64,000 bases of DNA from contig NZ_JACVCG010000005.1 of the NCBI RefSeq assembly GCF_016742135.1, forward strand, positions 58,924 through 122,923, in the 5' to 3' direction. Below the pieces are notes generated by a model, which made no database searches, had not been told where the DNA came from, and worked only from the letters and a program-made list of their open reading frames with translations. The translations under genes and the position numbers were made by a program. Position 1 is the first letter of the stretch; each line of letters begins with the position of its first letter. Shown in pieces: positions 1-64,000 of this stretch. This DNA comes from Brevundimonas sp. (GTDB taxonomy: Bacteria; Pseudomonadota; Alphaproteobacteria; Caulobacterales; Caulobacteraceae).

Positions 1-1020
1 GCCATAGCCGTACAGGTCGCGGAACATCTCCAGCGCCTCGGGGGTGCGGCCACCCATGACGGTCTCGAACAGGGCGATGGTGCGCGTGCGGTCCGCAAGG
101 CCCAGCATGTCCCGGACAACATCGGCCTTGACCGCCTCACCCTCCCCACCCTGTACGAGGGCCTGATCCAGCAGCGACAGGCCGTCGCGCACCGAGCCCT
201 CGGCTGCGCGCGAGATCAGCGCCAGGGCATCACGCTCGATCGCCATGCCCTCCTGCTGCGCTACCCGGCCCAGATGTTCGATAAGGATTTCAGGCTCTAC
301 GCGCCTCAGATCGAACCGCTGGCAACGGCTCAGGATCGTCACGGGGACCTTGCGGATCTCGGTCGTGGCAAAGATGAATTTGGCGTGGGGCGGCGGTTCT
401 TCCAGCGTCTTCAGCAGGGCGTTGAAGGCTTGGTTCGAGAGCATGTGCACCTCGTCCAGCACATAGACCTTGTAGCGCGCCTCGACCGGAGCGTAGCGCA
501 CGCTGTCCAGGATTTCGCGGATGTCGCCCACGCCGGTATGGCTGGCGGCGTCCATCTCCATGACGTCCATGTGCTGGCCCGCCATGATCGCCGCGTCATG
601 CCGCCCCGTCGGCGTCAGCGCCAGCGAGGGCCGGTCGATGCCGGGGGCGTCATTGTTCAGCGCCCGGGCCAGCAGGCGGGCCGTGGTGGTCTTTCCGACC
701 CCCCGCACGCCGGTCAGCATGAAGGCGTGGGCGATCCGGCCGGTCTCGAACGCATGGGTCAGGGTGCGGACCATGGCCTCCTGACCGATCAGGTCCTCGA
801 AGGTCGTCGGCCGGTATTTGCGGGCCAGCACCTGATAGGCGGCCGAGGGCGCGTCCTTGAGCGGTGCCGGCTCGGGCAGGGGCGCGAGGTCGGGCCCGGG
901 TGCAGGCTCCGGCGCGGGGGGCGCACCGAACATGTCATCGGTATCGGGGTCGCGCTCGACCGACTCCGCGCCCTGCGTGTCGTCGTCTTCCCACGGCGGA
1001 ATCGGGTCCATCTCACTCAT
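1..1020 (-). CDS. dnaX: DNA polymerase III subunit gamma/tau, N-terminal part (runs off the window edge)
   Basis: Reverse-strand translation contains VLARKYRPTTFEDLIGQEAMVRTL, GVRGVGKTTTARLLARALN, YVLDEVHMLSNQAFNALLKTLEEPPPHAKFIFATTE; not in the ORF track because it is open at the window edge. Confidence 0.95.
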   Translation of the reverse strand, partial: MSEMDPIPPWEDDDTQGAESVERDPDTDDMFGAPPAPEPAPGPDLAPLPEPAPLKDAPSAAYQVLARKYRPTTFEDLIGQEAMVRTLTHAFETGRIAHAFMLTGVRGVGKTTTARLLARALNNDAPGIDRPSLALTPTGRHDAAIMAGQHMDVMEMDAASHTGVGDIREILDSVRYAPVEARYKVYVLDEVHMLSNQAFNALLKTLEEPPPHAKFIFATTEIRKVPVTILSRCQRFDLRRVEPEILIEHLGRVAQQEGMAIERDALALISRAAEGSVRDGLSLLDQALVQGGEGEAVKADVVRDMLGLADRTRTIALFETVMGGRTPEALEMFRDLYGYG

Positions 1021-1086
1021 GGGCCAGTCATAGCCCGTGACGCGATCCCGGGCGAGGCCGGATAACGGTTTTGCTGAGGGAGAGAA

Positions 1087-1177
1087 GGTGGAGACCGCGA
1101 CCCGAAGGGGAATTCGTTGTGGCTGCTGCCTTCCGGCCCTGACCAGGTTGGCGAAGCCTTCGCCCGCGATCTCCACC
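1087..1177 (-). ncRNA. ffs: Small bacterial signal recognition particle RNA (4.5S type)
   Basis: Reverse strand has the SRP domain IV core GCCAACCTGGTCAGGGCCGGAAGGCAGCAGCC, closed by complementary ends GGTGGAGAtCGCG ... CGCGgTCTCCACC; located just upstream of dnaX. Confidence 0.93.
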
Positions 1178-1250
1178 CCCGATATGCGCGTTCAGCCCCG
1201 CGAGATCAAGATGCCTTACGGATCGCGGCGGCCAGCGCTATGAGAGCCTC

Positions 1251-2201
1251 ATGTCCGGTCCCGTCGTTACCGCCTTTTCCGCCTCGCCGCTCGACCGGGG
1301 CGGGGATGCCCGCAATGACCCCGCATGGATGGCCGCGCGTAGGGCCGATCCCGCCGCCCTGTCGCTGGCGATGATCGACGGACGGCCCCGCCTTGAGAGC
1401 GTCGAAGGTCAGGACCGGCTGGCCTGGGCGCCCCTGTCACGCCTGTTGCCGCTGTCGACCGTGGAGCCCGTATTTCTCGGGCTGTGGAAGGACGCGCCGG
1501 TCTTTGCCTGTTCCGTGCCCGAGGGCCGGGCGGCCGAGCTGGAGAGCCTGATGGGGCGCGGCGACCACCCGGATATGCGCGCCGCCGCCGCGAGTCTGCC
1601 GATGGGCGATCTGGCCATGGCGGGCGCCGCCAAGGGCGTGTTCGACTGGCACGGACGCAACGGCTTCTGCCCCGGCTGCGGACAGGAGACGCAGGTCGCC
1701 TCGGGTGGATGGCGGCGCACCTGCGCCCCTTGCGGGGTCGAGCACTACCCGCGCGTCGACCCGGTCTGCATCATGCTGCCGGTCTGGTCGGGCGGGGCCG
1801 AGCCGATCTGCCTGCTGGGCCGCCAGGCCGCCTGGCCCGCCGGACGCATGTCGGCCTTGGCCGGCTTCATGGAACCGGGTGAAAGCCTTGAAGAAGCCTG
1901 CGCGCGCGAGGTGAAGGAAGAGGCCGGGCTGACGGTCACCTCAGTCCGCTATCTGGCCAGCCAGCCCTGGCCCTTCCCGCATCAGCTGATGATCGGCCTG
2001 ATCGCCGAGGTGACCGATGACCGGGCTCAGCCGGACCTGACCGAGCTGGAGGCCGTCGCCTGGCTGACCCGCGCCGAGGCCCGGGCCGTGCTGGACGGAC
2101 GCCACCCCGACATTCTGGCGCCCTTTCCCTTTGCCATCGCCCACACCCTGCTCAAGGCGTGGGCGTATGACGCCGACGACACCTCCTCAGGTCAGTTGTA
2201 G
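1251..2201 (+). CDS. nudC: NAD(+) diphosphatase, NUDIX family with zinc ribbon
   Basis: CPGCG...CAPC zinc ribbon, YPRVDPVCIMLP, Nudix box GFMEPGESLEEACAREVKEEAGL, SQPWPFPHQLMIG. Confidence 0.93.
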   Translation: MSGPVVTAFSASPLDRGGDARNDPAWMAARRADPAALSLAMIDGRPRLESVEGQDRLAWAPLSRLLPLSTVEPVFLGLWKDAPVFACSVPEGRAAELESLMGRGDHPDMRAAAASLPMGDLAMAGAAKGVFDWHGRNGFCPGCGQETQVASGGWRRTCAPCGVEHYPRVDPVCIMLPVWSGGAEPICLLGRQAAWPAGRMSALAGFMEPGESLEEACAREVKEEAGLTVTSVRYLASQPWPFPHQLMIGLIAEVTDDRAQPDLTELEAVAWLTRAEARAVLDGRHPDILAPFPFAIAHTLLKAWAYDADDTSSGQL

Positions 2202-2617
2202 GCCGCGACACCCCAGTTGCAGGTGCCGCTGCAACCCGGCATCTGGACTTCCACCGTGTAGCGCCCGGCCGTGGCGCTATCCAGGATCACCAGCGGCGTG
2301 TCGTCGTCTTCGAAATCGCGACCGACTTCTCGACCCGAGGCGTCGCGAACGATCATGTCCACGTCGCTGCAGTTCTCGTCACAGACGCCGATGAAGACCA
2401 CACTGCCCGCGCGAACCTGAAGGGTGCCGGTGCCCGAGGCACCTTGTCGCAGGGATCCGGTAGTCTTGCTCTGAAGGGTCAGGTCGAATTCGTTCGATAC
2501 CGCATTCAAAAGAAAGTCGACCATGGCCGCGCCGGTCGGATCCTGAGCCTGGACGGAAAAGCCCGGTGCCATCACGGCAAGTGACAGGGCTGCGGCGGCA
2601 GTGAGGGACTTCAGCAT
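2192..2617 (-). CDS. Secreted hypothetical protein
   Basis: 141 aa with clear signal peptide MLKSLTAAAALSLAVMAPGFSVQAQ; overlaps the 3' end of nudC by about 10 bp. Confidence 0.75.
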   Translation of the reverse strand: MLKSLTAAAALSLAVMAPGFSVQAQDPTGAAMVDFLLNAVSNEFDLTLQSKTTGSLRQGASGTGTLQVRAGSVVFIGVCDENCSDVDMIVRDASGREVGRDFEDDDTPLVILDSATAGRYTVEVQMPGCSGTCNWGVAAYN

Positions 2618-2708
2618 GGGCTCATCTCCAAGGGTTGATGCGGCACGATGCCACCGCGCCGCGTCCCCGACAAATGACGAAACCCTTTCGATAGTCCGGC
2701 CGGCATCC

Positions 2709-3434
2709 TCAGCCGACGGTCGCCCGGGCCTCGGCCAGGTCGCCGGGGTTGTCGATCGAAAGAGGGGCGTCGGCGATCACCGCTGCATGAATCCGCAGGC
2801 CCATTTCCATCGCCCGCAGCTGTTCCAGCTTCTCGCGGCGCTCCAGCGGCGACGGCGGGGCGGCACAGAAGGCCTCAAGCGCAGCTCGGCGATAGCCATA
2901 CAGGCCCACATGCCGCCAGACCGGCCCGTCGCCATACAGGGTCGATCGCGTGAAATAGAGGGCGCGGCCTTCGGTCCCCTCCGGGGCCATGGCCAGTACC
3001 GCCTTGACGACATCCGGATTGCTCCGGTCACCCGGCCCTGATTCCGGGGCTACCAGTGTCGCGATATCGCACTCCGGATGGCGGGCGAGAAGATCGATAC
3101 AGAGGCCCGAAATCCCCGGGTCGGCAAACGGCATGTCGCCCTGCAGATTAACGATCACATCATGCTGGCCCCCCGGATCCAGCGCGTGGAGCGCCGCCCG
3201 GATGCGGTCCGAGCCCGACGGCAGGTCCGGATCGGTCAGCACGGCGCGGCCGCCATCCGCCTCGACCACCTCGACAATCTCGGGGTCGCCCGCCGCCACC
3301 GCCACCGCCAGACCCGAGGCGCGGGCCTGACGGCTGGCCCGGACGATCATGGGCAGGCCACCGATGTCGGCCAGCGGCTTTCCGGGCAGGCGGGTCGCGG
3401 CCATACGGGCCGGAATCAGGATCAGGGGGTTCAT
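2709..3434 (-). CDS. kdsB: 3-deoxy-manno-octulosonate cytidylyltransferase
   Basis: MNPLILIPARMAATRLPGKPLADIGGLPMI, DPDLPSGSDRI, VNLQGDMPF, VWRHVGLYGYRR, EQLRAMEMG; start trimmed from the longer ORF to MNPLI. Confidence 0.93.
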   Translation of the reverse strand: MNPLILIPARMAATRLPGKPLADIGGLPMIVRASRQARASGLAVAVAAGDPEIVEVVEADGGRAVLTDPDLPSGSDRIRAALHALDPGGQHDVIVNLQGDMPFADPGISGLCIDLLARHPECDIATLVAPESGPGDRSNPDVVKAVLAMAPEGTEGRALYFTRSTLYGDGPVWRHVGLYGYRRAALEAFCAAPPSPLERREKLEQLRAMEMGLRIHAAVIADAPLSIDNPGDLAEARATVG

Positions 3435-3597
3435 CGGGGCTCGGTCAGCGGGGTCTTTGGTCGCAGCCGGGCGTCGAACCCAACCGGACAGTTGCGAAGG
3501 CGGCCTTACCGTGTCAGAGACGCCCACGCGAAACAATGCCCGCGCCCCTGCCACCGGCTGACGACGCGGGCCCTTCAGATACGGGACTGACGACGCG

Positions 3598-4311
3598 ATG
3601 AGCGGCAACCTCGAGTGGAACAAGATTTTCGGTGCGGGCCTGGCGACGGTCTTCACCATTCTGGTTGTCCAGCAGGCCTCGGGCTTCGTTTATCAGACGA
3701 AGACTCCTGAAAAGATGGGCTATGCCGTCGACATCCCGGAAGAGGGCGCCGGAGGCGGGGCCGAGGCCGTCCTGCCGCCCGATTGGGGCACGCTGATCCC
3801 CGTGGCCGATCTGGCCGCCGGCGAGGCCGCCTTTGCCCGCTGCCAGGCCTGTCACACGATCAATGCGGGGGGTGCCAACGGCATCGGCCCGAATCTGTAT
3901 GGAGTCATCGGTCGCGCCGTCGCCGGTCACGCCGGCTTTGCCTATTCCGACGCCATGGTCGCCCACAGGTCCGAGGACCCGACCTGGTCGCTCGACGCCA
4001 TGGACCACTTCATCACCGCCCCGGCGCGCTATGTCCCGGGCACCAAGATGTCGTTCGCCGGTCTGCGCGACACCGAGACCCGCGTGAACCTGATCGCCTG
4101 GATGATGACGCAGGGCTCCAGCGGCTATGCGGTTCCAGCTCCGGATCCCGCGCGCCAGCCGGGTGCCGCCGATGCTGCGGTCGAGGGTGAAGTGATCGTG
4201 GGCGGAGCCGACACCACCGGTGCTCCGATCGAGGGCGCGGCCGGTCAGTCGACCGTCGAGGCGACACCTGCGGCACCCCCGGCAGCGGACAGCGCGCCCA
4301 CCGGCGGCTGA
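3598..4311 (+). CDS. Membrane-anchored cytochrome c family protein
   Basis: N-terminal hydrophobic anchor, CQACHTI haem motif, GPNLYGVIGR, PGTKMSFAGL. Confidence 0.9.
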   Translation: MSGNLEWNKIFGAGLATVFTILVVQQASGFVYQTKTPEKMGYAVDIPEEGAGGGAEAVLPPDWGTLIPVADLAAGEAAFARCQACHTINAGGANGIGPNLYGVIGRAVAGHAGFAYSDAMVAHRSEDPTWSLDAMDHFITAPARYVPGTKMSFAGLRDTETRVNLIAWMMTQGSSGYAVPAPDPARQPGAADAAVEGEVIVGGADTTGAPIEGAAGQSTVEATPAAPPAADSAPTGG

Positions 4312-4321
4312 TACAGGCCCC

Positions 4322-5098
4322 TTAAATCCGTCGGAAGATCGGCGCGTCGAAGCCCTCGGCGCGCTGATTCGTATCGGCCTCAGCCAGGGACTGGCGACAC
4401 ACTTCGCCTGTCCGGCCCGAGGCATGGATCAGGGTGTCGGCATCCACAACGATGGCCGAATGACCGGTCCAGCCGGTCCCCCCCGTCGGATGGAGCCACA
4501 GAGCCAGATCGCCCCGGCGCAGGTCGCCCCGTCCCACCGCCTGTCCCAGTTCGGCCTGGCCGTCGGCATAGCGGGGCGCGGCCCGTCCTCCAGCTATCAG
4601 GCAGGCCTGAACCATGGCCGCGCAATCCATGCCCTGGTCAGAGCGTCCGCCCACCGCGTGCGGAAGGCCGATCAGGCTTTCGGCCACGGCGGCAAGGTCC
4701 GGCGGAAACTCGCCAAGCGGCATCAGGGCCACATCCCCGACGGCATCCCGGGCCGGATCGACCAGGGCGTTGAACGGCAGAACGCCGCCGCGCCCCGCAA
4801 CCCTGTGCGTCGGCACGGTGACGTCTGACCTGAGGGCGGTTTCCGCGACCCAGCCGACCACTCCGTCCCGGCGGCAGCGGCCCCAGAGGCGCCCCCCCTC
4901 ACGGACCAGCCCGTCGAAGGCCTCTCCGAACAGCAGTTGGGAGACCCGGTTGCCGTCATCGTCGTGCACATCGGCCACCGGCACCGCAGCCTGGAAGGCC
5001 TCCGTCGGGCGATAGGCGCGCGCGGGCACGATTCCTTCCAGCGCCGCTTCGGCCAGGTCGGATCGTATCAGCAGGGCGCGGGTATCGACGTCGATCAT
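4322..5098 (-). CDS. C40 family (NlpC/P60) peptidase with SH3-like N-terminus
   Basis: LIGLPHAVGGRSDQGMDCAAMVQACL and GHSAIVVDADTLIHASG; start set at MIDVDTRALL. Confidence 0.8.
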   Translation of the reverse strand: MIDVDTRALLIRSDLAEAALEGIVPARAYRPTEAFQAAVPVADVHDDDGNRVSQLLFGEAFDGLVREGGRLWGRCRRDGVVGWVAETALRSDVTVPTHRVAGRGGVLPFNALVDPARDAVGDVALMPLGEFPPDLAAVAESLIGLPHAVGGRSDQGMDCAAMVQACLIAGGRAAPRYADGQAELGQAVGRGDLRRGDLALWLHPTGGTGWTGHSAIVVDADTLIHASGRTGEVCRQSLAEADTNQRAEGFDAPIFRRI

Positions 5099-5174
5099 CA
5101 CGGGCGGCGGCGGTGGGTCCGAATTCCCCGCCACCCTGCACGGCAAGGCCGAAGGTCGCGTTAACGGCGGTGAT

Positions 5175-6575
5175 TCAGCCGGGATAACGCGTTTTCAGCA
5201 TCTCGAACGCGGCACGCAGGGCCTGGACCTCGCCCCCCTGTGGCCAGCCGGACCGGCCGCGCGGATTCCAGGCAAAGATGTCCAGATGCGCCCAGGCCCC
5301 GGTTCGCGGCGCGAAATTCTTGAGGAACAGGGCCGCCGTCACCGATCCGGCCTGGGCCCAGGCGGCGGAGTCGTTCCGGAGGTCGGCGATGTCGCTGTCC
5401 AGGGCGTCGGCATAGGGCGCCCACAGCGGCATCCGCCACAACGGGTCGTGCACCCGGGCCGAAGCAGCCAGCAGCTCGGCGGCCAGCGCCTCGTCATCCG
5501 TATAGAGCGGCGGCAGGTCCGGCCCCAGCGCCACCCGGGCCGCGCCTGTCAGGGTGGCGAAGTCCAGGGTCAGATCGGGGTCCAGTTCGCCGGCCCGCGC
5601 CAGGGCATCGGCCAGGATCAGCCGGCCCTCGGCATCCGTATTGCCGATTTCGATGCTCAGCCCCTTGCGGCTGGACAGGATGTCGCCCGGGCGGAAGGCG
5701 TCGCCCGAGACGGCATTCTCGACCGCCGGCACCAGCACCACCAGCCGCACCGGAAGGCCCGCCCGCATCACCGATCGCGCCAGGCCCAGCGCATGGGCGG
5801 CCCCGCCCATGTCCTTCTTCATATTGCGCATACCGGCCCCGGTCTTGAGGTTCAGCCCACCGGTGTCGAACACGACGCCCTTCCCCACCAGCGCCAGCAG
5901 GGGCAGGTCCGCCCGGTCGGCATTCCAGTGCATCTCGATCATGCGGGGCGCGCGGTCCGGTACCGCCGCACGGCCCACGGCATGCACCGCCGGATAATTG
6001 GCCTCCAGCAAGGCCTCGCCGGTGATCACACTGATCGTGGCGCCCGATTCCTCGGCGATCTCGCGCGCGATGGTCTCGATCTGCAGGGGCCCCATGTCGG
6101 CCGCGGGCGTGTCGACCATCTCCCGCACCAGGTCGCAGCTGCGCGCCAGATCCAGCACGCGCCCGACATCCACACCGTCGGGCACGAGCAGCCGGGGCGC
6201 GGGCTCGGGCGCGGTATCCCCGGTCGTGTACCGGTCGAACGCATAGCTGCCGAGCGAGAAGGCCAGCGCGGCCAGCTCCGCCTGATCGTCCGCCACGCCC
6301 TCCAGCCGCCAGACCCCGCCCGGCAGGCGGTCGGCCAGGGCCCGCAGCATCATGGGCTCGAAGCTCTTGCCCACGCCGAACAGGGCCTCGGCAATGCCGC
6401 CCTCTTCGTCCGGACACAGCAGCAACCGGCCCTTCTGCCCCTTGAAGCCGTTGGCCGACGCCCAGGCCGCGGTCCGCCCGTCGAGCGCCGTGTCCGCAGG
6501 GATCAGACGGACGGGCCGGGCCGCAGACGCCTCTTCGGAATCGGCAGGGACGAGGACGGGCGGGCGACGGGACAT
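5175..6575 (-). CDS. Leucyl aminopeptidase family protein (M17)
   Basis: VGKGVVFDTGGLNLKTGAGM, MKKDMGGAAH, GNTDAEGRLILADAL. Confidence 0.94.
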   Translation of the reverse strand: MSRRPPVLVPADSEEASAARPVRLIPADTALDGRTAAWASANGFKGQKGRLLLCPDEEGGIAEALFGVGKSFEPMMLRALADRLPGGVWRLEGVADDQAELAALAFSLGSYAFDRYTTGDTAPEPAPRLLVPDGVDVGRVLDLARSCDLVREMVDTPAADMGPLQIETIAREIAEESGATISVITGEALLEANYPAVHAVGRAAVPDRAPRMIEMHWNADRADLPLLALVGKGVVFDTGGLNLKTGAGMRNMKKDMGGAAHALGLARSVMRAGLPVRLVVLVPAVENAVSGDAFRPGDILSSRKGLSIEIGNTDAEGRLILADALARAGELDPDLTLDFATLTGAARVALGPDLPPLYTDDEALAAELLAASARVHDPLWRMPLWAPYADALDSDIADLRNDSAAWAQAGSVTAALFLKNFAPRTGAWAHLDIFAWNPRGRSGWPQGGEVQALRAAFEMLKTRYPG

Positions 6576-6666
6576 GGTCTCTCCACGGTCTCTGTGGGGT
6601 TAACGAAGGATTGACCGAAGCGGCCCACCCTGACGGTGACCGAAACTCTATCTCCGGGACTGCCCC

Positions 6667-7431
6667 ATGTCGCGTCCACTTCTGCTGATCGCCACGCTCG
6701 CCGCCCTGGCGCTGCCCTCCACCGCGCTTTCGCAGGAGCGCCAGCCGGCCTCGGCCGAAACACGCGCCACCTATGAACGGATGGACCCGCTCAGCCGCTC
6801 GCTGTTCTGGCAGCAAGAGTTCGAGATCAACCCCGCCGATCCCGTCGCGGGCGTGCGGCTGGCCCAGGCCCTGCGCGAACTGGGCCAGTTCGATCAGGCG
6901 GTTCAGGCCGCGGACAAGGTGCTGGTCGTCCAGCCCGACAACACCGAGGCCATGATCGAGCTGGGCCGCGCCCATATCGCCCGGGGTCAGGCCTTCTACG
7001 GCATCGCCGCGCTCGAGAAGGCCCGCGACCTCTCGCCGGGGGACTGGCGCCCATGGTCGCTGCTGGGCGTGGCCTATCAGCAGGTCCGGCGTGAGGCCGA
7101 TGCCCAGACGGCCTGGGCCCAGGGCTTGCGGCTGTCGCCCGACAACCCCGCCATCCTGTCGAACATGGCGATGGTGCGCCTGACGGCCGGCGACCTTCCG
7201 GGGGCCGAGACCCTGCTGCGTCGCGCCGCAGCCCAGCCCCAGGCCGGTCTTCAGGTGAAGCAGAATCTGGCCCTGGTGCTCGGCCTGTCCGGCAATCTGG
7301 GCGAGGCGGAGTCCATATTGCGCCGGGAACTGCCTCCCGAGGTCGCGGATCAGAACCTGGCCTGGATCCGCGCGCGCGCGGCCGGTCCGGTCACGGCCGG
7401 GAGCGGCCGCACCTGGCAGTCCCTGCAATAG
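6667..7431 (+). CDS. Secreted tetratricopeptide repeat protein (TadD-like)
   Basis: Signal peptide, then TPR-like repeats (LAQALRELGQFDQAVQAADKVLVVQPDN, IELGRAHIARGQ, WSLLGVAYQQ). Confidence 0.8.
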   Translation: MSRPLLLIATLAALALPSTALSQERQPASAETRATYERMDPLSRSLFWQQEFEINPADPVAGVRLAQALRELGQFDQAVQAADKVLVVQPDNTEAMIELGRAHIARGQAFYGIAALEKARDLSPGDWRPWSLLGVAYQQVRREADAQTAWAQGLRLSPDNPAILSNMAMVRLTAGDLPGAETLLRRAAAQPQAGLQVKQNLALVLGLSGNLGEAESILRRELPPEVADQNLAWIRARAAGPVTAGSGRTWQSLQ

Positions 7432-7470
7432 GCCCTTTTGTGGACCCCTCGTCCCGCCTATGTTTCCGGC

Positions 7471-7959
7471 ATGATCGACGATCTCTACAGCGCCCGGATT
7501 CTGGGTCTGGCGGCCAATCTGCCGCACGCCGGCCGGCTGGCATCGCCGGACGGCAGCGGTGAGCGCGTAGCCCGTCTGTGCGGATCACGGGCCGTCGTCG
7601 ATGTAAGGCTGGACGAGCAGGATCGGGTGACCGACTTCGCCCAGGACATCAAGGCCTGCGCCCTCGGCCAGGCCGCCGCCGGCGTTATCGGCGAGGCGGT
7701 GATCGGGGCCACCCCCGAGGAGATCACCCGTGCTGCGGCCGCCCTTGCCGACATGCTGACGTCCGGTGGCGAAGGTCCGGCGGGCCGGTTCGAGGGCCTG
7801 CGTGTGCTGAAGGCTGTCGCCGACTATCCCCAGCGTCACGCCTCGACCCAGGTGGCCATGGGGGCGCTGGTCGATGCCGTCGACAGGGCGCTGGCCACGG
7901 CTTCGGCCCGACGCGATATTTCCGAAGCCGAGCGAACTCGCCGCGCCGGAGCGGCCTGA
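7471..7959 (+). CDS. Iron-sulfur cluster assembly scaffold protein (NifU N-terminal-like)
   Basis: MIDDLYSARILGLAANLPHAGRL, CGSRAVVDVRLDEQDRVTDFAQDIKACALGQAAAGV. Confidence 0.8.
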   Translation: MIDDLYSARILGLAANLPHAGRLASPDGSGERVARLCGSRAVVDVRLDEQDRVTDFAQDIKACALGQAAAGVIGEAVIGATPEEITRAAAALADMLTSGGEGPAGRFEGLRVLKAVADYPQRHASTQVAMGALVDAVDRALATASARRDISEAERTRRAGAA

Positions 7960-8031
7960 TCCGCCCGGCCATCCCCGACCTTGCCCGCGGTGCTTGCCCG
8001 GGCGGGCGATGCGGGGGATAAGCGCGGCGAC

Positions 8032-8310
8032 ATGGCATCCGGCGAAACCCTCTATGAACGCGGCGTCCGCGCGGCCCATCGTGGCTACAAGCTGACCCTG
8101 TCGCCCCTGATCGGCCAGTCCTGCCGGTTCCTGCCGACCTGTTCGGACTATGCCCGCGACGCCCTGATCTCCCACGGGCCGGTGCGGGGCGGCTGGCTGA
8201 CCGTGCGACGCCTGTGCAAATGCCATCCTTTCGGAAGCTCGGGCTATGACCCGGTTCCGGCGCGGGAGCCCTCCCCTCCCGCGACCCAGACAACGAAGAC
8301 AGACAGATGA
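8032..8310 (+). CDS. yidD: Membrane protein insertion efficiency factor YidD
   Basis: [31 protein letters not shown]...[15 protein letters not shown]. Confidence 0.95.
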
Positions 8311-10232
8311 TCGACCTGAAATTCCCCGACGGTGCCGTCCGCCAGTTTCCGTCCTCGACGACGGGCCGGCAGGTGGCGGCCTCCATCTCGCCGTCGCTCG
8401 CCAAAAAGGCCGCCCTGGTCGAGATCAACGGTGAGCAGCGCGACCTCGACCGACCGCTCGAGACCGGTGGCGACTTCCGCCTGATCATGCGCGAGGACCC
8501 GGCGGCGCTGGAAACCATCCGGCACGATGCCGCCCATGTGCTGGCCCAGGCCGTGCAGGAGCTGTTCCCCGGCACTCAGGTGACCATAGGTCCGGCCATT
8601 GACGACGGATTCTATTACGATTTTCATCGTGAAGAGCCCTTCTCGACCGACGACTTCGCCGCCATCGAAAAACGCATGGCCGAGATCGTCGACCGCGACG
8701 AGAAACTGGTCCGCGAGGTCTGGGACCGCGACGAGGCCATCATCTATTTCGACAGCATCGGCGAGCGCTTCAAGGCCGAGCTGATCCGCGACCTGCCCGA
8801 GAATGAGGTCATTACCGTCTATCGCACGGGCAAGTGGCTGGACCTGTGCCGCGGCCCCCACTTCCCCTCGACGAAGTTCGTCGGCAAGGCCTTCAAGCTG
8901 ACCAAGCTGGCCGGGGCCTACTGGCGGGGCGACCACCGCAATCCGCAGCTGCAGCGCATCTACGCGACCGCCTGGGCCACCAGGGAAGATCTGGACGCCC
9001 ATCTGAAGCGTCTGGAAGAGGCCGAAAAGCGCGATCACCGCAAGCTGGGCCGCGCCATGGAGCTCTTCCACATGCAGGAAGAGGGCCGGGGCATGGTCTT
9101 CTGGCATCCCAAGGGCTGGGTGCTGTGGCAGGTGATCGAGGCCTATATGCGCCGGAGGCTGAGCGCCGCCGGCTATGTCGAGGTCAAGACGCCCCAGGTG
9201 CTGGACCGCAAATTCTGGGAGGCTTCGGGGCACTGGGACAAATACCGGCCCAATATGTTCGTCTGCGAGACGGTCGAGGGCGAGGAGCTCAGCCTCAAAC
9301 CCATGAACTGTCCCGGCCACGTGCAGATCTTTGATCAGGGCCTCCGGTCCTACCGCGAGCTGCCGCTGCGCATGGCCGAGTTCGGGGCCTGCCACCGCTA
9401 TGAGCCGTCGGGCGCCCTGCATGGGTTGATGCGGGTACGGGGCTTCGTCCAGGACGATGCCCACATCTTCTGCCGCGAGGACCAGATCGTCGAGGAGACG
9501 GCCCGTTTCATCGACCTGGCGCGCAGCGTCCACGCCGACCTCGGCATGGAGACCGCCTATATCAGCCTGGGCACCCGGCCCGAGATTCGTGCGGGTACGG
9601 ACGAGTTCTGGGACAAGGCCGAGGCGCAGATGGCGGAGGCCGCGCGCGCGGCGGGCACCGAGCCGATCGTGACCGAGGGCGACGGCGCCTTCTATGCGCC
9701 GAAGCTGGACTTTGTCGTCAAGGATGCCATCGGCCGCGAGTGGACCTGCGGCACCATCCAGCTGGACTATGTGCTGCCGGAGCGTCTGGGCGCGGAGTAT
9801 GTCGGTGAGGATGGGGCCAAGCACCGCCCGGTCATGCTGCACCGGGCCATCCTGGGCTCGTTCGAGCGATTCATCGGCATCATGATCGAGAACTATGCCG
9901 GGGCCTTCCCCCTGTGGCTGGCACCGGTCCAGGCCGTGGTCGCGACCATCGTCTCGGACGCCGACGACTATGCGAAACAGGTGGCCGCCAGGTTCAAGGC
10001 CGCCGGCTTGCGCGTCGAGACCGACCTGCGCAACGAGAAGGTCGGATACAAGGTGCGCGAACACTCCGTCGCCAAGGTTCCGGTCATCGCCGTGGTCGGC
10101 AAGAAGGAGGCCGAGGAGGGCAAGGTCGCCCTCCGCCGCCTCGGCTCCCAGGCCCAGGAGATCGTCACGGTCGAGGAGGCGATCCGCATCCTTTCCGAAG
10201 AAGCCACCCCGCCGGACCTCAAACGGGGATAG
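8307..10232 (+). CDS. thrS: Threonyl-tRNA synthetase
   Basis: Class II aaRS motifs [45 protein letters not shown]-like [24 protein letters not shown]-terminal TGS domain. Confidence 0.98.
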
Positions 10233-10443
10233 TCTCGTCGGGCTCGGCGTCCGGTCGGGTCGGCGGCCGCACGGTGCCGATCCGGTCCTCGCCGCACAGC
10301 ACATGGGCGGCGATGCCGCTGGCGTGCGTGCGCAGCAGGGCGGCGGCTTCGGCCAGCGCCTCGGCGTCCGTCTGGGCCATCAGCGGCTCGACATGGGGCG
10401 TGCCCATGACATCGCTTTCGATGAAGCAGAAATAGGTCTTCAC
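10219..10443 (-). CDS. Small hypothetical protein, 74 aa
   Basis: [21 protein letters not shown]...; AGGGGA Shine-Dalgarno-like sequence 5' of the ATG; convergent 14-bp overlap with thrS. Confidence 0.65.
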
Positions 10444-10447
10444 GGTT

Positions 10448-10464
10448 TTCCCCTGTCAGGGGAA
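10448..10464. promoter_or_regulatory. Perfect 8-bp-arm palindrome TTCCCCTG-T-CAGGGGAA in the 5' leader of the 74-aa gene
   Basis: Read directly; contains the Shine-Dalgarno-like AGGGGA. Confidence 0.5.
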
Positions 10465-10573
10465 GGGTCCTACCACGCCAGGTGGTACCGCTACGCCTGC
10501 CACCCGACACAGGCTCACGCGACGCAGCCTCCCACCACAGGCATCCCGCCGCCGGTCTGAGCGTTGCCGTGTC

Positions 10574-11296
10574 ATGCCACAGTCTGCCCCTCCTGTGCCC
10601 GACAACCGCTTCATCTCCAGCCTGGAGCCGGACGACGCCCGCGCGCTCCGACCCCTGCTGCGGCGGACGACGGTGACCGCCGACCACACCGTCGTGGAAC
10701 AGGGCGCACCGGTGACCAAGGTTCACTTTCCGATCGACGCCCAGTTCGCCAATCTGATCCGCTATCCGGACGGTCGGACCCTTGAGACGGCGGTCGTGGG
10801 CCATGAGGGCCTGACCGGTCTGGCACCCTTCATGGCCGATCGTCCGTGTGCGTGGGAAATCGTCTGCCGGGCTACCGGGTCTGCCTGGGTGGCCAGCGCC
10901 CCGGCCCTGCGCGCCTTGTCGCTGGAGCGCCCGCGCCTGATGCAGCGCCTGCTGCTGCTCACCGACCTCTATCAGGCCCAGGCGGCGCTGACGGCGGCCT
11001 GTATCGCGCTCCATACGGTCGAGGCGCGCATGGCGCGGTGGATTCTGACGGCCAGCGACCTGTCCCCCCATGACGCCCTGATCTTCCGTCAGGAGGAGTT
11101 GGGCCTGCTGATCGGAGCCCGGCGCACCACGGTCAGCGAGGTCGCCTCGCGCCTCAGGCGACGCAAGCGGATCGCCTATGGGCGTGGCATCATCCGCATC
11201 ACGGATCGCGAGGGGCTCGAGGCCGAGGCGTGCGACTGTTACCGGATGCTGCGACCCCGCTTCGACGAATTTCTGGGCAGCACAGACGCTCCGTGA
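10574..11296 (+). CDS. Crp/Fnr family transcriptional regulator
   Basis: cNMP-binding-like N-terminus (TVVEQGAPVTKVHFPIDAQFANLI), C-terminal HTH RQEELGLLIGARRTTVSEVASRLRRRKRIAYGRGIIRITDREGLE. Confidence 0.88.
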   Translation: MPQSAPPVPDNRFISSLEPDDARALRPLLRRTTVTADHTVVEQGAPVTKVHFPIDAQFANLIRYPDGRTLETAVVGHEGLTGLAPFMADRPCAWEIVCRATGSAWVASAPALRALSLERPRLMQRLLLLTDLYQAQAALTAACIALHTVEARMARWILTASDLSPHDALIFRQEELGLLIGARRTTVSEVASRLRRRKRIAYGRGIIRITDREGLEAEACDCYRMLRPRFDEFLGSTDAP

Positions 11297-11367
11297 GTCG
11301 CCCAGCCGACACAGGAACCATGGCCTCCGGTCCCTGTTCTTCATAGTCTCACCCCAAGGAGGACATC

Positions 11368-11868
11368 ATGGCCGAGAAGACCCTGAACACCCTGTTCCAC
11401 GACACCCTGCGCGACATCTATTATGCCGAGCGCAAGATCCTGAAATCCCTGCCGAAGATGAAGCGGGCGGCCCAGTCCGAAGAGCTGAAGGCAGCCTTCG
11501 AAAAGCACGAAACCCAGACCGAGGGCCAGATCGAGCGTCTGGAGCGCGTGTTCGAGATCATCGACAAGACCCCGCGCGGCAAGACCTGCGACGCCATCAA
11601 CGGCATCCTGGCCGAGGGCGACGAGATCGCCGAGGAGTACAAGGACAATCCCGCACTGGATGCCGGCCTGCTGGCCGCCGCCCAGGCCGTCGAACACTAT
11701 GAGATCACGCGCTACGGCACGCTGAAGCGCTGGGCCCAGGTGCTGGGCCTCGATGAGGCGGTCAAGCTGCTGGACGAAACCCTGCAGGAAGAATCGCAGA
11801 CCGACGAGGACCTCACGACCATCGCCGATGCCAGCATCAATGATGCGGCGCTGAAGGACGCGGCGTAA
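11368..11868 (+). CDS. Ferritin-like domain protein, YciE/YciF-type (DUF892)
   Basis: TLNTLFHDTLRDIYYAERKILKSLPKM, ETQTEGQIERLERVFE, EHYEITRYGTLKRWA. Confidence 0.92.
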   Translation: MAEKTLNTLFHDTLRDIYYAERKILKSLPKMKRAAQSEELKAAFEKHETQTEGQIERLERVFEIIDKTPRGKTCDAINGILAEGDEIAEEYKDNPALDAGLLAAAQAVEHYEITRYGTLKRWAQVLGLDEAVKLLDETLQEESQTDEDLTTIADASINDAALKDAA

Positions 11869-11893
11869 CGTCCCGCTTGAAGTAAGGATCGGG

Positions 11894-11912
11894 GCCGGTC
11901 GTCAGGACCGGC
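11894..11912 (+). terminator. Hairpin downstream of the ferritin-like gene
   Basis: GCCGGTC-GTCAG-GACCGGC perfect 7-bp stem, followed by a short T-containing tract. Confidence 0.5.
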
Positions 11913-11931
11913 TCCGTTTCCATCTCCGGCC

Positions 11932-12330
11932 TCAGCCGCTGACGAAGGCCACGTTGAACTTGCCGTCGGCATAGCCGCCGATGCCCCAGGTCAGCATCTG
12001 GCCGCTCTCGAAGAAGACTTCATAGGTCTCGACGCGGGCCTCGCCCTCGCCCTCGGCGCTGACAAAAGCCATGTCGCGGATCGGACCCAGCGATTGCAGG
12101 GCCGGCCCGATCGCGGCGATCTGCTCGTTGCAGGCTGCCTGCAGGTCGGCGGCCATCAGGTCCGCCGGGCATTCCCCGTCTGCGGCCGAGGTGATCAGCC
12201 GTGTCAGCGAGGCGCTGTACTGGCCCTGCGGCGCATGGGCTTCATGCCCGGCGTGGGCGTCCTGGGCATTCGCGGCGCCGGCAAGGGCCACACCGGCGAC
12301 CAGCGTCGCCATCATCAGGGAAAGTCGCAT
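11932..12330 (-). CDS. Secreted hypothetical protein
   Basis: Signal peptide MRLSLMMATLVAGVALAGAANAQ; conserved-looking mature domain. Confidence 0.65.
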   Translation of the reverse strand: MRLSLMMATLVAGVALAGAANAQDAHAGHEAHAPQGQYSASLTRLITSAADGECPADLMAADLQAACNEQIAAIGPALQSLGPIRDMAFVSAEGEGEARVETYEVFFESGQMLTWGIGGYADGKFNVAFVSG

Positions 12331-12472
12331 GGGTATCCTCCATATGGGGTGACCCCCACGATGCGGCAGCCTCACGCCCCACTCAAGTGAAAGCGCGGTA
12401 ATGCCCACCCTCAAATCGCAGACTATGAGCTCAAGCAGCGAGCCGCCGCGCGGCGAGCGGTAGCGCCTCTAC

Positions 12473-13870
12473 TTAAATATGTATCGCATGCCCCAGCGCG
12501 CGCAGGGACGCCTCGTGGAAGGCCTCGCCCAGCGTCGGGTGGACGTGGATGGTTCCGGCGACGTCTTCCAGTACCGCGCCCATTTCCATCATCTGGGCAA
12601 AGCTGTTCGACAGCTCCGACACATGCTGGCCGACGGCCTGGATGCCCAGAATCCGGTGGTCTGTCTTTGACGCGATCACGCGGACAAAGCCGCCGTCGTC
12701 GCCCGCCTCGATGGCCAGCGCCCGACCGATGGCCATGAAGGGGAAGACCGAGGTGATGACGTCATCGCGGCCCTCGACCTCCTGCGGACCCAGCCCGGCC
12801 GAGACAATCTCCGGCTCGGTAAAGCACACCGCCGCAATGGTCACAGGGTCGAAACGCTTGTCATGACCCGCAATGATTTCGGCCACGACCTCGCCCTGGG
12901 CCGAGCCCTTGTGCGCCAGCATGGGCTCGCCGGTCAGGTCGCCGACGGCCCAGACATTGCGCATCGAGGTGGCGCAGCGGTCGTCGATCTTCACGAACGG
13001 ACCGGCCATGGCCACGCCCATGTTTTCCAGACCCCAGCCCTTCGTGCGCGGGCGGCGACCGACGGTGACCAGCACCTTGTCGGCCTTGAGCGTCAGCGCC
13101 TTACCGTCCTTGTCGGTGACGTTCAGGGCGCCCTTCTCGAACGACCCGGCCTTCGCGCCCAGATGCAGTTCGACGCCGTGCTTCTCCAGCCATTTGGCGA
13201 CCGGATCGGTCAGGGCCTTGTCATAGAGCGGCAGCAGGCGGTCGGCCATTTCGACGATGGCCACCTCAGCCCCCAGCTTGCGATAGGCAATGCCCAGCTC
13301 CAGCCCGATATAGCCGCCGCCGACCACGACCAGCCTGTTCGGCACCTTGTCCAGCGCCAGCGCCTCGGTCGAGGAAATCACATCGCCGCCAAACGGCAGG
13401 AAGGGCAGTTCGACCGGCTCGGACCCGGTGGCCAGGATGACATGTTCGGCGGTGATGGCGATGTCGCCGTCATCGGTTTTGACGGTGCAGGTCTTGGCAT
13501 CCGAGAACTCGGCCCAGCCGTTGATGACCTTGACCTTCGCCTTCTTCAGCAGGGCCGCGACCCCGCCGTTCAGCTTACGGACAATGCCGTCCTTCCAGGC
13601 GACGGTGGCCGCAAGATCGATGGCCGGCTTCGACGCCGTAATGCCCAGCGTGCCACCGTCCGCCGCCCTGGCCACCGTCTCGAATTTCGAGGCCGCATGG
13701 ATGATCGCCTTGGACGGAATACAGCCGACGTTCAGGCAGGTGCCGCCGAGGCCATCGCCGCCATCCACCAGAATGGTGTCGAGACCCAGCTGGCCACAGC
13801 GGATCCCGGCCACATAGCCGCCGGTGCCGGCACCGATGATCAGGACTTTGGTTTTGAGGGTCTGGGTCAT
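12473..13870 (-). CDS. lpdA: Dihydrolipoyl dehydrogenase (E3)
   Basis: [75 protein letters not shown]. Confidence 0.97.
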
Positions 13871-14334
13871 TGATCGATGTCCTGACTGGCCTGGAACAAC
13901 GGCGTGAAACGCGACTCACCGACCCACGCCCGACTGAACAGGCGAGGGATGTCTCCGGGCTGCTGAATGACCAGCAGAACGTCCCCTGCGCGGTACGGCG
14001 CGGGATAGAGACAGAGCGCATGGGCATCCGCCTCGCGGGCTGGGTCCGGCACCTCGAGAACGATCGTCGCGTCTATCACCGCCGGGCCCGTGCGGTCCTC
14101 GTACGAGGACAGACGGGTGATGCGCAGACGGGCCTGTCTGAGGGGTATGCCGTGGACCTCGGCATCGGGAAGCGGCGTCAGGGACGTCACGCGGCCGACG
14201 AAGATGTCTGTTGTGCCGTCTGCAATCCAGCCTTCCCAATCGGCAGGCGGCGGTGGACTACAGGCGAAAGCGTTGAAGCCCGCCGTCAAGGACAGGCTGA
14301 GCGCCATGGCCAGAGGGGTGATCCAACGCGCCAT
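13867..14334 (-). CDS. Small secreted hypothetical protein between E2 and E3 genes (possibly TIMP/netrin-like fold)
   Basis: Signal peptide then [10 protein letters not shown]; 4-bp ATGA overlap with lpdA and tight junction with the E2 gene. Confidence 0.7.
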
Positions 14335-14337
14335 GCC

Positions 14338-16011
14338 TCACCCCATCCACAGCGTCGCCGGGTGTTCCAGCAGGCCCTTGATACGCTGCACGAAGACGGC
14401 CGCGTCGTGGCCGTCGACGATGCGGTGATCGAAGCTGGAGGACAGGTTCATCATCTTGCGCACGACCATCTGGCCGTCCCGGACCACGACGCGCTCGGCG
14501 ATCTTGTTGGGGCCGACGATGGCGACCTCGGGGTGGTTGATGATCGGGGTGTGAACCACCCCGCCCAGCGTGCCCAGCGAGGTGATGGTGATGGTCGAGC
14601 CCGACAGTTCGTCGCGCGTCGCCTTGCCGTCCTTGGCCGCGCCCGAGACGCGGGCGATTTCCTCGGCCGTGTCATAGGGATCGCGCGCCTCGGCGTGACG
14701 GACCACCGGCACCATCAGGCCGTTCGGCGTCTGGGCGGCGATGCCCAGATGGACGGCGTTGTGCGTCGTCAGCACCCCGCCCTCGTCGTCATACCAGCTG
14801 TTGATGGTCGGCTGGTCGCGCAGGGCCACCACGATCGCGCGGGCGATGAAGGGCAGGACGTTCAGCTTGGGCTGGTCCTTGGCCCGGGTGGCGTTCAGAT
14901 GGGCGCGCAGCTCCTCGACCGCCGTCATGTCGATTTCCTCGACATAGGTGATGTGCGGGATGCGGCGCACGCTCTCGGCCATCTTCTCCGCGATCTTGCG
15001 GCGCAGGCCGATGATGCGGGTCTCGGTCGTGCCCTCGGCCCGCGCATAGGTCGAGGCCGATGATCCGGAGACGGACGATCCGTGGCTGCCCGAGGCGACA
15101 TAGGTGTCCAGATCGCCATGCTCGATGCGTCCGGCCGGGCCGGAGCCGGGCACGAACTGCAGTTCGACGCCGAGATCACGCGCCCGCTGGCGCACGGCAG
15201 GGGAGGCCAGGGGGCGTTCGTTGCGGGCGGACAGGGTGCGGGGAACTTCGCCCCCTCCCCCCCGCTTCGCGGGGTCCCCCTCCCCCGCGCGCGGGGGAGG
15301 AGCTGAGGCGGCAGGTTTGTATCCTCCCCCGTTCTCTACGGGGGAGGGGGACCGCGCTTGCGCGGTGGAGGGGGCGGAAGCAGGCACCGCCGCCGCCACA
15401 TTCCCCTTGCCCTCAACACTGAACGACACCAGCGGCCCACCGACCGCCAGCTGCTGGCCCGGTTCGCCGTGCAGGGCGACCACTGTGCCGGCGACCGGGC
15501 TGGTCAGCTCGACGGTCGCCTTGTCGGTCATGATGTCGGCGATGATCTGGTCTTCCTCAACCGCGTCGCCGACCTTGATGTGCCAGCCGGCCAGCTCGGC
15601 CTCTGCCGTGCCCTCGCCCACGTCCGGCAGTTTGAAGACATAGTTGGCGCCGCTCACCGCCGCAGCGGCGGGCGCGGCCTCGTCCTTTGGCGCTTCGGCC
15701 TTGGGCTCGGGGGCCGTCGGGGCCTTGGCCGGCGCCGGAGCAGCCACTGTCGCCGCCGCATTCCCCGCACCCTCGACCTCGAACTCCACCAGCGGCGAGC
15801 CGACCGCCAGCTGCTGGCCCGGTTCGCCGTGGGCGGCGGTCACCGTACCGGCAACGGGGCTGGTCAGCTCGACCGTCGCCTTGTCGGTCATGATGTCGGC
15901 GAGGATCTGGTCCTCCTCGACGCGGTCGCCGACCTTGACGTGCCAGCCGACCAGTTCCGCCTCGGCAGTGCCTTCGCCCACGTCGGGCAGTTTGAACACA
16001 TAGCGTCCCAT
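14338..16011 (-). CDS. Dihydrolipoamide acyltransferase E2 of a branched-chain 2-oxoacid dehydrogenase, two lipoyl domains
   Basis: Two copies of YVFKLPDVGEGTAEAEL...DIMTDKATVELTSPVAGTV; E3-binding segment ASPAVRQRARDLGVELQFVPGSGPAGRI; catalytic SSFDHRIVDGHDAA. Confidence 0.95.
   Translation of the reverse strand: MGRYVFKLPDVGEGTAEAELVGWHVKVGDRVEEDQILADIMTDKATVELTSPVAGTVTAAHGEPGQQLAVGSPLVEFEVEGAGNAAATVAAPAPAKAPTAPEPKAEAPKDEAAPAAAAVSGANYVFKLPDVGEGTAEAELAGWHIKVGDAVEEDQIIADIMTDKATVELTSPVAGTVVALHGEPGQQLAVGGPLVSFSVEGKGNVAAAVPASAPSTAQARSPSPVENGGGYKPAASAPPPRAGEGDPAKRGGGGEVPRTLSARNERPLASPAVRQRARDLGVELQFVPGSGPAGRIEHGDLDTYVASGSHGSSVSGSSASTYARAEGTTETRIIGLRRKIAEKMAESVRRIPHITYVEEIDMTAVEELRAHLNATRAKDQPKLNVLPFIARAIVVALRDQPTINSWYDDEGGVLTTHNAVHLGIAAQTPNGLMVPVVRHAEARDPYDTAEEIARVSGAAKDGKATRDELSGSTITITSLGTLGGVVHTPIINHPEVAIVGPNKIAERVVVRDGQMVVRKMMNLSSSFDHRIVDGHDAAVFVQRIKGLLEHPATLWMG
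15246..15376. repeat. Pair of inverted GC-rich palindromic repeats inside the E2 coding region
   Basis: 15246-15301 reverse-complement TCCTCCCCCGCGCGCGGGGGAGGGGGACCCCGCGAAGCGGGGGGGAGGGGGCGAAG aligns closely with 15322-15376 TCCTCCCCCGTTCTCTACGGGGGAGGGGGACCGCGCTTGCGCGGTGGAGGGGGCG. Confidence 0.9.
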
Positions 16012-16013
16012 GC

Positions 16014-17135
16014 TCAGCGCCCTCCGTTCATGGTCGATTTCAGGGCCTCGGCTACCCGTTCGGGGCCGGGGAAATATTCCCACTCAAAGGCGTGCGGATA
16101 GGGGGTATCCCAGCCGCAGACCCGCGCGATCGGCGCCTCGAGGTGATAGAAGCAGCGCTCCTGAACCAGGGCCGACAGCTCTGCTCCGTACCCGGAGGTT
16201 TTGGGCGCCTCATGCACAATCACGCAGCGGCCGATCTTTTTGACCGAGGCCTCAATGGCCTCGATGTCGAGCGGCACCAGCGAGCGCAGGTCGATCACCT
16301 CGGCGTCGACACCCGCGTGCTCGGCTCCGGCCAGCGACACCCAGACCATGGTGCCCCAGGCCAGGATGGTGACGTCGGCGCCTTCCTTCATGATGCGCGC
16401 CTTGCCCAGCGGCACCGTGTATTTCCCGGTCGGCACCTGGGCCAGCTCCTGGGCCTTCCAGGGCGAAACCGGCTTTTCGTGCCAGCCGTCGAACGGGCCG
16501 TTGTAGAGGCGTTTGGGCTCGAAGAAGATGGTCGGATCGTCATCCTCGATACAGGCGGTCAGCAGGCCCTTGGCGTCATAGGGGTTGCTGGGCACCACGA
16601 CCTTGAGGCCGGCGATGTGGGTGAACAGGCTCTCGGGGCTCTGGCTGTGGGTCTGGCCGCCGAAGATGCCCCCGCCATAGGGCGAGCGCACCGTGATCGG
16701 GCTGGTGAACATGCCGGCCGAGCGATAGCGCAGCTTGGCCGCCTCCGAGACGATCTGGTCGTAGGCCGGATAGATGTAGTCGGCGAACTGGATCTCGACG
16801 ACCGGGCGCAGGCCATAGGCCCCCATGCCGATGGCGGTGGCGACGATGCCGCATTCGCTGATGGGGGCATCGAAGCTGCGCGTCAGGCCGTGCTTTTCCT
16901 GCAGCTTGTCGGTGACGCGGAAGACGCCGCCGAAATAGCCCGCGTCCTCGCCGAACGAGAGCACATTCGGGTCCTCGGCCATCTTGGCATCCAGCGCCGA
17001 ATTCAGCGCCTGGATCATGTTCATCGGCTGGATGGCCGCGCGCGCGTCGGTCGTGGGCGCGGGCGCGCCCACGGTGTCGCCGTCGGGCTCAAGGCCGTCG
17101 GTGCGGTCGGCTTCGGTGAAGGTTTGCTGGCTCAT
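16014..17135 (-). CDS. Branched-chain 2-oxoacid dehydrogenase E1 beta subunit
   Basis: MIQALNSALDAKMAEDPNVLSFGEDAGYFGGVFRVT, EIQFADYIYPAYDQIVSEAAKLRYRS, DLRSLVPLDIEAI. Confidence 0.95.
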   Translation of the reverse strand: MSQQTFTEADRTDGLEPDGDTVGAPAPTTDARAAIQPMNMIQALNSALDAKMAEDPNVLSFGEDAGYFGGVFRVTDKLQEKHGLTRSFDAPISECGIVATAIGMGAYGLRPVVEIQFADYIYPAYDQIVSEAAKLRYRSAGMFTSPITVRSPYGGGIFGGQTHSQSPESLFTHIAGLKVVVPSNPYDAKGLLTACIEDDDPTIFFEPKRLYNGPFDGWHEKPVSPWKAQELAQVPTGKYTVPLGKARIMKEGADVTILAWGTMVWVSLAGAEHAGVDAEVIDLRSLVPLDIEAIEASVKKIGRCVIVHEAPKTSGYGAELSALVQERCFYHLEAPIARVCGWDTPYPHAFEWEYFPGPERVAEALKSTMNGGR

Positions 17136-17137
17136 GA

Positions 17138-18373
17138 TCAGACCCCCACTTCGCGGCGCTGTTCGACCAGACGCCAGTCCTCGGTCGCGAACACATCCTC
17201 GAACATGGTCTTCACGCTGGGCCGCGACTGGCCGAGCGTGCCGATGGCCTCGGACTCCTTGCCCGCCGCGCGGACCTGTTCGACCGCGTCCTTCTCGGCG
17301 GCTTCCTGCTGTTCGTCCGACCATTCGCCGAGCGCGATCAGGTGCTGTTTCAGGCGGGCGATCGGATCGCCCAGCGGCCATTTCTCATGCTCGTCGCCGG
17401 GGCGATAGCGGCTGGGGTCGTCCGAGGTCGAGTGCGGCGCCCCGCGATAGGTGAACAGTTCGATCACCGTCGCACCCCTGTTGGCGCGCGCCCGCTCCTC
17501 GGCCCACTGGGTCGCGGCCCAGACCGCCAGGAAGTCATTGCCGTCGACGCGCAGCGCCGGCAGGCCATAGCCGATCGCCTTGGAGGCAAAGGTGGTCTCC
17601 AGCCCCCCGGCTATGCCCTGGAAGGAGCTGATGGCCCACTGGTTGTTGACGATGTTGAGGATCACCGGCGCGCGATAGACGGCGGCAAAGGTCAGGGCGT
17701 TGTGGAAGTCACCCTCGGCCGTCGCGCCGTCACCGATCCAGCTGATGGCGATCTTGTCGTCACCCTTGTAGGCCGAGGCCATGGCCCAGCCGACGGCCTG
17801 CGGCACCTGGGTGCCCAGATTGCCGCTGATGGTGAAGAAGCCATAGTCGCGGCTGGAGTACATGATCGGCAGCTGGCGGCCCTTGATGGGGTCCGACGCG
17901 TTCGAATAGATCTGGTTCATCATGTCGACCAGCGGATAGCCCCGCGCGATCAACAGACCCTGCTGGCGATAGGTGGGAAAGCCCATGTCCTCGCGCGGCA
18001 GGATCATGCCCTGGGCCACGGCTATGGCCTCTTCGCCCGTGCACTTCATGTAGAAGCTGGTCTTGCCCTGGCGGTGGGCGCGGTGCATCCGGTCGTCGAA
18101 CGCGCGGGTCAGGATCATGGCCTTCAGGCCGTTGCGCAGGGTCTCGGGATCCAGCTTCGGATCCCACGGACCGACAGCCCTGCCTTCATCGTCCAGCACC
18201 CGGACCAGCCGAAAGGCGATGTCGCGCATCTCGTGGGGATCGGCGAGCGCGTCCGGACGCGCCACCGCACCCGGCGCGTCCAGTTTCAGATGGCTGAAAT
18301 CGGGGGCATCCCCCGGTCGGCCCGAGGGCTCGGGCACCCGCAGCGACAGGGGCCGGGTGTTCTTTTTCGTCAT
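17138..18373 (-). CDS. Branched-chain 2-oxoacid dehydrogenase E1 alpha subunit
   Basis: TSFYMKCTGEEAIAVAQG, ThDP motif SWIGDGATAEGDFHNALTFAAVYRAPVILNIVNNQWAISS, YRGAPHSTSDDPSRYRP. Confidence 0.95.
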   Translation of the reverse strand: MTKKNTRPLSLRVPEPSGRPGDAPDFSHLKLDAPGAVARPDALADPHEMRDIAFRLVRVLDDEGRAVGPWDPKLDPETLRNGLKAMILTRAFDDRMHRAHRQGKTSFYMKCTGEEAIAVAQGMILPREDMGFPTYRQQGLLIARGYPLVDMMNQIYSNASDPIKGRQLPIMYSSRDYGFFTISGNLGTQVPQAVGWAMASAYKGDDKIAISWIGDGATAEGDFHNALTFAAVYRAPVILNIVNNQWAISSFQGIAGGLETTFASKAIGYGLPALRVDGNDFLAVWAATQWAEERARANRGATVIELFTYRGAPHSTSDDPSRYRPGDEHEKWPLGDPIARLKQHLIALGEWSDEQQEAAEKDAVEQVRAAGKESEAIGTLGQSRPSVKTMFEDVFATEDWRLVEQRREVGV

Positions 18374-18456
18374 GTTTGCCGTCCGTTGATCCGTCAGCGT
18401 TTCCTCACCCGCGATCTAGCACGGTCAACCGTCCAATGCTCGCTCAAATCCGACCT

Positions 18457-18513
18457 TGCATTCCCCCTAATCAAGGTATTTTATTGCGCCGAAAATACAT
18501 CAGGAGGAATGCA
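18457..18513. promoter_or_regulatory. Nested inverted repeats between E1 alpha and the Lrp-type regulator (candidate operator)
   Basis: TGCATTCCCCCT (18457-18468) vs AGGAGGAATGCA (18502-18513), 11/12 complementary; inner GTATTTT (18476-18482) / AAAATAC (18492-18498). Confidence 0.65.
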
Positions 18514-19002
18514 TTGGCAGAAGAACTGGACGCGATCGACGCCCGCATCCTCGACATCCTGCAACACGATGCTGGGCTTTCGGTTGCCGACGTGGCCGAA
18601 AAGGTGGGCCTGTCGGCCTCACCTTGCTGGCGGCGCATCAAGAGACTGGAGGATACCGGCTATATCCGCAAGCGGGTCACCCTGCTGGATGCCGAAAAGC
18701 TGGGCCTCGACTTTGAAGTCTATGCCATCGTCAAGCTGAACCTGCCGTCGACCCAGAATCTGGAAATCTTCGAGGCCGCGGTCAGCGACTGGCCCGAAGT
18801 CGTTCAGTGCGCGACCATCACGGGACGTGAGGACTATGTGCTGCGGATCGTGACCTCCGACATGCATGCCTTCGATAAATTCTTGCGTGAGAAACTGCTG
18901 GCGCTGGGCATCGTCTCGGATTGCGAAAGCCACATCGTCACGCGCGGGGTCAAGAACGTCACCGCCCTGCCGCTCGGCATCGTCAGCCCGCACGTGAGTT
19001 AG
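18514..19002 (+). CDS. Lrp/AsnC family transcriptional regulator, divergent from the BCKDH operon
   Basis: LAEELDAIDARILDILQHDAGLSVADVAEKVGLSASPCWRRIKRLEDTGYI; TTG start preceded by AGGAGG. Confidence 0.92.
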   Translation: MAEELDAIDARILDILQHDAGLSVADVAEKVGLSASPCWRRIKRLEDTGYIRKRVTLLDAEKLGLDFEVYAIVKLNLPSTQNLEIFEAAVSDWPEVVQCATITGREDYVLRIVTSDMHAFDKFLREKLLALGIVSDCESHIVTRGVKNVTALPLGIVSPHVS

Positions 19003-19010
19003 GCGGTGCC

Positions 19011-20342
19011 ATGGGGGGCGACTTGATACGAAGGGGGGTCGGGGGGCTGGTGTCGGCCCTTGTCCTGTTCGGGTCGTTCATGGCGATGGCCCAGGACCCC
19101 GAGGGCGACGTCGCGGCCTTTCGCCGCCTGCGCGCCGAGGGGCTGGAGGCCGCCCGCGCCGAGGATCTGGTCACGGCGTCCGCCCGACTGGCCGAAGCCG
19201 ACGAACGTATTCCCAATCATCCCGGCCTGATGATCCTGCGCGCGCGTCTGGCCATGGCCATGGATGATCCAGCGGGGGCCCTGATCCACTATGGCCGCTA
19301 CGGGGCCGCGGGGCTGGTGTTCAACGTCGAGGCCGACACCGCCTTTGCCGATCTCGGCGCCCGGCCCGACCATGCCGCCGGGGCCGCTGTCATCGCCGGT
19401 CTGATCGACGAAAACCGCCAGCCCGTCGGCGAGGGCGCGCTGGTCCCCCTGTTCGACCTGCACGGTCCGGTGCTCGCCGAAAGCCTCGTGCGGGATGCTG
19501 CAGGCCACCGCTGGCTGGTCTCCCAGATCGCGGGCCGGACGATTGTCTCGGTCGCCGATGACGGCACCGTCAGCCCCTGGCTGCAGCCCCACCCGGCCGT
19601 CTCCGGCGTCGTCGGTCTGGCGCTGGACGAGGCGCGCGGCATCCTGTGGGCCACGACTGCCCCCCTCCCCCCTGCCGTCCACGGACGGTCGCACAAGGCG
19701 CCCGCCACCGCCCTGTTGCAGATCGATCTGGCCACCGGGCGTGTGGTGCAGGTCCATGAGGTGCCGTCGGACGGTCGCGATCATGGCTTGGGAGACCTGA
19801 CCGTCGGCCCGGCGGGAGAGGTCTATGTCGCGGACGGCACGGGCGGCGACCTCTACCGGCTCGACGCTCCCGACGGTCGGCTCCAGCCGTTCGTCACCGG
19901 CGTGTTCGGTTCACCCCAGGGCATGGTGGTGCTGGGGGATCATCTGTTCCTGGCGGACTACAGTTCGGGTGTGTGGCGCGTGCCCCTGTCCGGCGGGACG
20001 CCCGTCCGTCTCGCTGCCCCGCCCGAGGCCTCACTGATCGGCATCGACGGCCTCGCGACCGACGGCCGTCGCCTGTTCGCCATCCAGAACGGCGTGGCCC
20101 CCCAACGGGTCCTGGCGCTGGCGCTGACCCCGGACCACGGCGGGATTGCCCGCCTCGAGGTTCTGGCCGCCAATCTGCCGGCTCTCGAGGAGCCGACCAC
20201 GGGTATCGTGATCGACGGACAGCTTGTCTTCATCTCCCGTTCGCAGTGGAATGGGTTTGATCAGGACGGCGCACCGCGCCAGACGGACCTGCCGCCTGCC
20301 CAGATTTCCCGACTGCCCCTGACCCCGGAGCACGACCGATGA
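19011..20342 (+). CDS. Secreted beta-propeller-like protein (SMP-30/NHL-like) with TPR-like N-terminus
   Basis: Signal peptide; repeated GLALDEARGILWATT, LTVGPAGEVYVADGTGGDLYRLD, QGMVVLGDHLFLADYSSGVWRV. Confidence 0.75.
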   Translation: MGGDLIRRGVGGLVSALVLFGSFMAMAQDPEGDVAAFRRLRAEGLEAARAEDLVTASARLAEADERIPNHPGLMILRARLAMAMDDPAGALIHYGRYGAAGLVFNVEADTAFADLGARPDHAAGAAVIAGLIDENRQPVGEGALVPLFDLHGPVLAESLVRDAAGHRWLVSQIAGRTIVSVADDGTVSPWLQPHPAVSGVVGLALDEARGILWATTAPLPPAVHGRSHKAPATALLQIDLATGRVVQVHEVPSDGRDHGLGDLTVGPAGEVYVADGTGGDLYRLDAPDGRLQPFVTGVFGSPQGMVVLGDHLFLADYSSGVWRVPLSGGTPVRLAAPPEASLIGIDGLATDGRRLFAIQNGVAPQRVLALALTPDHGGIARLEVLAANLPALEEPTTGIVIDGQLVFISRSQWNGFDQDGAPRQTDLPPAQISRLPLTPEHDR

Positions 20343-21274
20343 TCGAAATGGTGATTGAGGCCCGCAAGAAGGACCTCGGCGGGTTTGAGGTCGGGCGCGT
20401 CCTGCCCTTCCATGCGCGGCGCATGGTGGGCCCCTTCATCTTTCTGGACCACATGGGCCCGGCCGAGTTCGCGCCGGGGGCCGAGGGCGTCAATGTGCGC
20501 CCCCACCCCCATATCGGCCTGTCGACCCTGACCTATCTGTTCGAGGGCGAGATCCATCACCGGGACAATCTGGGCTACAGCCAGCCCATTCGCCCGGGCG
20601 AGGTCAACTGGATGACGGCCGGCAAGGGCATCGTCCATTCCGAGCGCACCGACCCGCTGAAGCGTTCGACCGGCGGTCCCATGCACGGCATGCAGGCCTG
20701 GATCGCCCTGCCTGACGAGCTGGAAGAGACCGACCCCGCCTTCCATCACCACGGCGAGGACGACCAGCCGACCTACGACAACGCCGGCCTCTATGCCAGG
20801 CTGGTCGCGGGCGAGGCCTATGGCGCAAAGGCCGCCGTGCCGGTGTCCTCGCCGCTGTTCTATGTGCATTGGGAGCTGGCCGAGGGCGTGCGCACGGCCC
20901 CGCCCCCCGGCAAGGGCGCGGGCGGCATGAGCGAGCGGGCCCTCTATATCGTGCGGGGCGAGATCGAGGTCGGCGACCGCACCTTTGGCGAAGGCCAGCT
21001 GGTGGTGCTGGACCCCACGGCCGAGCCGACCATCAAGGCCCTCCGCCCCTCGACCGTCATGGTGCTGGGCGGCGAACCGGTCGGACAGCGCCTGATCTGG
21101 TGGAATTTCGTGGCCTCAAGCCAGGCGCGGCTGGACCAGGCCAAGGCCGACTGGAAGGCGGGTCGCATGAAACTGCCCAAGGACGACGACCACGAGTTCA
21201 TCCCCCTGCCCGACACGCCGTCCATCTCCGAGACGGACTCGGGCGTCAGGCCGGCACCGACGCACCCGGTCTGA
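20339..21274 (+). CDS. Pirin family protein
   Basis: RRMVGPFIFLDHMGPAEF, VRPHPHIGLSTLTYLFEGEIHHRDNLGYSQPIRPGEVNWMTAGKGIVHSER. Confidence 0.95.
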   Translation: MIEMVIEARKKDLGGFEVGRVLPFHARRMVGPFIFLDHMGPAEFAPGAEGVNVRPHPHIGLSTLTYLFEGEIHHRDNLGYSQPIRPGEVNWMTAGKGIVHSERTDPLKRSTGGPMHGMQAWIALPDELEETDPAFHHHGEDDQPTYDNAGLYARLVAGEAYGAKAAVPVSSPLFYVHWELAEGVRTAPPPGKGAGGMSERALYIVRGEIEVGDRTFGEGQLVVLDPTAEPTIKALRPSTVMVLGGEPVGQRLIWWNFVASSQARLDQAKADWKAGRMKLPKDDDHEFIPLPDTPSISETDSGVRPAPTHPV

Positions 21275-22520
21275 CAGGGTCCGGTTCCGGCGCGGGGGAA
21301 CCGGCGACCTGCGGGCTGGCGATGTGGGTGACCCCGGCCTGCCTCAGGCCATCCTCGTCGGGGCCTGTCGGCGCATTGACCAGCAGCACATTCCGGGTCG
21401 TCTTCCGGGCGGTCCGGATCAGGCGTCCCAGCAGGGTCCGCGCCCGCTCGCCGTCGACCACCACACCGTTGAAGGGGTGCTCGGACAGCGCCTTCACCGC
21501 CCCCGCGACATCCTCTATCCCGATCATCAGCCCCCGGAAGAAAGGCGCCATCATTGCCGCCGTCTCGCCCGTGCGGCCGGTCGGCACGCCGGCATCGACG
21601 TCCTGGAGTTCCAGGATCACGACCTGTCGCATCAGATCGGCGACGGAAGCCCACTGGGATATGAGGGCGAGGCGGGACCGTCCCACCGCCAGGGTCGAGA
21701 AGGACAGGGGGGCGATCACGGCGAACATGCCGCCCTCGCGCCGGTATTCCTCCAGAAGGGGGGTCAGGACGTCGATCGTGGCGCGGTCGATGGCCTCGAG
21801 CTGGGCCGGGGACAGAGGAGACGCGGCCGCCACGTCCCGCGCGATGCGAAAGGCGCCGACGGCCCCGGTGTCCAGCCGCCATACGGGCACGACCTCGAAC
21901 CGGACCTCCAGAGGTTCATCCGTCGCGGTCAGGATCGACGCGCTGTGCCGCCGTCCGGCCAGCGGGGGCGACCAGTCGTCCGGACTGCGCGACGGCACGG
22001 GTGCGTCCCGGGCCGGGGTCAGGGGTCGGGGCGCGAAGGGGTCGATGCGTACGCACTGGAGGGCCCCGCCGTCCAGCGATGCCACCCGCTTCAGCACCAT
22101 GTCATCGTCGGCATTCCGCCCGAGAAAGAAGGACAGCAGGCCGCGCAGGATATCGGCGCACAGCACCTGGCCCTCATAGGAATCCCGCGAGGCGACGGCC
22201 GCGATGAAGGTCACCTCATCGACCCGCATGAAGACGTCGGGCGGCGGCAGGCGTCGTTCCAGCGTCCGCTCGGCCGCGTCCCAGATGTAATCCCGCCGGG
22301 CGTCCCAGCGCTCGCCCAGCGACTGTCGTACCGGTTCCAGAGACAGGGCGAAGACACGCCCCTGCGTCGCCAGACCCGCCTCGATCACACGGTCCAGTTG
22401 GTCCCGACGTGAGGACCCCAGGTGGGTCAGGGGCACGGTACTGGGCACGGCGGCTTTGCACACCTCCAGAAATGGGCCTCCAGTCTCGCAGCGCCGTCTT
22501 GCCCATCGCTTTACGATCAC
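21246..22520 (-). CDS. Hypothetical protein with degenerate GGDEF/EAL-like organisation (start codon uncertain)
   Basis: RVDEVTFIAAVASRD near a GGDEF-like position; EVVPVWRLDTGAVGAFRIARD and VVILELQDVD pattern like an EAL domain without its acidic residues; tail-to-tail overlap with pirin. Confidence 0.55.
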   Translation of the reverse strand: MIVKRWARRRCETGGPFLEVCKAAVPSTVPLTHLGSSRRDQLDRVIEAGLATQGRVFALSLEPVRQSLGERWDARRDYIWDAAERTLERRLPPPDVFMRVDEVTFIAAVASRDSYEGQVLCADILRGLLSFFLGRNADDDMVLKRVASLDGGALQCVRIDPFAPRPLTPARDAPVPSRSPDDWSPPLAGRRHSASILTATDEPLEVRFEVVPVWRLDTGAVGAFRIARDVAAASPLSPAQLEAIDRATIDVLTPLLEEYRREGGMFAVIAPLSFSTLAVGRSRLALISQWASVADLMRQVVILELQDVDAGVPTGRTGETAAMMAPFFRGLMIGIEDVAGAVKALSEHPFNGVVVDGERARTLLGRLIRTARKTTRNVLLVNAPTGPDEDGLRQAGVTHIASPQVAGSPAPEPDPVRPGASVPA

Positions 22521-22536
22521 CCTGAATATTCAGGGT
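22519..22536. promoter_or_regulatory. 18-bp perfect palindrome ACCCTGAATATTCAGGGT in the divergent intergenic region
   Basis: Read directly; self-complementary over all 18 bp. Confidence 0.6.
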
Positions 22537-22616
22537 TACCAGACCTTTGGGCGGCGCTTCTCCGGGAATATCGGGGGCGATCTTGAACCCCGCGCCGGGA
22601 TGACGATCTGAAGGGC

Positions 22617-23597
22617 ATGTCAGCCCTCTCCGTTCTAGATCTGTCGCCCGTCGTCGAAGGCGGGGACGCTGCCCGCGCCCTTGCCGAATCCGCCCTTCTG
22701 GCCCGGACGGCCGAGCGGCTGGGCTATCGCCGCTTCTGGCTGGCGGAGCATCACAACATGCCCGGCATCGCCTCGGCGGCCACGGCGGTGGCCATCGGAC
22801 ATGTCGCGAGCCAGACGAAGAGCATCCGTGTGGGTGCCGGCGGCATCATGCTGCCCAACCATGCACCGCTGATGGTGGCCGAGGCCTTCGGCACGCTGGA
22901 GGCCCTTTATCCGGGCCGGATCGATCTGGGCCTCGGACGTGCTCCGGGGACGGACGGTCCGACCGCGCGGGCGCTCCGCCACTATTTCGACGGGGCCGAC
23001 CGGTTTCCGCAGGATGTGCTGGAGCTGCAATCCTACCTGGCCCCGGCGGTCGAGGGCCAGCGCGTGGCGGCCTGGCCGGGTCAGGGCTCGAACGTGCCGC
23101 TGTGGTTGCTGGGCTCCAGCCTGTTCAGCGCCGAGCTGGCGGCGCAGCTGGGCCTGCCGTTCGCCTTTGCCAGCCATTTCGCCCCGGAACTGCTGCTGCC
23201 CGCCCTGCGAACCTATCGTGAGGGATTCCGCCCGTCGGCGGCTCTGGCCCGCCCCCATGCCATGGCTGTCATCAATGTCTTTGCCGCCGACACGACGGCC
23301 GAGGCCCGGCGACTGGCGACCTCCATGCAGATGGCCTTCGCCAATGTGGTGCGCGGCACGCCCGGGCGTCTCAAGCCTCCGGTCGACGACGTCACGACTG
23401 TTTTGACCGAACAGGAGCGCGCTGCGGTGGACAGCCGCCTGACCTATGCCGCCATCGGCGACGGGGAGACGGTGCGCAAATCCCTGTCGGACTTCCGGGC
23501 CCTGACGAATGTGGATGAAATCATGGTCACCGGCATGATCCACGATCTGGACGCCAGGCTGCGCAGCCTGGAGATCACGGCCGAGGCCGCAGCCTAG
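22617..23597 (+). CDS. LLM class flavin-dependent oxidoreductase
   Basis: [74 protein letters not shown]. Confidence 0.95.
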
Positions 23598-24553
23598 AGC
23601 GCGCCGAGGAAGTCCAGAAGCAGGCGGTTCACGGCCTCGGGTCGCTCCTGCTGGATCCAGTGGCCGGCGCCTTCGATCTCGTGCTGGCCGCGCAGGTCGG
23701 TCAGCCAGTCCTTGAGACCCGCTTCGGCCGGGCCGGCATAGTGCCTGACGGGATCGTTCTGGCCGACGATGAACAGGGACGGCACGGTGATGCGGCGGTC
23801 CTGCAGCCAGGCCGTCAGCGACCAGTTCAGGTCGAGCGCCCGGTACCAGTTGAGGGGCCCTTCGAATCCCCCGGCCGCAAAGGCCGCGACATATTCGGCG
23901 AAATGCGCCTCGGACATCCACGGTGGCAGGACGGCGTGGTCCGCGATGCTCTCGATCATGCCCACGCCGGGCTGCAAGAACCCGGTGTGACGATCTTCGG
24001 CCCGGGTCGCGCCGTCATAGGCCCAGAACATCTTGCGAAGCGCGGTTTCCGGATCGGCGTCCAGCGGCGCATGGGCGTCCGCGTCCTGGAATCGGACGAT
24101 ATAGAGGTTGCCCAGACCCGCCCTCTTCGTGATCGCCTTCATCGCCGGGATCGGCGGACCGCCTGGCCGCCTCGGCTGGAACGGCACACTCAGACCCGCC
24201 ACCGCCCGAAACACATCAGGCCGCATCAGGGCGCAGTGCCAGGCCACCGGTGCGCCCCAGTCGTGCCCGACCACGACGCAGGTCTGACGGCCGAGCGCCC
24301 GCACCAGATCGACCATGTCGCCGACCAGGTGCAGGATCGTATACTGGTCCACCCCCTCGGGCCTGTCCGTGCCGCCATAGCCGCGCATGTCGGGGGCCAC
24401 CGCATGCCAGCCCGCTTCCGCCAGCGCCTCAACCTGCGCGCGCCAGCTGATGCCCAGCTCGGGAAAGCCGTGGATCAGCAACACCAGCGGCCCCTCGCCG
24501 GCCTCCAGCACGGACTGGGTCAGGCCGTCGGTGGCGATCCGGCGGCTCCGCAC
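23594..24553 (-). CDS. Alpha/beta hydrolase (epoxide hydrolase-like)
   Basis: [71 protein letters not shown]. Confidence 0.94.
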
Positions 24554-24557
24554 GGCC

Positions 24558-26504
24558 CTAGTGGACCGTCGGCTGTTCGGGGCGGGTCTCGGGCACCGAC
24601 GCCTCGGTGACGGGCGTCACTGGCACCGAGACCGAGGGCCCGGGCGAGGGGTCATTCGCGCCGTCCCGATCCGGACGCTTGCCCTCGTTCAGAAGAGCCA
24701 GGATTTCGTCGCCCGACAGGGTTTCGTATTCCAGCAAGGCCTGGGACAGGAGTTCGTGGTCCCTGGCCTTGGCCTTCAGGATTTTGCGGGCGGCATTCCA
24801 GCCTTCCGTGACGATCCGCTTGACCTCCTCATCGATGATACGGGCCGTCTCTTCCGAGACATTCTGGCTGCGCGCCACCGAATGTCCGAGGAACACCTCT
24901 TCCTGGTTCTCGCCGTAGGCCACCGTCCCCAGCTTGTCCGAGAAGCCCCAGCGCGTGACCATGGCGCGGGCCAGCTTGGTCGCCTGCTCGATGTCGGACG
25001 ACGCACCCGAGGTGATGTTCTCCTTGCCGAAGATCAGTTCCTCGGCGACCCGCCCACCGGCCATGATGGCGATGCGGTCGATCATCTGTTGATGCTTCAT
25101 CGAATAGCGGTCGCCTTCCGGCAGCTGCATCACCATGCCCAGAGCCCGGCCGCGCGGCACGATGGTGGCCTTGTGCACCGGATCGGCCATCTTGACGTTG
25201 ATGGCGACGATGGCGTGACCGGCCTCATGATAGGCGGTCAGGCGCTTTTCCTCCTCGTTCATGGCCATGGATTTGCGCTCGGCGCCCATCATGACCTTAT
25301 CCTTGGCGTCCTCGAAATCGCGATGGGTGACCATCTTGCGGTCCTTGCGGGCCGCCAGCAGGGCCGCCTCATTGACCAGATTGGCCAGGTCCGCGCCCGA
25401 AAAGCCGGGCGTGCCGCGCGCCAGCGTTTTGACGTTGACGTCAGCGGCCAGCGGCACATCCTTCATATGGACGCGCAGGATCTTCTCACGACCCGACACG
25501 TCGGGGTTCGGAACCACGACCTGCCGGTCGAAGCGGCCCGGACGCAGCAGGGCCGGGTCCAGCACGTCGGGACGGTTGGTCGCCGCGATCAGGATGATGC
25601 CTTCGTTCGATTCAAAGCCGTCCATCTCGACCAGCAGCTGGTTCAGCGTCTGCTCGCGCTCGTCATTGCCGCCGCCGAGCCCTGCGCCCCGGTGACGACC
25701 GACGGCATCGATCTCGTCGATGAAGATAATGCAGGGCGCGTTCTTCTTGGCCTGTTCGAACATGTCGCGGACGCGGCTGGCACCGACGCCGACGAACATT
25801 TCGACAAAGTCCGAGCCGGAAATGGAGAAGAAGGGCACGCCCGCCTCGCCCGCGACCGCGCGCGCCAGCAGGGTCTTGCCGGTGCCCGGAGGGCCGACCA
25901 GCAGCGCCCCCTTCGGGATCTTGCCGCCGAGGCGCTGGAACTTGCCCGGGTCCTTCAGGAAGTCGACAACCTCCTGCAGCTCGTCCTTGGCCTCGTCGAC
26001 ACCGGCCACATCCTCGAACGTCTTGCGGCCCTTGTGCTCGGTCAGCAGCTTGGCCTTGGACTTGCCAAAGCCCATGGCCCCACGCGCCCCGCCCTGCATC
26101 TGACGGGTGATCAGCAGGAACAGACCCACCAACACGAAGATCGGCAGCAGGCCCAGCAGTATGCTCATCCACAGCGGCTGGCGCATGGGCTTGACCCGCA
26201 CATCCGCGCCGGTGGCCTGAATCTGGGCCACCAGTTCGGCGTTGGGCATGGGCGTGACGGTGGTGAATTTGCTGTCGTCACGGTATTCGCCGGTCAGGGT
26301 CTCGCCGTGAACCTCGACGCCCTTGATGCGATTTTCCTCGATCGCCGTCAGCAGCTGCGAATAGGTGATCTCCTCGGGGCGAGCATTGCTGCCGGTCGCG
26401 CCTTCCTTGCCGGCCAGGGCACCCCCGCCCTGACTCATGGCGGCATAGATGGCCAGCATCCCCAGGATGAGCATACCGGCGACGGCGAATCTGCGAAGGT
26501 TCAT
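24558..26504 (-). CDS. ftsH: ATP-dependent zinc metalloprotease FtsH
   Basis: [56 protein letters not shown]. Confidence 0.98.
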
Positions 26505-26571
26505 GTGGTCCTCAGTCTATGGCGCGACCCCGTCTGGAGCCGCCGGCCCGGTCGCCCGGAACCGTGTATCG

Positions 26572-27819
26572 TCACAAAATAGGGGCTCGTCCATCCGTGC
26601 GCCATTCCCTGCGACACTTCAAATCGGCCTCATGCTCAACCCGGCCCAGGCTCAGCGCCAGCCGACCGGCGGCCAGAGCCTCAACCCGAGCCCTCGACTG
26701 TGCAAGAACCGGTCCCGTTTCACCGTCCCGAATGAGCACAGGCAGGCCGGGCCGCGACGCCGCCGGCAGGCCGGCCACGATCGCACGATCCTCGCGCCCC
26801 AGTCGCGCCGCCCGCCCCGCCAGGGACGCCACCCGCCAGCCGGGCGCATCCACTGTCACGGCAAACCGCCCGTCCCAGACAGCCTCGACACCGGGGGCAG
26901 GATGCAAGACCGGCTCGACCCTGCGGCGATAGTCGCCGGCTTCCCGCACAAGGGTCAGGCCCTCGGCCCCGGCGATGAGCCGCGCCCCGACAAGGCCCGC
27001 CGTGAAATTCTCACCCGCCGCAACTCGCTCGGTCAGCCGCACCAGCCGATCCCCGCGCGGGAGACGGACGCCACCGCCGGCCACAACCAGCCCGAAGGCC
27101 AACGCTCTCGCATCCGTATTGCGGGGCGCGCGGATGACGCCCCATTTGTCCGCCGCAATGCCGGCTGCCCTCGGCGGCCTGTCCTGTCGCGGGATGTCGG
27201 CGTCGTCCCCGTCGACGACAGCCTGTCGCGCCCGGCTGCGGCCATAGCGCAGGTCGGTGTTGGCGGGGTCTTCGATCCAGTCGATCCCGTGCGCCTTCAA
27301 CCCGTGCCGCAGATCGGCCCGGCGTTCGCCCAGCAGGGGCCGCAGCAGCATCAGGCCCCGCCCCTCCGGCCAGGCCGGCGACGGGCTCCAGTCTCGCAGC
27401 GTTCCGAGCGTGGAGCCTTCCGCCTGCATCCACCGCCCCTCGGCGACATCATCGGCCGTATGACCGGTCAGGATCACCCGCGCCCCGACCGTCCGGGCCA
27501 TGTCCGCCAGCCGCGCATGACGGGCCGCGCGGGCGGCGGCGGGCAGACCTGTTGCGGGGTAAGGGCCTTCCCAGCGCGCGCTGTGAAACGCCGCGCCAAG
27601 TCGCCCGGCCATGTCCCGCACCCGGTCGTGCCACAGGCGACTGTCGGGGTTCAGCCCGTGATCGACATGCAGAACGGCCAGTGACCGCCCGTTCTCGGCC
27701 GCCCACTCATGCGCCAGATGCAGCAGGGCGACCGAGTCGCCCCCTCCCGAGACGGCCACCGCAACCGGAGCCGGATCATCGCGGACAAGACGGGCCGTCA
27801 GCGCCGCCTTCACGCGCAC
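26572..27819 (-). CDS. tilS: tRNA(Ile)-lysidine synthetase
   Basis: VAVSGGGDSVALLHLAHEWA, AVLHVDHGLNPDSR, LTGHTADDVAE. Confidence 0.9.
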   Translation of the reverse strand: MRVKAALTARLVRDDPAPVAVAVSGGGDSVALLHLAHEWAAENGRSLAVLHVDHGLNPDSRLWHDRVRDMAGRLGAAFHSARWEGPYPATGLPAAARAARHARLADMARTVGARVILTGHTADDVAEGRWMQAEGSTLGTLRDWSPSPAWPEGRGLMLLRPLLGERRADLRHGLKAHGIDWIEDPANTDLRYGRSRARQAVVDGDDADIPRQDRPPRAAGIAADKWGVIRAPRNTDARALAFGLVVAGGGVRLPRGDRLVRLTERVAAGENFTAGLVGARLIAGAEGLTLVREAGDYRRRVEPVLHPAPGVEAVWDGRFAVTVDAPGWRVASLAGRAARLGREDRAIVAGLPAASRPGLPVLIRDGETGPVLAQSRARVEALAAGRLALSLGRVEHEADLKCRREWRTDGRAPIL

Positions 27820-27842
27820 CGACAGCGCGGTCCGGGACTCGT

Positions 27843-28721
27843 TCAGCGGCAGCCGGCCGACGTCCGGACCGAAGCCGCACGCGTCTTAAGCGCCGCCGGG
27901 GCCGTCTCGGCATAGCGGCGATTGAAGTCCGTCAGGGCAGCGCAGGCCTGGGTGTTGCGATCGGTCGCCACCAGCGCCTGGGCCAGATCCACGGTCGCCT
28001 TGGCGGCCCAGGGCTCGGTCGGCCAGCCGCGCAGCGCCTGGGCATAGAGGGGAACCGCCGCGGCGGCGTCATCGGCCAGATAGAGGTCCGCCAGACGCAC
28101 GGCGGCCAGACGCGCTTCCGGCGCCTCCGGCCACGTCACCAGCAGGACTTCATAGGCCCGCACGCCCCGGCGGCTGTCCTGGGTGACCAGACGGTCGGCG
28201 GCGCGCAGGTCCCCGGCGGCCGTGCCGCTCGGCGAATTGGGCGTGATCGGGGCGTTCAGTTCGGCTTCCAGGCGGGCGGCCGTCTCCAGCTCAGCGATGC
28301 GCGCCTCGGCATCCGTCAGCTGCCGGCGCAGCTGGGTGTTCTCGCGCTCGGTCTCGTCCAGGGCAAAGGTCAGCCGCTCGATGTCGCCGTTCATGCGCTG
28401 CAGGGTGCGCTCCACATCGGCCAGGCGCGTATCGACGCTGCCCATCTGCCCCTGCAGGGTTACCACCTCCGGATCGGGCTCCATGATGAAGGGCTGCCCC
28501 GAGGAATTGCGCTGGAACAGGGCCCGCTCGATCCGGCGAACATTGCGCTCCAGCGTGCTCAGGCGGCGCGCGTCCCAGATGATCGGCTCACCCTCGTTCG
28601 ACTGGGCGACGGTCGGGCTGGCCAGCATCGTCGCGCCGACGAAGGCCAGCACGGCAAGGCCTGCCGCCGATTTCCCCGGGGCCGGCCGAAGGCGCTTCAG
28701 ACGAGAGAAAAACTTGGACAT
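27843..28721 (-). CDS. cpoB: Tol-Pal system protein CpoB/YbgF
   Basis: Signal peptide, coiled-coil N-terminus, TPR C-terminus; position between pal and tilS. Confidence 0.88.
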   Translation of the reverse strand: MSKFFSRLKRLRPAPGKSAAGLAVLAFVGATMLASPTVAQSNEGEPIIWDARRLSTLERNVRRIERALFQRNSSGQPFIMEPDPEVVTLQGQMGSVDTRLADVERTLQRMNGDIERLTFALDETERENTQLRRQLTDAEARIAELETAARLEAELNAPITPNSPSGTAAGDLRAADRLVTQDSRRGVRAYEVLLVTWPEAPEARLAAVRLADLYLADDAAAAVPLYAQALRGWPTEPWAAKATVDLAQALVATDRNTQACAALTDFNRRYAETAPAALKTRAASVRTSAGCR

Positions 28722-28809
28722 GACGGATCTCGTTCCACGGATTTGCGGCCTCGACAAGGCACGCGATCCTGACACAGCCTGACATCTGCAGGCGAATATT
28801 CCCAATGAA

Positions 28810-28838
28810 AGGGGGCGTGCCCACCGGACACGCCCCCT
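28810..28838 (-). terminator. Strong hairpin between pal and cpoB (attenuator or terminator candidate)
   Basis: AGGGGGCGTG-CCCACCGGA-CACGCCCCCT, perfect 10-bp stem; only a weak T tract on the reverse strand. Confidence 0.6.
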
Positions 28839-28867
28839 CCCCTTACCCTGCCGTCAATCCGCCCGCA

Positions 28868-29419
28868 TCAGCGGACGGCGCCGGAGACGATGGCCGTGTG
28901 GGCATTGCGGTTGCGGGCCCAGGCTTCCTCGTTCGAGCCCTGGGCGATCGGACGCTCCTTGCCGAAGCTGATCGTCGTGATCCGCGAGGCCGGCACACCC
29001 TGCTGGATCAGATAGGTACGCACGGCCTCGGCGCGACGGGCGCCCAGGGCCAGGTTGTATTCGGCGGTGCCGCGTTCGTCGGCATTGCCTTCGATGCGGA
29101 CGGTCACGCCCGAATACTGACGCAGCCAGGCGGCCTGCTGGTTCAGGCGCGGATAGGCTTCGGGGCGGATGGTGTAGCTGTCGAGGTCGAAATAGACGCG
29201 GTCGCCCACGTTATTGGCGAAATCCTCGACCGAACCGGGACGCGCGGCGCCCATGTCGCCCCCCGTGACCGGACGGTCCGGATAGGTGGTGTTGGTGCCG
29301 CCCTGCTGGGTGCCACCCGGGTCGGTGACCGGGCCTGTCGGGGCGGGGCGGGCGCAGGCGGCCATGGCGGTCATGGCCACGCCCACCAGGGCCAAGCGAA
29401 GAATACGGGACTTGATCAT
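28868..29419 (-). CDS. pal: Peptidoglycan-associated lipoprotein
   Basis: Lipobox-like AMAACARP; OmpA-like YFDLDSYTIRPEAYPRLNQQAAWLRQY, IEGNADERGTAEYNLALGARRAEAVRTYL. Confidence 0.97.
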   Translation of the reverse strand: MIKSRILRLALVGVAMTAMAACARPAPTGPVTDPGGTQQGGTNTTYPDRPVTGGDMGAARPGSVEDFANNVGDRVYFDLDSYTIRPEAYPRLNQQAAWLRQYSGVTVRIEGNADERGTAEYNLALGARRAEAVRTYLIQQGVPASRITTISFGKERPIAQGSNEEAWARNRNAHTAIVSGAVR

Positions 29420-29564
29420 GGGACTCTCCTCAATTGCTCCGTCGGGATGACGGCCAAGCGTGACGGTTTTCAGCGCTAGCCGAACGGATAACGGCGTCAT
29501 AGCGGCGATAACGCACTGTTGATCCGATAGGTTCGCGAATTCGCGCAGCAGGCGTATTTCGGGC

Positions 29565-30953
29565 CTAGCTCGGGCAGCTGTCCGGGGCCTGGCCATAGCC
29601 CAGATTGGCCGGCGGCGCGTCGAGCAGGGGCGACCAAGCCGGGCTGGAGCCACGACCGTCGTAGCCCGCCTGGGCGATCACCCGTCCCGACAGATCCACG
29701 GTCCACAGCCGGGTATCGCCCCCGCGCGTCTGGCGCGCGAACATGATGTAACGGCCGTTCGGCGCCCACGACGGGCCTTCCTCGAAATAGCTGGACGACA
29801 GGATGCGTTCACCCGTGCCGTCCGTGTTCATGACGCCGATGTGGAACTGGCCGCCCTGCTGCTTGGTGAAGGCGATCAGATCGCCGCGCGGACTCCACGA
29901 CGGAGCGGTATAGGAGCCGCCGCCGCGCGAGATCGGGCGCTGGCCCGACCCGTCCGCGTTCATTACATACAGGCGCGCCGACCCCGACCGGTCCGAAGTG
30001 AAAACCAGCCGCCGGTTGTCGGGCGAGAAGCTGGGCGAGGTGTCGATGCCCGGATCGGTGGTCAGGCGGCGCAGCTCGCGAGAGCGCAGGTCCATCGTAT
30101 AGACGTCGGTATTGCCGCCGCGAATGATCGAAAATGCGATCTTTGACCCGTCATTGGAATAGCGCGGCGCCAGCACCTGACCGTCGAACTGGCCCAGCGA
30201 CTCCGTCCGGCCGGTCGACAGATTCTTCAGATAGATGCGGCTGTAGTCCTGGCCCAGCGCCACATAGGTGACCTCATCGGGGTTCGAGGTCGAAAAGCGG
30301 GGCGACATGATCACCTCGTCGCCCTGGGTCAGGAAGACGGGGTTGTAGCCGTCCTGATCGACGATCGCGAGGCGGCTGAGGCGGTTCAACTGGGTCCCGC
30401 TCTCGGCCACATAGATGACGCGGGTGTCGAAGAAGCCGCTTTCGCCGGTCATGCGTTGATAGACGACGTCGGAAATCTTGTGGGCGATGCGGCGCCACTG
30501 CTCGGGCGTGGCCGTGAACTGATAGCTGACCAGCTGACATTGCCGATAGGTGTCATACAGGCGAAAGCCCACGTCATTGCGGCCATCCGGGCGCGGCGTC
30601 ACCGCGCCATACAGCACCACTTCGGCCCCGATCGAGGTCCACTGGGGAAAGGTCGGCTGGTTGGCCAGTGTCAGGCCGGTCTCGATGAAGCTGGCCGGGT
30701 TCAGCGGGTCGAAGAAGCCCGAGCGGCGCAGGTTGCCGCGAATGACCCCGGAAATGTCGCTCCCGTACTGACCGGAAAAGCCGACCACGGCGATCGGCAG
30801 GGGGCGCAGCACGCCCTCGCTGACGATCACTTCCTGAAGCGGAGCGGGTTCCTGGGCCAGCGCGGCCTGGGGCGCGCCCAGCGAGAGCGCCAGTCCAAGG
30901 GCGAAGGTCGCCCCGATTCCCGTTGCCGATTGCATCCGCCGCTTCAAATCCAT
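29565..30953 (-). CDS. tolB: Tol-Pal system beta propeller TolB
   Basis: Repeats LTTDPGIDTSPSFSPDNRRLVFTSDRSGSARLYVMNADGSG, APSWSPRGDLIAFTKQQGG; signal peptide. Confidence 0.97.
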   Translation of the reverse strand: MDLKRRMQSATGIGATFALGLALSLGAPQAALAQEPAPLQEVIVSEGVLRPLPIAVVGFSGQYGSDISGVIRGNLRRSGFFDPLNPASFIETGLTLANQPTFPQWTSIGAEVVLYGAVTPRPDGRNDVGFRLYDTYRQCQLVSYQFTATPEQWRRIAHKISDVVYQRMTGESGFFDTRVIYVAESGTQLNRLSRLAIVDQDGYNPVFLTQGDEVIMSPRFSTSNPDEVTYVALGQDYSRIYLKNLSTGRTESLGQFDGQVLAPRYSNDGSKIAFSIIRGGNTDVYTMDLRSRELRRLTTDPGIDTSPSFSPDNRRLVFTSDRSGSARLYVMNADGSGQRPISRGGGSYTAPSWSPRGDLIAFTKQQGGQFHIGVMNTDGTGERILSSSYFEEGPSWAPNGRYIMFARQTRGGDTRLWTVDLSGRVIAQAGYDGRGSSPAWSPLLDAPPANLGYGQAPDSCPS

Positions 30954-31132
30954 GCGTTCCTCCGAACTCAAGACCTGCATGGCGCGACCCTGGCGCCACA
31001 GTATCCGTTATCGCCACCATGTGCGCGATTGAGGCGACTTTCAGGCCGGAAATCCACCGCGCACGTGATTGTCATCTTTGATCATGACATGCTGACGAAG
31101 CCTGAACGTCGCGGGATCAACGGCCCGCCGGT

Positions 31133-31915
31133 TCACCGGTTGCGACAGGCCTGTTCCAGCGGGAAGGTGATGATGAAGCTCTGCTCCTCATACCCTGCCG
31201 GCATCCGGTAACGCGGGGGGATGGTGATCGCCCTCAGAATACTGTCCGAGGCCGCACGCCAGGTCGCGTCACCGCGCGTATTGCGCAGACGCGGCGAGCC
31301 GACCAGCCGTCCATCCTCGGACATGCGCACCTCGACGCTCAGGGTCACTTCCTCAATGCCCGGCAGGTGACACGGCGGGTTCCAGTGCGGCGTGATCTGG
31401 CCCGCGATGGACTGCAGATCCGCCCGGCCCAGGGCGCGCGGCGCCTGTCCCGTGCCGCGGTCGCCGGTCGAGGCGCGGCCTGTCGTCGTACCGGTTCGCG
31501 GCCGCTCGGACAGGTCGTCCAGATTCAGGCCCGGATCCTCACGCGGGGGCGTCGGGCGCTGGGGCGGAGACGGCTGCTGGCGGGGCGGGGTGCGGGGCTG
31601 TTCCGGCTCGGGCCGGGGCGTGGTCTTGGGTGCCGGCTCCGGCCGCGGCAGGGGCGGGGTGGGCGTCGGCTCGGGCTCCGGTATGACTTCGGCGGGCGGC
31701 TCGGGCGCGCTGGAGCCGTCCTCCTCGATCAGCTCATCGGCCGGATTGTCGGGCGCGGCCGCCAGCACGGTCACATCCGAGACGATCGACACCGGCACCG
31801 CGCCCATCATCTCGCGCGGCTCACGCCCTTCCTTCGGCCAGGCGATCAGGGCCAGGCCGATCACCCCTGCGTGCAGCAGGACCGATCCGAGGAAGGAGGG
31901 GCCACCGTTCGCCAT
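31133..31915 (-). CDS. tolA: TolA-like cell envelope integrity protein with Pro-rich middle region
   Basis: Single N-terminal TM, long Pro-rich stretch, TonB/TolA-like C-terminus (ITPHWNPPCHLPGIEEVTLSVEVRMSEDGRLVG); between tolR and tolB. Confidence 0.85.
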   Translation of the reverse strand: MANGGPSFLGSVLLHAGVIGLALIAWPKEGREPREMMGAVPVSIVSDVTVLAAAPDNPADELIEEDGSSAPEPPAEVIPEPEPTPTPPLPRPEPAPKTTPRPEPEQPRTPPRQQPSPPQRPTPPREDPGLNLDDLSERPRTGTTTGRASTGDRGTGQAPRALGRADLQSIAGQITPHWNPPCHLPGIEEVTLSVEVRMSEDGRLVGSPRLRNTRGDATWRAASDSILRAITIPPRYRMPAGYEEQSFIITFPLEQACRNR

Positions 31916-31918
31916 GGC

Positions 31919-32398
31919 TCAGAGGTCACCCTCAAACGGCTCGGCCTCTGCCGTATTGCCGGCCGTATCGGTGATCAGGTTCAGTTTGACGAAGCCGTTG
32001 GTCGACAGACGCGCCATCACCCGCGCAACCGCCTGATAGGGCACCTGGGCATCGGCCCGCAGAAACAGGGGCCGGTCCCGCGCATCGGCTCCGCCGTCAT
32101 CCAGAACCGCCTGGATCAGACTGTCGAACGCCACCTCGCGCTCGCCGACAAAGATTGTGCCCGCCGAGTTGATCGACACGGTCACCGGCTCCTGCGTCGA
32201 CTCCATGGCGCTGGCCTCGGTCTTCGGCAGGTCGACGGGAACCGCTACCGTCAGCAGCGGCGCCGAGATCATGAAGATGATCAGCAGCACCAGCATCACA
32301 TCGACCAGCGGCGTGACATTGATCTCGCTCAGCGGGCGTTTGCGGGCGCGTCTGCGGCCCCGGACGTGGCCGCCTCCGCCGGGTCCTCCCATGGCCAT
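31919..32398 (-). CDS. tolR: Biopolymer transporter ExbD/TolR family
   Basis: RKRPLSEINVTPLVDVMLVLLIIFMISAPLLTVAVPVDLPKT. Confidence 0.97.
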   Translation of the reverse strand: MAMGGPGGGGHVRGRRRARKRPLSEINVTPLVDVMLVLLIIFMISAPLLTVAVPVDLPKTEASAMESTQEPVTVSINSAGTIFVGEREVAFDSLIQAVLDDGGADARDRPLFLRADAQVPYQAVARVMARLSTNGFVKLNLITDTAGNTAEAEPFEGDL

Positions 32399-32401
32399 GG
32401 C

Positions 32402-33133
<732 letters not shown>

Positions 33134-33219
33134 GGATCGATCCTGGGAACAGCGTCACGCCCTTTGCAGCGTCAAGGCGTGACCATTTGATGGCGGATTA
33201 GCGGGCTCCGCGCCCGCCG

Positions 33220-33681
33220 TCATCCCCCTGCAACCGGCAAGGGCGAAAGCCAGGGCGTGACGGCGGCGATCAGGGCCGGCGTGGGCCGGGTGGGCCGACC
33301 GTCCGGGCGGATGCAGACCGCCTCGACCCCGGCCCGGCACAGCACCTCACCGGCCCGCTCGATTCGCTGGTCGATCTGCATGCGCGGCCCCTTCATGGCG
33401 TCATAGGTGGTGATCACCTGAAGCGCGTCATCGATCCGCGCGGGCCGCAGGAACTCCAGCGACATCTTCGACAAGACAAAGGCCAGCGGCCGGTCCCCGT
33501 CCAGTAGCTCGGCATGCCCGATCCCGGCGGCCCTCAGAAAGTCTGACCGCCCGCGTTCGAAGAACCGGACATAGCTGCCGTGGTAGACCAGCCCGGTAAA
33601 ATCCGTGTCCTCATAATAGACCCGCACCGGAAGAATGTGCGCGCGCCCGTCAAAACGGCCCGCGGTCGGATGGTCGCTCAT
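33220..33681 (-). CDS. ybgC: Tol-Pal-associated acyl-CoA thioesterase
   Basis: [31 protein letters not shown]. Confidence 0.96.
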
Positions 33682-34715
33682 TTCGCGCCTCCGAACAGGC
33701 CGCCCTGCTCCGGCGGTCGGGGCGGTTCGGCCAGACCCAGATGGCTGTAGGCCTTCGCACAGGCCATGCGGCCGCGCGGCGTGCGCTGGATGAAGCCCTG
33801 CTGCAGCAGATAGGGCTCGATCACATCCTCGACCGCATCGCGCGCCTCGGCGATGGCGGCGGCCAGGGTGTCCATGCCGACCGGCCCGCCGCCATAGTTT
33901 TCGATCAGGGCCTTCAGGAAGCGCCGGTCGAGGCTGTCCAGCCCGGCCTCGTCCACCTCCAGCCGCGACAGGGCCCGGGCCGCCACCAGCCGGTTAATGG
34001 CCGGCGCACCCTCGGCATCGGCAAAGTCCCGCACGCGGCGCAGCAGACGCCCGGCCACACGCGGTGTGCCCCGCGACCGGGTGGCGATCTCGCGCGCACC
34101 GTCCTCGGCCATGGCGGCGCCCATCTTGCGCGCAGCGCCCAGAATGACCTTCACCAGTTCATCCGGACTGTAGAATTCCAGTCGGAGCGGAATGCCGAAC
34201 CGGTCGCGCAGCGGCGTGGCCAGCAGGCCCGCCCGCGTCGTCGCCCCCACCAGGGTGAAGGGCGCCAGATCGATCCGCACCGAGCGCGCCGACGGGCCTT
34301 CGCCGATGATCAGGTCCAGTACATGGTCCTCCATGGCCGGATACAGGATTTCCTCGACCGCCGGGTTCAGCCGGTGGATCTCGTCGATGAACAGGACGTC
34401 GCGCGGTTCCAGATTGGTCAGGATGGCCGCCAGATCCCCGGCCTTGGCGAGGATCGGCCCGGATGTGGCGCGAAAGCCGACGCCCAGCTCCCGCGCCACG
34501 ATCTGCGCCAGCGTCGTCTTGCCCAGGCCCGGTGGTCCGAACAGCAGCACATGGTCCAACGACTCGCCCCGCCCCCGCGCCGCGTCGATAAAGACCTTCA
34601 AATTGCCCTTGGCCTGCGGCTGCCCGACGAACTCGTCCAGCGTCTGCGGTCGCAGCGCGCGGTCATAGGACTCGCCGGGGGTGGCATCCGCAGAAATGAT
34701 GCGCGCGTCGGTCAT
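33678..34715 (-). CDS. ruvB: Holliday junction branch migration DNA helicase RuvB
   Basis: [66 protein letters not shown]. Confidence 0.98.
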
Positions 34716-35257
34716 CGAATGGGCACCACGGTCGGAGGGGGCGATCTCGTCCGTTCAGGACGGTTTCCTGCAAGGTGGAGGAACCCGGCAACCCCGTCGA
34801 AGTCCGCCGCGTCCGCCGACGCCTGTCCGTCGAACGCACAAACCTGGCCGACCATTCCCCACTGGGGACCTCCCTGCATGATCGCATCCGAACGGAGGTC
34901 TGCTTCGTGCAGCAGTGCACCGTCGGCGCCATAGAACCTGCGGCTGACGTAACCGTATCGATCGCGCTCGCAGTCCACCTTGAACACCGTAGAGACCGCA
35001 ACCGCGGAGGGATAGGCGCGCGCAGCTGCCGAATCATCGATCAGGATTTCAGTTTCGAGCCAGTCTCCATCGAACCGCCTGGACTGCAGCAGTTCTGCTG
35101 CTGGAACCGAAGTCCCTTCGAGCATACGCCCGATGCCCACAGCTTGGGCAGAGGACACAGGCGCAGGATCCTGGGCGCAGGACGCCGATGGAACGGTCAG
35201 GATGGCGATCATCAACATCGCTGATTTCATCTGGATCTTCGGCCCCACAGCACTCAT
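34712..35257 (-). CDS. Secreted hypothetical protein inserted between ruvA and ruvB (possibly surface-adhesin E-like)
   Basis: ATGA overlaps on both sides; internal start at 35230 gives signal peptide [50 protein letters not shown]. Confidence 0.75.
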
Positions 35258-35871
35258 CGCCCCAGCTCCTGCAGCGCCGCGCGGATGACGGCGGACAGGT
35301 CAGCGTCCTCACCCAGTCGGATCAAGGCCTGATCCACAGCGCGGCGGGCATTGACCTCGACCACGCCCAGTCCCAGCAGGGCCGCCACGGCCTCACCCGT
35401 CAGGGAGGGCGCCGTCGGCGTCGCGGCAACGGGTCCGGCGCCCGCACCGATCGCCAGACCGCCGCCGCCCAGAGGCTTGCCCTTCAGCTCGGTCACGATC
35501 CGCAGGGCCAGTTTCGGCCCCACGCCATTGGCGCGCGCCACGGCGGCCTTGTCCTCGCGCGCGACCGCCGCCGCCAGATCACCGGGCGGCAACACGTCCA
35601 GCACCGACAGGGCCGCCTTGGGCCCCACACCCTGAATGCCCGTCAGGGTGCGGAAGGCCTCCCGCTCATCCCGGGCCAGAAAGCCGTACAGGCGCGGGCC
35701 GTTCTCGGCGGACCAACTGCTCTCGATGTGCAGGGTCACCTCATCGCCCGGCGCCGGCATTCGCCCCAGCGTCCGCGCCCCGCACGCCACGACATAGCCC
35801 ACGCCCATACAGTCGATCAGGCAATGGTCCGCCTCGACCTCGGCCAGCACCCCGCGCAGTCTGCCGATCAT
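35254..35871 (-). CDS. ruvA: Holliday junction branch migration protein RuvA
   Basis: [59 protein letters not shown]. Confidence 0.97.
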
Positions 35872-36374
35872 GCCGCCCCCGCCAGCAGGGCCCGCTTGCG
35901 CAGCTGGGCGTGGGTGATGGCGACGGCCAGGGCATCGGCGGCATCGGCCGTCACATCGCCCGCCGCCGGCAACAGGCGTTTGACCATGAAGGCGATCTGG
36001 CTCTTGTCGGCGTGGCCCGCCCCGACCACCGCCTTCTTGATCAGGTTCGGCGCATATTCGGCGACGCTCAGCCCACACCGCGCCGGGGCCAGCATGACCG
36101 CCGCCCGGGCATGGCCCAGCTTCAGCGTCGAGGCGGGGTTCATATTGACGAACACCTCCTCGATGGCCGCCTCGTCACAGGCATGGGCGGCACAGATGTC
36201 GCCAACCGCCTCCAGCAGGAACAGCAGCCGCTCGCTGAACGGCGCCCGTTCGGGCGGGCTGACGACCCCGTGCGCGACCCAGCGCAGCCGCGACCCCTCG
36301 GCCACCACCACACCCCATCCGGTGCGTCTCAGGCCCGGGTCCAGCCCCAGTATGCGAGTCGGTTCGTTCGCCAT
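35868..36374 (-). CDS. ruvC: Crossover junction endodeoxyribonuclease RuvC
   Basis: [57 protein letters not shown]. Confidence 0.97.
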
Positions 36375-36416
36375 CCGTTCTATGTGCCCGAAAGAGGGTT
36401 AGCGGGCAATGAACTG

Positions 36417-37109
36417 TCAGTCGTCCCGGGGGGCGAGGTCAAAGCCCGCCACCCCCTTCACCGACCGGATGCGCTCGGCCAGGGCCGCCAGCTCGCGCGA
36501 GCGCACTGTCAGCCGCCAGCTCTGGCGCGACAGTCGCCCGTCCTCGATCAGTTCCAGCCGCAGCCGTCTCGGCTCCGGATCGGCCTGTGACAGGGCCGCC
36601 TCGACCGCCCCCGCGGTGCCTGCCGATTTCGCATCCCAGCTCACCGCCACATCGACGACGGTCCGGTCCGGCACCCGTCGGCTGACCAGTTTGAGCGCGG
36701 TCAGCACCGCCAGCGTCGCCAGCGCTCCGGTCCACCCCAGCCAGAACAGGCCCGCCCCGAACAGGATGCCCAGCGCCGACACCGTCCACAGCGAGGCCGC
36801 CGTGGTCAGCCCGTGGATCGAGAACCCCGCCCGGAAGATCACCCCGGCGCACAGAAAGCCGATCCCGGTCAGGATGCCGTGCGCCATGCGCGTGGGGTCG
36901 GCGATCACCGCCTGCCCCGGCAGGACCGAGAAATCCCATGCCCCCTGAGAGGTCGAGGCCAGCATCAGCAGGGTCGACGACAGGCACACCAGAATATGGG
37001 TCCGGAACCCCGCCGCCCGGCCCCGCCATTCGCGCTCCAGCCCGATCAGCGCACCCGCGATCAGCGCACTCACCAGCGGCAGGCCATAGGTGGACAGCAG
37101 ATCGGTCAT
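36417..37109 (-). CDS. MgtC/SapB family protein
   Basis: ALIAGALIGLEREWRGRAAGFRTHILVCLSSTLLML, GIGFLCAGVIFR, GLTTAASLWTVSALGILFGAGLFW. Confidence 0.92.
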   Translation of the reverse strand: MTDLLSTYGLPLVSALIAGALIGLEREWRGRAAGFRTHILVCLSSTLLMLASTSQGAWDFSVLPGQAVIADPTRMAHGILTGIGFLCAGVIFRAGFSIHGLTTAASLWTVSALGILFGAGLFWLGWTGALATLAVLTALKLVSRRVPDRTVVDVAVSWDAKSAGTAGAVEAALSQADPEPRRLRLELIEDGRLSRQSWRLTVRSRELAALAERIRSVKGVAGFDLAPRDD

Positions 37110-37124
37110 GCGCAGGGCCTCGCG

Positions 37125-37643
37125 TCAGCTGTGCGTCTCAATATAGGCCTCGACGTCCTTGTTGACCGGTTTGACGCCGGTGATGTGCCGCGCCTGAAAG
37201 GCCGCGTATTTCACACCCAGGTCATGGCGCTCGGCAAGGGACGCATTCCGGCGAAAGTCAGTCAGGCCCTGACGTTCCTCTTCGCCCATGTGCTTCGAAT
37301 TGACGACATTGGCCCGTCCCACCGCCTCGATCCAGGCCCGGCTGCCGACCGCGTGGCGTTCCACGGCCTTGACCGCATCGCGCAGCTTGTTGTGGTCGGT
37401 GATGGCGTCCTCGGTCTCGCCCTCGACCGTGCCGTCGTCGGCGTCATTGGCGCCTTCGCCCTTTTTCAGGAGGTCGGGATAGAAGAAGCGCTCCTCGGCC
37501 TCCGCATGGGCATCCAGAAAGGCGGCCAGCCGCCCCCAGATCGCCGACAGGGCCCCGGTGTCCGCCGGGTCGATCTGTTCGATCAGCCCGAACAGGCGCC
37601 GCTGTTCAGCGTGGTCATCCAGAATCAGCTGGCAGATATCCAT
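37125..37643 (-). CDS. Hemerythrin domain-containing protein
   Basis: ILDDHAEQRRLFGLIEQ, LDAHAEAEERFFYPDLL, ITDHNKLRDAV. Confidence 0.85.
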   Translation of the reverse strand: MDICQLILDDHAEQRRLFGLIEQIDPADTGALSAIWGRLAAFLDAHAEAEERFFYPDLLKKGEGANDADDGTVEGETEDAITDHNKLRDAVKAVERHAVGSRAWIEAVGRANVVNSKHMGEEERQGLTDFRRNASLAERHDLGVKYAAFQARHITGVKPVNKDVEAYIETHS

Positions 37644-37749
37644 GGGGGCCCCGGGGCAAAGCGTTGCGGTTCGCCCTGACCAACCCTCGAAGGCCTCGAC
37701 ACGTTCCGCTGCCGAGGGAAAACAGACGCATTCGCGTGCCGGTTTCCCG

Positions 37750-38046
37750 TCAGTCTCTCTCGCCCGAATCGTCTAACGGCCCCCGCGCCATATGCCGGAC
37801 GTGCAGGATCTCGACGGTGCCGTCCGCCAGCGAATAGATGACGCGCAAGGATGTTCGACTGACAGGCAGTTCCCGCGTCCCCTTCGTCTCGCCGACCCGG
37901 CCTTTATTGGGAAACTCAACCAATCCCGCGACGGCTTCGAGAACGCGGTCCTCGACCTCAATGGCGGCTTTGACACTGTCGCGGGCGATGAAGTCGACGT
38001 GGTCGCGAAGATCAGACTCCGCTCGCCTCGTCCAGATCAACCTCAT
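37750..38046 (-). CDS. RelE/ParE family toxin
   Basis: MRLIWTRRAESDLRDHVDFIARDS, FPNKGRVGETKGTRELPVSRTSLRVIYSLADGTVEILHVRHMAR; 4-bp overlap with upstream antitoxin gene. Confidence 0.9.
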   Translation of the reverse strand: MRLIWTRRAESDLRDHVDFIARDSVKAAIEVEDRVLEAVAGLVEFPNKGRVGETKGTRELPVSRTSLRVIYSLADGTVEILHVRHMARGPLDDSGERD

Positions 38047-38294
38047 TCAGCGGCGCGCCAGTCACTCCGGCGGGCTTTCAGGCGGGCGACAACGTGTTCG
38101 TGGCTGTGAACGCGACCCGCCGCGATGTCCGCCCGTGCCTCAGCCACTGCGGCCTCTATCTCGCGCCGCTCCGTCACGAACGCCTCGACGATCTGCGACA
38201 AGACCGTGCCCACGGAGACACCCCGCGACTCAGCCCATGCGTCGAGGTCCGCCTTGACGGCTTCATCCACGGGAACGGTCACATGAACGGTCAT
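38043..38294 (-). CDS. Ribbon-helix-helix type antitoxin
   Basis: MTVHVTVPVDEAVKADLDAWAESRGVSVGTVLSQIVEAFV; partner of the ParE-like toxin. Confidence 0.85.
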   Translation of the reverse strand: MTVHVTVPVDEAVKADLDAWAESRGVSVGTVLSQIVEAFVTERREIEAAVAEARADIAAGRVHSHEHVVARLKARRSDWRAAE

Positions 38295-38332
38295 GCGGCA
38301 AACCTATGCCAAAAACCGGTGCTGTGCCAGCA

Positions 38333-39106
38333 TCACCCCGCGAACTTCGCCGCATCCTCGTCCGAGATATCCTCGTTGGAATAGACGCTCGAGACGTCGT
38401 CTTCGGCATCCAGCGCGTCCAGCAGCTTCATCAGCGTGCCGACCGCCTCGCCGGTGACCGGCACCAGCGACTGGGGCTTCCAGACGATGGCCGTCGACTT
38501 CGGATCGCCGAGGATCTTCGACATGGCCTCGGCCACCTCGTTCAGGTCCTCAAAGGCGGTCCAGATGGTGTGGCCCGGAGCCTCCTCATAGATGTCGGGC
38601 TTTTCCAGATCGCTCTCGACGTCCTGGGCGCCGGCCTCGATGGCGGCCTCCATGACCGCATCCTCGCTGCCCGCCTCGGCCGGATAGGTGATCTTGCCGA
38701 CCCGATCCCACATGAAGGCGACGGAATTCATTTCGCCCAGCGCCCCGCCGTTCTTCTTGAAGGCCGTGCCGATGTTCGAGGCGGCGCGGTTGCGGTTGTC
38801 GGTCAGGGCCTCGACGATGATGCCGACGCCGCCCGGGCCACGGCCCTCATAGCGGACCTCTTCCATCGTATCGACGTCGCCGGACGAGGCCTTGTTGATG
38901 GCCCTCTGGATCACATCCTTAGGCAGGCTTTCGGCCTTGGCATTGTTGACCGCCAGGCGCAGGCGCGGGTTCATGGCCGGGTCCGGCAAGCCCGACTTGG
39001 CCGCCACCGTAATGTCGCGCGACAGCTTGGAGAACAGCTTGGACCGCTGCGCATCGGCGCGGCCCTTGCGGTGCATGATGTTCTTGAATTTGGAGTGGCC
39101 GGCCAT
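38333..39106 (-). CDS. yebC: YebC/PmpR family DNA-binding regulatory protein
   Basis: [70 protein letters not shown]. Confidence 0.97.
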
Positions 39107-39226
39107 GGTCGTCGTCTCGGCAGTCTCAAGGGAAATGTGAGGCGCGCCGCATAGCCCGGCGCGGCACGCTTGTCACCCATGGCCGCGCGACGGGCCAGGG
39201 TGTGTACCCATAAACCGCCGATGCCA

Positions 39227-39282
39227 AGGGTCCGCTTGCTAGCGGCAAGTCAATGTCCGCTCCCGACCCATAGCTGCCCTAA
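39227..39282. repeat. GTCCGCT repeat copy A (divergent)
   Basis: GGGTCCGCTTGCTAGCGGCAAGTCAATGTCCGCTCCCGACCCATAGCTGCCCT. Confidence 0.6.
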
Positions 39283-39428
39283 GCTCAGGCCTTGCATCTT
39301 TGGGCCTCGTATCGGACTTTGTTGGGGTTAGAGAAGCTCGCCCCTAACGGGCGCACCGGTTGGCATGGCTGTGTTCGTCTCTTGGCCTCCGGATGTCCGC
39401 TTCCAGCTTGCGAGCCGGAGACGATCCA

Positions 39429-39902
39429 ATGACCCGGACCCTCACCACGAAAGCGATCATGTTTGGCGCGGTTGCGGCGGCGATTTTCATGACTGCCGAC
39501 CCTGCGCAGGCCTGCCGTCGACCGGCAAACTGGACTCCGCCGAGCGAGGCAGAACGGGAAGCCAGCTACCGGGAAATGATCCTGAGTGAAGCATCCACGG
39601 TCCAGATTGCCGAAGTGGTCGAGATTGACGCTGAGACCTATTGGCCGCCCCGCATCACCTTCCGCGCGGTCGAAGGGCTGAGTGGAAATGTGATCGAACA
39701 AGTGAGCACAGGAGAACTGGTGATCTCGTCTCGCTGTGACGGGATGCCAAATCAGGGTTGGTATGGCCCGCAAAACAGCGTCGGTGACACCGTGGTCCTT
39801 GTCTTGGGCAATCGTTTCGGTGAGTTCGGGATCGTCCATGCTGAACTGGTTGAAACCCCTAGAGCGATAGCACTCATATCCTTGGCGCGCGCCTTTCCCT
39901 GA
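39429..39902 (+). CDS. Secreted hypothetical protein (possibly TIMP/netrin-like fold)
   Basis: Signal peptide then ACRRPANW; C-terminal GDTVVLVLG. Confidence 0.7.
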   Translation: MTRTLTTKAIMFGAVAAAIFMTADPAQACRRPANWTPPSEAEREASYREMILSEASTVQIAEVVEIDAETYWPPRITFRAVEGLSGNVIEQVSTGELVISSRCDGMPNQGWYGPQNSVGDTVVLVLGNRFGEFGIVHAELVETPRAIALISLARAFP

Positions 39903-39911
39903 TGGTCAGAT

Positions 39912-39970
39912 CGGCACGTCCGCTTTCCACCCCCAAGCGACCGTCGGCTTCCGACCCATAGCGGACCTAG
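39912..39970. repeat. GTCCGCT repeat copy B
   Basis: CGGCACGTCCGCTTTCCACCCCCAAGCGACCGTCGGCTTCCGACCCATAGCGGACCTAG. Confidence 0.85.
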
Positions 39971-40365
39971 GTTTCGTTCCGAGCCGAGCTTTTAATCTGC
40001 TCAACACGTTCGAGTTCCAGTGCTTGGTCGCGCGTTCGCCATTCGGTCTTTTCGAACCAGTGGCCGCTTGGCCATATCACTCCTAGGGCAACGGCCTGTG
40101 CTTTTAGGGCGTCTAAGTCAGAGACCCTCCGGTAGGCCCAAAGCCTCCAGCGGGTCACCTGAACAGACCAGACTAGCCACGGCCATACGAGTGCCAAGAG
40201 GAATAGGAGCAGTGACCATGGACCTAGTCGGTCCAGAACCCCTGGGTTAGCCAAGATAACCCAGGCCAAGATTGCGAAGCCCAAGCCGTAAGCCGCAAGC
40301 ACCGACCCGTTGACCCACATGACACCCGTCCAAGCGGCCCGGCGCACGCTAATTCTTTCCTGCAT
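39967..40365 (-). CDS. Small hypothetical membrane protein
   Basis: 132 aa with two predicted TM segments (YGLGFAILAWVILA, LLLFLLALVWPWLVW). Confidence 0.7.
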   Translation of the reverse strand: MQERISVRRAAWTGVMWVNGSVLAAYGLGFAILAWVILANPGVLDRLGPWSLLLFLLALVWPWLVWSVQVTRWRLWAYRRVSDLDALKAQAVALGVIWPSGHWFEKTEWRTRDQALELERVEQIKSSARNET

Positions 40366-40394
40366 AGCTCGTTGACCTCCCGGACGCGGACCTT

Positions 40395-40456
40395 AGCGGC
40401 AACACGTCCGCTATCCACCTTTATGCGACTGGCTGCTTTCCACCCAAAGCGGACCG
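40395..40456. repeat. GTCCGCT repeat copy C
   Basis: AGCGGCAACACGTCCGCTATCCACCTTTATGCGACTGGCTGCTTTCCACCCAAAGCGGACCG. Confidence 0.85.
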
Positions 40457-40459
40457 AAA

Positions 40460-40879
40460 TCATCCCCGGTCAAGCAGGTTGCAAACCCATACATCGGTCT
40501 CGTGAACTTGGTCCTCAGGCCGCCGATACCATGCGTTGAAGCATGCGCGGTCGTCGCGCTTGAGCGCGGGGAATGCTCTTCCAAGGTCAAAGTCTGCCGT
40601 CCGCATCTCGGCGGGTTGGACAACAAAACACGAAGGCGGCGGAGCACTCGGGAGGCCATCTTTGAGAGGCAGTGAAACTCCCGAGCGTTGAATATCGAAC
40701 AACCTCGCACCGTTGTTGAGCGCAAAGCAGATGGGGTGTGATCCAGTGTTGAGAAAGCGCACCTGCAATACTGACGATGACGTCTCGGGCTGACTAATCG
40801 TGATCTCGAATGGAGGATCGCTGATATGCTGCGAGAGCCCTGCGTCGGACGAGATCGCCGCCAAAAAGATGCCAATCAT
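40460..40879 (-). CDS. Hypothetical protein
   Basis: 139 aa, low-GC codons, MIGIFLAAISSDAGLSQHISDPPFEITISQPETSSSVLQVRFLNTGSHPICFALNNGARLF. Confidence 0.65.
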   Translation of the reverse strand: MIGIFLAAISSDAGLSQHISDPPFEITISQPETSSSVLQVRFLNTGSHPICFALNNGARLFDIQRSGVSLPLKDGLPSAPPPSCFVVQPAEMRTADFDLGRAFPALKRDDRACFNAWYRRPEDQVHETDVWVCNLLDRG

Positions 40880-40906
40880 CTGATTGTTCTCCCACGGCTG
40901 AGCGTG

Positions 40907-41341
40907 TCACGGCAAGTGTCCGCTTTCCACCTCCAGGCCACGGTCGGCTCTCGACCCTGAGCTGACCCCGGCATTCGGCGGATCGATGGCCCTAGGTGGG
41001 GTAAATGATGCGGTCAAAAGGTCGATGTCACCGTAGCCGTCGAAATAGCTGTAGGCCTCGATCACTCCTGCGTAGCCGTCTTTGACATAGAGCATGAACT
41101 CCAAGGGGTAGGCGTCCGGCCCTACTTCAGAGCGAAGCCATCCTCCCGGGCTGACGGTGACGACTGCGGGTTGCAACGACTTGTCCACAGTGAACTCCGT
41201 GTAGAAACCGACCCCAGTGAACTCGCGGGCCGAAACCTCAGCGGTTCTCAACTGCTCAATGAGAGCACGGCTTTCATCCGGGCTGATCTGCTCTGCCAGA
41301 GCGACAGCAGCGGCCATCTCAAGCGCAGATAGCTGTTTCAT
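40907..41341 (-). CDS. Hypothetical protein whose C-terminal tail is encoded by repeat copy D
   Basis: 144 aa ORF; last ~20 codons overlap the repeat. Confidence 0.65.
   Translation of the reverse strand: MKQLSALEMAAAVALAEQISPDESRALIEQLRTAEVSAREFTGVGFYTEFTVDKSLQPAVVTVSPGGWLRSEVGPDAYPLEFMLYVKDGYAGVIEAYSYFDGYGDIDLLTASFTPPRAIDPPNAGVSSGSRADRGLEVESGHLP
40908..40968. repeat. GTCCGCT repeat copy D
   Basis: CACGGCAAGTGTCCGCTTTCCACCTCCAGGCCACGGTCGGCTCTCGACCCTGAGCTGACC. Confidence 0.85.
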
Positions 41342-41367
41342 TATGCTAGCCTAGCTCCCATGCGGCT

Positions 41368-41414
41368 GTCAGCCAACGTCCGCTTTCCACCCCTAGCGGA
41401 CATTCCGCGAGCCG
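41368..41414. repeat. GTCCGCT repeat copy E (short form)
   Basis: GTCAGCCAACGTCCGCTTTCCACCCCTAGCGGACATTCC; GTCCGCT...AGCGGAC hairpin. Confidence 0.85.
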
Positions 41415-41454
41415 CTTTTCGGAGGGCACCGCGATCCACCAATGCGAACCCGCC

Positions 41455-41892
41455 CTAGGCGCGAAGGCTCTCAAGGAACCCGCGCATCTTGTCGTCCACC
41501 GGCACCGGACGTTTGGTTTCACGGTCGACATAGACGTGGACGAAGTGGCCGACGGCGGCGGCCTCCTCCTCCTTGTTGCGGAACAGACCGATCTCATAGC
41601 GCACCGAACTGGTCCCGACATGGGCGACGCGAACCCCCGCCTGGATCTCGTCCGGAAAGGCGGTCGGGGCGAAGTAGCGACAGCCCGTCTCGGCCACCAG
41701 ACCGATCACCGACCCCTCATGGATGTCCAGCAGGCCGTTGACCACCAGCAGCCGGTTCACCGCCGTGTCGAACCACGAATAATAGACGACATTGTTGACG
41801 TGGCCGTAGACGTCATTGTCCATCCACCGCGTGGAAATGGCCTGGAACCGCTTGTAGTCCTCGCGCCGCGTCCGTTCGATCGTGCCTGTCAC
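41455..41892 (-). CDS. Acyl-CoA thioesterase (4HBT family)
   Basis: [30 protein letters not shown]...[33 protein letters not shown]. Confidence 0.93.
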
Positions 41893-42044
41893 CTGTAACC
41901 TCCCGCTTTTTTTTCAAGTCGTAGGCGATAACGCGGGATTGCTCCAGCCTTGCGTGGGCAGTGCGGCTCCGACCGTTTCTGACGGACGGGCGTGCCAGTA
42001 TCGGCGGGATGGAAGCCGTCACAGGAGGTGTTGCAGTTGGAGAA

Positions 42045-42072
42045 AGTGGAGTCTGATTTCGGAGACTCCACT
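42045..42072 (+). promoter_or_regulatory. Perfect 10-bp-stem hairpin in the presumed leader of the Zn-alcohol dehydrogenase gene
   Basis: AGTGGAGTCT-GATTTCGG-AGACTCCACT. Confidence 0.5.
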
Positions 42073-42131
42073 CCATGCCGGTCGCCGACCCGGGCTTGAC
42101 GGACGCCGCGTCAACGGGTCCGCATGCGGGC

Positions 42132-43256
42132 ATGGAAACCCGCGCCGCCATTCTCCGCGCCATGGGGGCCGCCCGCCCCTATGCCGACAGCCGCCCACTC
42201 TCGATCGAGACCGTGACGCTCGACCCGCCCGGACCGGGCGAGGTGCAGGTCCGCATCCGTGCCGCGGGGCTCTGTCACTCCGACCTCAGCGTCATCAACG
42301 GCGACCGGCCCCGCCCCCTGCCGATGGCGTTGGGCCATGAGGCGGCCGGCGAGGTCGAGGTCCTGGGCGAGGGCGTCGATGACCTGTCGGTCGGCGATCA
42401 TGTGGTCATGGTCTTCATGCCCTCGTGCGGCCACTGCTCGCCCTGTGCCGAGGGCCGCCCCGCTCTGTGCGAGCCGGGCGCCGCCGCCAACGGCCGGGGC
42501 GAACTGCTGACGGGCGGCCAAAGGCTGCATGTCGGGGGCGAGGTCCTGCACCACCATCTGGGCTGTTCCGCCTTTGCCGAGCGGGCCGTGGTCTCGCGCC
42601 GGTCGCTGATCCGCATCGACCCGGCCCTGCCCTTCGATCAGGCGGCCCTGTTCGGCTGTGCCGTGCTGACCGGCGTAGGGGCGGTGGTGAACACGGCAGG
42701 CGTCCGGCCCGGCCAGTCGGTGGCCGTGGTCGGGCTGGGCGGCGTGGGTCTGGCCTCGGTGCTGGGGGCGCTGGCCTGCGGCGCCTCGCCCGTGGTGGCC
42801 GTCGATCTCAGCGAGGACAAGCTGGCGTTGGCCCGCACCCTCGGCCCGGTGCACACCGTCAATGCTGGCGATGCCGACGCGGTGGAGCAGGTTCGCGCCC
42901 TGACCGGCGGCGGAGCCGAGGTTGTGGTCGAGATGGCCGGCTCGGCCCGCGCGCTTGAGGCCTCCTGGAAGATGACCCGCCGCGGCGGCACGACGGTCAC
43001 TGCGGGCCTGCCCCCGCCCGATGCCACACTCCCGGTCAATATCGTCGGACTGGTGGCCGAGGAACGCACCCTGAAGGGCAGCTACATCGGCACCTGCGTG
43101 CCCTCGCGCGACCTGCCCCGCTATGTCGCCCTGTTCCGTGAGGGCCGCCTGCCGGTCGACCGGCTGATGAGCGGCAGCCTGCCGCTGGACCGCATCAACG
43201 AGGGCTTCGACCGCCTGGCCGAAGGCTCCGTCGCCCGGCTGGTGGTGACCCTCTGA
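42132..43256 (+). CDS. Zinc-dependent alcohol dehydrogenase
   Basis: AAGLCHSDLSVINGDRPRPLPMALGHEAAGEVEVLGEGVDDLSVGDHVV, CGHCSPCAEGRPALCEPG, VAVVGLGGVGLASVLGA. Confidence 0.94.
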   Translation: METRAAILRAMGAARPYADSRPLSIETVTLDPPGPGEVQVRIRAAGLCHSDLSVINGDRPRPLPMALGHEAAGEVEVLGEGVDDLSVGDHVVMVFMPSCGHCSPCAEGRPALCEPGAAANGRGELLTGGQRLHVGGEVLHHHLGCSAFAERAVVSRRSLIRIDPALPFDQAALFGCAVLTGVGAVVNTAGVRPGQSVAVVGLGGVGLASVLGALACGASPVVAVDLSEDKLALARTLGPVHTVNAGDADAVEQVRALTGGGAEVVVEMAGSARALEASWKMTRRGGTTVTAGLPPPDATLPVNIVGLVAEERTLKGSYIGTCVPSRDLPRYVALFREGRLPVDRLMSGSLPLDRINEGFDRLAEGSVARLVVTL

Positions 43257-43259
43257 CGC

Positions 43260-44435
43260 CTACTCCCAGGTCGCCGGGTTGGGCGAATAGGCGTCCATGG
43301 CCTCCAGCAGGGTCCCGACCAGATGGCGCTCCTCTTCCGACAAGGCCGGATGCCAGATGTCGAAGATCAGGATGACCCGGTCCGAGGCGCTGTCGTTCAT
43401 CGCCTCATGCTCGATGGTGTCGTCAAACACCCAGGCCTCGCCCCGTTTCCAGTGCCGGGTCTCATTGCCGACCCGGAACCGGCAACCGTCCGGCACGATC
43501 AGCGGCACATGGCAGACCAGCCGCGTGTTCACATAGCCATGGTGCGGCGGGATACGTGCCCCCGCCTTCAGCTGTGAGAACATCACCTGCGGCGACCGTC
43601 CCCTGATCCGGCAGAGCGGGGCATCCTTCAGCGCCGCCATGGTCTGCGGGCAGCGCGTTGCATAGGCGGTCTCCTGCCCGTCCCGCCACAGGAAGCAGGC
43701 GCTCCAGTCCATGCTGTCGATCAGCAGGTCGCCAGGCGGTTTGGGCATGTTCGGCATGGTCTGGGCATAAGGCGCAAACGACTCATTCTCCTGCCCCAGC
43801 ACGCCGTTGAGTTCGCCCAGCATGGCCTCGGTCGCCGCCTCGACCCTGTCCATCCAGGGGAAGTCCTCGCGCCGATAGAACTGGGATGCGGGCAGCTCAG
43901 GGTAATAAAAGGCCTTGGGCTGGGGCATGTAGAGGGCCTTGCGACCCAGGGCGAGATCCAGCGCGTGCCGAAACCGAGGATGCGATCGTTCCTCGCTAAA
44001 TCCCGCGCCGCGTAACTCAGCCTGCAGGGTCTGCAGCATGTCTCCGGTCAGGCGCTGTCGCAGCGCTCGCGCCCTTTCCAGCCCCTCTCTGAGGTCGGCA
44101 TCCAGTGATGGCGCCGCGCCCTCCAGCAGCCGCATCAGGCCTCCGTAATAGGCATTGGCGTCGCGAAACTCGCCACGCCGACTCAGGATATCTCCCTTGA
44201 CACAGAGCGCCCTGGCCTCGCGCACATCCAGCGACAGGGCGCGGTCGGCCGCGACCTCCGCGCCAGATTCGTCCCCGGTCTTCAGCAGAGCCTGAGCTTC
44301 AAGGCCATATAGGGCCGGTCCCTCTCCACCCCGATCCATCAGGGCACGGACAGCATCAAGAGCCTCTTTCGAACGGCCCTCTGTCAGCGCGGCACGCGCG
44401 CTGGCGAGGGTGGCGGTCATATCATCTTGGGTCAT
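43260..44435 (-). CDS. Aspartyl/asparaginyl beta-hydroxylase domain protein with TPR-like N-terminus
   Basis: ARIPPHHGYVNTRLVCHVPLIVPDGCRFRVGNETRHWKRGEAWVFDDTIEHEAMNDSASDRVILIFDIWHP. Confidence 0.9.
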   Translation of the reverse strand: MTQDDMTATLASARAALTEGRSKEALDAVRALMDRGGEGPALYGLEAQALLKTGDESGAEVAADRALSLDVREARALCVKGDILSRRGEFRDANAYYGGLMRLLEGAAPSLDADLREGLERARALRQRLTGDMLQTLQAELRGAGFSEERSHPRFRHALDLALGRKALYMPQPKAFYYPELPASQFYRREDFPWMDRVEAATEAMLGELNGVLGQENESFAPYAQTMPNMPKPPGDLLIDSMDWSACFLWRDGQETAYATRCPQTMAALKDAPLCRIRGRSPQVMFSQLKAGARIPPHHGYVNTRLVCHVPLIVPDGCRFRVGNETRHWKRGEAWVFDDTIEHEAMNDSASDRVILIFDIWHPALSEEERHLVGTLLEAMDAYSPNPATWE

Positions 44436-44493
44436 GCCCCCGTGTCTAAAGCGCCCGGCGCCCCGTTCCAAGGCTGCGGCCAACCGCTTGCGC

Positions 44494-44808
44494 TCAATGC
44501 GTGGCCAGCTTCCCGAACGTTGTCTCAAGGCTGTTGACCATCTTCTTGAGCGCCCCACTCATGGCTTCCTCAAGCGTATTGCCGTGATCGGTGACGGTCA
44601 CGGGCGCCAGACCGGTGGGCCGGGCCTCGAGCACGCAACGCTTGTCGCCGGCGGTGTTGCGTGCCCCGTTCTCGTCGCCGAGGTGCATCTCGATCCGGGT
44701 CAGGCGCGATTCAAAGCGCGACAGGCGCTGGCGCACCTGGTCCTCGGCATGGCTGAGCAGGGCGGCGCGTCCGTCGACGTCGTTCGTGGTGTTGATCTGA
44801 ATCTGCAT
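44494..44808 (-). CDS. HPF/RaiA family ribosome-associated protein
   Basis: IQINTTNDVDGRAALLSHAEDQVRQRLSRFESRLTRIEMHLGDEN. Confidence 0.8.
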   Translation of the reverse strand: MQIQINTTNDVDGRAALLSHAEDQVRQRLSRFESRLTRIEMHLGDENGARNTAGDKRCVLEARPTGLAPVTVTDHGNTLEEAMSGALKKMVNSLETTFGKLATH

Positions 44809-44850
44809 GGAATTCCCTGAATAATGGATGGGTCTGTAGGGCTGCGCGGC

Positions 44851-45048
44851 TCAGCGTACCTTGCGCGAGCGTTCAAGCACAGGCCGGTGGCCCTCGGCGT
44901 CCAGCGCGCCCATGGGGGTTCCACTGCCCTCACCCGGGTGCATCCCTTCGCCGGCGGTCCGGCCCGGATCGGGATGGGCGGGCGGTGCGGCTTCGGCCTT
45001 CAGCTTCATGGCCTTTTCGGCCTCGGCCTTCTGGGCGGCATCGGTCAT
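44851..45048 (-). CDS. Small hypothetical protein
   Basis: 65 aa, MTDAAQKAEAEKAMKLKAEAAPPAHPDPGRTAGEGMHPGEGSGTPMGALDAEGHRP; GGAGACCCGCC leader. Confidence 0.55.
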   Translation of the reverse strand: MTDAAQKAEAEKAMKLKAEAAPPAHPDPGRTAGEGMHPGEGSGTPMGALDAEGHRPVLERSRKVR

Positions 45049-45103
45049 GGCGGGTCTCCTTGGTTAGCCTTCAGAAGGCACAACCCCCCAGCGGCCAGAC
45101 CGT

Positions 45104-45961
45104 TCACCAGACCATGCGGAGATGCAGCAGCGCCTCGACCTTTTCCCGCGTCGGCAGCGACGGCTGGGCCCCCGGCACGGTGGCCGCCAGGGCCCCGGCC
45201 GCACAGGCGAACCGCAGCGCCGCGTCCACCGCCTGACCTTCAAGAAGCGCCACGGTGATCGCCCCGACGAAGGCATCCCCCGCACCCGTGGCGTCGATCG
45301 CCTCCACCACAGGCGCGCCGACTTCGGCCACCACCGCGCCCCTCCGGTAGAGGCTGGCCCCCTCCGCGCCCCGGGTGATCACCACCTGCCCTCCACCCGA
45401 GTGAAGGGCGTCGCCATAGAAGGCCGCCTCGGTCTCATTGACCACGATCAGGTCACAGCGACGCAGCAGGGCCTCGGACACCGGCCGCGCCGGGGCCAGA
45501 TTGGCGCAGACGAACCCCGTGGCCCGCCCGACCGCCGCCTCGACCGTCTCGACCGGCAGTTCCAGCTGCACGATCAGCGGGTCCTCGATCCGGGCCGGCA
45601 GATGCTCGGGGCGCACCTGATCATTGGCGCCCGAGGCCACCACGATCTGGTTCTCGCCACTGGGGTCCACCGCGATCAGCGCCACCCCGGTCGGCGTCCC
45701 TTCTGCGCTGCCGACGCCCTTCAGGTCGACCCTCGCCTCTTCCAGCAGGACCAAGGCCTCATCCGACAAGGGGCCTTCGCCTACCGCCCCGATCAGGGCG
45801 ACTTCGGCGCCCAGACGCCGCGCGGCCAGCGCCTGATTGGCCCCCTTGCCGCCGGGATGCCGCGCCAGCACAGCCCCCGTCACCGTCTCGCCCGCGCGCG
45901 GCAGGGACGGCGCCGTCGCCACCATGTCGACATTGATCGACCCGACCACGACGATCCTCAT
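45104..45961 (-). CDS. rbsK: Ribokinase (PfkB family)
   Basis: MRIVVVGSINVDMVATAPSLPRAGETVTGAVLARHPGGKGANQALAARRLG, DATGAGDAFVGAITVALLEG. Confidence 0.93.
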   Translation of the reverse strand: MRIVVVGSINVDMVATAPSLPRAGETVTGAVLARHPGGKGANQALAARRLGAEVALIGAVGEGPLSDEALVLLEEARVDLKGVGSAEGTPTGVALIAVDPSGENQIVVASGANDQVRPEHLPARIEDPLIVQLELPVETVEAAVGRATGFVCANLAPARPVSEALLRRCDLIVVNETEAAFYGDALHSGGGQVVITRGAEGASLYRRGAVVAEVGAPVVEAIDATGAGDAFVGAITVALLEGQAVDAALRFACAAGALAATVPGAQPSLPTREKVEALLHLRMVW

Positions 45962-46890
45962 CGCACCGCCTCCGCCAGCAAGGCGAACACCCCGTCCGCA
46001 TCCACCCTGTCCGCCCAGCGGTGCCGCAGCGGCCCGGCCACGCCGTCACGGAACTCGACCGCCGTATGGCCCCGGGTCAGGTCACTCATCGTCTCGACCG
46101 CGATATGGCAGGGCCTGAGGGTGAACAGCTCCGGCCGGATCATCCAGGCCACGGGGCACAGGTCATGGATCGGCGGCGCCTCCCAGCCGACGGTCTCGCG
46201 CTCGACCCGTTGCGAGAACCGCATCATGGAGGCGGCTGCCCGGGCTGGCTCAGTGCCCAGCGCCTCAAGCGCCACGATCCGACCCTCGGTCGCCCGCACC
46301 TGATGGGTGACATCCAGCCCGAACAGGACGACGTCGCAGGCGCTGGCCAGCACCTCGGCCGCCGCTTCCGGATCGGCCCAGATGTTGAACTCGGCCGAGG
46401 CCGTGATGTTGCCGCCCTCGGACCGCGCGCCGCCCATGACCGCGACCGGTCCCAGCCGTTCTGCCAGTCCGGGCTCGGCCCGGAGCGCCTGGGCCAGATT
46501 GGTCAGCGGACCCAGCACCGCCAGCGACACGGTCTTCTCCGGCCGGGCCATGACGGTCTCGATGATGGCCTCGACCGCTCCGTCCGGCGCACAGCCGACT
46601 GCGGGCTCGAACGGCGCCATGTCGCCCAGCCCCTCGGCCCCGTGAAACTCGCCGGCCCCCATGGGGTCGCGCCGCAGGGGTCGTTCGGCACCCGTGAACA
46701 CCGGCACATCCTCGCGACCGGCGATCTGGCGCAGGATGCGGGCATTCCGCGCGGTCTTTGCGACAGGCACATTGCCGCCAACCGTGGTGATGGCCAGCAG
46801 GTCGAGCGTGGGCGTTCCGAACGCGGTCAGCAGCGCCACGGCATCGTCCACGCCGGGATCGCAATCGATGATCAGGGGGGTCGGGGTCAT
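45958..46890 (-). CDS. Nucleoside hydrolase
   Basis: MTPTPLIIDCDPGVDDAVALLTAFGTPTLDLLAITTVGGNV, EFNIWADPEAAAEVL. Confidence 0.95.
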   Translation of the reverse strand: MTPTPLIIDCDPGVDDAVALLTAFGTPTLDLLAITTVGGNVPVAKTARNARILRQIAGREDVPVFTGAERPLRRDPMGAGEFHGAEGLGDMAPFEPAVGCAPDGAVEAIIETVMARPEKTVSLAVLGPLTNLAQALRAEPGLAERLGPVAVMGGARSEGGNITASAEFNIWADPEAAAEVLASACDVVLFGLDVTHQVRATEGRIVALEALGTEPARAAASMMRFSQRVERETVGWEAPPIHDLCPVAWMIRPELFTLRPCHIAVETMSDLTRGHTAVEFRDGVAGPLRHRWADRVDADGVFALLAEAVR

Positions 46891-46894
46891 TCGT

Positions 46895-47590
46895 CTACCC
46901 CTGCCGCGCGTCGCCCGCGGTTGCAATCTCTTCCCGGCAGATCCGGACACAGGCCGCCGCCAGCACCTCGGCCGAGTCCACCAGCGGCACCGCCACGTCA
47001 TCGGCCCCGATCAGCAGGGGAACCTCGGTGCAGCCGCCGATCACGATCTCCGCGCCGGCCTCGACCAGACCGGCGGCCAGATCCCGCATCAGGGCTTGCG
47101 GAGCCGGGCCGACATCGCCCGCCTTGACCTGAAACACCGCCTTCAGAAAAGCCCGCTGCCGGCGAGCGTCCAGCCGCAAGGGCTCCACGCCCAGGGCCTG
47201 CAGCGCCGCCGCATACAGGGCATCGCCACCCGGGGTGGCCAGCACGCCGATCCGCCTTGCTCCGCCGCGCGCCGCCTCGGCGGCCGTTTCGGCCACCATG
47301 TCGATGAAGGGCAGGCCGCTGGCCCGGATGGCTCCGGCGTGAGCATGGGCGGTGTTGCACGGCATGGCCAGGACGTCCGCTCCCATGTCGCGCAGGCGGA
47401 CGGCCATCTCGCCCAGCACCCGTTTCGCGTCCGGCTCATGGCGGTGGCGGTTGGGCACCTGCGGGTTCATGTCCATCAGCACGCGGATGTGATCCTCGTC
47501 GCAGGTTGCGGGCGTCAGGGCCTGCAGCCGCGCCAGGAAGGCGAGCGTCGCCGCCGGTCCCATCCCGCCCAGAACGCCCAGCACCTTCAT
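46895..47590 (-). CDS. Aspartate/glutamate racemase family protein
   Basis: [61 protein letters not shown]. Confidence 0.93.
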
Positions 47591-47657
47591 CCGCCGCTCC
47601 CGCCCGTCGCTTGCCAAATCGCGCCAGCCTCCCCCTTATGCCTTGGGAAGGAGGGAG

Positions 47658-48038
47658 ATGACCATGACGAACAAGGACGCGACCCCCGGCCACCGGGTCT
47701 ATCGGATGAGCTTCGCCAGCGTCTATCCGCATTACGTCGCCAAGGCGGAAAAGAAGGGACGCAGCAAGGCCGAGGTCGACCAGATCATCCGCTGGCTGAC
47801 CGGCTATGACCAGGCGGGTCTGGAGGCTGAGATCGCGGCGAAGACCGACTTCGAGACCTTCGTCGCCCTGGCCCCCGCCCTGAACCCGGCCCGCGAGAGC
47901 ATCACCGGCGTGATCTGCGGCATCCGCGTGGAAGAGGTCGCCGAGCCCCTGATGCGCGAGATCCGCTACCTCGACAAACTCATCGACGAACTGGCCCGGG
48001 GCAAGGCGATGGAAAAGATCCTGCGGGGATCGGTCTAG
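47658..48038 (+). CDS. DUF2200-type protein
   Basis: [41 protein letters not shown]...[20 protein letters not shown]. Confidence 0.85.
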
Positions 48039-48044
48039 CCGCGC

Positions 48045-49052
48045 CTACAGCCCCGCGCCCACCACGCTCTCGTAGCCGAACAGGCCCTGGGCCCCGCCGG
48101 TGTGCAGAAAGACCACGGTGTCGCCGGTCTCGAACACGCCCTTGCGGCACAGATCAATCAGCCCCTTCATCGCCTTGCCCGAATAGACCGGGTCCAGCAG
48201 CAGACCTTCGGTCCGGGCCGCCAGCTTGAGCGCGTCGATCACCCCCTGATCGACCAGACCATAGCCCTCGCCGACGTAATCGCAGTTGGCGTGGATGCAT
48301 TCGCGGTGGACGATGCCGTCGCGGTCGAACTGCCGGGCGGTGGCGCAGGCCAGGTTGAAGACCATTTCTTCCTGACGGTCCCGTGGGGCGCGCACGCCGA
48401 TACCGAACAGGCGGACCTCCCAGTGCAGGTTCATGAGGGCGAGGCCCGCCGCCAGACCCGCCTGGGTCCCGGCACTGCCGGTGGCAGTGACGATGGCATC
48501 GAGCTTGAGATCCAGCTCATCGGCCTGGACGACGATCTCGCGGGCGCAGTCGACATAGCCGAGCGCGCCGATCGGATTGGAGCCCCCACCCGGGATCACA
48601 TAGGGGCGACCGCCGGCGGCCCTGGCCCGCTGGGCCTCGATCTCCAGCTCGGCCGGCATGAGGGTGCCGCCCGGCACGAAACGCACCTCGGCGCCCAGCA
48701 GACGGTCCAGCAGCACATTGCCGTTGGCCAGATAGTCGTGGGCCTTCGAGCCGGTGCGCTCTTCAAGGATGATGCGACATCCCATGCCGTGGGCAGCAGC
48801 GGCGGCGGCCGTCTGGCGCACATGGTTCGACTGGACCGCGCCCTGGGTCACCAGGGTGTCGGCCCCCTGCGCCATGGCGTCGCCCAGCAGGAACTCCAGC
48901 TTGCGGGTCTTGTTGCCGCCGCCCGCCAGCCCGGTGCAGTCATCCCGCTTGATCCACAGGTCGATACCCAGTTCCTCTGACAGGCGTGGCAGAGGCTCCA
49001 GTGGCGTCGGCAGATGCGCCAGGCGCACACGGGGAAAGCGGGCCAGATGCAT
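48045..49052 (-). CDS. D-cysteine desulfhydrase (PLP-dependent)
   Basis: [73 protein letters not shown]. Confidence 0.94.
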
Positions 49053-49079
49053 GCAGGAAACTCCGCAGAGGGTCAGGGC

Positions 49080-49649
49080 TCAGGCGCGACCACCCGTGCC
49101 GGACAGACGGGCGGCATCGACGCCCAGACCGGCCAGGGCGCGCGTCCATTTGGTCTCGTGGTCGTCGTCGAACACCATTTCGGTATCGGCCTCGGCGGTC
49201 AGCCAGATGTTTTCCGTCAGCTCGGCCTCCAACTGACCCTCGTCCCAGCCGGCGTAGCCCAGCATCAGGCGCGAGCGACGCGGGCCCGAGACCGGGTCCG
49301 ACATGGCCAGCAGCACATCGCGCGTCCCGGTCAGGGCCAGGCCGTCGCCGAATGCCAGACTGGTGCCGTCCGAAATCCAGTCATCCGTATGAAGCACGAA
49401 GCCGCGCTCCCGCTCGACCGGCCCGCCGGCCAGCACGGGGGCTTCATAGCCTTCGGCCGGGGGCGGCAGGTCCAGCTTTTCCAGAACGGTCGACAGGTCG
49501 ACGCCGACCAGGGGCTGGTCGATGCGCACGCCCATGGCGTGATCCGGACCGTGGGCGCAGACCAGGATCACCGCTTGACGAAAGCGCTCGTCATCAATGC
49601 CGGGCATGGCGATCAGCAGGCGACCGGCGAGGGAGGAGAAGCCGTCCAT
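49080..49649 (-). CDS. YqgE/AlgH family protein
   Basis: LAGRLLIAMPGIDDERFRQAVILVCAHGPDHAMGVRIDQPL, VLAGGPVERERGFVLH, LMLGYAGWDEGQLEAEL; start trimmed to MDGFSS. Confidence 0.94.
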   Translation of the reverse strand: MDGFSSLAGRLLIAMPGIDDERFRQAVILVCAHGPDHAMGVRIDQPLVGVDLSTVLEKLDLPPPAEGYEAPVLAGGPVERERGFVLHTDDWISDGTSLAFGDGLALTGTRDVLLAMSDPVSGPRRSRLMLGYAGWDEGQLEAELTENIWLTAEADTEMVFDDDHETKWTRALAGLGVDAARLSGTGGRA

Positions 49650-49793
49650 CCCCTGATCATCGGACCTGTCCCCGCCGGACGCAAGGACACAGTTTCGTGC
49701 ACCCCTACCCGATGAACCCTTGGCCCGGACCGGTCGCGTGTCTATCTGGTCGGGAACGGCCCGACCGGCCCAACCCCCAGCGGAGACTTTCCC

Positions 49794-50276
49794 ATGACGA
49801 TCAACATCGGTGACCGCCTGCCTGAAGCCACCCTGATGAAGGCCACCTCCGAGGGGCCGAAGCCGGTCAATGTTTCGGAAATCTTCAACGGCAAGACCGT
49901 GGCCCTGTTCGCCGTGCCGGGGGCCTTCACCCCGACCTGTTCGGCGCGTCACCTGCCGGGCTTCGCCGAGAACCTCGAGACGCTGAAATCGAAGGGCGTG
50001 GACACCGTCGCCTGCGTTTCGGTCAACGACGCCTTCGTCATGGGGGCCTGGGCCCAGTCGCAGGAAGGGGCCGACAGGATCCTCATGCTGGCCGACGGCA
50101 ATGGCGAGTTCACCCGTGCAGTGGGTCTGACCCTGGACGCCAAGGGCTTTGGCATGGGCGAGCGCTCGCAGCGCTACTCCATGCTGGTCAGGGACGGCGT
50201 GGTCGAGCAGCTCAACATCGAGCAGGGCGGCGAGTTCAAGGTGTCGTCCGCCGAACACCTGCTGGGCCAGCTTTAG
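49794..50276 (+). CDS. Peroxiredoxin (Prx5-like)
   Basis: VALFAVPGAFTPTCSARHLPGFAENLETLKSKGVDTVACVSVNDAFVMGAWAQ. Confidence 0.96.
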   Translation: MTINIGDRLPEATLMKATSEGPKPVNVSEIFNGKTVALFAVPGAFTPTCSARHLPGFAENLETLKSKGVDTVACVSVNDAFVMGAWAQSQEGADRILMLADGNGEFTRAVGLTLDAKGFGMGERSQRYSMLVRDGVVEQLNIEQGGEFKVSSAEHLLGQL

Positions 50277-52243
50277 GCCACCGCCTCCAGCCGGTCCGGG
50301 GCCGGGCTCTGGCCCGAGCCCTGGATCGTCTCGCCGTTCATGACGTGATTGACCGCGCCCAGCAGGGTCGCCGGCGTGATCGGCTTGGGCACGAAATAGG
50401 TCATGCCGGCATCGGCACAGGCGGTGATATCGTCAGGGCTGGTATCGGCGGTCACGGCGATGACCGGCACCCGGGCGTTGGCATTGTCCGAGGCGCGCAG
50501 ACGGCGTGTGGTCTCGCGGCCGTCCAGCTCGGGCATGCGAACGTCCATGAAGATCAAATCGAACGTCTGGGCATCGCAGGCCTTCAGCGCCGCCATGCCG
50601 TCGGCCGCCGTCGTGACCTCGCAACCCAGCGGCTGCAGGATCAACTGTATGGCGCGACGGTTGATGTCATGGTCGTCAACCACCAGCACCCGCATGGGGG
50701 CGTCGTCGTCGGCCCCTTCGTCCACGGAGTCGACCGGCTCAGGGTCCGGCACGGGCGCGGGCTCGGGAGCCACTTCAGATAGGGGTGACGGCCCGGCCGG
50801 AGCGTCCTCGCGGGACGTTTCGGCCACCGGAGCCGACGCGGGCAAGCCCCCGAGGGCGCGGGCCACCACCTCGCGACCGGCACGGTCCAGCGTCGGCAGG
50901 TCCTGACTGTCCGAAAGGGCGCGTGGGAAGCTGATGGCGACGGTGAAGCTGGAGCCGGTGCCCGGATGACTGCGCGCGGTCAGGCGCCCGCCCATCAATT
51001 CCGTCAGGTGGCGACTGATCGCCAGCCCCAGTCCCGTGCCGCCATGGCGCGCGCTGACCCCCTCGGCGGTCTGGTCAAAGGGCTGGAACAGACGGGTGAT
51101 CTGGGCCGACGTCATGCCCGGCCCGGTGTCCCTGACCTCGATCAGCATGGCGTGGCCGGACGGTTCTTCGTCCCACACGGTGAGCTTCAGGGTAATGCTG
51201 CCGCTGTCCGTGAACTTCACCGCATTCGAGATCAGATTGTTCAGCACCTGGCGCAGGCGCATGGCGTCGCCGCGTACCCGCGCCGGGACGTGGGCCGAGC
51301 CCTCGATCCGCAGCTTCAGCCCCTTCGACGCGATTGGCCCCTGCCACAGCCGCGCCGTCTGAGCGATCAGGGACCGCAGGTTGAAGTCATTGACCTCTAC
51401 GGTCATGCCTCCCGCCTCGATCTTGGCGTGGTCCAGCAGGTCATCCAGCAGGGACTTCATCATGAGCCCCGCATCGGTGATCAGCTGGGCCTGGTTGCGG
51501 GCCGTCCAGTCGCCGGCGCCTTCCTGCAGAACTCCGGCCCCGGCCAGGATGGCGCTGATCGGTGTGCGAAGATCATGCCCGACCGCCGCCAGAAAGGCCT
51601 GGCGGCTTTCCATGACGCGCTCCGCCTCGACCCTACGGCGTTCGGCGTCGAGCCGGGCGGCCGCCTCGGCCTTTCGCGACGTTTCCATGCGAAGCCAGGT
51701 GCTCAGGCAGTAGGCCATGAAGACCGTGATGGCGATGGCGACCGCCGTGGCGAAGGCCGCCGAGGCACCGAATATCACCATGAAGACCGGGGTCGCCGCC
51801 AGATACAGGAACTGCGGCGTAATGCTGAGCGCCAGGACCGTCCGCGACCGGGGCGCGTTGACCACGGCATAGATGGCCCCCGAAGACAGCAGGATGGCGG
51901 CACAGACCCCGCCCATCGGCCCGCCGACCAGCCACAGGGGCACCGACAGGCTGCCGAAATAGGCCGCGTTCAGCACCAGCATGGCGGATGCGGCAGAGAA
52001 CCGCAGGGGGCCGAACGATTCCGTGCGCCCCCCGTTAACCGGCCCGAAGACCCACAGGTCCAGCACCTGGACAAGAAAATAGCCCGCCACCCACAGGGCC
52101 GAAAAATCCCAGCCCAGAATCGGACTGAAGACCAGGGCGCTGGCCGCGCCCATGCCCAGCCGTTGCAGCAACGCCTTGCGACGCTGCCGGACCGCTTCGA
52201 CCCAGCCTGACGACAAGTCGGCCGTTGTCATGGACATGCGCAT
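50273..52243 (-). CDS. Membrane-bound hybrid sensor histidine kinase with receiver domain
   Basis: N-terminal TM helices, GHDLRTPISAILAGAG H-box, LNNLISNAVKFTDSG N-box, HGGTGLGLAISRHL G-box; receiver VDDHDINRRAIQLIL...DLIFMDVRMPELDG. Confidence 0.95.
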   Translation of the reverse strand: MRMSMTTADLSSGWVEAVRQRRKALLQRLGMGAASALVFSPILGWDFSALWVAGYFLVQVLDLWVFGPVNGGRTESFGPLRFSAASAMLVLNAAYFGSLSVPLWLVGGPMGGVCAAILLSSGAIYAVVNAPRSRTVLALSITPQFLYLAATPVFMVIFGASAAFATAVAIAITVFMAYCLSTWLRMETSRKAEAAARLDAERRRVEAERVMESRQAFLAAVGHDLRTPISAILAGAGVLQEGAGDWTARNQAQLITDAGLMMKSLLDDLLDHAKIEAGGMTVEVNDFNLRSLIAQTARLWQGPIASKGLKLRIEGSAHVPARVRGDAMRLRQVLNNLISNAVKFTDSGSITLKLTVWDEEPSGHAMLIEVRDTGPGMTSAQITRLFQPFDQTAEGVSARHGGTGLGLAISRHLTELMGGRLTARSHPGTGSSFTVAISFPRALSDSQDLPTLDRAGREVVARALGGLPASAPVAETSREDAPAGPSPLSEVAPEPAPVPDPEPVDSVDEGADDDAPMRVLVVDDHDINRRAIQLILQPLGCEVTTAADGMAALKACDAQTFDLIFMDVRMPELDGRETTRRLRASDNANARVPVIAVTADTSPDDITACADAGMTYFVPKPITPATLLGAVNHVMNGETIQGSGQSPAPDRLEAVA

Positions 52244-52302
52244 CCCCGTGAGCGGGCTTCAAGCCCTTTCCGCCATAGTGACGGGGCAGCCCTAACGCTC
52301 CG

Positions 52303-53334
52303 TCAACGCGCGGTGCCGACAGCCTCCCGGACTGTGGAAAATCCGTCGGCGCGCAGGCGGGCGGCCAGATCCTGCTTGATCCGGCGTACCAGTCCGGGCC
52401 CTTCAAAGATCAGGGCGGAATACAGCTGGATTGCGCTGGCCCCGGCCCGGATGCGGGCATAGGCCTCTGCACCATCGGAAATCCCGCCGACAGCGATCAG
52501 GGGAAGGCGCCCGGCCGAGGCCTCGACCGCCGCCGCCAGCGCCATGGCAGCGCGGGCCTGAAGCGGTGCGCCCGACAGGCCCCCGGCCTCCCCGGCATGG
52601 GCGGACTTCAGGGAGGGGGGACGGTCCAGGGTGGTGTTCGACACGATCAGTCCATCCAGCCCATGCGCCAGGCTGGCCTCCACGATCCGGCCGATGTCCT
52701 CGCCCGGGAGATCCGGCGCGATCTTCAGAAAGACGGGCCGATTGGTCGGCCGCGCCGCCCGGATCCGCGCCAGCAGGGGCTCCAGCGCCTCGACCGTCTG
52801 GAGGCCGCGCAGGCCGGGTGTATTGGGAGAGGATACGTTGACCGTCAGATAGTCGGCCAGTCCCCCCAGCCGTCTCAGCCCCGTCTCATAGTCGGCGATC
52901 CGGTCTGCGGCATCCTTGTTGGCACCCAGATTGGCCCCGACCACGATCCCGGGCGGACGTCGCTCCAGCCGCGCGGCAAAAGCCTCCAGTCCATCGTTGT
53001 TGAACCCCATCCGGTTGATGATGGCCCGGTCCTCTTCCAGCCGGAACAGGCGCGGGCGGGGGTTGCCGGCCTGCGGGCGGGGCGTCACCGAGCCGCATTC
53101 GACAAAACCGAACCCCAGCCCGGCCAGACCCCGGATGGCGACCGCGTTCTTGTCCAGTCCGGCTGCGAGGCCGACGGGGTTGGGCAGGTTCAGGCCCGCC
53201 ACCTCGGTCTTCAGCACGGGATCGTCCGGTGCCACTGCCAGCGGCAGATGGCTGAGCCCCGCGATCGCCAGCTCGTGCGCGCGTTCGGCATCCAGCCGCC
53301 TCAGCAGGGCGGTGCCGATGTCCAGCAGGCTCAT
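52303..53334 (-). CDS. pyrD: Quinone-dependent dihydroorotate dehydrogenase
   Basis: NPVGLAAGLDKNAVAIRGLAGLGFGFVECGSVTPRPQAGNPRPRLFRLEEDRAIINRMGFNNDG, VNVSSPNTPGLR. Confidence 0.97.
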   Translation of the reverse strand: MSLLDIGTALLRRLDAERAHELAIAGLSHLPLAVAPDDPVLKTEVAGLNLPNPVGLAAGLDKNAVAIRGLAGLGFGFVECGSVTPRPQAGNPRPRLFRLEEDRAIINRMGFNNDGLEAFAARLERRPPGIVVGANLGANKDAADRIADYETGLRRLGGLADYLTVNVSSPNTPGLRGLQTVEALEPLLARIRAARPTNRPVFLKIAPDLPGEDIGRIVEASLAHGLDGLIVSNTTLDRPPSLKSAHAGEAGGLSGAPLQARAAMALAAAVEASAGRLPLIAVGGISDGAEAYARIRAGASAIQLYSALIFEGPGLVRRIKQDLAARLRADGFSTVREAVGTAR

Positions 53335-53693
53335 GCCCTGTCCTCCAGGACCAGTCGACCGTCCGCATCCACGCGACAGGGCTCAATCGCCTGCACAGCG
53401 GACAATGGCAGCGGCGCATACAGATGCGGAAACAGGGCTCCGCCGCGAGAAGGCTCCCAGCGCAGGCCCTCGTCTGGCAGGGCGGCCAGCGCCGCCACCC
53501 GGATCGTCACCTTCAGCAGGTCACGCATGCCGCTGAAATGCCGACGCGCGGTTTCGTCCAGCTGGTCGGCGGTCGACATGTGAATATAGCCGTCGCGGAG
53601 GTCGACAGCCGATCCGGGATAGGCTCCGTCCGCCGTTGCGATCCGCCAGTCCCCGGCATCCACCAGTTTGAAGATCACCTCGGGACCGGTCAC
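53331..53693 (-). CDS. DUF952-type protein
   Basis: GSAVDLRDGYIHMSTADQLDETARRHF, EPSRGGALFPHLYAPLPL. Confidence 0.88.
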   Translation of the reverse strand: MTGPEVIFKLVDAGDWRIATADGAYPGSAVDLRDGYIHMSTADQLDETARRHFSGMRDLLKVTIRVAALAALPDEGLRWEPSRGGALFPHLYAPLPLSAVQAIEPCRVDADGRLVLEDRA

Positions 53694-54196
53694 GCCTCCG
53701 CCCCGGCATCGTCGGGCCGGATCAGGCCCTCCAGGGCATATCGCCCGGCGGCATCGACCGAAAAGATCGCAGCCATGCCGGTCGGAAAACCACTGCTGAG
53801 GCGCTCCAGAACCGAGGGTGCCGCTGCCCCCTCGATCAGCAGTTCGACCGCCAGCTGGTGGATACCGGGATTGTGTCCGATCAGGATCAGACAGCCGGCC
53901 GCGTCCATCTCGGCCTCGATGCGGGCCCGCAGGAGATCGGGGTCGGCTTCGTAGAGGTCGTCCATGATGGCCACCTCGACATCCCCCATGCTGTCATGGA
54001 CGATATCCCAGGTCTGGCGGGTCCGCGCGGCCCCGGACACCAGCGCCCGGTCCGGCCTGAGCCTGCGGAGCGCCAGCGCCTTGCCGACGCGCACGGCATC
54101 CTCGCGACCGCGGGCCGCCAGGGGTCGGTCCTTGTCCCGCCCGGAGGGAGAGCCGCGTTCGGCCTTGGCATGGCGCATCAGGATCAGTCGGTGCAT
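53690..54196 (-). CDS. sixA: SixA-like histidine phosphatase
   Basis: MHRLILMRHAKAERGSPSGRDKDRPLAARGREDAVRVG, LVSGAARTRQTWD, LILIGHNPGIHQLA. Confidence 0.9.
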   Translation of the reverse strand: MHRLILMRHAKAERGSPSGRDKDRPLAARGREDAVRVGKALALRRLRPDRALVSGAARTRQTWDIVHDSMGDVEVAIMDDLYEADPDLLRARIEAEMDAAGCLILIGHNPGIHQLAVELLIEGAAAPSVLERLSSGFPTGMAAIFSVDAAGRYALEGLIRPDDAGAEA

Positions 54197-54205
54197 GGCG
54201 ACGAT

Positions 54206-54967
54206 CTAGGCGTGTTCGCACGGCTGGACCAGAGCCCGGCTTGCGCCGCGGCCCGCCGGCGTGGGCTGAAGGACCGCGCCCCGCAGCGGGACCCGCTCGG
54301 CGACCCCGACCGGCTGCACCCGGGCATAGGCATGCCGTGTGGCTTCCAGCAGGATCAGACCGGCCGCTCCCGGCACCACCCGGCGGCCGATCTGTTCGAA
54401 GCCGTCCGCCATGCCGTACAGCACCGGCCAGGGGGGCACATAAAGGGTCTGCGACCAGGCGGCGGGCTCCAGCCCTCCCTCGCGCACCAGACGCTCCAGC
54501 TGACGCCGCGTAAAGGGGCGACCGTGACCAAAGGGGGTGCTCTCGGCCCGGGCCCAGAGGCCGCCACGCGCCGCGGCGACAAGGATGATCCGGCCCGCAG
54601 GCGTCAGCACCCGGATCGCCTCGGCCATCAGGGCGCGGACGTCATCGGCTTCCTCAAGGGCGTGAACCACCAGCACGCGATCAAAACTGCCGGCGGCAAA
54701 GGGCAGGGCCCGGTCATCGACCAGCACCGAGCGGTTGCGGCCCCCCCGTGGCCAGGCCTCGACCCCCTGTCCCGAAGGCATGGCGGCGATCAGGCGGCGC
54801 GCGCCGACGAAGGCCCCTAGCCATGGGGTGGCGTAACCCAGCCCCAGAACATCCAGCCCCTCAGCCTCACCCCAGGCGGTCTCCAGCCGCTCGGCCAGCA
54901 GCCGCCGGACCAGCCGTCCCGACGGCTCGCCATAGAACAGTCTCAGATCCTCGATGGCCATCCGCAT
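54206..54967 (-). CDS. SAM-dependent methyltransferase (class I)
   Basis: GLDVLGLGYATPWLGAF, DRALPFAAGSFDRVLVVHALEEADDVRALMAEAIRVLTPAGRIILVA. Confidence 0.9.
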   Translation of the reverse strand: MRMAIEDLRLFYGEPSGRLVRRLLAERLETAWGEAEGLDVLGLGYATPWLGAFVGARRLIAAMPSGQGVEAWPRGGRNRSVLVDDRALPFAAGSFDRVLVVHALEEADDVRALMAEAIRVLTPAGRIILVAAARGGLWARAESTPFGHGRPFTRRQLERLVREGGLEPAAWSQTLYVPPWPVLYGMADGFEQIGRRVVPGAAGLILLEATRHAYARVQPVGVAERVPLRGAVLQPTPAGRGASRALVQPCEHA

Positions 54968-55014
54968 GCGCGGAGGATAGCCCCGGACTGCCCGTCCCTG
55001 CTAGGGTCCGGGCC

Positions 55015-55743
55015 ATGTCTCTGGATGTGCACCTGTTCCCCTGCCTGTCGGACAACTACGGCCTGCTGGTCCGCGACCGGGCCACCGGCACCGTCGCCGC
55101 CATCGACACCCCCGATGCCGACCGGATCCTTGAGGAGCTTGAGGGTCTGGGATGGGGCCGTCTGGACCTGATCCTCAACACCCACTGGCACCCGGACCAC
55201 ACGGGCGGCAATGCCGCGCTGAAGGCCGCCACGGGCTGCGTCATTCACGGGCCCGAGGAGGTCCGTCGCGCCGCCCCCCTCGACCATGTGATCGTGGATG
55301 GAGACACGGTGTCCGTGGGTCAGACCCGGCTTCGGGTCACCGCCGCCCCCGGCCATACGCTCGGCCATGTGGTGCTGCATGATGTCGAGGGGCACACGGC
55401 CTTTGTTGGCGATGTGCTGTTCACGCTCGGCTGCGGGCGACTGTTCGAAGGCACGCCCGACCAGATGTGGGCCAGCCTCTCGGCGCTGATGGCGTGGCCG
55501 GATAAGACGGTCCTCTGGTGCGCCCATGAATACACCGCGTCGAATGCCCGGTTTGCCCTGAGCGTCGATGACCGCTCCGAGCTGCGCGACCATGTCGCGG
55601 GCCTCATGCGCCGGATCGAGGCAGGCCAGCCGACCGTTCCCACCACCCTGGGTGCCGAGCGGCGGTTCAACCCGTTCCTGACCGCCGGAGACGCCGCGAC
55701 CTTTGCCGAGCGACGCGCGGCCAAGGACGGCTTTCGCGGCTGA
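55015..55743 (+). CDS. gloB: Hydroxyacylglutathione hydrolase
   Basis: NTHWHPDHTGGNAALKAATGC, VTAAPGHTLGHVVLHD, FVGDVLFTLGCGRLFEGTPDQMWASL, CAHEYTASNARFAL. Confidence 0.95.
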   Translation: MSLDVHLFPCLSDNYGLLVRDRATGTVAAIDTPDADRILEELEGLGWGRLDLILNTHWHPDHTGGNAALKAATGCVIHGPEEVRRAAPLDHVIVDGDTVSVGQTRLRVTAAPGHTLGHVVLHDVEGHTAFVGDVLFTLGCGRLFEGTPDQMWASLSALMAWPDKTVLWCAHEYTASNARFALSVDDRSELRDHVAGLMRRIEAGQPTVPTTLGAERRFNPFLTAGDAATFAERRAAKDGFRG

Positions 55744-55744
55744 T

Positions 55745-56536
55745 CTATTGCGTTTCCGAAATGACCCGCACGATCCGCGCCGAGGACGGGCGACCGGCGA
55801 AACCGGCATCGGCATCGATCACGATCCGCAGCGTGCCCCGTGAAAAACTGACCTGACGCGGCCCGACGTCCGTGATGATGATCCGGCGGACCCGGGCCAC
55901 ATCCCGCCGCAGATTGGGCGAGCGGGCCATGCGGACAATGGCGTCCACCGCCGTCGACAGGGCATCGGTGGCCACCGCCTCCGAGCCCGGCTGGATATCC
56001 ATGTCCACCACGACTAGTTCACCGACCGCGCGCGTGGCCCGGTCGCTCTGGCGCAGGATGAAGTCCATCAGCTGAAAGGCGGTCAGGGTGGGGGCCAGCA
56101 GTTCCGGCGCAGGACCGGCCAGAGAGACCGGCGCGCCCTGCGGGGCGGCGGTCGTGTAGAGGGTCATACCCCCATTGGGGGTCACCCGGAGAACCTGATC
56201 CCCGGCATCGTTGCGAAAAATCACATCCCCGCGCGGAGCCGGCGACGGACGCAGCACCCAGACCTCGGTCGAGCGGTCGAACCGCATCAGCGTCCCGTTG
56301 CCAGACCGATCAAGAATAAAGCCCTGGCCGGTCTCGGACACATAGCGACCACTGTCGGGCAGGCTGGTGGCGGGGCCCCTGTCCCTCTGGGACCGGGAGT
56401 CCTCGCTCTGGAAGTTGGCGCTGACCTGGGCATGGCCGGGCAGGGCCAGGCACAGCCAGCCGAAGACCATCACCCCCACCGTTACGGCAAGGGGTGCCGG
56501 GCGCCGTGTCGCTCCGACCTGTCTCCCGCTGTTCAT
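55745..56536 (-). CDS. Secreted hypothetical protein (possibly DUF4908-like)
   Basis: Signal peptide VGVMVFGWLCLALPGHAQ; family assignment from memory, unverified. Confidence 0.65.
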   Translation of the reverse strand: MNSGRQVGATRRPAPLAVTVGVMVFGWLCLALPGHAQVSANFQSEDSRSQRDRGPATSLPDSGRYVSETGQGFILDRSGNGTLMRFDRSTEVWVLRPSPAPRGDVIFRNDAGDQVLRVTPNGGMTLYTTAAPQGAPVSLAGPAPELLAPTLTAFQLMDFILRQSDRATRAVGELVVVDMDIQPGSEAVATDALSTAVDAIVRMARSPNLRRDVARVRRIIITDVGPRQVSFSRGTLRIVIDADAGFAGRPSSARIVRVISETQ

Positions 56537-56584
56537 GGATTGAGGGATGACTCCCCACCCCGGCAGATTTTAGGCAAGGCCGGC

Positions 56585-57310
56585 TCAGCCAACCAGATAC
56601 TGACCGCCGTTCAGCGACAGGGTGCAGCCTGTGACATATCCGGCACGTTCCCCGGCCAGCCAGGACACCATGTCGGCGATCTCCTCGCCCTTGCCCAGCC
56701 GTCCGACCGGGATCTGGGCGATGATGGCGTCCAGCACCTTCTGGTCCATGGCCCCGACCATTTCTGTGTCGATATAGCCCGGAGCGATACAGTTTACGGT
56801 GACGCCCTTCCTCGCATTCTCGAGCGCCAGAGCCTTGGTGAAGCCGATCATGCCGGCCTTGGCGGCGGAATAGTTGGTCTGGCCGATCTGACCCTTCTGG
56901 CCGTTGATCGAGCTGATGTTGACGATCCGGCCAAAGCCCCGGTCGCGCATGCCGCCGATCACCTGGCGGGTCATGTTGAACACGGAATCCATGTTCACCC
57001 GGATCACATCGGACCACTGGTCCGCGGTCATCTTGTGGAAGAAGCCGTCGCGGGTGATGCCGGCATTGTTGACCAGCACCTCGATCGGTCCCAGTTCGGC
57101 CTCGACCTCCTGAACGGCGCGGGCGCAGTCGTCGAACGAGCCGACGTTGCCCTTGACCACCATGACGCCCAGCTCGCGAGCCGTGGCCTCGGCCGCCTCG
57201 GTATTGCCGGAATAGCCCGCGGCGACGGCCATGCCGTCTTCCTTCAGGCGTTGAACGATTGCCTTGCCGATGCCCCGGGTTCCCCCGGTGACCAGTGCCA
57301 CCCGTGCCAT
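56585..57310 (-). CDS. phbB: Acetoacetyl-CoA reductase
   Basis: MARVALVTGGTRGIGKAIVQRLKEDGMAVAAGY, INGQKGQIGQTNYSAAKAGMIGFTKALALE. Confidence 0.95.
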   Translation of the reverse strand: MARVALVTGGTRGIGKAIVQRLKEDGMAVAAGYSGNTEAAEATARELGVMVVKGNVGSFDDCARAVQEVEAELGPIEVLVNNAGITRDGFFHKMTADQWSDVIRVNMDSVFNMTRQVIGGMRDRGFGRIVNISSINGQKGQIGQTNYSAAKAGMIGFTKALALENARKGVTVNCIAPGYIDTEMVGAMDQKVLDAIIAQIPVGRLGKGEEIADMVSWLAGERAGYVTGCTLSLNGGQYLVG

Positions 57311-57409
57311 ATGCAGTCCTTCGCGTTTCCGGTGCGGGGAGCGTCTGCGTGCGCCCCTCCGTCCCCCAAGCCTTAACGAAACACGGGGTTCCCGGCTAGG
57401 GCAGCTTCT

Positions 57410-58471
57410 TCACAGCTGTGCCATATCCAGCACGAAGCGATAGCGCACGTCGGACTTCTGCATCCGCGCATAGGCCTCGTTGATCTGTGACGGAGCGATC
57501 ACCTCGATGTCACAGGCGATGTCGTGTTCGGCGCAGAAGTCGAGCATTTCCTGCGTCTCGCGGATGCCGCCGATCAGCGAGCCGGCCACGGAGCGACGGC
57601 GCCACAGAAGGGGCATGGCATACACCGGCAGGCCCTCGGTCGTCAGGCCCAGCATGACCATGGTGCCGTCTCGGGCCAGCAGGTTCAGATGCCCGGCGAT
57701 CTCATGCGTAGCCGAGACGGTATTGATGATCAGGTCGAACTTTTCGGTCGAGGCCGCCATCGCCGCCTTGTCCGAGTTGATCAGGAAATGCTTCGCCCCC
57801 ATGCGTTCGGCATCGGCCTTCTTGCGGTCCGACGTCGACAGGACGGTGACCTCTGCCCCCATGGCCGCGGCCAGCTTGACCGCCATATGGCCGAGGCCGC
57901 CCAGGCCGACGACCGCCACCTTTGAGCCCGGGCCGACCTTCCAGTGGCGCAATGGCGACCAGGTGGTGATCCCGGCGCACAGCAAGGGGGCTGCGGCATC
58001 CAGCGGAAGGGCGTCCGGAATGCGCAACACATAGTTCTGGTCGACGGTGATCCGGTCGGAATAGCCGCCCTGGGTGATCTTTTGCCCGACCTCTGCCCCC
58101 TTCGGATCGGGCGAACCATACGTCTGCGTCATGCCCGGGACGCAGTACTGTTCCAGCCCTTCCTGGCAGGAGGCGCAGGTCCGGCAGCTGTCGACCATGC
58201 AGCCAACACCGACCCGGTCGCCTTCCCTGAAGCGCGTGACGTTCGCTCCGACCGCCGTCACCACGCCGGCGATCTCATGCCCGGGCACGATCGGATAGCG
58301 GGTTCCGCCGCCCAGTTCATTCCGGGCCACATGCAGGTCGGAGTGGCAGACACCGCAGTATCTGATCTCGATCGCCACATCGTCCGGACCCGGATCGCGC
58401 CGGTCAAAGGCCCAGGGCTCGAGCGGCTTGTCGGCGGCGACGGCGGCAAACGCGCGGGTGGCGATGGGCAT
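57410..58471 (-). CDS. NAD(P)-dependent alcohol dehydrogenase (zinc type)
   Basis: YCGVCHSDLHVARNELGGGTRYPIVPGHEIAGVVTAVG, CRTCASCQEGLEQYC, VAVVGLGGLGHMAVKLA. Confidence 0.96.
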   Translation of the reverse strand: MPIATRAFAAVAADKPLEPWAFDRRDPGPDDVAIEIRYCGVCHSDLHVARNELGGGTRYPIVPGHEIAGVVTAVGANVTRFREGDRVGVGCMVDSCRTCASCQEGLEQYCVPGMTQTYGSPDPKGAEVGQKITQGGYSDRITVDQNYVLRIPDALPLDAAAPLLCAGITTWSPLRHWKVGPGSKVAVVGLGGLGHMAVKLAAAMGAEVTVLSTSDRKKADAERMGAKHFLINSDKAAMAASTEKFDLIINTVSATHEIAGHLNLLARDGTMVMLGLTTEGLPVYAMPLLWRRRSVAGSLIGGIRETQEMLDFCAEHDIACDIEVIAPSQINEAYARMQKSDVRYRFVLDMAQL

Positions 58472-58532
58472 GGGGCGTATCCTTCAGAGGGCTATCCGCT
58501 ACAGGTGTCCATGGCGGACAATCGGCGCAACC

Positions 58533-58907
58533 CTACCATTCGTTTCGCCCGTCGACATGCCGGATCGGCACGGCGGCCAGGTCCAGCCCCTCGAACAGCC
58601 GGGCATTGAGGACCACCCGGGCAGGCCGCACCTCGCCGTCATCCGTCGTCCAGGCCGGCACCTCGGCATGGACCGCGCAGCCACAGGTCGCGCAGTGGTA
58701 AAAGGTCATCATCCGGTCGCCCCACTCATAGGGCGTCAAGAGCGCGGGCGTGAGAGTGAGTTGAACCGCCGCAGGCGCGTAATATGCGGCCAAGGTTCCC
58801 CGCTTGGTGCAGGTGGTGCAGGTGCAGTGAGTGACGGTTTCGGGTGCTGCCGCCGCGAACCGCTGGGCCCCGCAGTGACAGCTGCCCCGCAGGAGCTCAC
58901 CGGTCAT
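58533..58907 (-). CDS. GFA family (glutathione-dependent formaldehyde-activating-like) protein
   Basis: GSCHCGAQRFAAAAPETVTHCTCTTCTKRGTLAAYYAP, FYHCATCGCAVHAE. Confidence 0.92.
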   Translation of the reverse strand: MTGELLRGSCHCGAQRFAAAAPETVTHCTCTTCTKRGTLAAYYAPAAVQLTLTPALLTPYEWGDRMMTFYHCATCGCAVHAEVPAWTTDDGEVRPARVVLNARLFEGLDLAAVPIRHVDGRNEW

Positions 58908-59653
58908 TCCACGCGCTCGATCAGGGCCATGGCGGCCGCCGGATTCCGGACCTTGGCCCCGGCGATCATATAAGCGAACACATCGCCCCGCTTCGCCCAG
59001 CCCCGCAGGCGGTCTGCGGCGGCGTCGAGTTCGGCGGGCGACATGCCGGTCGGCTCGTCCTCGCGGCTCGACATCAGCCGGGCATAGGAAAAGTCTGCGG
59101 TCGGTTGATCGATGCGCGGCCATTCCGGCGCCTCATCATCCTCGGCATAGACGATGGCACAGCCGTATTTCGCCGCCAGATCATAGAATTCCTGGGCGTC
59201 GAAGCTGGGGTGCCGAACCTCCAGCGCATGACGCAGGCGAAGGCCGTCCTTCTCCTTCGGCAAGAGCTTCAGAAAGCCCTCGAAATCGACCGGATCGAAC
59301 TTCTTGGTCGCCATGAACTGCCAGTTGATCGGCCCCAGCCTGTCGCCCAGCGCCGTCAGGCCCTGATCCAGAAACCGGTCAAAGCTCTCCTGGCCCTCGG
59401 ACAGCACCTTGCGATTGGTGCAATAGCGGCTGGCCTTGACGGCAAAGACGAAACCGTCGGGCGTCTCGTCGCGCCACTTCATCCAGCTGTCGGGCTTGAA
59501 GGTCGAATAATAGGTGCCGTTGATCTCGATCGAGGTCAGCTTTCCGGCCGCGTATTCCAGCTCGCGCTTCTGGACCAGGCCTTCGGGATAGAAGACGCCC
59601 CGCCAGGGCTCATAGGTCCAGCCGCCGATGCCGATGTGGATGGGATTAGTCAT
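58904..59653 (-). CDS. DUF72 domain-containing protein
   Basis: IGIGGWTYEPWRGVFYPEGLVQKRELEYAAGKLTSIEINGTYYSTFKPDSWMKWRDETPDGFVFAVKASRYCT. Confidence 0.94.
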   Translation of the reverse strand: MTNPIHIGIGGWTYEPWRGVFYPEGLVQKRELEYAAGKLTSIEINGTYYSTFKPDSWMKWRDETPDGFVFAVKASRYCTNRKVLSEGQESFDRFLDQGLTALGDRLGPINWQFMATKKFDPVDFEGFLKLLPKEKDGLRLRHALEVRHPSFDAQEFYDLAAKYGCAIVYAEDDEAPEWPRIDQPTADFSYARLMSSREDEPTGMSPAELDAAADRLRGWAKRGDVFAYMIAGAKVRNPAAAMALIERVE

Positions 59654-60066
59654 TAACCTTCTGCCACCAAATCAAGCCACTTCGCTATTTTTTCCGCCTC
59701 AGACCTAGTAATGTCGTCGGGCACAACAAAACGGAAAGGCTTGTCGCGCTTAAGCACGAAAACCTGGACCCCGACTTCCAAATTTTCACTTTCTGGCAAT
59801 GGGTTAGGGCTCTCGGGCGATGGCGTCGGGCTTACCACACCCGGTGTAGGGGGCGGTACGGGTCGATTTAAGGCCTTTACAATACGCGAGGGTCGGCTCC
59901 GGCGGCCAGGCACGAATGTGCCATGACCAGCCGCTGCAAGGTCCTGCAGTGACGACACCACCTCATGGCGCGCCAGTTTGAGCCTCTTCTCTATGAGCTC
60001 CACCGGGACTTCATTTTCCCTCGTGGACCAAATGAAATCAGCGATTGCTTGAGTTGCATTATCCAT
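59653..60066 (-). CDS. Winged-helix-like protein with Pro-rich linker (candidate DNA-binding regulator)
   Basis: VPVELIEKRLKLARHEVVSSLQDLAAAGHGTFVPGRRSRPSRIVKAL; TAATG overlap with the DUF72 gene. Confidence 0.65.
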   Translation of the reverse strand: MDNATQAIADFIWSTRENEVPVELIEKRLKLARHEVVSSLQDLAAAGHGTFVPGRRSRPSRIVKALNRPVPPPTPGVVSPTPSPESPNPLPESENLEVGVQVFVLKRDKPFRFVVPDDITRSEAEKIAKWLDLVAEG

Positions 60067-60073
60067 AGGTTTC

Positions 60074-60226
60074 TTAGCCCTCAAGGCGGCTGGGATGCCC
60101 GCGACGCCCGATCTTGAAATCAGCGATTCCCTTGAACGCGATAGCTTGGAACATAGCAATGACGGCGGCGCGGGTGAACCCAGTATCCTTGACGGCTTCG
60201 TCGACGGTGTAAACTGTCTTGATCAT
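60074..60226 (-). CDS. 50-aa HTH-like protein (not in the ORF track)
   Basis: MIKTVYTVDEAVKDTGFTRAAVIAMFQAIAFKGIADFKIGRRGHPSRLEG; strong Shine-Dalgarno AGGAGATAAGAG immediately 5' of ATG. Confidence 0.65.
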   Translation of the reverse strand: MIKTVYTVDEAVKDTGFTRAAVIAMFQAIAFKGIADFKIGRRGHPSRLEG

Positions 60227-60267
60227 CTCTTATCTCCTGATTTTGGCGTAAGCGCCTCGAGCAGGAC

Positions 60268-60311
60268 CCTTGTAGCAACCTTGTTTTGAGCCGTCAACAA
60301 CCTTGTACAAG
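60268..60311 (-). promoter_or_regulatory. Predicted promoter and operator of the small HTH operon
   Basis: Reverse strand TTGACG (60297-60292), 17 bp, TACAAG (60274-60269); ACAAGG repeats at 60273-60268, 60284-60279, 60306-60301; palindrome CTTGTACAAG at 60302-60311. Confidence 0.6.
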
Positions 60312-60506
60312 ACAGTTCAAGGTTTATTATTGGGACTGCCGCAACCATCTTCCTCGACCGGCAGGAGCCGCAACGGCGAGACGGCCCCGCCGCCCGCTTC
60401 GAGTCCGTTGGGAAAGCCGCTGGACAAAATCAGGACTGAGCTGGCATCTTCGCTGACTACCGCCCACAGACATTCGCCGCCGGCGGCATGGCAACCGGTC
60501 TCAGGG

Positions 60507-60835
60507 TCATTGATTCCACAGGTGATGACGGCTCATTCCGGGTTTTCTATCGACTTCGAACCGCTCGACGGCGACCGGCGTAAAGCGACCGTGGGTCGTC
60601 ACGAGACGCCCTTCAACATTGGATTCGAAGCTGGCCTCGCTGGCCCCACGGCCTCCAGCGGTCCGTCGAAGGCCTGAAGCGTCACGAGATCGCGCATGTG
60701 AGGTTCGGCGGCAGGATCGGACAGGACCACGCAACGTGGGGCGCCCCCGTTGCATGGCCGTAGTTAATGCCCCGCACAATGGTCGCAAGCGATGCCGAGA
60801 ACGGCGGGCTCGGGGATGTTCATGGTCGCCATTGT
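60507..60835 (-). pseudogene. Possible decayed gene: coding-like segments in shifting frames
   Basis: AAGGAG then ATG opens a 22-aa ORF (MATMNIPEPAVLGIACDHCAGH*), followed by coding-like segments in other frames; not verified. Confidence 0.3.
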
Positions 60836-60898
60836 GCGTCTCCTTCAAGGGAGGCGTCCGTGCCTCGGCAAACCTAGTCGAGACATGGCGCTGCGGGC

Positions 60899-61240
60899 CT
60901 ACTGGGCCGGCGGCTGATCCGTTTCCGGCACAGCCGCCGGGGATCCGCCCGGCGACGCGTTCGGCACGGGCTGCAGCTCGGCGGGCATGGGCTGTTCGTC
61001 CGCCATGTCCGAAGCGGAATCCAGAGCAGGCTGGCTGGCCATGACCATGATGGCGTAGATGATCAGGATCAGGGTGATGGAGACCACCAGCACAATCAGG
61101 ATCCTGAGGCCGCTGCGGCCCTGCTTGGTGCGGCCTGCGTCGACGACGGGCCCATCGGCTTCACGGGCGTCGGCCTCGGCGGGCTCCTGACCAGGCAGGA
61201 CATCCGTGGGCTCTTCGGGGGGGCGATTTTCGATGGTCAT
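60899..61240 (-). CDS. Small hypothetical protein with single TM segment
   Basis: ILIVLVVSITLILIIYAIMVMAS. Confidence 0.7.
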   Translation of the reverse strand: MTIENRPPEEPTDVLPGQEPAEADAREADGPVVDAGRTKQGRSGLRILIVLVVSITLILIIYAIMVMASQPALDSASDMADEQPMPAELQPVPNASPGGSPAAVPETDQPPAQ

Positions 61241-61297
61241 GCCAAGGAAACCCGCAAGCGCCACCGTTGTTCCGCAAGGCGACTCCGCGCCACTGCC

Positions 61298-62659
61298 TCA
61301 GTAGGCATAGTCCGAGTAAAGCCTGCGCACATCGCCGGCCCAGGGCCCGTGATACAGGTCCAGCAGGCGCTCGGCCGGGGTGACGCCGCTGTCGGCCGTG
61401 TCCTCGAGTTCCGACAGATAGCCGCGCTCATCGACCATGCCGCCCGAGAAGCGCGCCCGGTTCTTCAGCCCCTGCCGGGCGATGGCCACCAGATCGACGG
61501 CCACGTCCCTCAGGACCCGCCCGTTCACCTCGGCCCGCAAGCCCAGGCGGGTGACGTCGCGCCGCAGACGCTCGTGATCCTCGATCTGCCAGTCCTTGCA
61601 GAGGTCCCAGGCCGCCGCCAGCGACGGGGCGTCATACAGAATCCCCGCCCAAAGCGCGGGCAGGGCGCAGATGCGGCTCCAGGGACCGCCGTCGGCCCCG
61701 CGCATCTCCAGATACTGTTTCAGACGCACCTCGGGGAACAGGGTGGTCAGATGATCGGCCCAGTCCTTCGTCGTCGCACGATCGCCCGGCAGGGCGTCCA
61801 GTCTGCCGTCGATGAAGGCCCGGAACGACTGGCCCGACAGATCGACATAGCGGTCGCCCCGCTTGGCGAAATACATCGGCACGTCCAGCGCATAGTCGAC
61901 ATAGGCCTCGAAGCCGAAGCCGTCTGCGAAGACGAAATCCAGCATGCCGGTGCGGTCAGGGTCGGTATCGGTCCAGACATTGGCGCGGGCGGTCAGGAAC
62001 CCGTTCGGCCGACCTTCCGTGAACGGAGAATTGGCGAACAGGGCCGTTGCCACCGGCTGCAGCGCCAGCGAGGTCCGGAACTTCATCACCATGTCGGCTT
62101 CGGAGTCGAAGTCCAGGTTGGCCTGGATGGTGCAGGTGCGCAGCATCATGTCGAGGCCCAGCGCGCCCCGCTTCGGCATATAGGCCCGCATGATGTCGTA
62201 GCGGCCCTTGGGCATGACCGGCACATCCTCGCGCGGCCACAAGGGATCAAAACCCGAGCCGAGGAATCCCAGCCCCAGCTCGTCGGCCACCATCTTGACC
62301 TCGACCAGATGCTGGCCGGTCTCGGAACAGATGTCGTGAATATCCTTCAGCGGCGCGCCCGACAGCTCGAACTGCCCGCCCGGCTCCAGACTGATGGAGG
62401 CGGTATAGCCCTCGGCATTCTTGCGCTCGAGGGCGATGACATGGCCGGCCTCCTCGACCGGGCTCCAGCCGAACCGCTGCAGCCCCTCCAGCATGGCGCG
62501 GATGCCGGATGGTCCGTCATAGGCCGGTCGACGCAGCGTCGCCTTGTCGAAGCCGAATTTTTCGTGCTCGGCCCCGATCCTCCAATGGTCTTTCGGCTTG
62601 ATCCCCTTCGACAGCGCCCCGATCAGGGCCTCGCGGGTCAGCGGTGCAGCATCAGCCAT
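61298..62659 (-). CDS. gshA: Glutamate-cysteine ligase (alphaproteobacterial/plant type)
   Basis: IGAEHEKFGFDK, ISLEPGGQFELSGAPLKDIHDICSE, MRAYMPKRGALGLDMMLRTCTIQANLDFDSEADMVMKFR. Confidence 0.96.
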   Translation of the reverse strand: MADAAPLTREALIGALSKGIKPKDHWRIGAEHEKFGFDKATLRRPAYDGPSGIRAMLEGLQRFGWSPVEEAGHVIALERKNAEGYTASISLEPGGQFELSGAPLKDIHDICSETGQHLVEVKMVADELGLGFLGSGFDPLWPREDVPVMPKGRYDIMRAYMPKRGALGLDMMLRTCTIQANLDFDSEADMVMKFRTSLALQPVATALFANSPFTEGRPNGFLTARANVWTDTDPDRTGMLDFVFADGFGFEAYVDYALDVPMYFAKRGDRYVDLSGQSFRAFIDGRLDALPGDRATTKDWADHLTTLFPEVRLKQYLEMRGADGGPWSRICALPALWAGILYDAPSLAAAWDLCKDWQIEDHERLRRDVTRLGLRAEVNGRVLRDVAVDLVAIARQGLKNRARFSGGMVDERGYLSELEDTADSGVTPAERLLDLYHGPWAGDVRRLYSDYAY

Positions 62660-62719
62660 GAAAGGGGTCCCTCGTTCGTCTGGCGAAATGGGCGGTCCCG
62701 GGGCCGGGCACAAGTGGCC

Positions 62720-63439
62720 TCAGCGTGGCCAGTCGCCCAGGGTCGCCTGCCACAGGGTCAGGGCCACGACGGCCGCCGTGTCGGCCCGCAGCACCCGGGA
62801 TCCCAGCGAGACCGCCGTCGTGAACGGCAGGGCCCGCAAGCGGTCCCGCTCCTCGGGAGAGAACCCGCCCTCCGGCCCGATCAATATGCCCCAGGCCTTG
62901 CCACCCGCAGCGGGCAAGGCCGTCAGCGCCGGCGGGCCGCCCGTCTCGTCGCAGAACATCAGGCGGCGGTCCGGGTCCCACCCGTCCAGAATGGCGTCGA
63001 GGGGCTCGGACGCGACAATCTCCGGCACATCCATACGTCCGGTCTGCTCGGCGGACTCGACCGCGATGGTCTCCAGCCGGTCCAGCCGGATGGTCTGCGG
63101 CTGGGTGCGGGCCGTGCGCACCAGCCGTATACGGCGCGCGCCCAGTTCCGTGGCCTTTTCGACCGCGAACTCCAGCGGGCTCTTCTTCACCACAGCCAGG
63201 ATCAGCTCGACATCGGGCGGCAGGATCTGGTCGCGGACCCGTTCCTCCGCCTTCAGCAGGCAACCCCGCTTCAGCACCTCGGTCACGGAACAGCGCCACT
63301 CACCGTCGCGACCGTTGAAGACCAGAAGAGCATCGCCCGCCTTCAGCCGCATCACCTGGGTCAGATAGCGCGACTGCTCCAGCGTCGGCGCAAGCGCGGC
63401 GCCGGGCGACAGGGGTTGGGGAATATGGAGGCGGATCAT
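62720..63439 (-). CDS. rsmE: 16S rRNA (uracil(1498)-N(3))-methyltransferase
   Basis: SRYLTQVMRLKAGDALLVFNGRDGEW, ILIGPEGGFSPEERDRL, SLGSRVLRADTAAVVAL. Confidence 0.95.
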   Translation of the reverse strand: MIRLHIPQPLSPGAALAPTLEQSRYLTQVMRLKAGDALLVFNGRDGEWRCSVTEVLKRGCLLKAEERVRDQILPPDVELILAVVKKSPLEFAVEKATELGARRIRLVRTARTQPQTIRLDRLETIAVESAEQTGRMDVPEIVASEPLDAILDGWDPDRRLMFCDETGGPPALTALPAAGGKAWGILIGPEGGFSPEERDRLRALPFTTAVSLGSRVLRADTAAVVALTLWQATLGDWPR

Positions 63440-63496
63440 GAGACGTCGGTCGGAGGCTGCGGCTTTCGCTTGCATCTATCGACCGCCTTGGGCCCC

Positions 63497-64000
63497 ATGT
63501 CAGCCATGGGAAAGAAAAATGAGGCCTATGAGGCCGAGCTGCGCACCCTCCAGATCGCCCTGGTCGAAAGCCAGGCCCGGCTGATCGCCGAGGGCCGCAA
63601 GGTGCTGATCCTGTTCGAGGGGCGGGACACGGCGGGCAAGGATGGCGCCATCAAGCGGGTCACCGAGCACATGGCCCCGCGCCATACCCGGGTCGTCTCC
63701 CTGCCCAAGCCGAGCGACCGCGAACAGACCCAGTGGTATTTCCAGCGCTACGTCGCCCACCTGCCGGCGGCGGGCGAGATCGTGATCTTCAACCGGTCCT
63801 GGTACAACCGGGCGGGGGTCGAGGTGGTGATGGGCTTTTCCACGGCCGGGGAACAGGCCGACTTCATCCGCGATGTCCCGGCCTTCGAGGCCATGCTGAC
63901 CGAAGCCAATATCGTCCCGATCAAGATCTGGCTGGACATTACCAAGGGCGAACAGGCGCGCAGGCTTGAGGCCCGGGTCGAGGACCCCCTGAAACATTTC
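63497..64000 (+). CDS. ppk2: Polyphosphate kinase 2 (partial, continues past the window)
   Basis: VLILFEGRDTAGKDGAIKRVTEHMAPRHTRVVSLPKPSDREQTQWYFQRYVAHLPAAGEIVIFNRSWYNRAGVEVVMGF. Confidence 0.96.
   Translation, partial: MSAMGKKNEAYEAELRTLQIALVESQARLIAEGRKVLILFEGRDTAGKDGAIKRVTEHMAPRHTRVVSLPKPSDREQTQWYFQRYVAHLPAAGEIVIFNRSWYNRAGVEVVMGFSTAGEQADFIRDVPAFEAMLTEANIVPIKIWLDITKGEQARRLEARVEDPLKHF

Follow-up and report, generated by a model that had tools for sequence, protein, structure and literature searches.

Probable gene-cassette arrays in Brevundimonas with two-module sites and a 208-residue tyrosine recombinase as candidate enzyme

Integrons are the textbook route for the capture and reshuffling of single genes. 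The arrays described here from Brevundimonas resemble them in having one-gene cassettes with one recombination site per cassette, in the many arrays that are orphans and the genes that are mostly orphan, in cassettes common to different species and, in some genomes, in a tyrosine recombinase encoded in cis with its own putative attachment site. However, the Brevundimonas recombinase is about 208 aa long, has no core-binding domain and is not IntI, its putative attachment site lies at the 3' end of its gene, the site consists of two duplex modules with GTCCGCT/AGCGGAC arms rather than a foldable attC, and the arrays show both gene orientations equally often and have a conserved distal end (LE). 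With Xer/dif, the system shares a 24–30 bp site with inverted arms of about 11–12 bp and a 6–8 bp core, and Xer proteins are the nearest matches to its recombinase in both sequence and fold, but the enzyme falls far under the XerC and XerD cut-offs and lacks their N-terminal domain; what we take to be a further difference is that the Brevundimonas sites are tandem pairs in one orientation with arms unrelated to dif. REP/BIME elements associated with RAYT transposases are likewise short, palindromic and intergenic, but no RAYT was found in Brevundimonas (nine genomes) and the sites bound single genes in one orientation. Invertases of the FimB/FimE type are, like the 208-aa enzyme, tyrosine recombinases of about 200 aa with little beyond the catalytic domain, but they invert one segment between inverted sites, whereas the Brevundimonas direct repeats bound many exchangeable genes. 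The system is not an integron by its defining features, nor is it REP/RAYT or Xer/dif. Integrons are in fact reported to be entirely absent from Alphaproteobacteria (PMC9668308).

The window, to which all positions below refer unless stated otherwise, is a 64-kb stretch (64,000 nucleotides) of a Brevundimonas genome. Between yebC and a thioesterase gene it carries an islet with the layout LE-(gene-site)n-RE and conserved ends, which we interpret, with a probability of roughly 75%, as a gene-cassette array made by site-specific recombination, the likely enzyme being the 208-aa tyrosine recombinase. Its features are:

38333–39106, minus strand: yebC, left flank of the hotspot (Pfam PF01709 and PF20772)
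39202–39279, plus strand: LE (element A), with conserved TACCCATAAA..CGCCGATGC..GGGTCCGCTTGCaAGCGGCAAGTCAATGTCCGCT..CGACCCATAGC and an L module at its end
39270–39957, no strand: cassette 1, spanning the LE core to the B core
39360–39902, plus strand: cassette 1 ORF, with an in-frame ATG at 39429 and a signal-peptide-like N terminus; no Pfam family
39918–39966, plus strand: internal site B, R module GTCCGCTTTCCACCCCCAAGCGAC + C + L module GTCGGCTTCCGACCCATAGCGGAC
39958–40445, no strand: cassette 2, with ORF 39967–40365 on the minus strand (132 aa, N-terminal half hydrophobic; no Pfam family)
40406–40454, plus strand: internal site C
40446–40957, no strand: cassette 3, with ORF 40460–40879 on the minus strand (139 aa; no Pfam family)
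40918–40966, plus strand: internal site D, with a degenerate right arm, AGCTGAC
40958–41392, no strand: cassette 4, with ORF 40907–41341 on the minus strand (144 aa; C-terminal codons read through site D; no Pfam family)
41378–41454, plus strand: RE (element E), a single R module GTCCGCTTTCCACCCCTAGCGGAC (41378–41401) and a hairpin tail ATTCCGCGAGCC..GGGCACCGCGATC
41455–41892, minus strand: thioesterase (4HBT_2), right flank of the hotspot (Pfam PF13279)

The boundaries of cassette 1 were placed from crossover mapping in other arrays, and a search of the islet DNA against plasmids gave no match. Beside yebC, on the minus strand at 37750–38294, a ParE-like toxin gene and a small antitoxin-like gene were recognized by eye from the translations.

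The five related, same-orientation elements that an earlier note on this DNA had described are all present where it placed them (A, 39227–39282; B, 39915–39967; C, 40403–40455; D, 40915–40967; E, from 41375), and they exceed both shuffled and reversed controls: GTCCGCTNNCNACC at one mismatch matched nine times in the 64 kb against 2.6 expected, a count reached by none of 100 shuffles, with eight of the nine matches inside the islet on the plus strand, and GTCCGCTTTCCACC occurred in four copies in the whole genome, its reversed control in none. The elements are of three kinds, with A the left terminal element (LE), E the right terminal element (RE) and B, C and D internal sites. The two-module structure proposed for the longer copies applies to the internal sites, which are 49 nt long and consist of two 24-nt modules in tandem, R (GTCCGCTTTCCACCC..AGGCGAC) and then L (GTCsGCT..CGACCCATAGCGGAC). 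Site B was recovered by nhmmer at an E-value of about 1e-14 and scored 73.6 bits with model R2, among the best matches in the genus. LE forms the left end of each of the window genome's three islets and also occurs in two relatives (G029 and G016), and the RE model, R1, found three copies in the window genome (92–99 bits) and strong matches in G029, G016 and G085. The hairpin tail of RE stops at the thioesterase stop codon (41455) and folds with a z-score of −2.85 on the plus strand. Single strands of sites B, C and D, for which attC-like structure had been suspected, fold barely beyond their shuffles (z of −0.7 to −1.9), and an Rfam scan of the islet returned no family, its lone lncRNA match being attributable to chance. 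Array ends abut the stop codons of flanking genes both in the window (39190–39205 and 41450–41462) and in another locus, L091 (8565–8600 and 9470–9480 of that locus); these stop codons are often TAG within CTAG or TTAG and may mark the original insertion target.

Comparison of the yebC–thioesterase interval across strains, which the earlier note had singled out as informative, showed that the same genes do not stand there in all relatives. The yebC gene itself was present in 60 of the 61 genomes searched, and the distance from it to the orthologous thioesterase was 93 bp in G004, 0.9 kb in G016, 1.8 kb in G029 and 2.3 kb in the window genome. In G004 the thioesterase is the next gene after yebC and there is no array, G029 and G016 hold genes other than the window's between the same LE and RE ends, and none of the 20 relatives' yebC intervals searched contained any of the window's cassette genes. 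Two further islets of the window genome have the same LE and RE, one with two internal sites (contig C8) and one with no internal site (C5). By these sequence comparisons, the yebC locus is a hotspot whose gene content turns over between conserved ends.

Such sites are widespread in the genus. Outside the close clade R1 gave mostly weak matches, and R2 was therefore used for genus counts, matching 102 of 131 Brevundimonas genomes with up to 28 sites per genome, clustered in one orientation at spacings of 400–700 bp. Among 150 aligned elements, the most conserved stretch was the CGACCC (97–100%) and GCGGAC (93–100%) of the L module. When the other 40 genera sampled from the order were searched with R2, a single weak match resulted, so the core sequence of Brevundimonas is largely genus-specific. 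Simple coding-potential scoring of cassette genes was uninformative, for which reason we used ORF occupancy: cassettes hold one ORF each, with a median occupancy of 0.91 versus 0.48 in shuffles (n = 112 cassettes) and values above 0.7 in 95% of cassettes versus 16% of shuffles. The placement of elements at the 3' ends of minus-strand genes, as the earlier note had it, is correct locally but does not hold as a rule, since gene orientation relative to the site was 61:51 across 112 cassettes from many arrays (p = 0.40); with orientation random, expression cannot hinge on one promoter at one end. Functionally, cassette ORFs are mostly orphan, and a scan of 80 cassette proteins matched 22 Pfam families, each in one protein only and including GNAT, SnoaL, NADAR, SUKH and Imm52. 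Cassette 3 of the window has a full-length homologue in G021, with 73% DNA identity and the same orientation to its site.

An all-against-all comparison used to find the same cassette in different arrays recovered near-identical cassettes (98–100%) in different arrays and species. In G012, two cassettes, one of 622 nt (99.7%) and one of 480 nt (98.5%), are each present in two arrays; G136 and G015 have 610-nt and 829-nt cassettes in common (100 and 99.8%), most of the latter also being present in G101 (99.7–100% across the three genomes); and a 607-nt cassette is common to two further genomes (99.3%). At the left edge of shared cassettes, identity begins in or slightly before the L core, and at the right edge it covers the full downstream R half and the junction and ends in the L core that follows or, where the cassette abuts RE, in the R core. 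The drop to background identity falls within about columns 33–43 of the site, near CGACCCA, and in R modules at CCACCC. In the G136/G015 comparison one left edge reaches further out, to the GTCCGCT arm, and one edge in G136 has an additional mismatch within the core. In close pairs the AWW following the core moves with the downstream cassette, and one copy in G012 lacks the 25-nt junction, as expected of R x L exchange. Only about nine edges from near-identical cassettes were informative, and the core is so conserved that a crossover can be placed no finer than about 6–10 nt. Exchange appears to map to this interval, a layout that would suit a recombinase overlap region between inverted arms, and breakpoints in the conserved CGACCC/CCACCC core are as expected of site-specific recombination. 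Cassettes thus seem to move as units. The gene-cassette layout that the earlier note had suggested is upheld by one ORF per unit, turnover between conserved ends, one array-free relative, cassettes shared between arrays and breakpoints inside the site.

A search of array-rich genomes with PF00589 revealed short tyrosine recombinases beside arrays. These are about 208 aa long and have almost no N-terminal (core-binding) domain, yet they carry the complete R-K-H-x-x-R-H-Y catalytic set of the tyrosine recombinase superfamily in the Phage_integrase fold, with R59, K87, H156-x-x-R159, H182 and Y191 invariant in 20 homologues. They scored 60–71 bits against PF00589 (cut-off 27.1), versus 52–62 against XerC (cut-off 335) and 32–38 against XerD (cut-off 330). 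The predicted fold, a model of moderate quality (pLDDT 69, TM 0.48 to XerA), is that of the catalytic domain, and its top Foldseek matches, at moderate TM, were Xer, Cre and lambda Int. Downstream of the recombinase stop codon come a hairpin, an R module and then the array beyond. In 14 of 27 loci the best R-module match lies 46–54 nt past the stop codon, and most of the remaining 13 have a degenerate copy at that spacing. The match is on one strand, and in nearly every locus the upstream region and the opposite strand score lower. Of the recombinase copies, at least 13 are no more than about 5 kb away from a listed site; B. fluminis LA-55 (G138) is an example of an intact gene adjoining an array.

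Copies of the gene, at least partial, occur in 44 of the 131 genus genomes, and the same search found none in the window genome, whose three arrays are thus orphans. Sites are present in 34 of the 44 recombinase-positive versus 68 of the 87 recombinase-negative genomes, and with no genome-level association the argument for the enzyme rests on position. Of the two kinds of cognate enzyme that the earlier note thought might lie elsewhere, then, a tyrosine recombinase does occur in the genus, beside arrays other than the window's, and a RAYT transposase was not found in the nine genomes searched. We posit that this 208-aa recombinase, which appears to be undescribed, is likely the mobilizing enzyme and would pair with the sites it adjoins. 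G012 also has a second recombinase gene copy with an in-frame TAG beside an array (L156 24–647; G012:C1:1704523–1705146), perhaps an array losing its enzyme.

Several other histories could produce repeats of this kind. Homologous recombination between dispersed 24–49 bp repeats might shuffle genes with the repeats themselves inert, and this would suit the excess of arrays over recombinases (102 versus 44 genomes) and a window genome without one. We nonetheless consider it unlikely, since near-identical cassettes break in the 6–10 nt core and not along the repeat, the repeats have inverted arms and a directional core, the recombinase gene carries the same module at near-fixed spacing, and the origin of LE-gene-RE units would go unexplained. 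Each gene might also be a small non-autonomous transposon with AGCGGAC and GTCCGCT as its terminal inverted repeats, the array having grown by tandem insertion at one spot. This is compatible with the random gene orientation and with the inverted repeat formed by the start (AWWGCGGAC) and the end (GTCCGCTT) of a cassette. However, shared segments take in the junction and all of the downstream L half and end at CGACCC rather than at the inverted repeat, and the shared cassettes that were found are positioned within arrays, at L and R modules, all of which renders such an origin quite improbable.

Palindromic, intergenic elements might equally be transcription terminators or REP/BIME-type repeats spread by a RAYT transposase, but Y1_Tnp (PF01797) was absent from nine of nine genomes in which controls were detected, and directional arrays with one gene between sites and no Rfam family make this very improbable; RAYT spread, and with it the REP-mediated accretion that the earlier note had entertained, is rejected. 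The integron-like features, namely a unit of one gene and one imperfect palindrome, a crossover near one site end and mostly orphan ORFs, would fit a remnant in the form of an attC cluster without its integrase (CALIN). This we find scarcely credible: the consensus has no RYYYAAC/GTTRRRY boxes, its arms being GTCCGCT/AGCGGAC, the single-strand folds are barely beyond shuffles, gene orientation is unbiased with no 3' preference, the integron integrase model TIGR02249 scored above its cut-off in 1 of 131 genomes (G094) and not in the window genome, and the reported absence of integrons from Alphaproteobacteria noted above also stands against it. An integron integrase as mobilizer, membership of the sites in attC and the remnant reading as a whole thus fail on the defining features. 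The integrase in G094, on a short contig (G094:C20:202–1146; L172), is the only true integron integrase among the 131 genus genomes.

The basic site is a 24–30 bp module whose inverted arms, (AAT)GTCCGCT..AGCGGAC(ATT), enclose a directional core that reads CGACCC in L modules and CCACCC in R modules. A cassette runs from AWWGCGGAC through its gene to GTCCGCTTTCCACCC, followed by the 25-nt junction TCAGGCGACnGTCsGCTCTCGACCC, and within an array one cassette's R module and the following cassette's L module together make up the 49-nt two-module site. Under site-specific recombination by the 208-aa enzyme, crossover in the core between two L modules or between two R modules (L x L or R x R) would allow whole cassettes to be inserted, excised or moved, presumably via a circular form. 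In some relatives the recombinase is encoded in cis, the 3' end of its gene facing an R module that would be the attachment site (RE), and the simplest scheme, whose polarity we infer, would be R x R insertion of the circle at RE, after which the formerly last cassette would have both modules at its site and the newly added last one only a single module. Such insertion would account for single-module ends and two-module interiors, and L x L exchange for transfers between internal positions. The three orphan arrays of the window genome may be served in trans or be frozen, current activity of the system being presumed.

Homologues of the recombinase with 60–72% identity, annotated merely as recombinase/integrase or not at all, occur on plasmids of Bosea, Methylobacterium, Sinorhizobium, Cupriavidus, Thauera and Pantoea. 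Two Pantoea ananatis plasmids (L326 and L360) carry 7 and 9 modules, against 0.15 expected, that have these arms but different cores (TTCGCTCAT, TTGTGCCAG) and stand in one orientation, some of them as L–R pairs 42 nt apart. On the 7-module plasmid a recombinase relative lies beside the modules, and we count Pantoea as an independent case in favour of our preferred reading. A Klebsiella pneumoniae plasmid (L359) has same-armed modules with other cores, again in one orientation with some L–R pairs 42 nt apart, and 836 plasmid records contain sequences resembling such a pair (Klebsiella 357, Enterobacter 207, Pantoea 108). Close copies of the Pantoea recombinase gene are present in 857 of 5426 complete E. 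coli genomes; near the copy in E. coli T28R, modules of the tested form were not found. Nor were such modules found near several alphaproteobacterial relatives outside the genus (L285, L287 and L309), so either the site differs there or the recombinase–site link is not general. On a Roseomonas mucosa plasmid (L324), two near-identical copies of a RelE/ParE toxin–antitoxin pair plus recombinase (8148–9594 and 12618–14069 of that locus) flank a small gene block, as if the recombinase travels with the toxin–antitoxin pair. The colistin-resistance gene mcr-10.1 has been reported to adjoin a tyrosine recombinase gene named 'xerC' (PMC9431528).

We give even odds to a broader reading, in which cassette capture evolved independently a second time and these arrays belong to the resulting system, which would have a minimal tyrosine recombinase of its own, duplex sites of two modules and a range spanning Alphaproteobacteria and, with other cores, plasmids of Pantoea, Klebsiella and Enterobacter. 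On that reading the system would have gone unnoticed because annotation says only 'tyrosine-type recombinase/integrase'. Searches of the open-access literature found no description of the system, and the element sequence as a literature string returned primer-like matches only; subscription papers and preprints lay outside that search, and priority is uncertain. For Brevundimonas, about three quarters of genomes carry array sites seemingly built for an integron-like job with a different enzyme and site, and the arrays offer a pool of orphan genes with defined mobile boundaries together with a recombinase simple enough to test. More broadly, the system might account for the small integrase genes that are widespread in proteobacteria and, given matching modules on hundreds of enterobacterial plasmids, may bear on gene movement into clinical plasmids.
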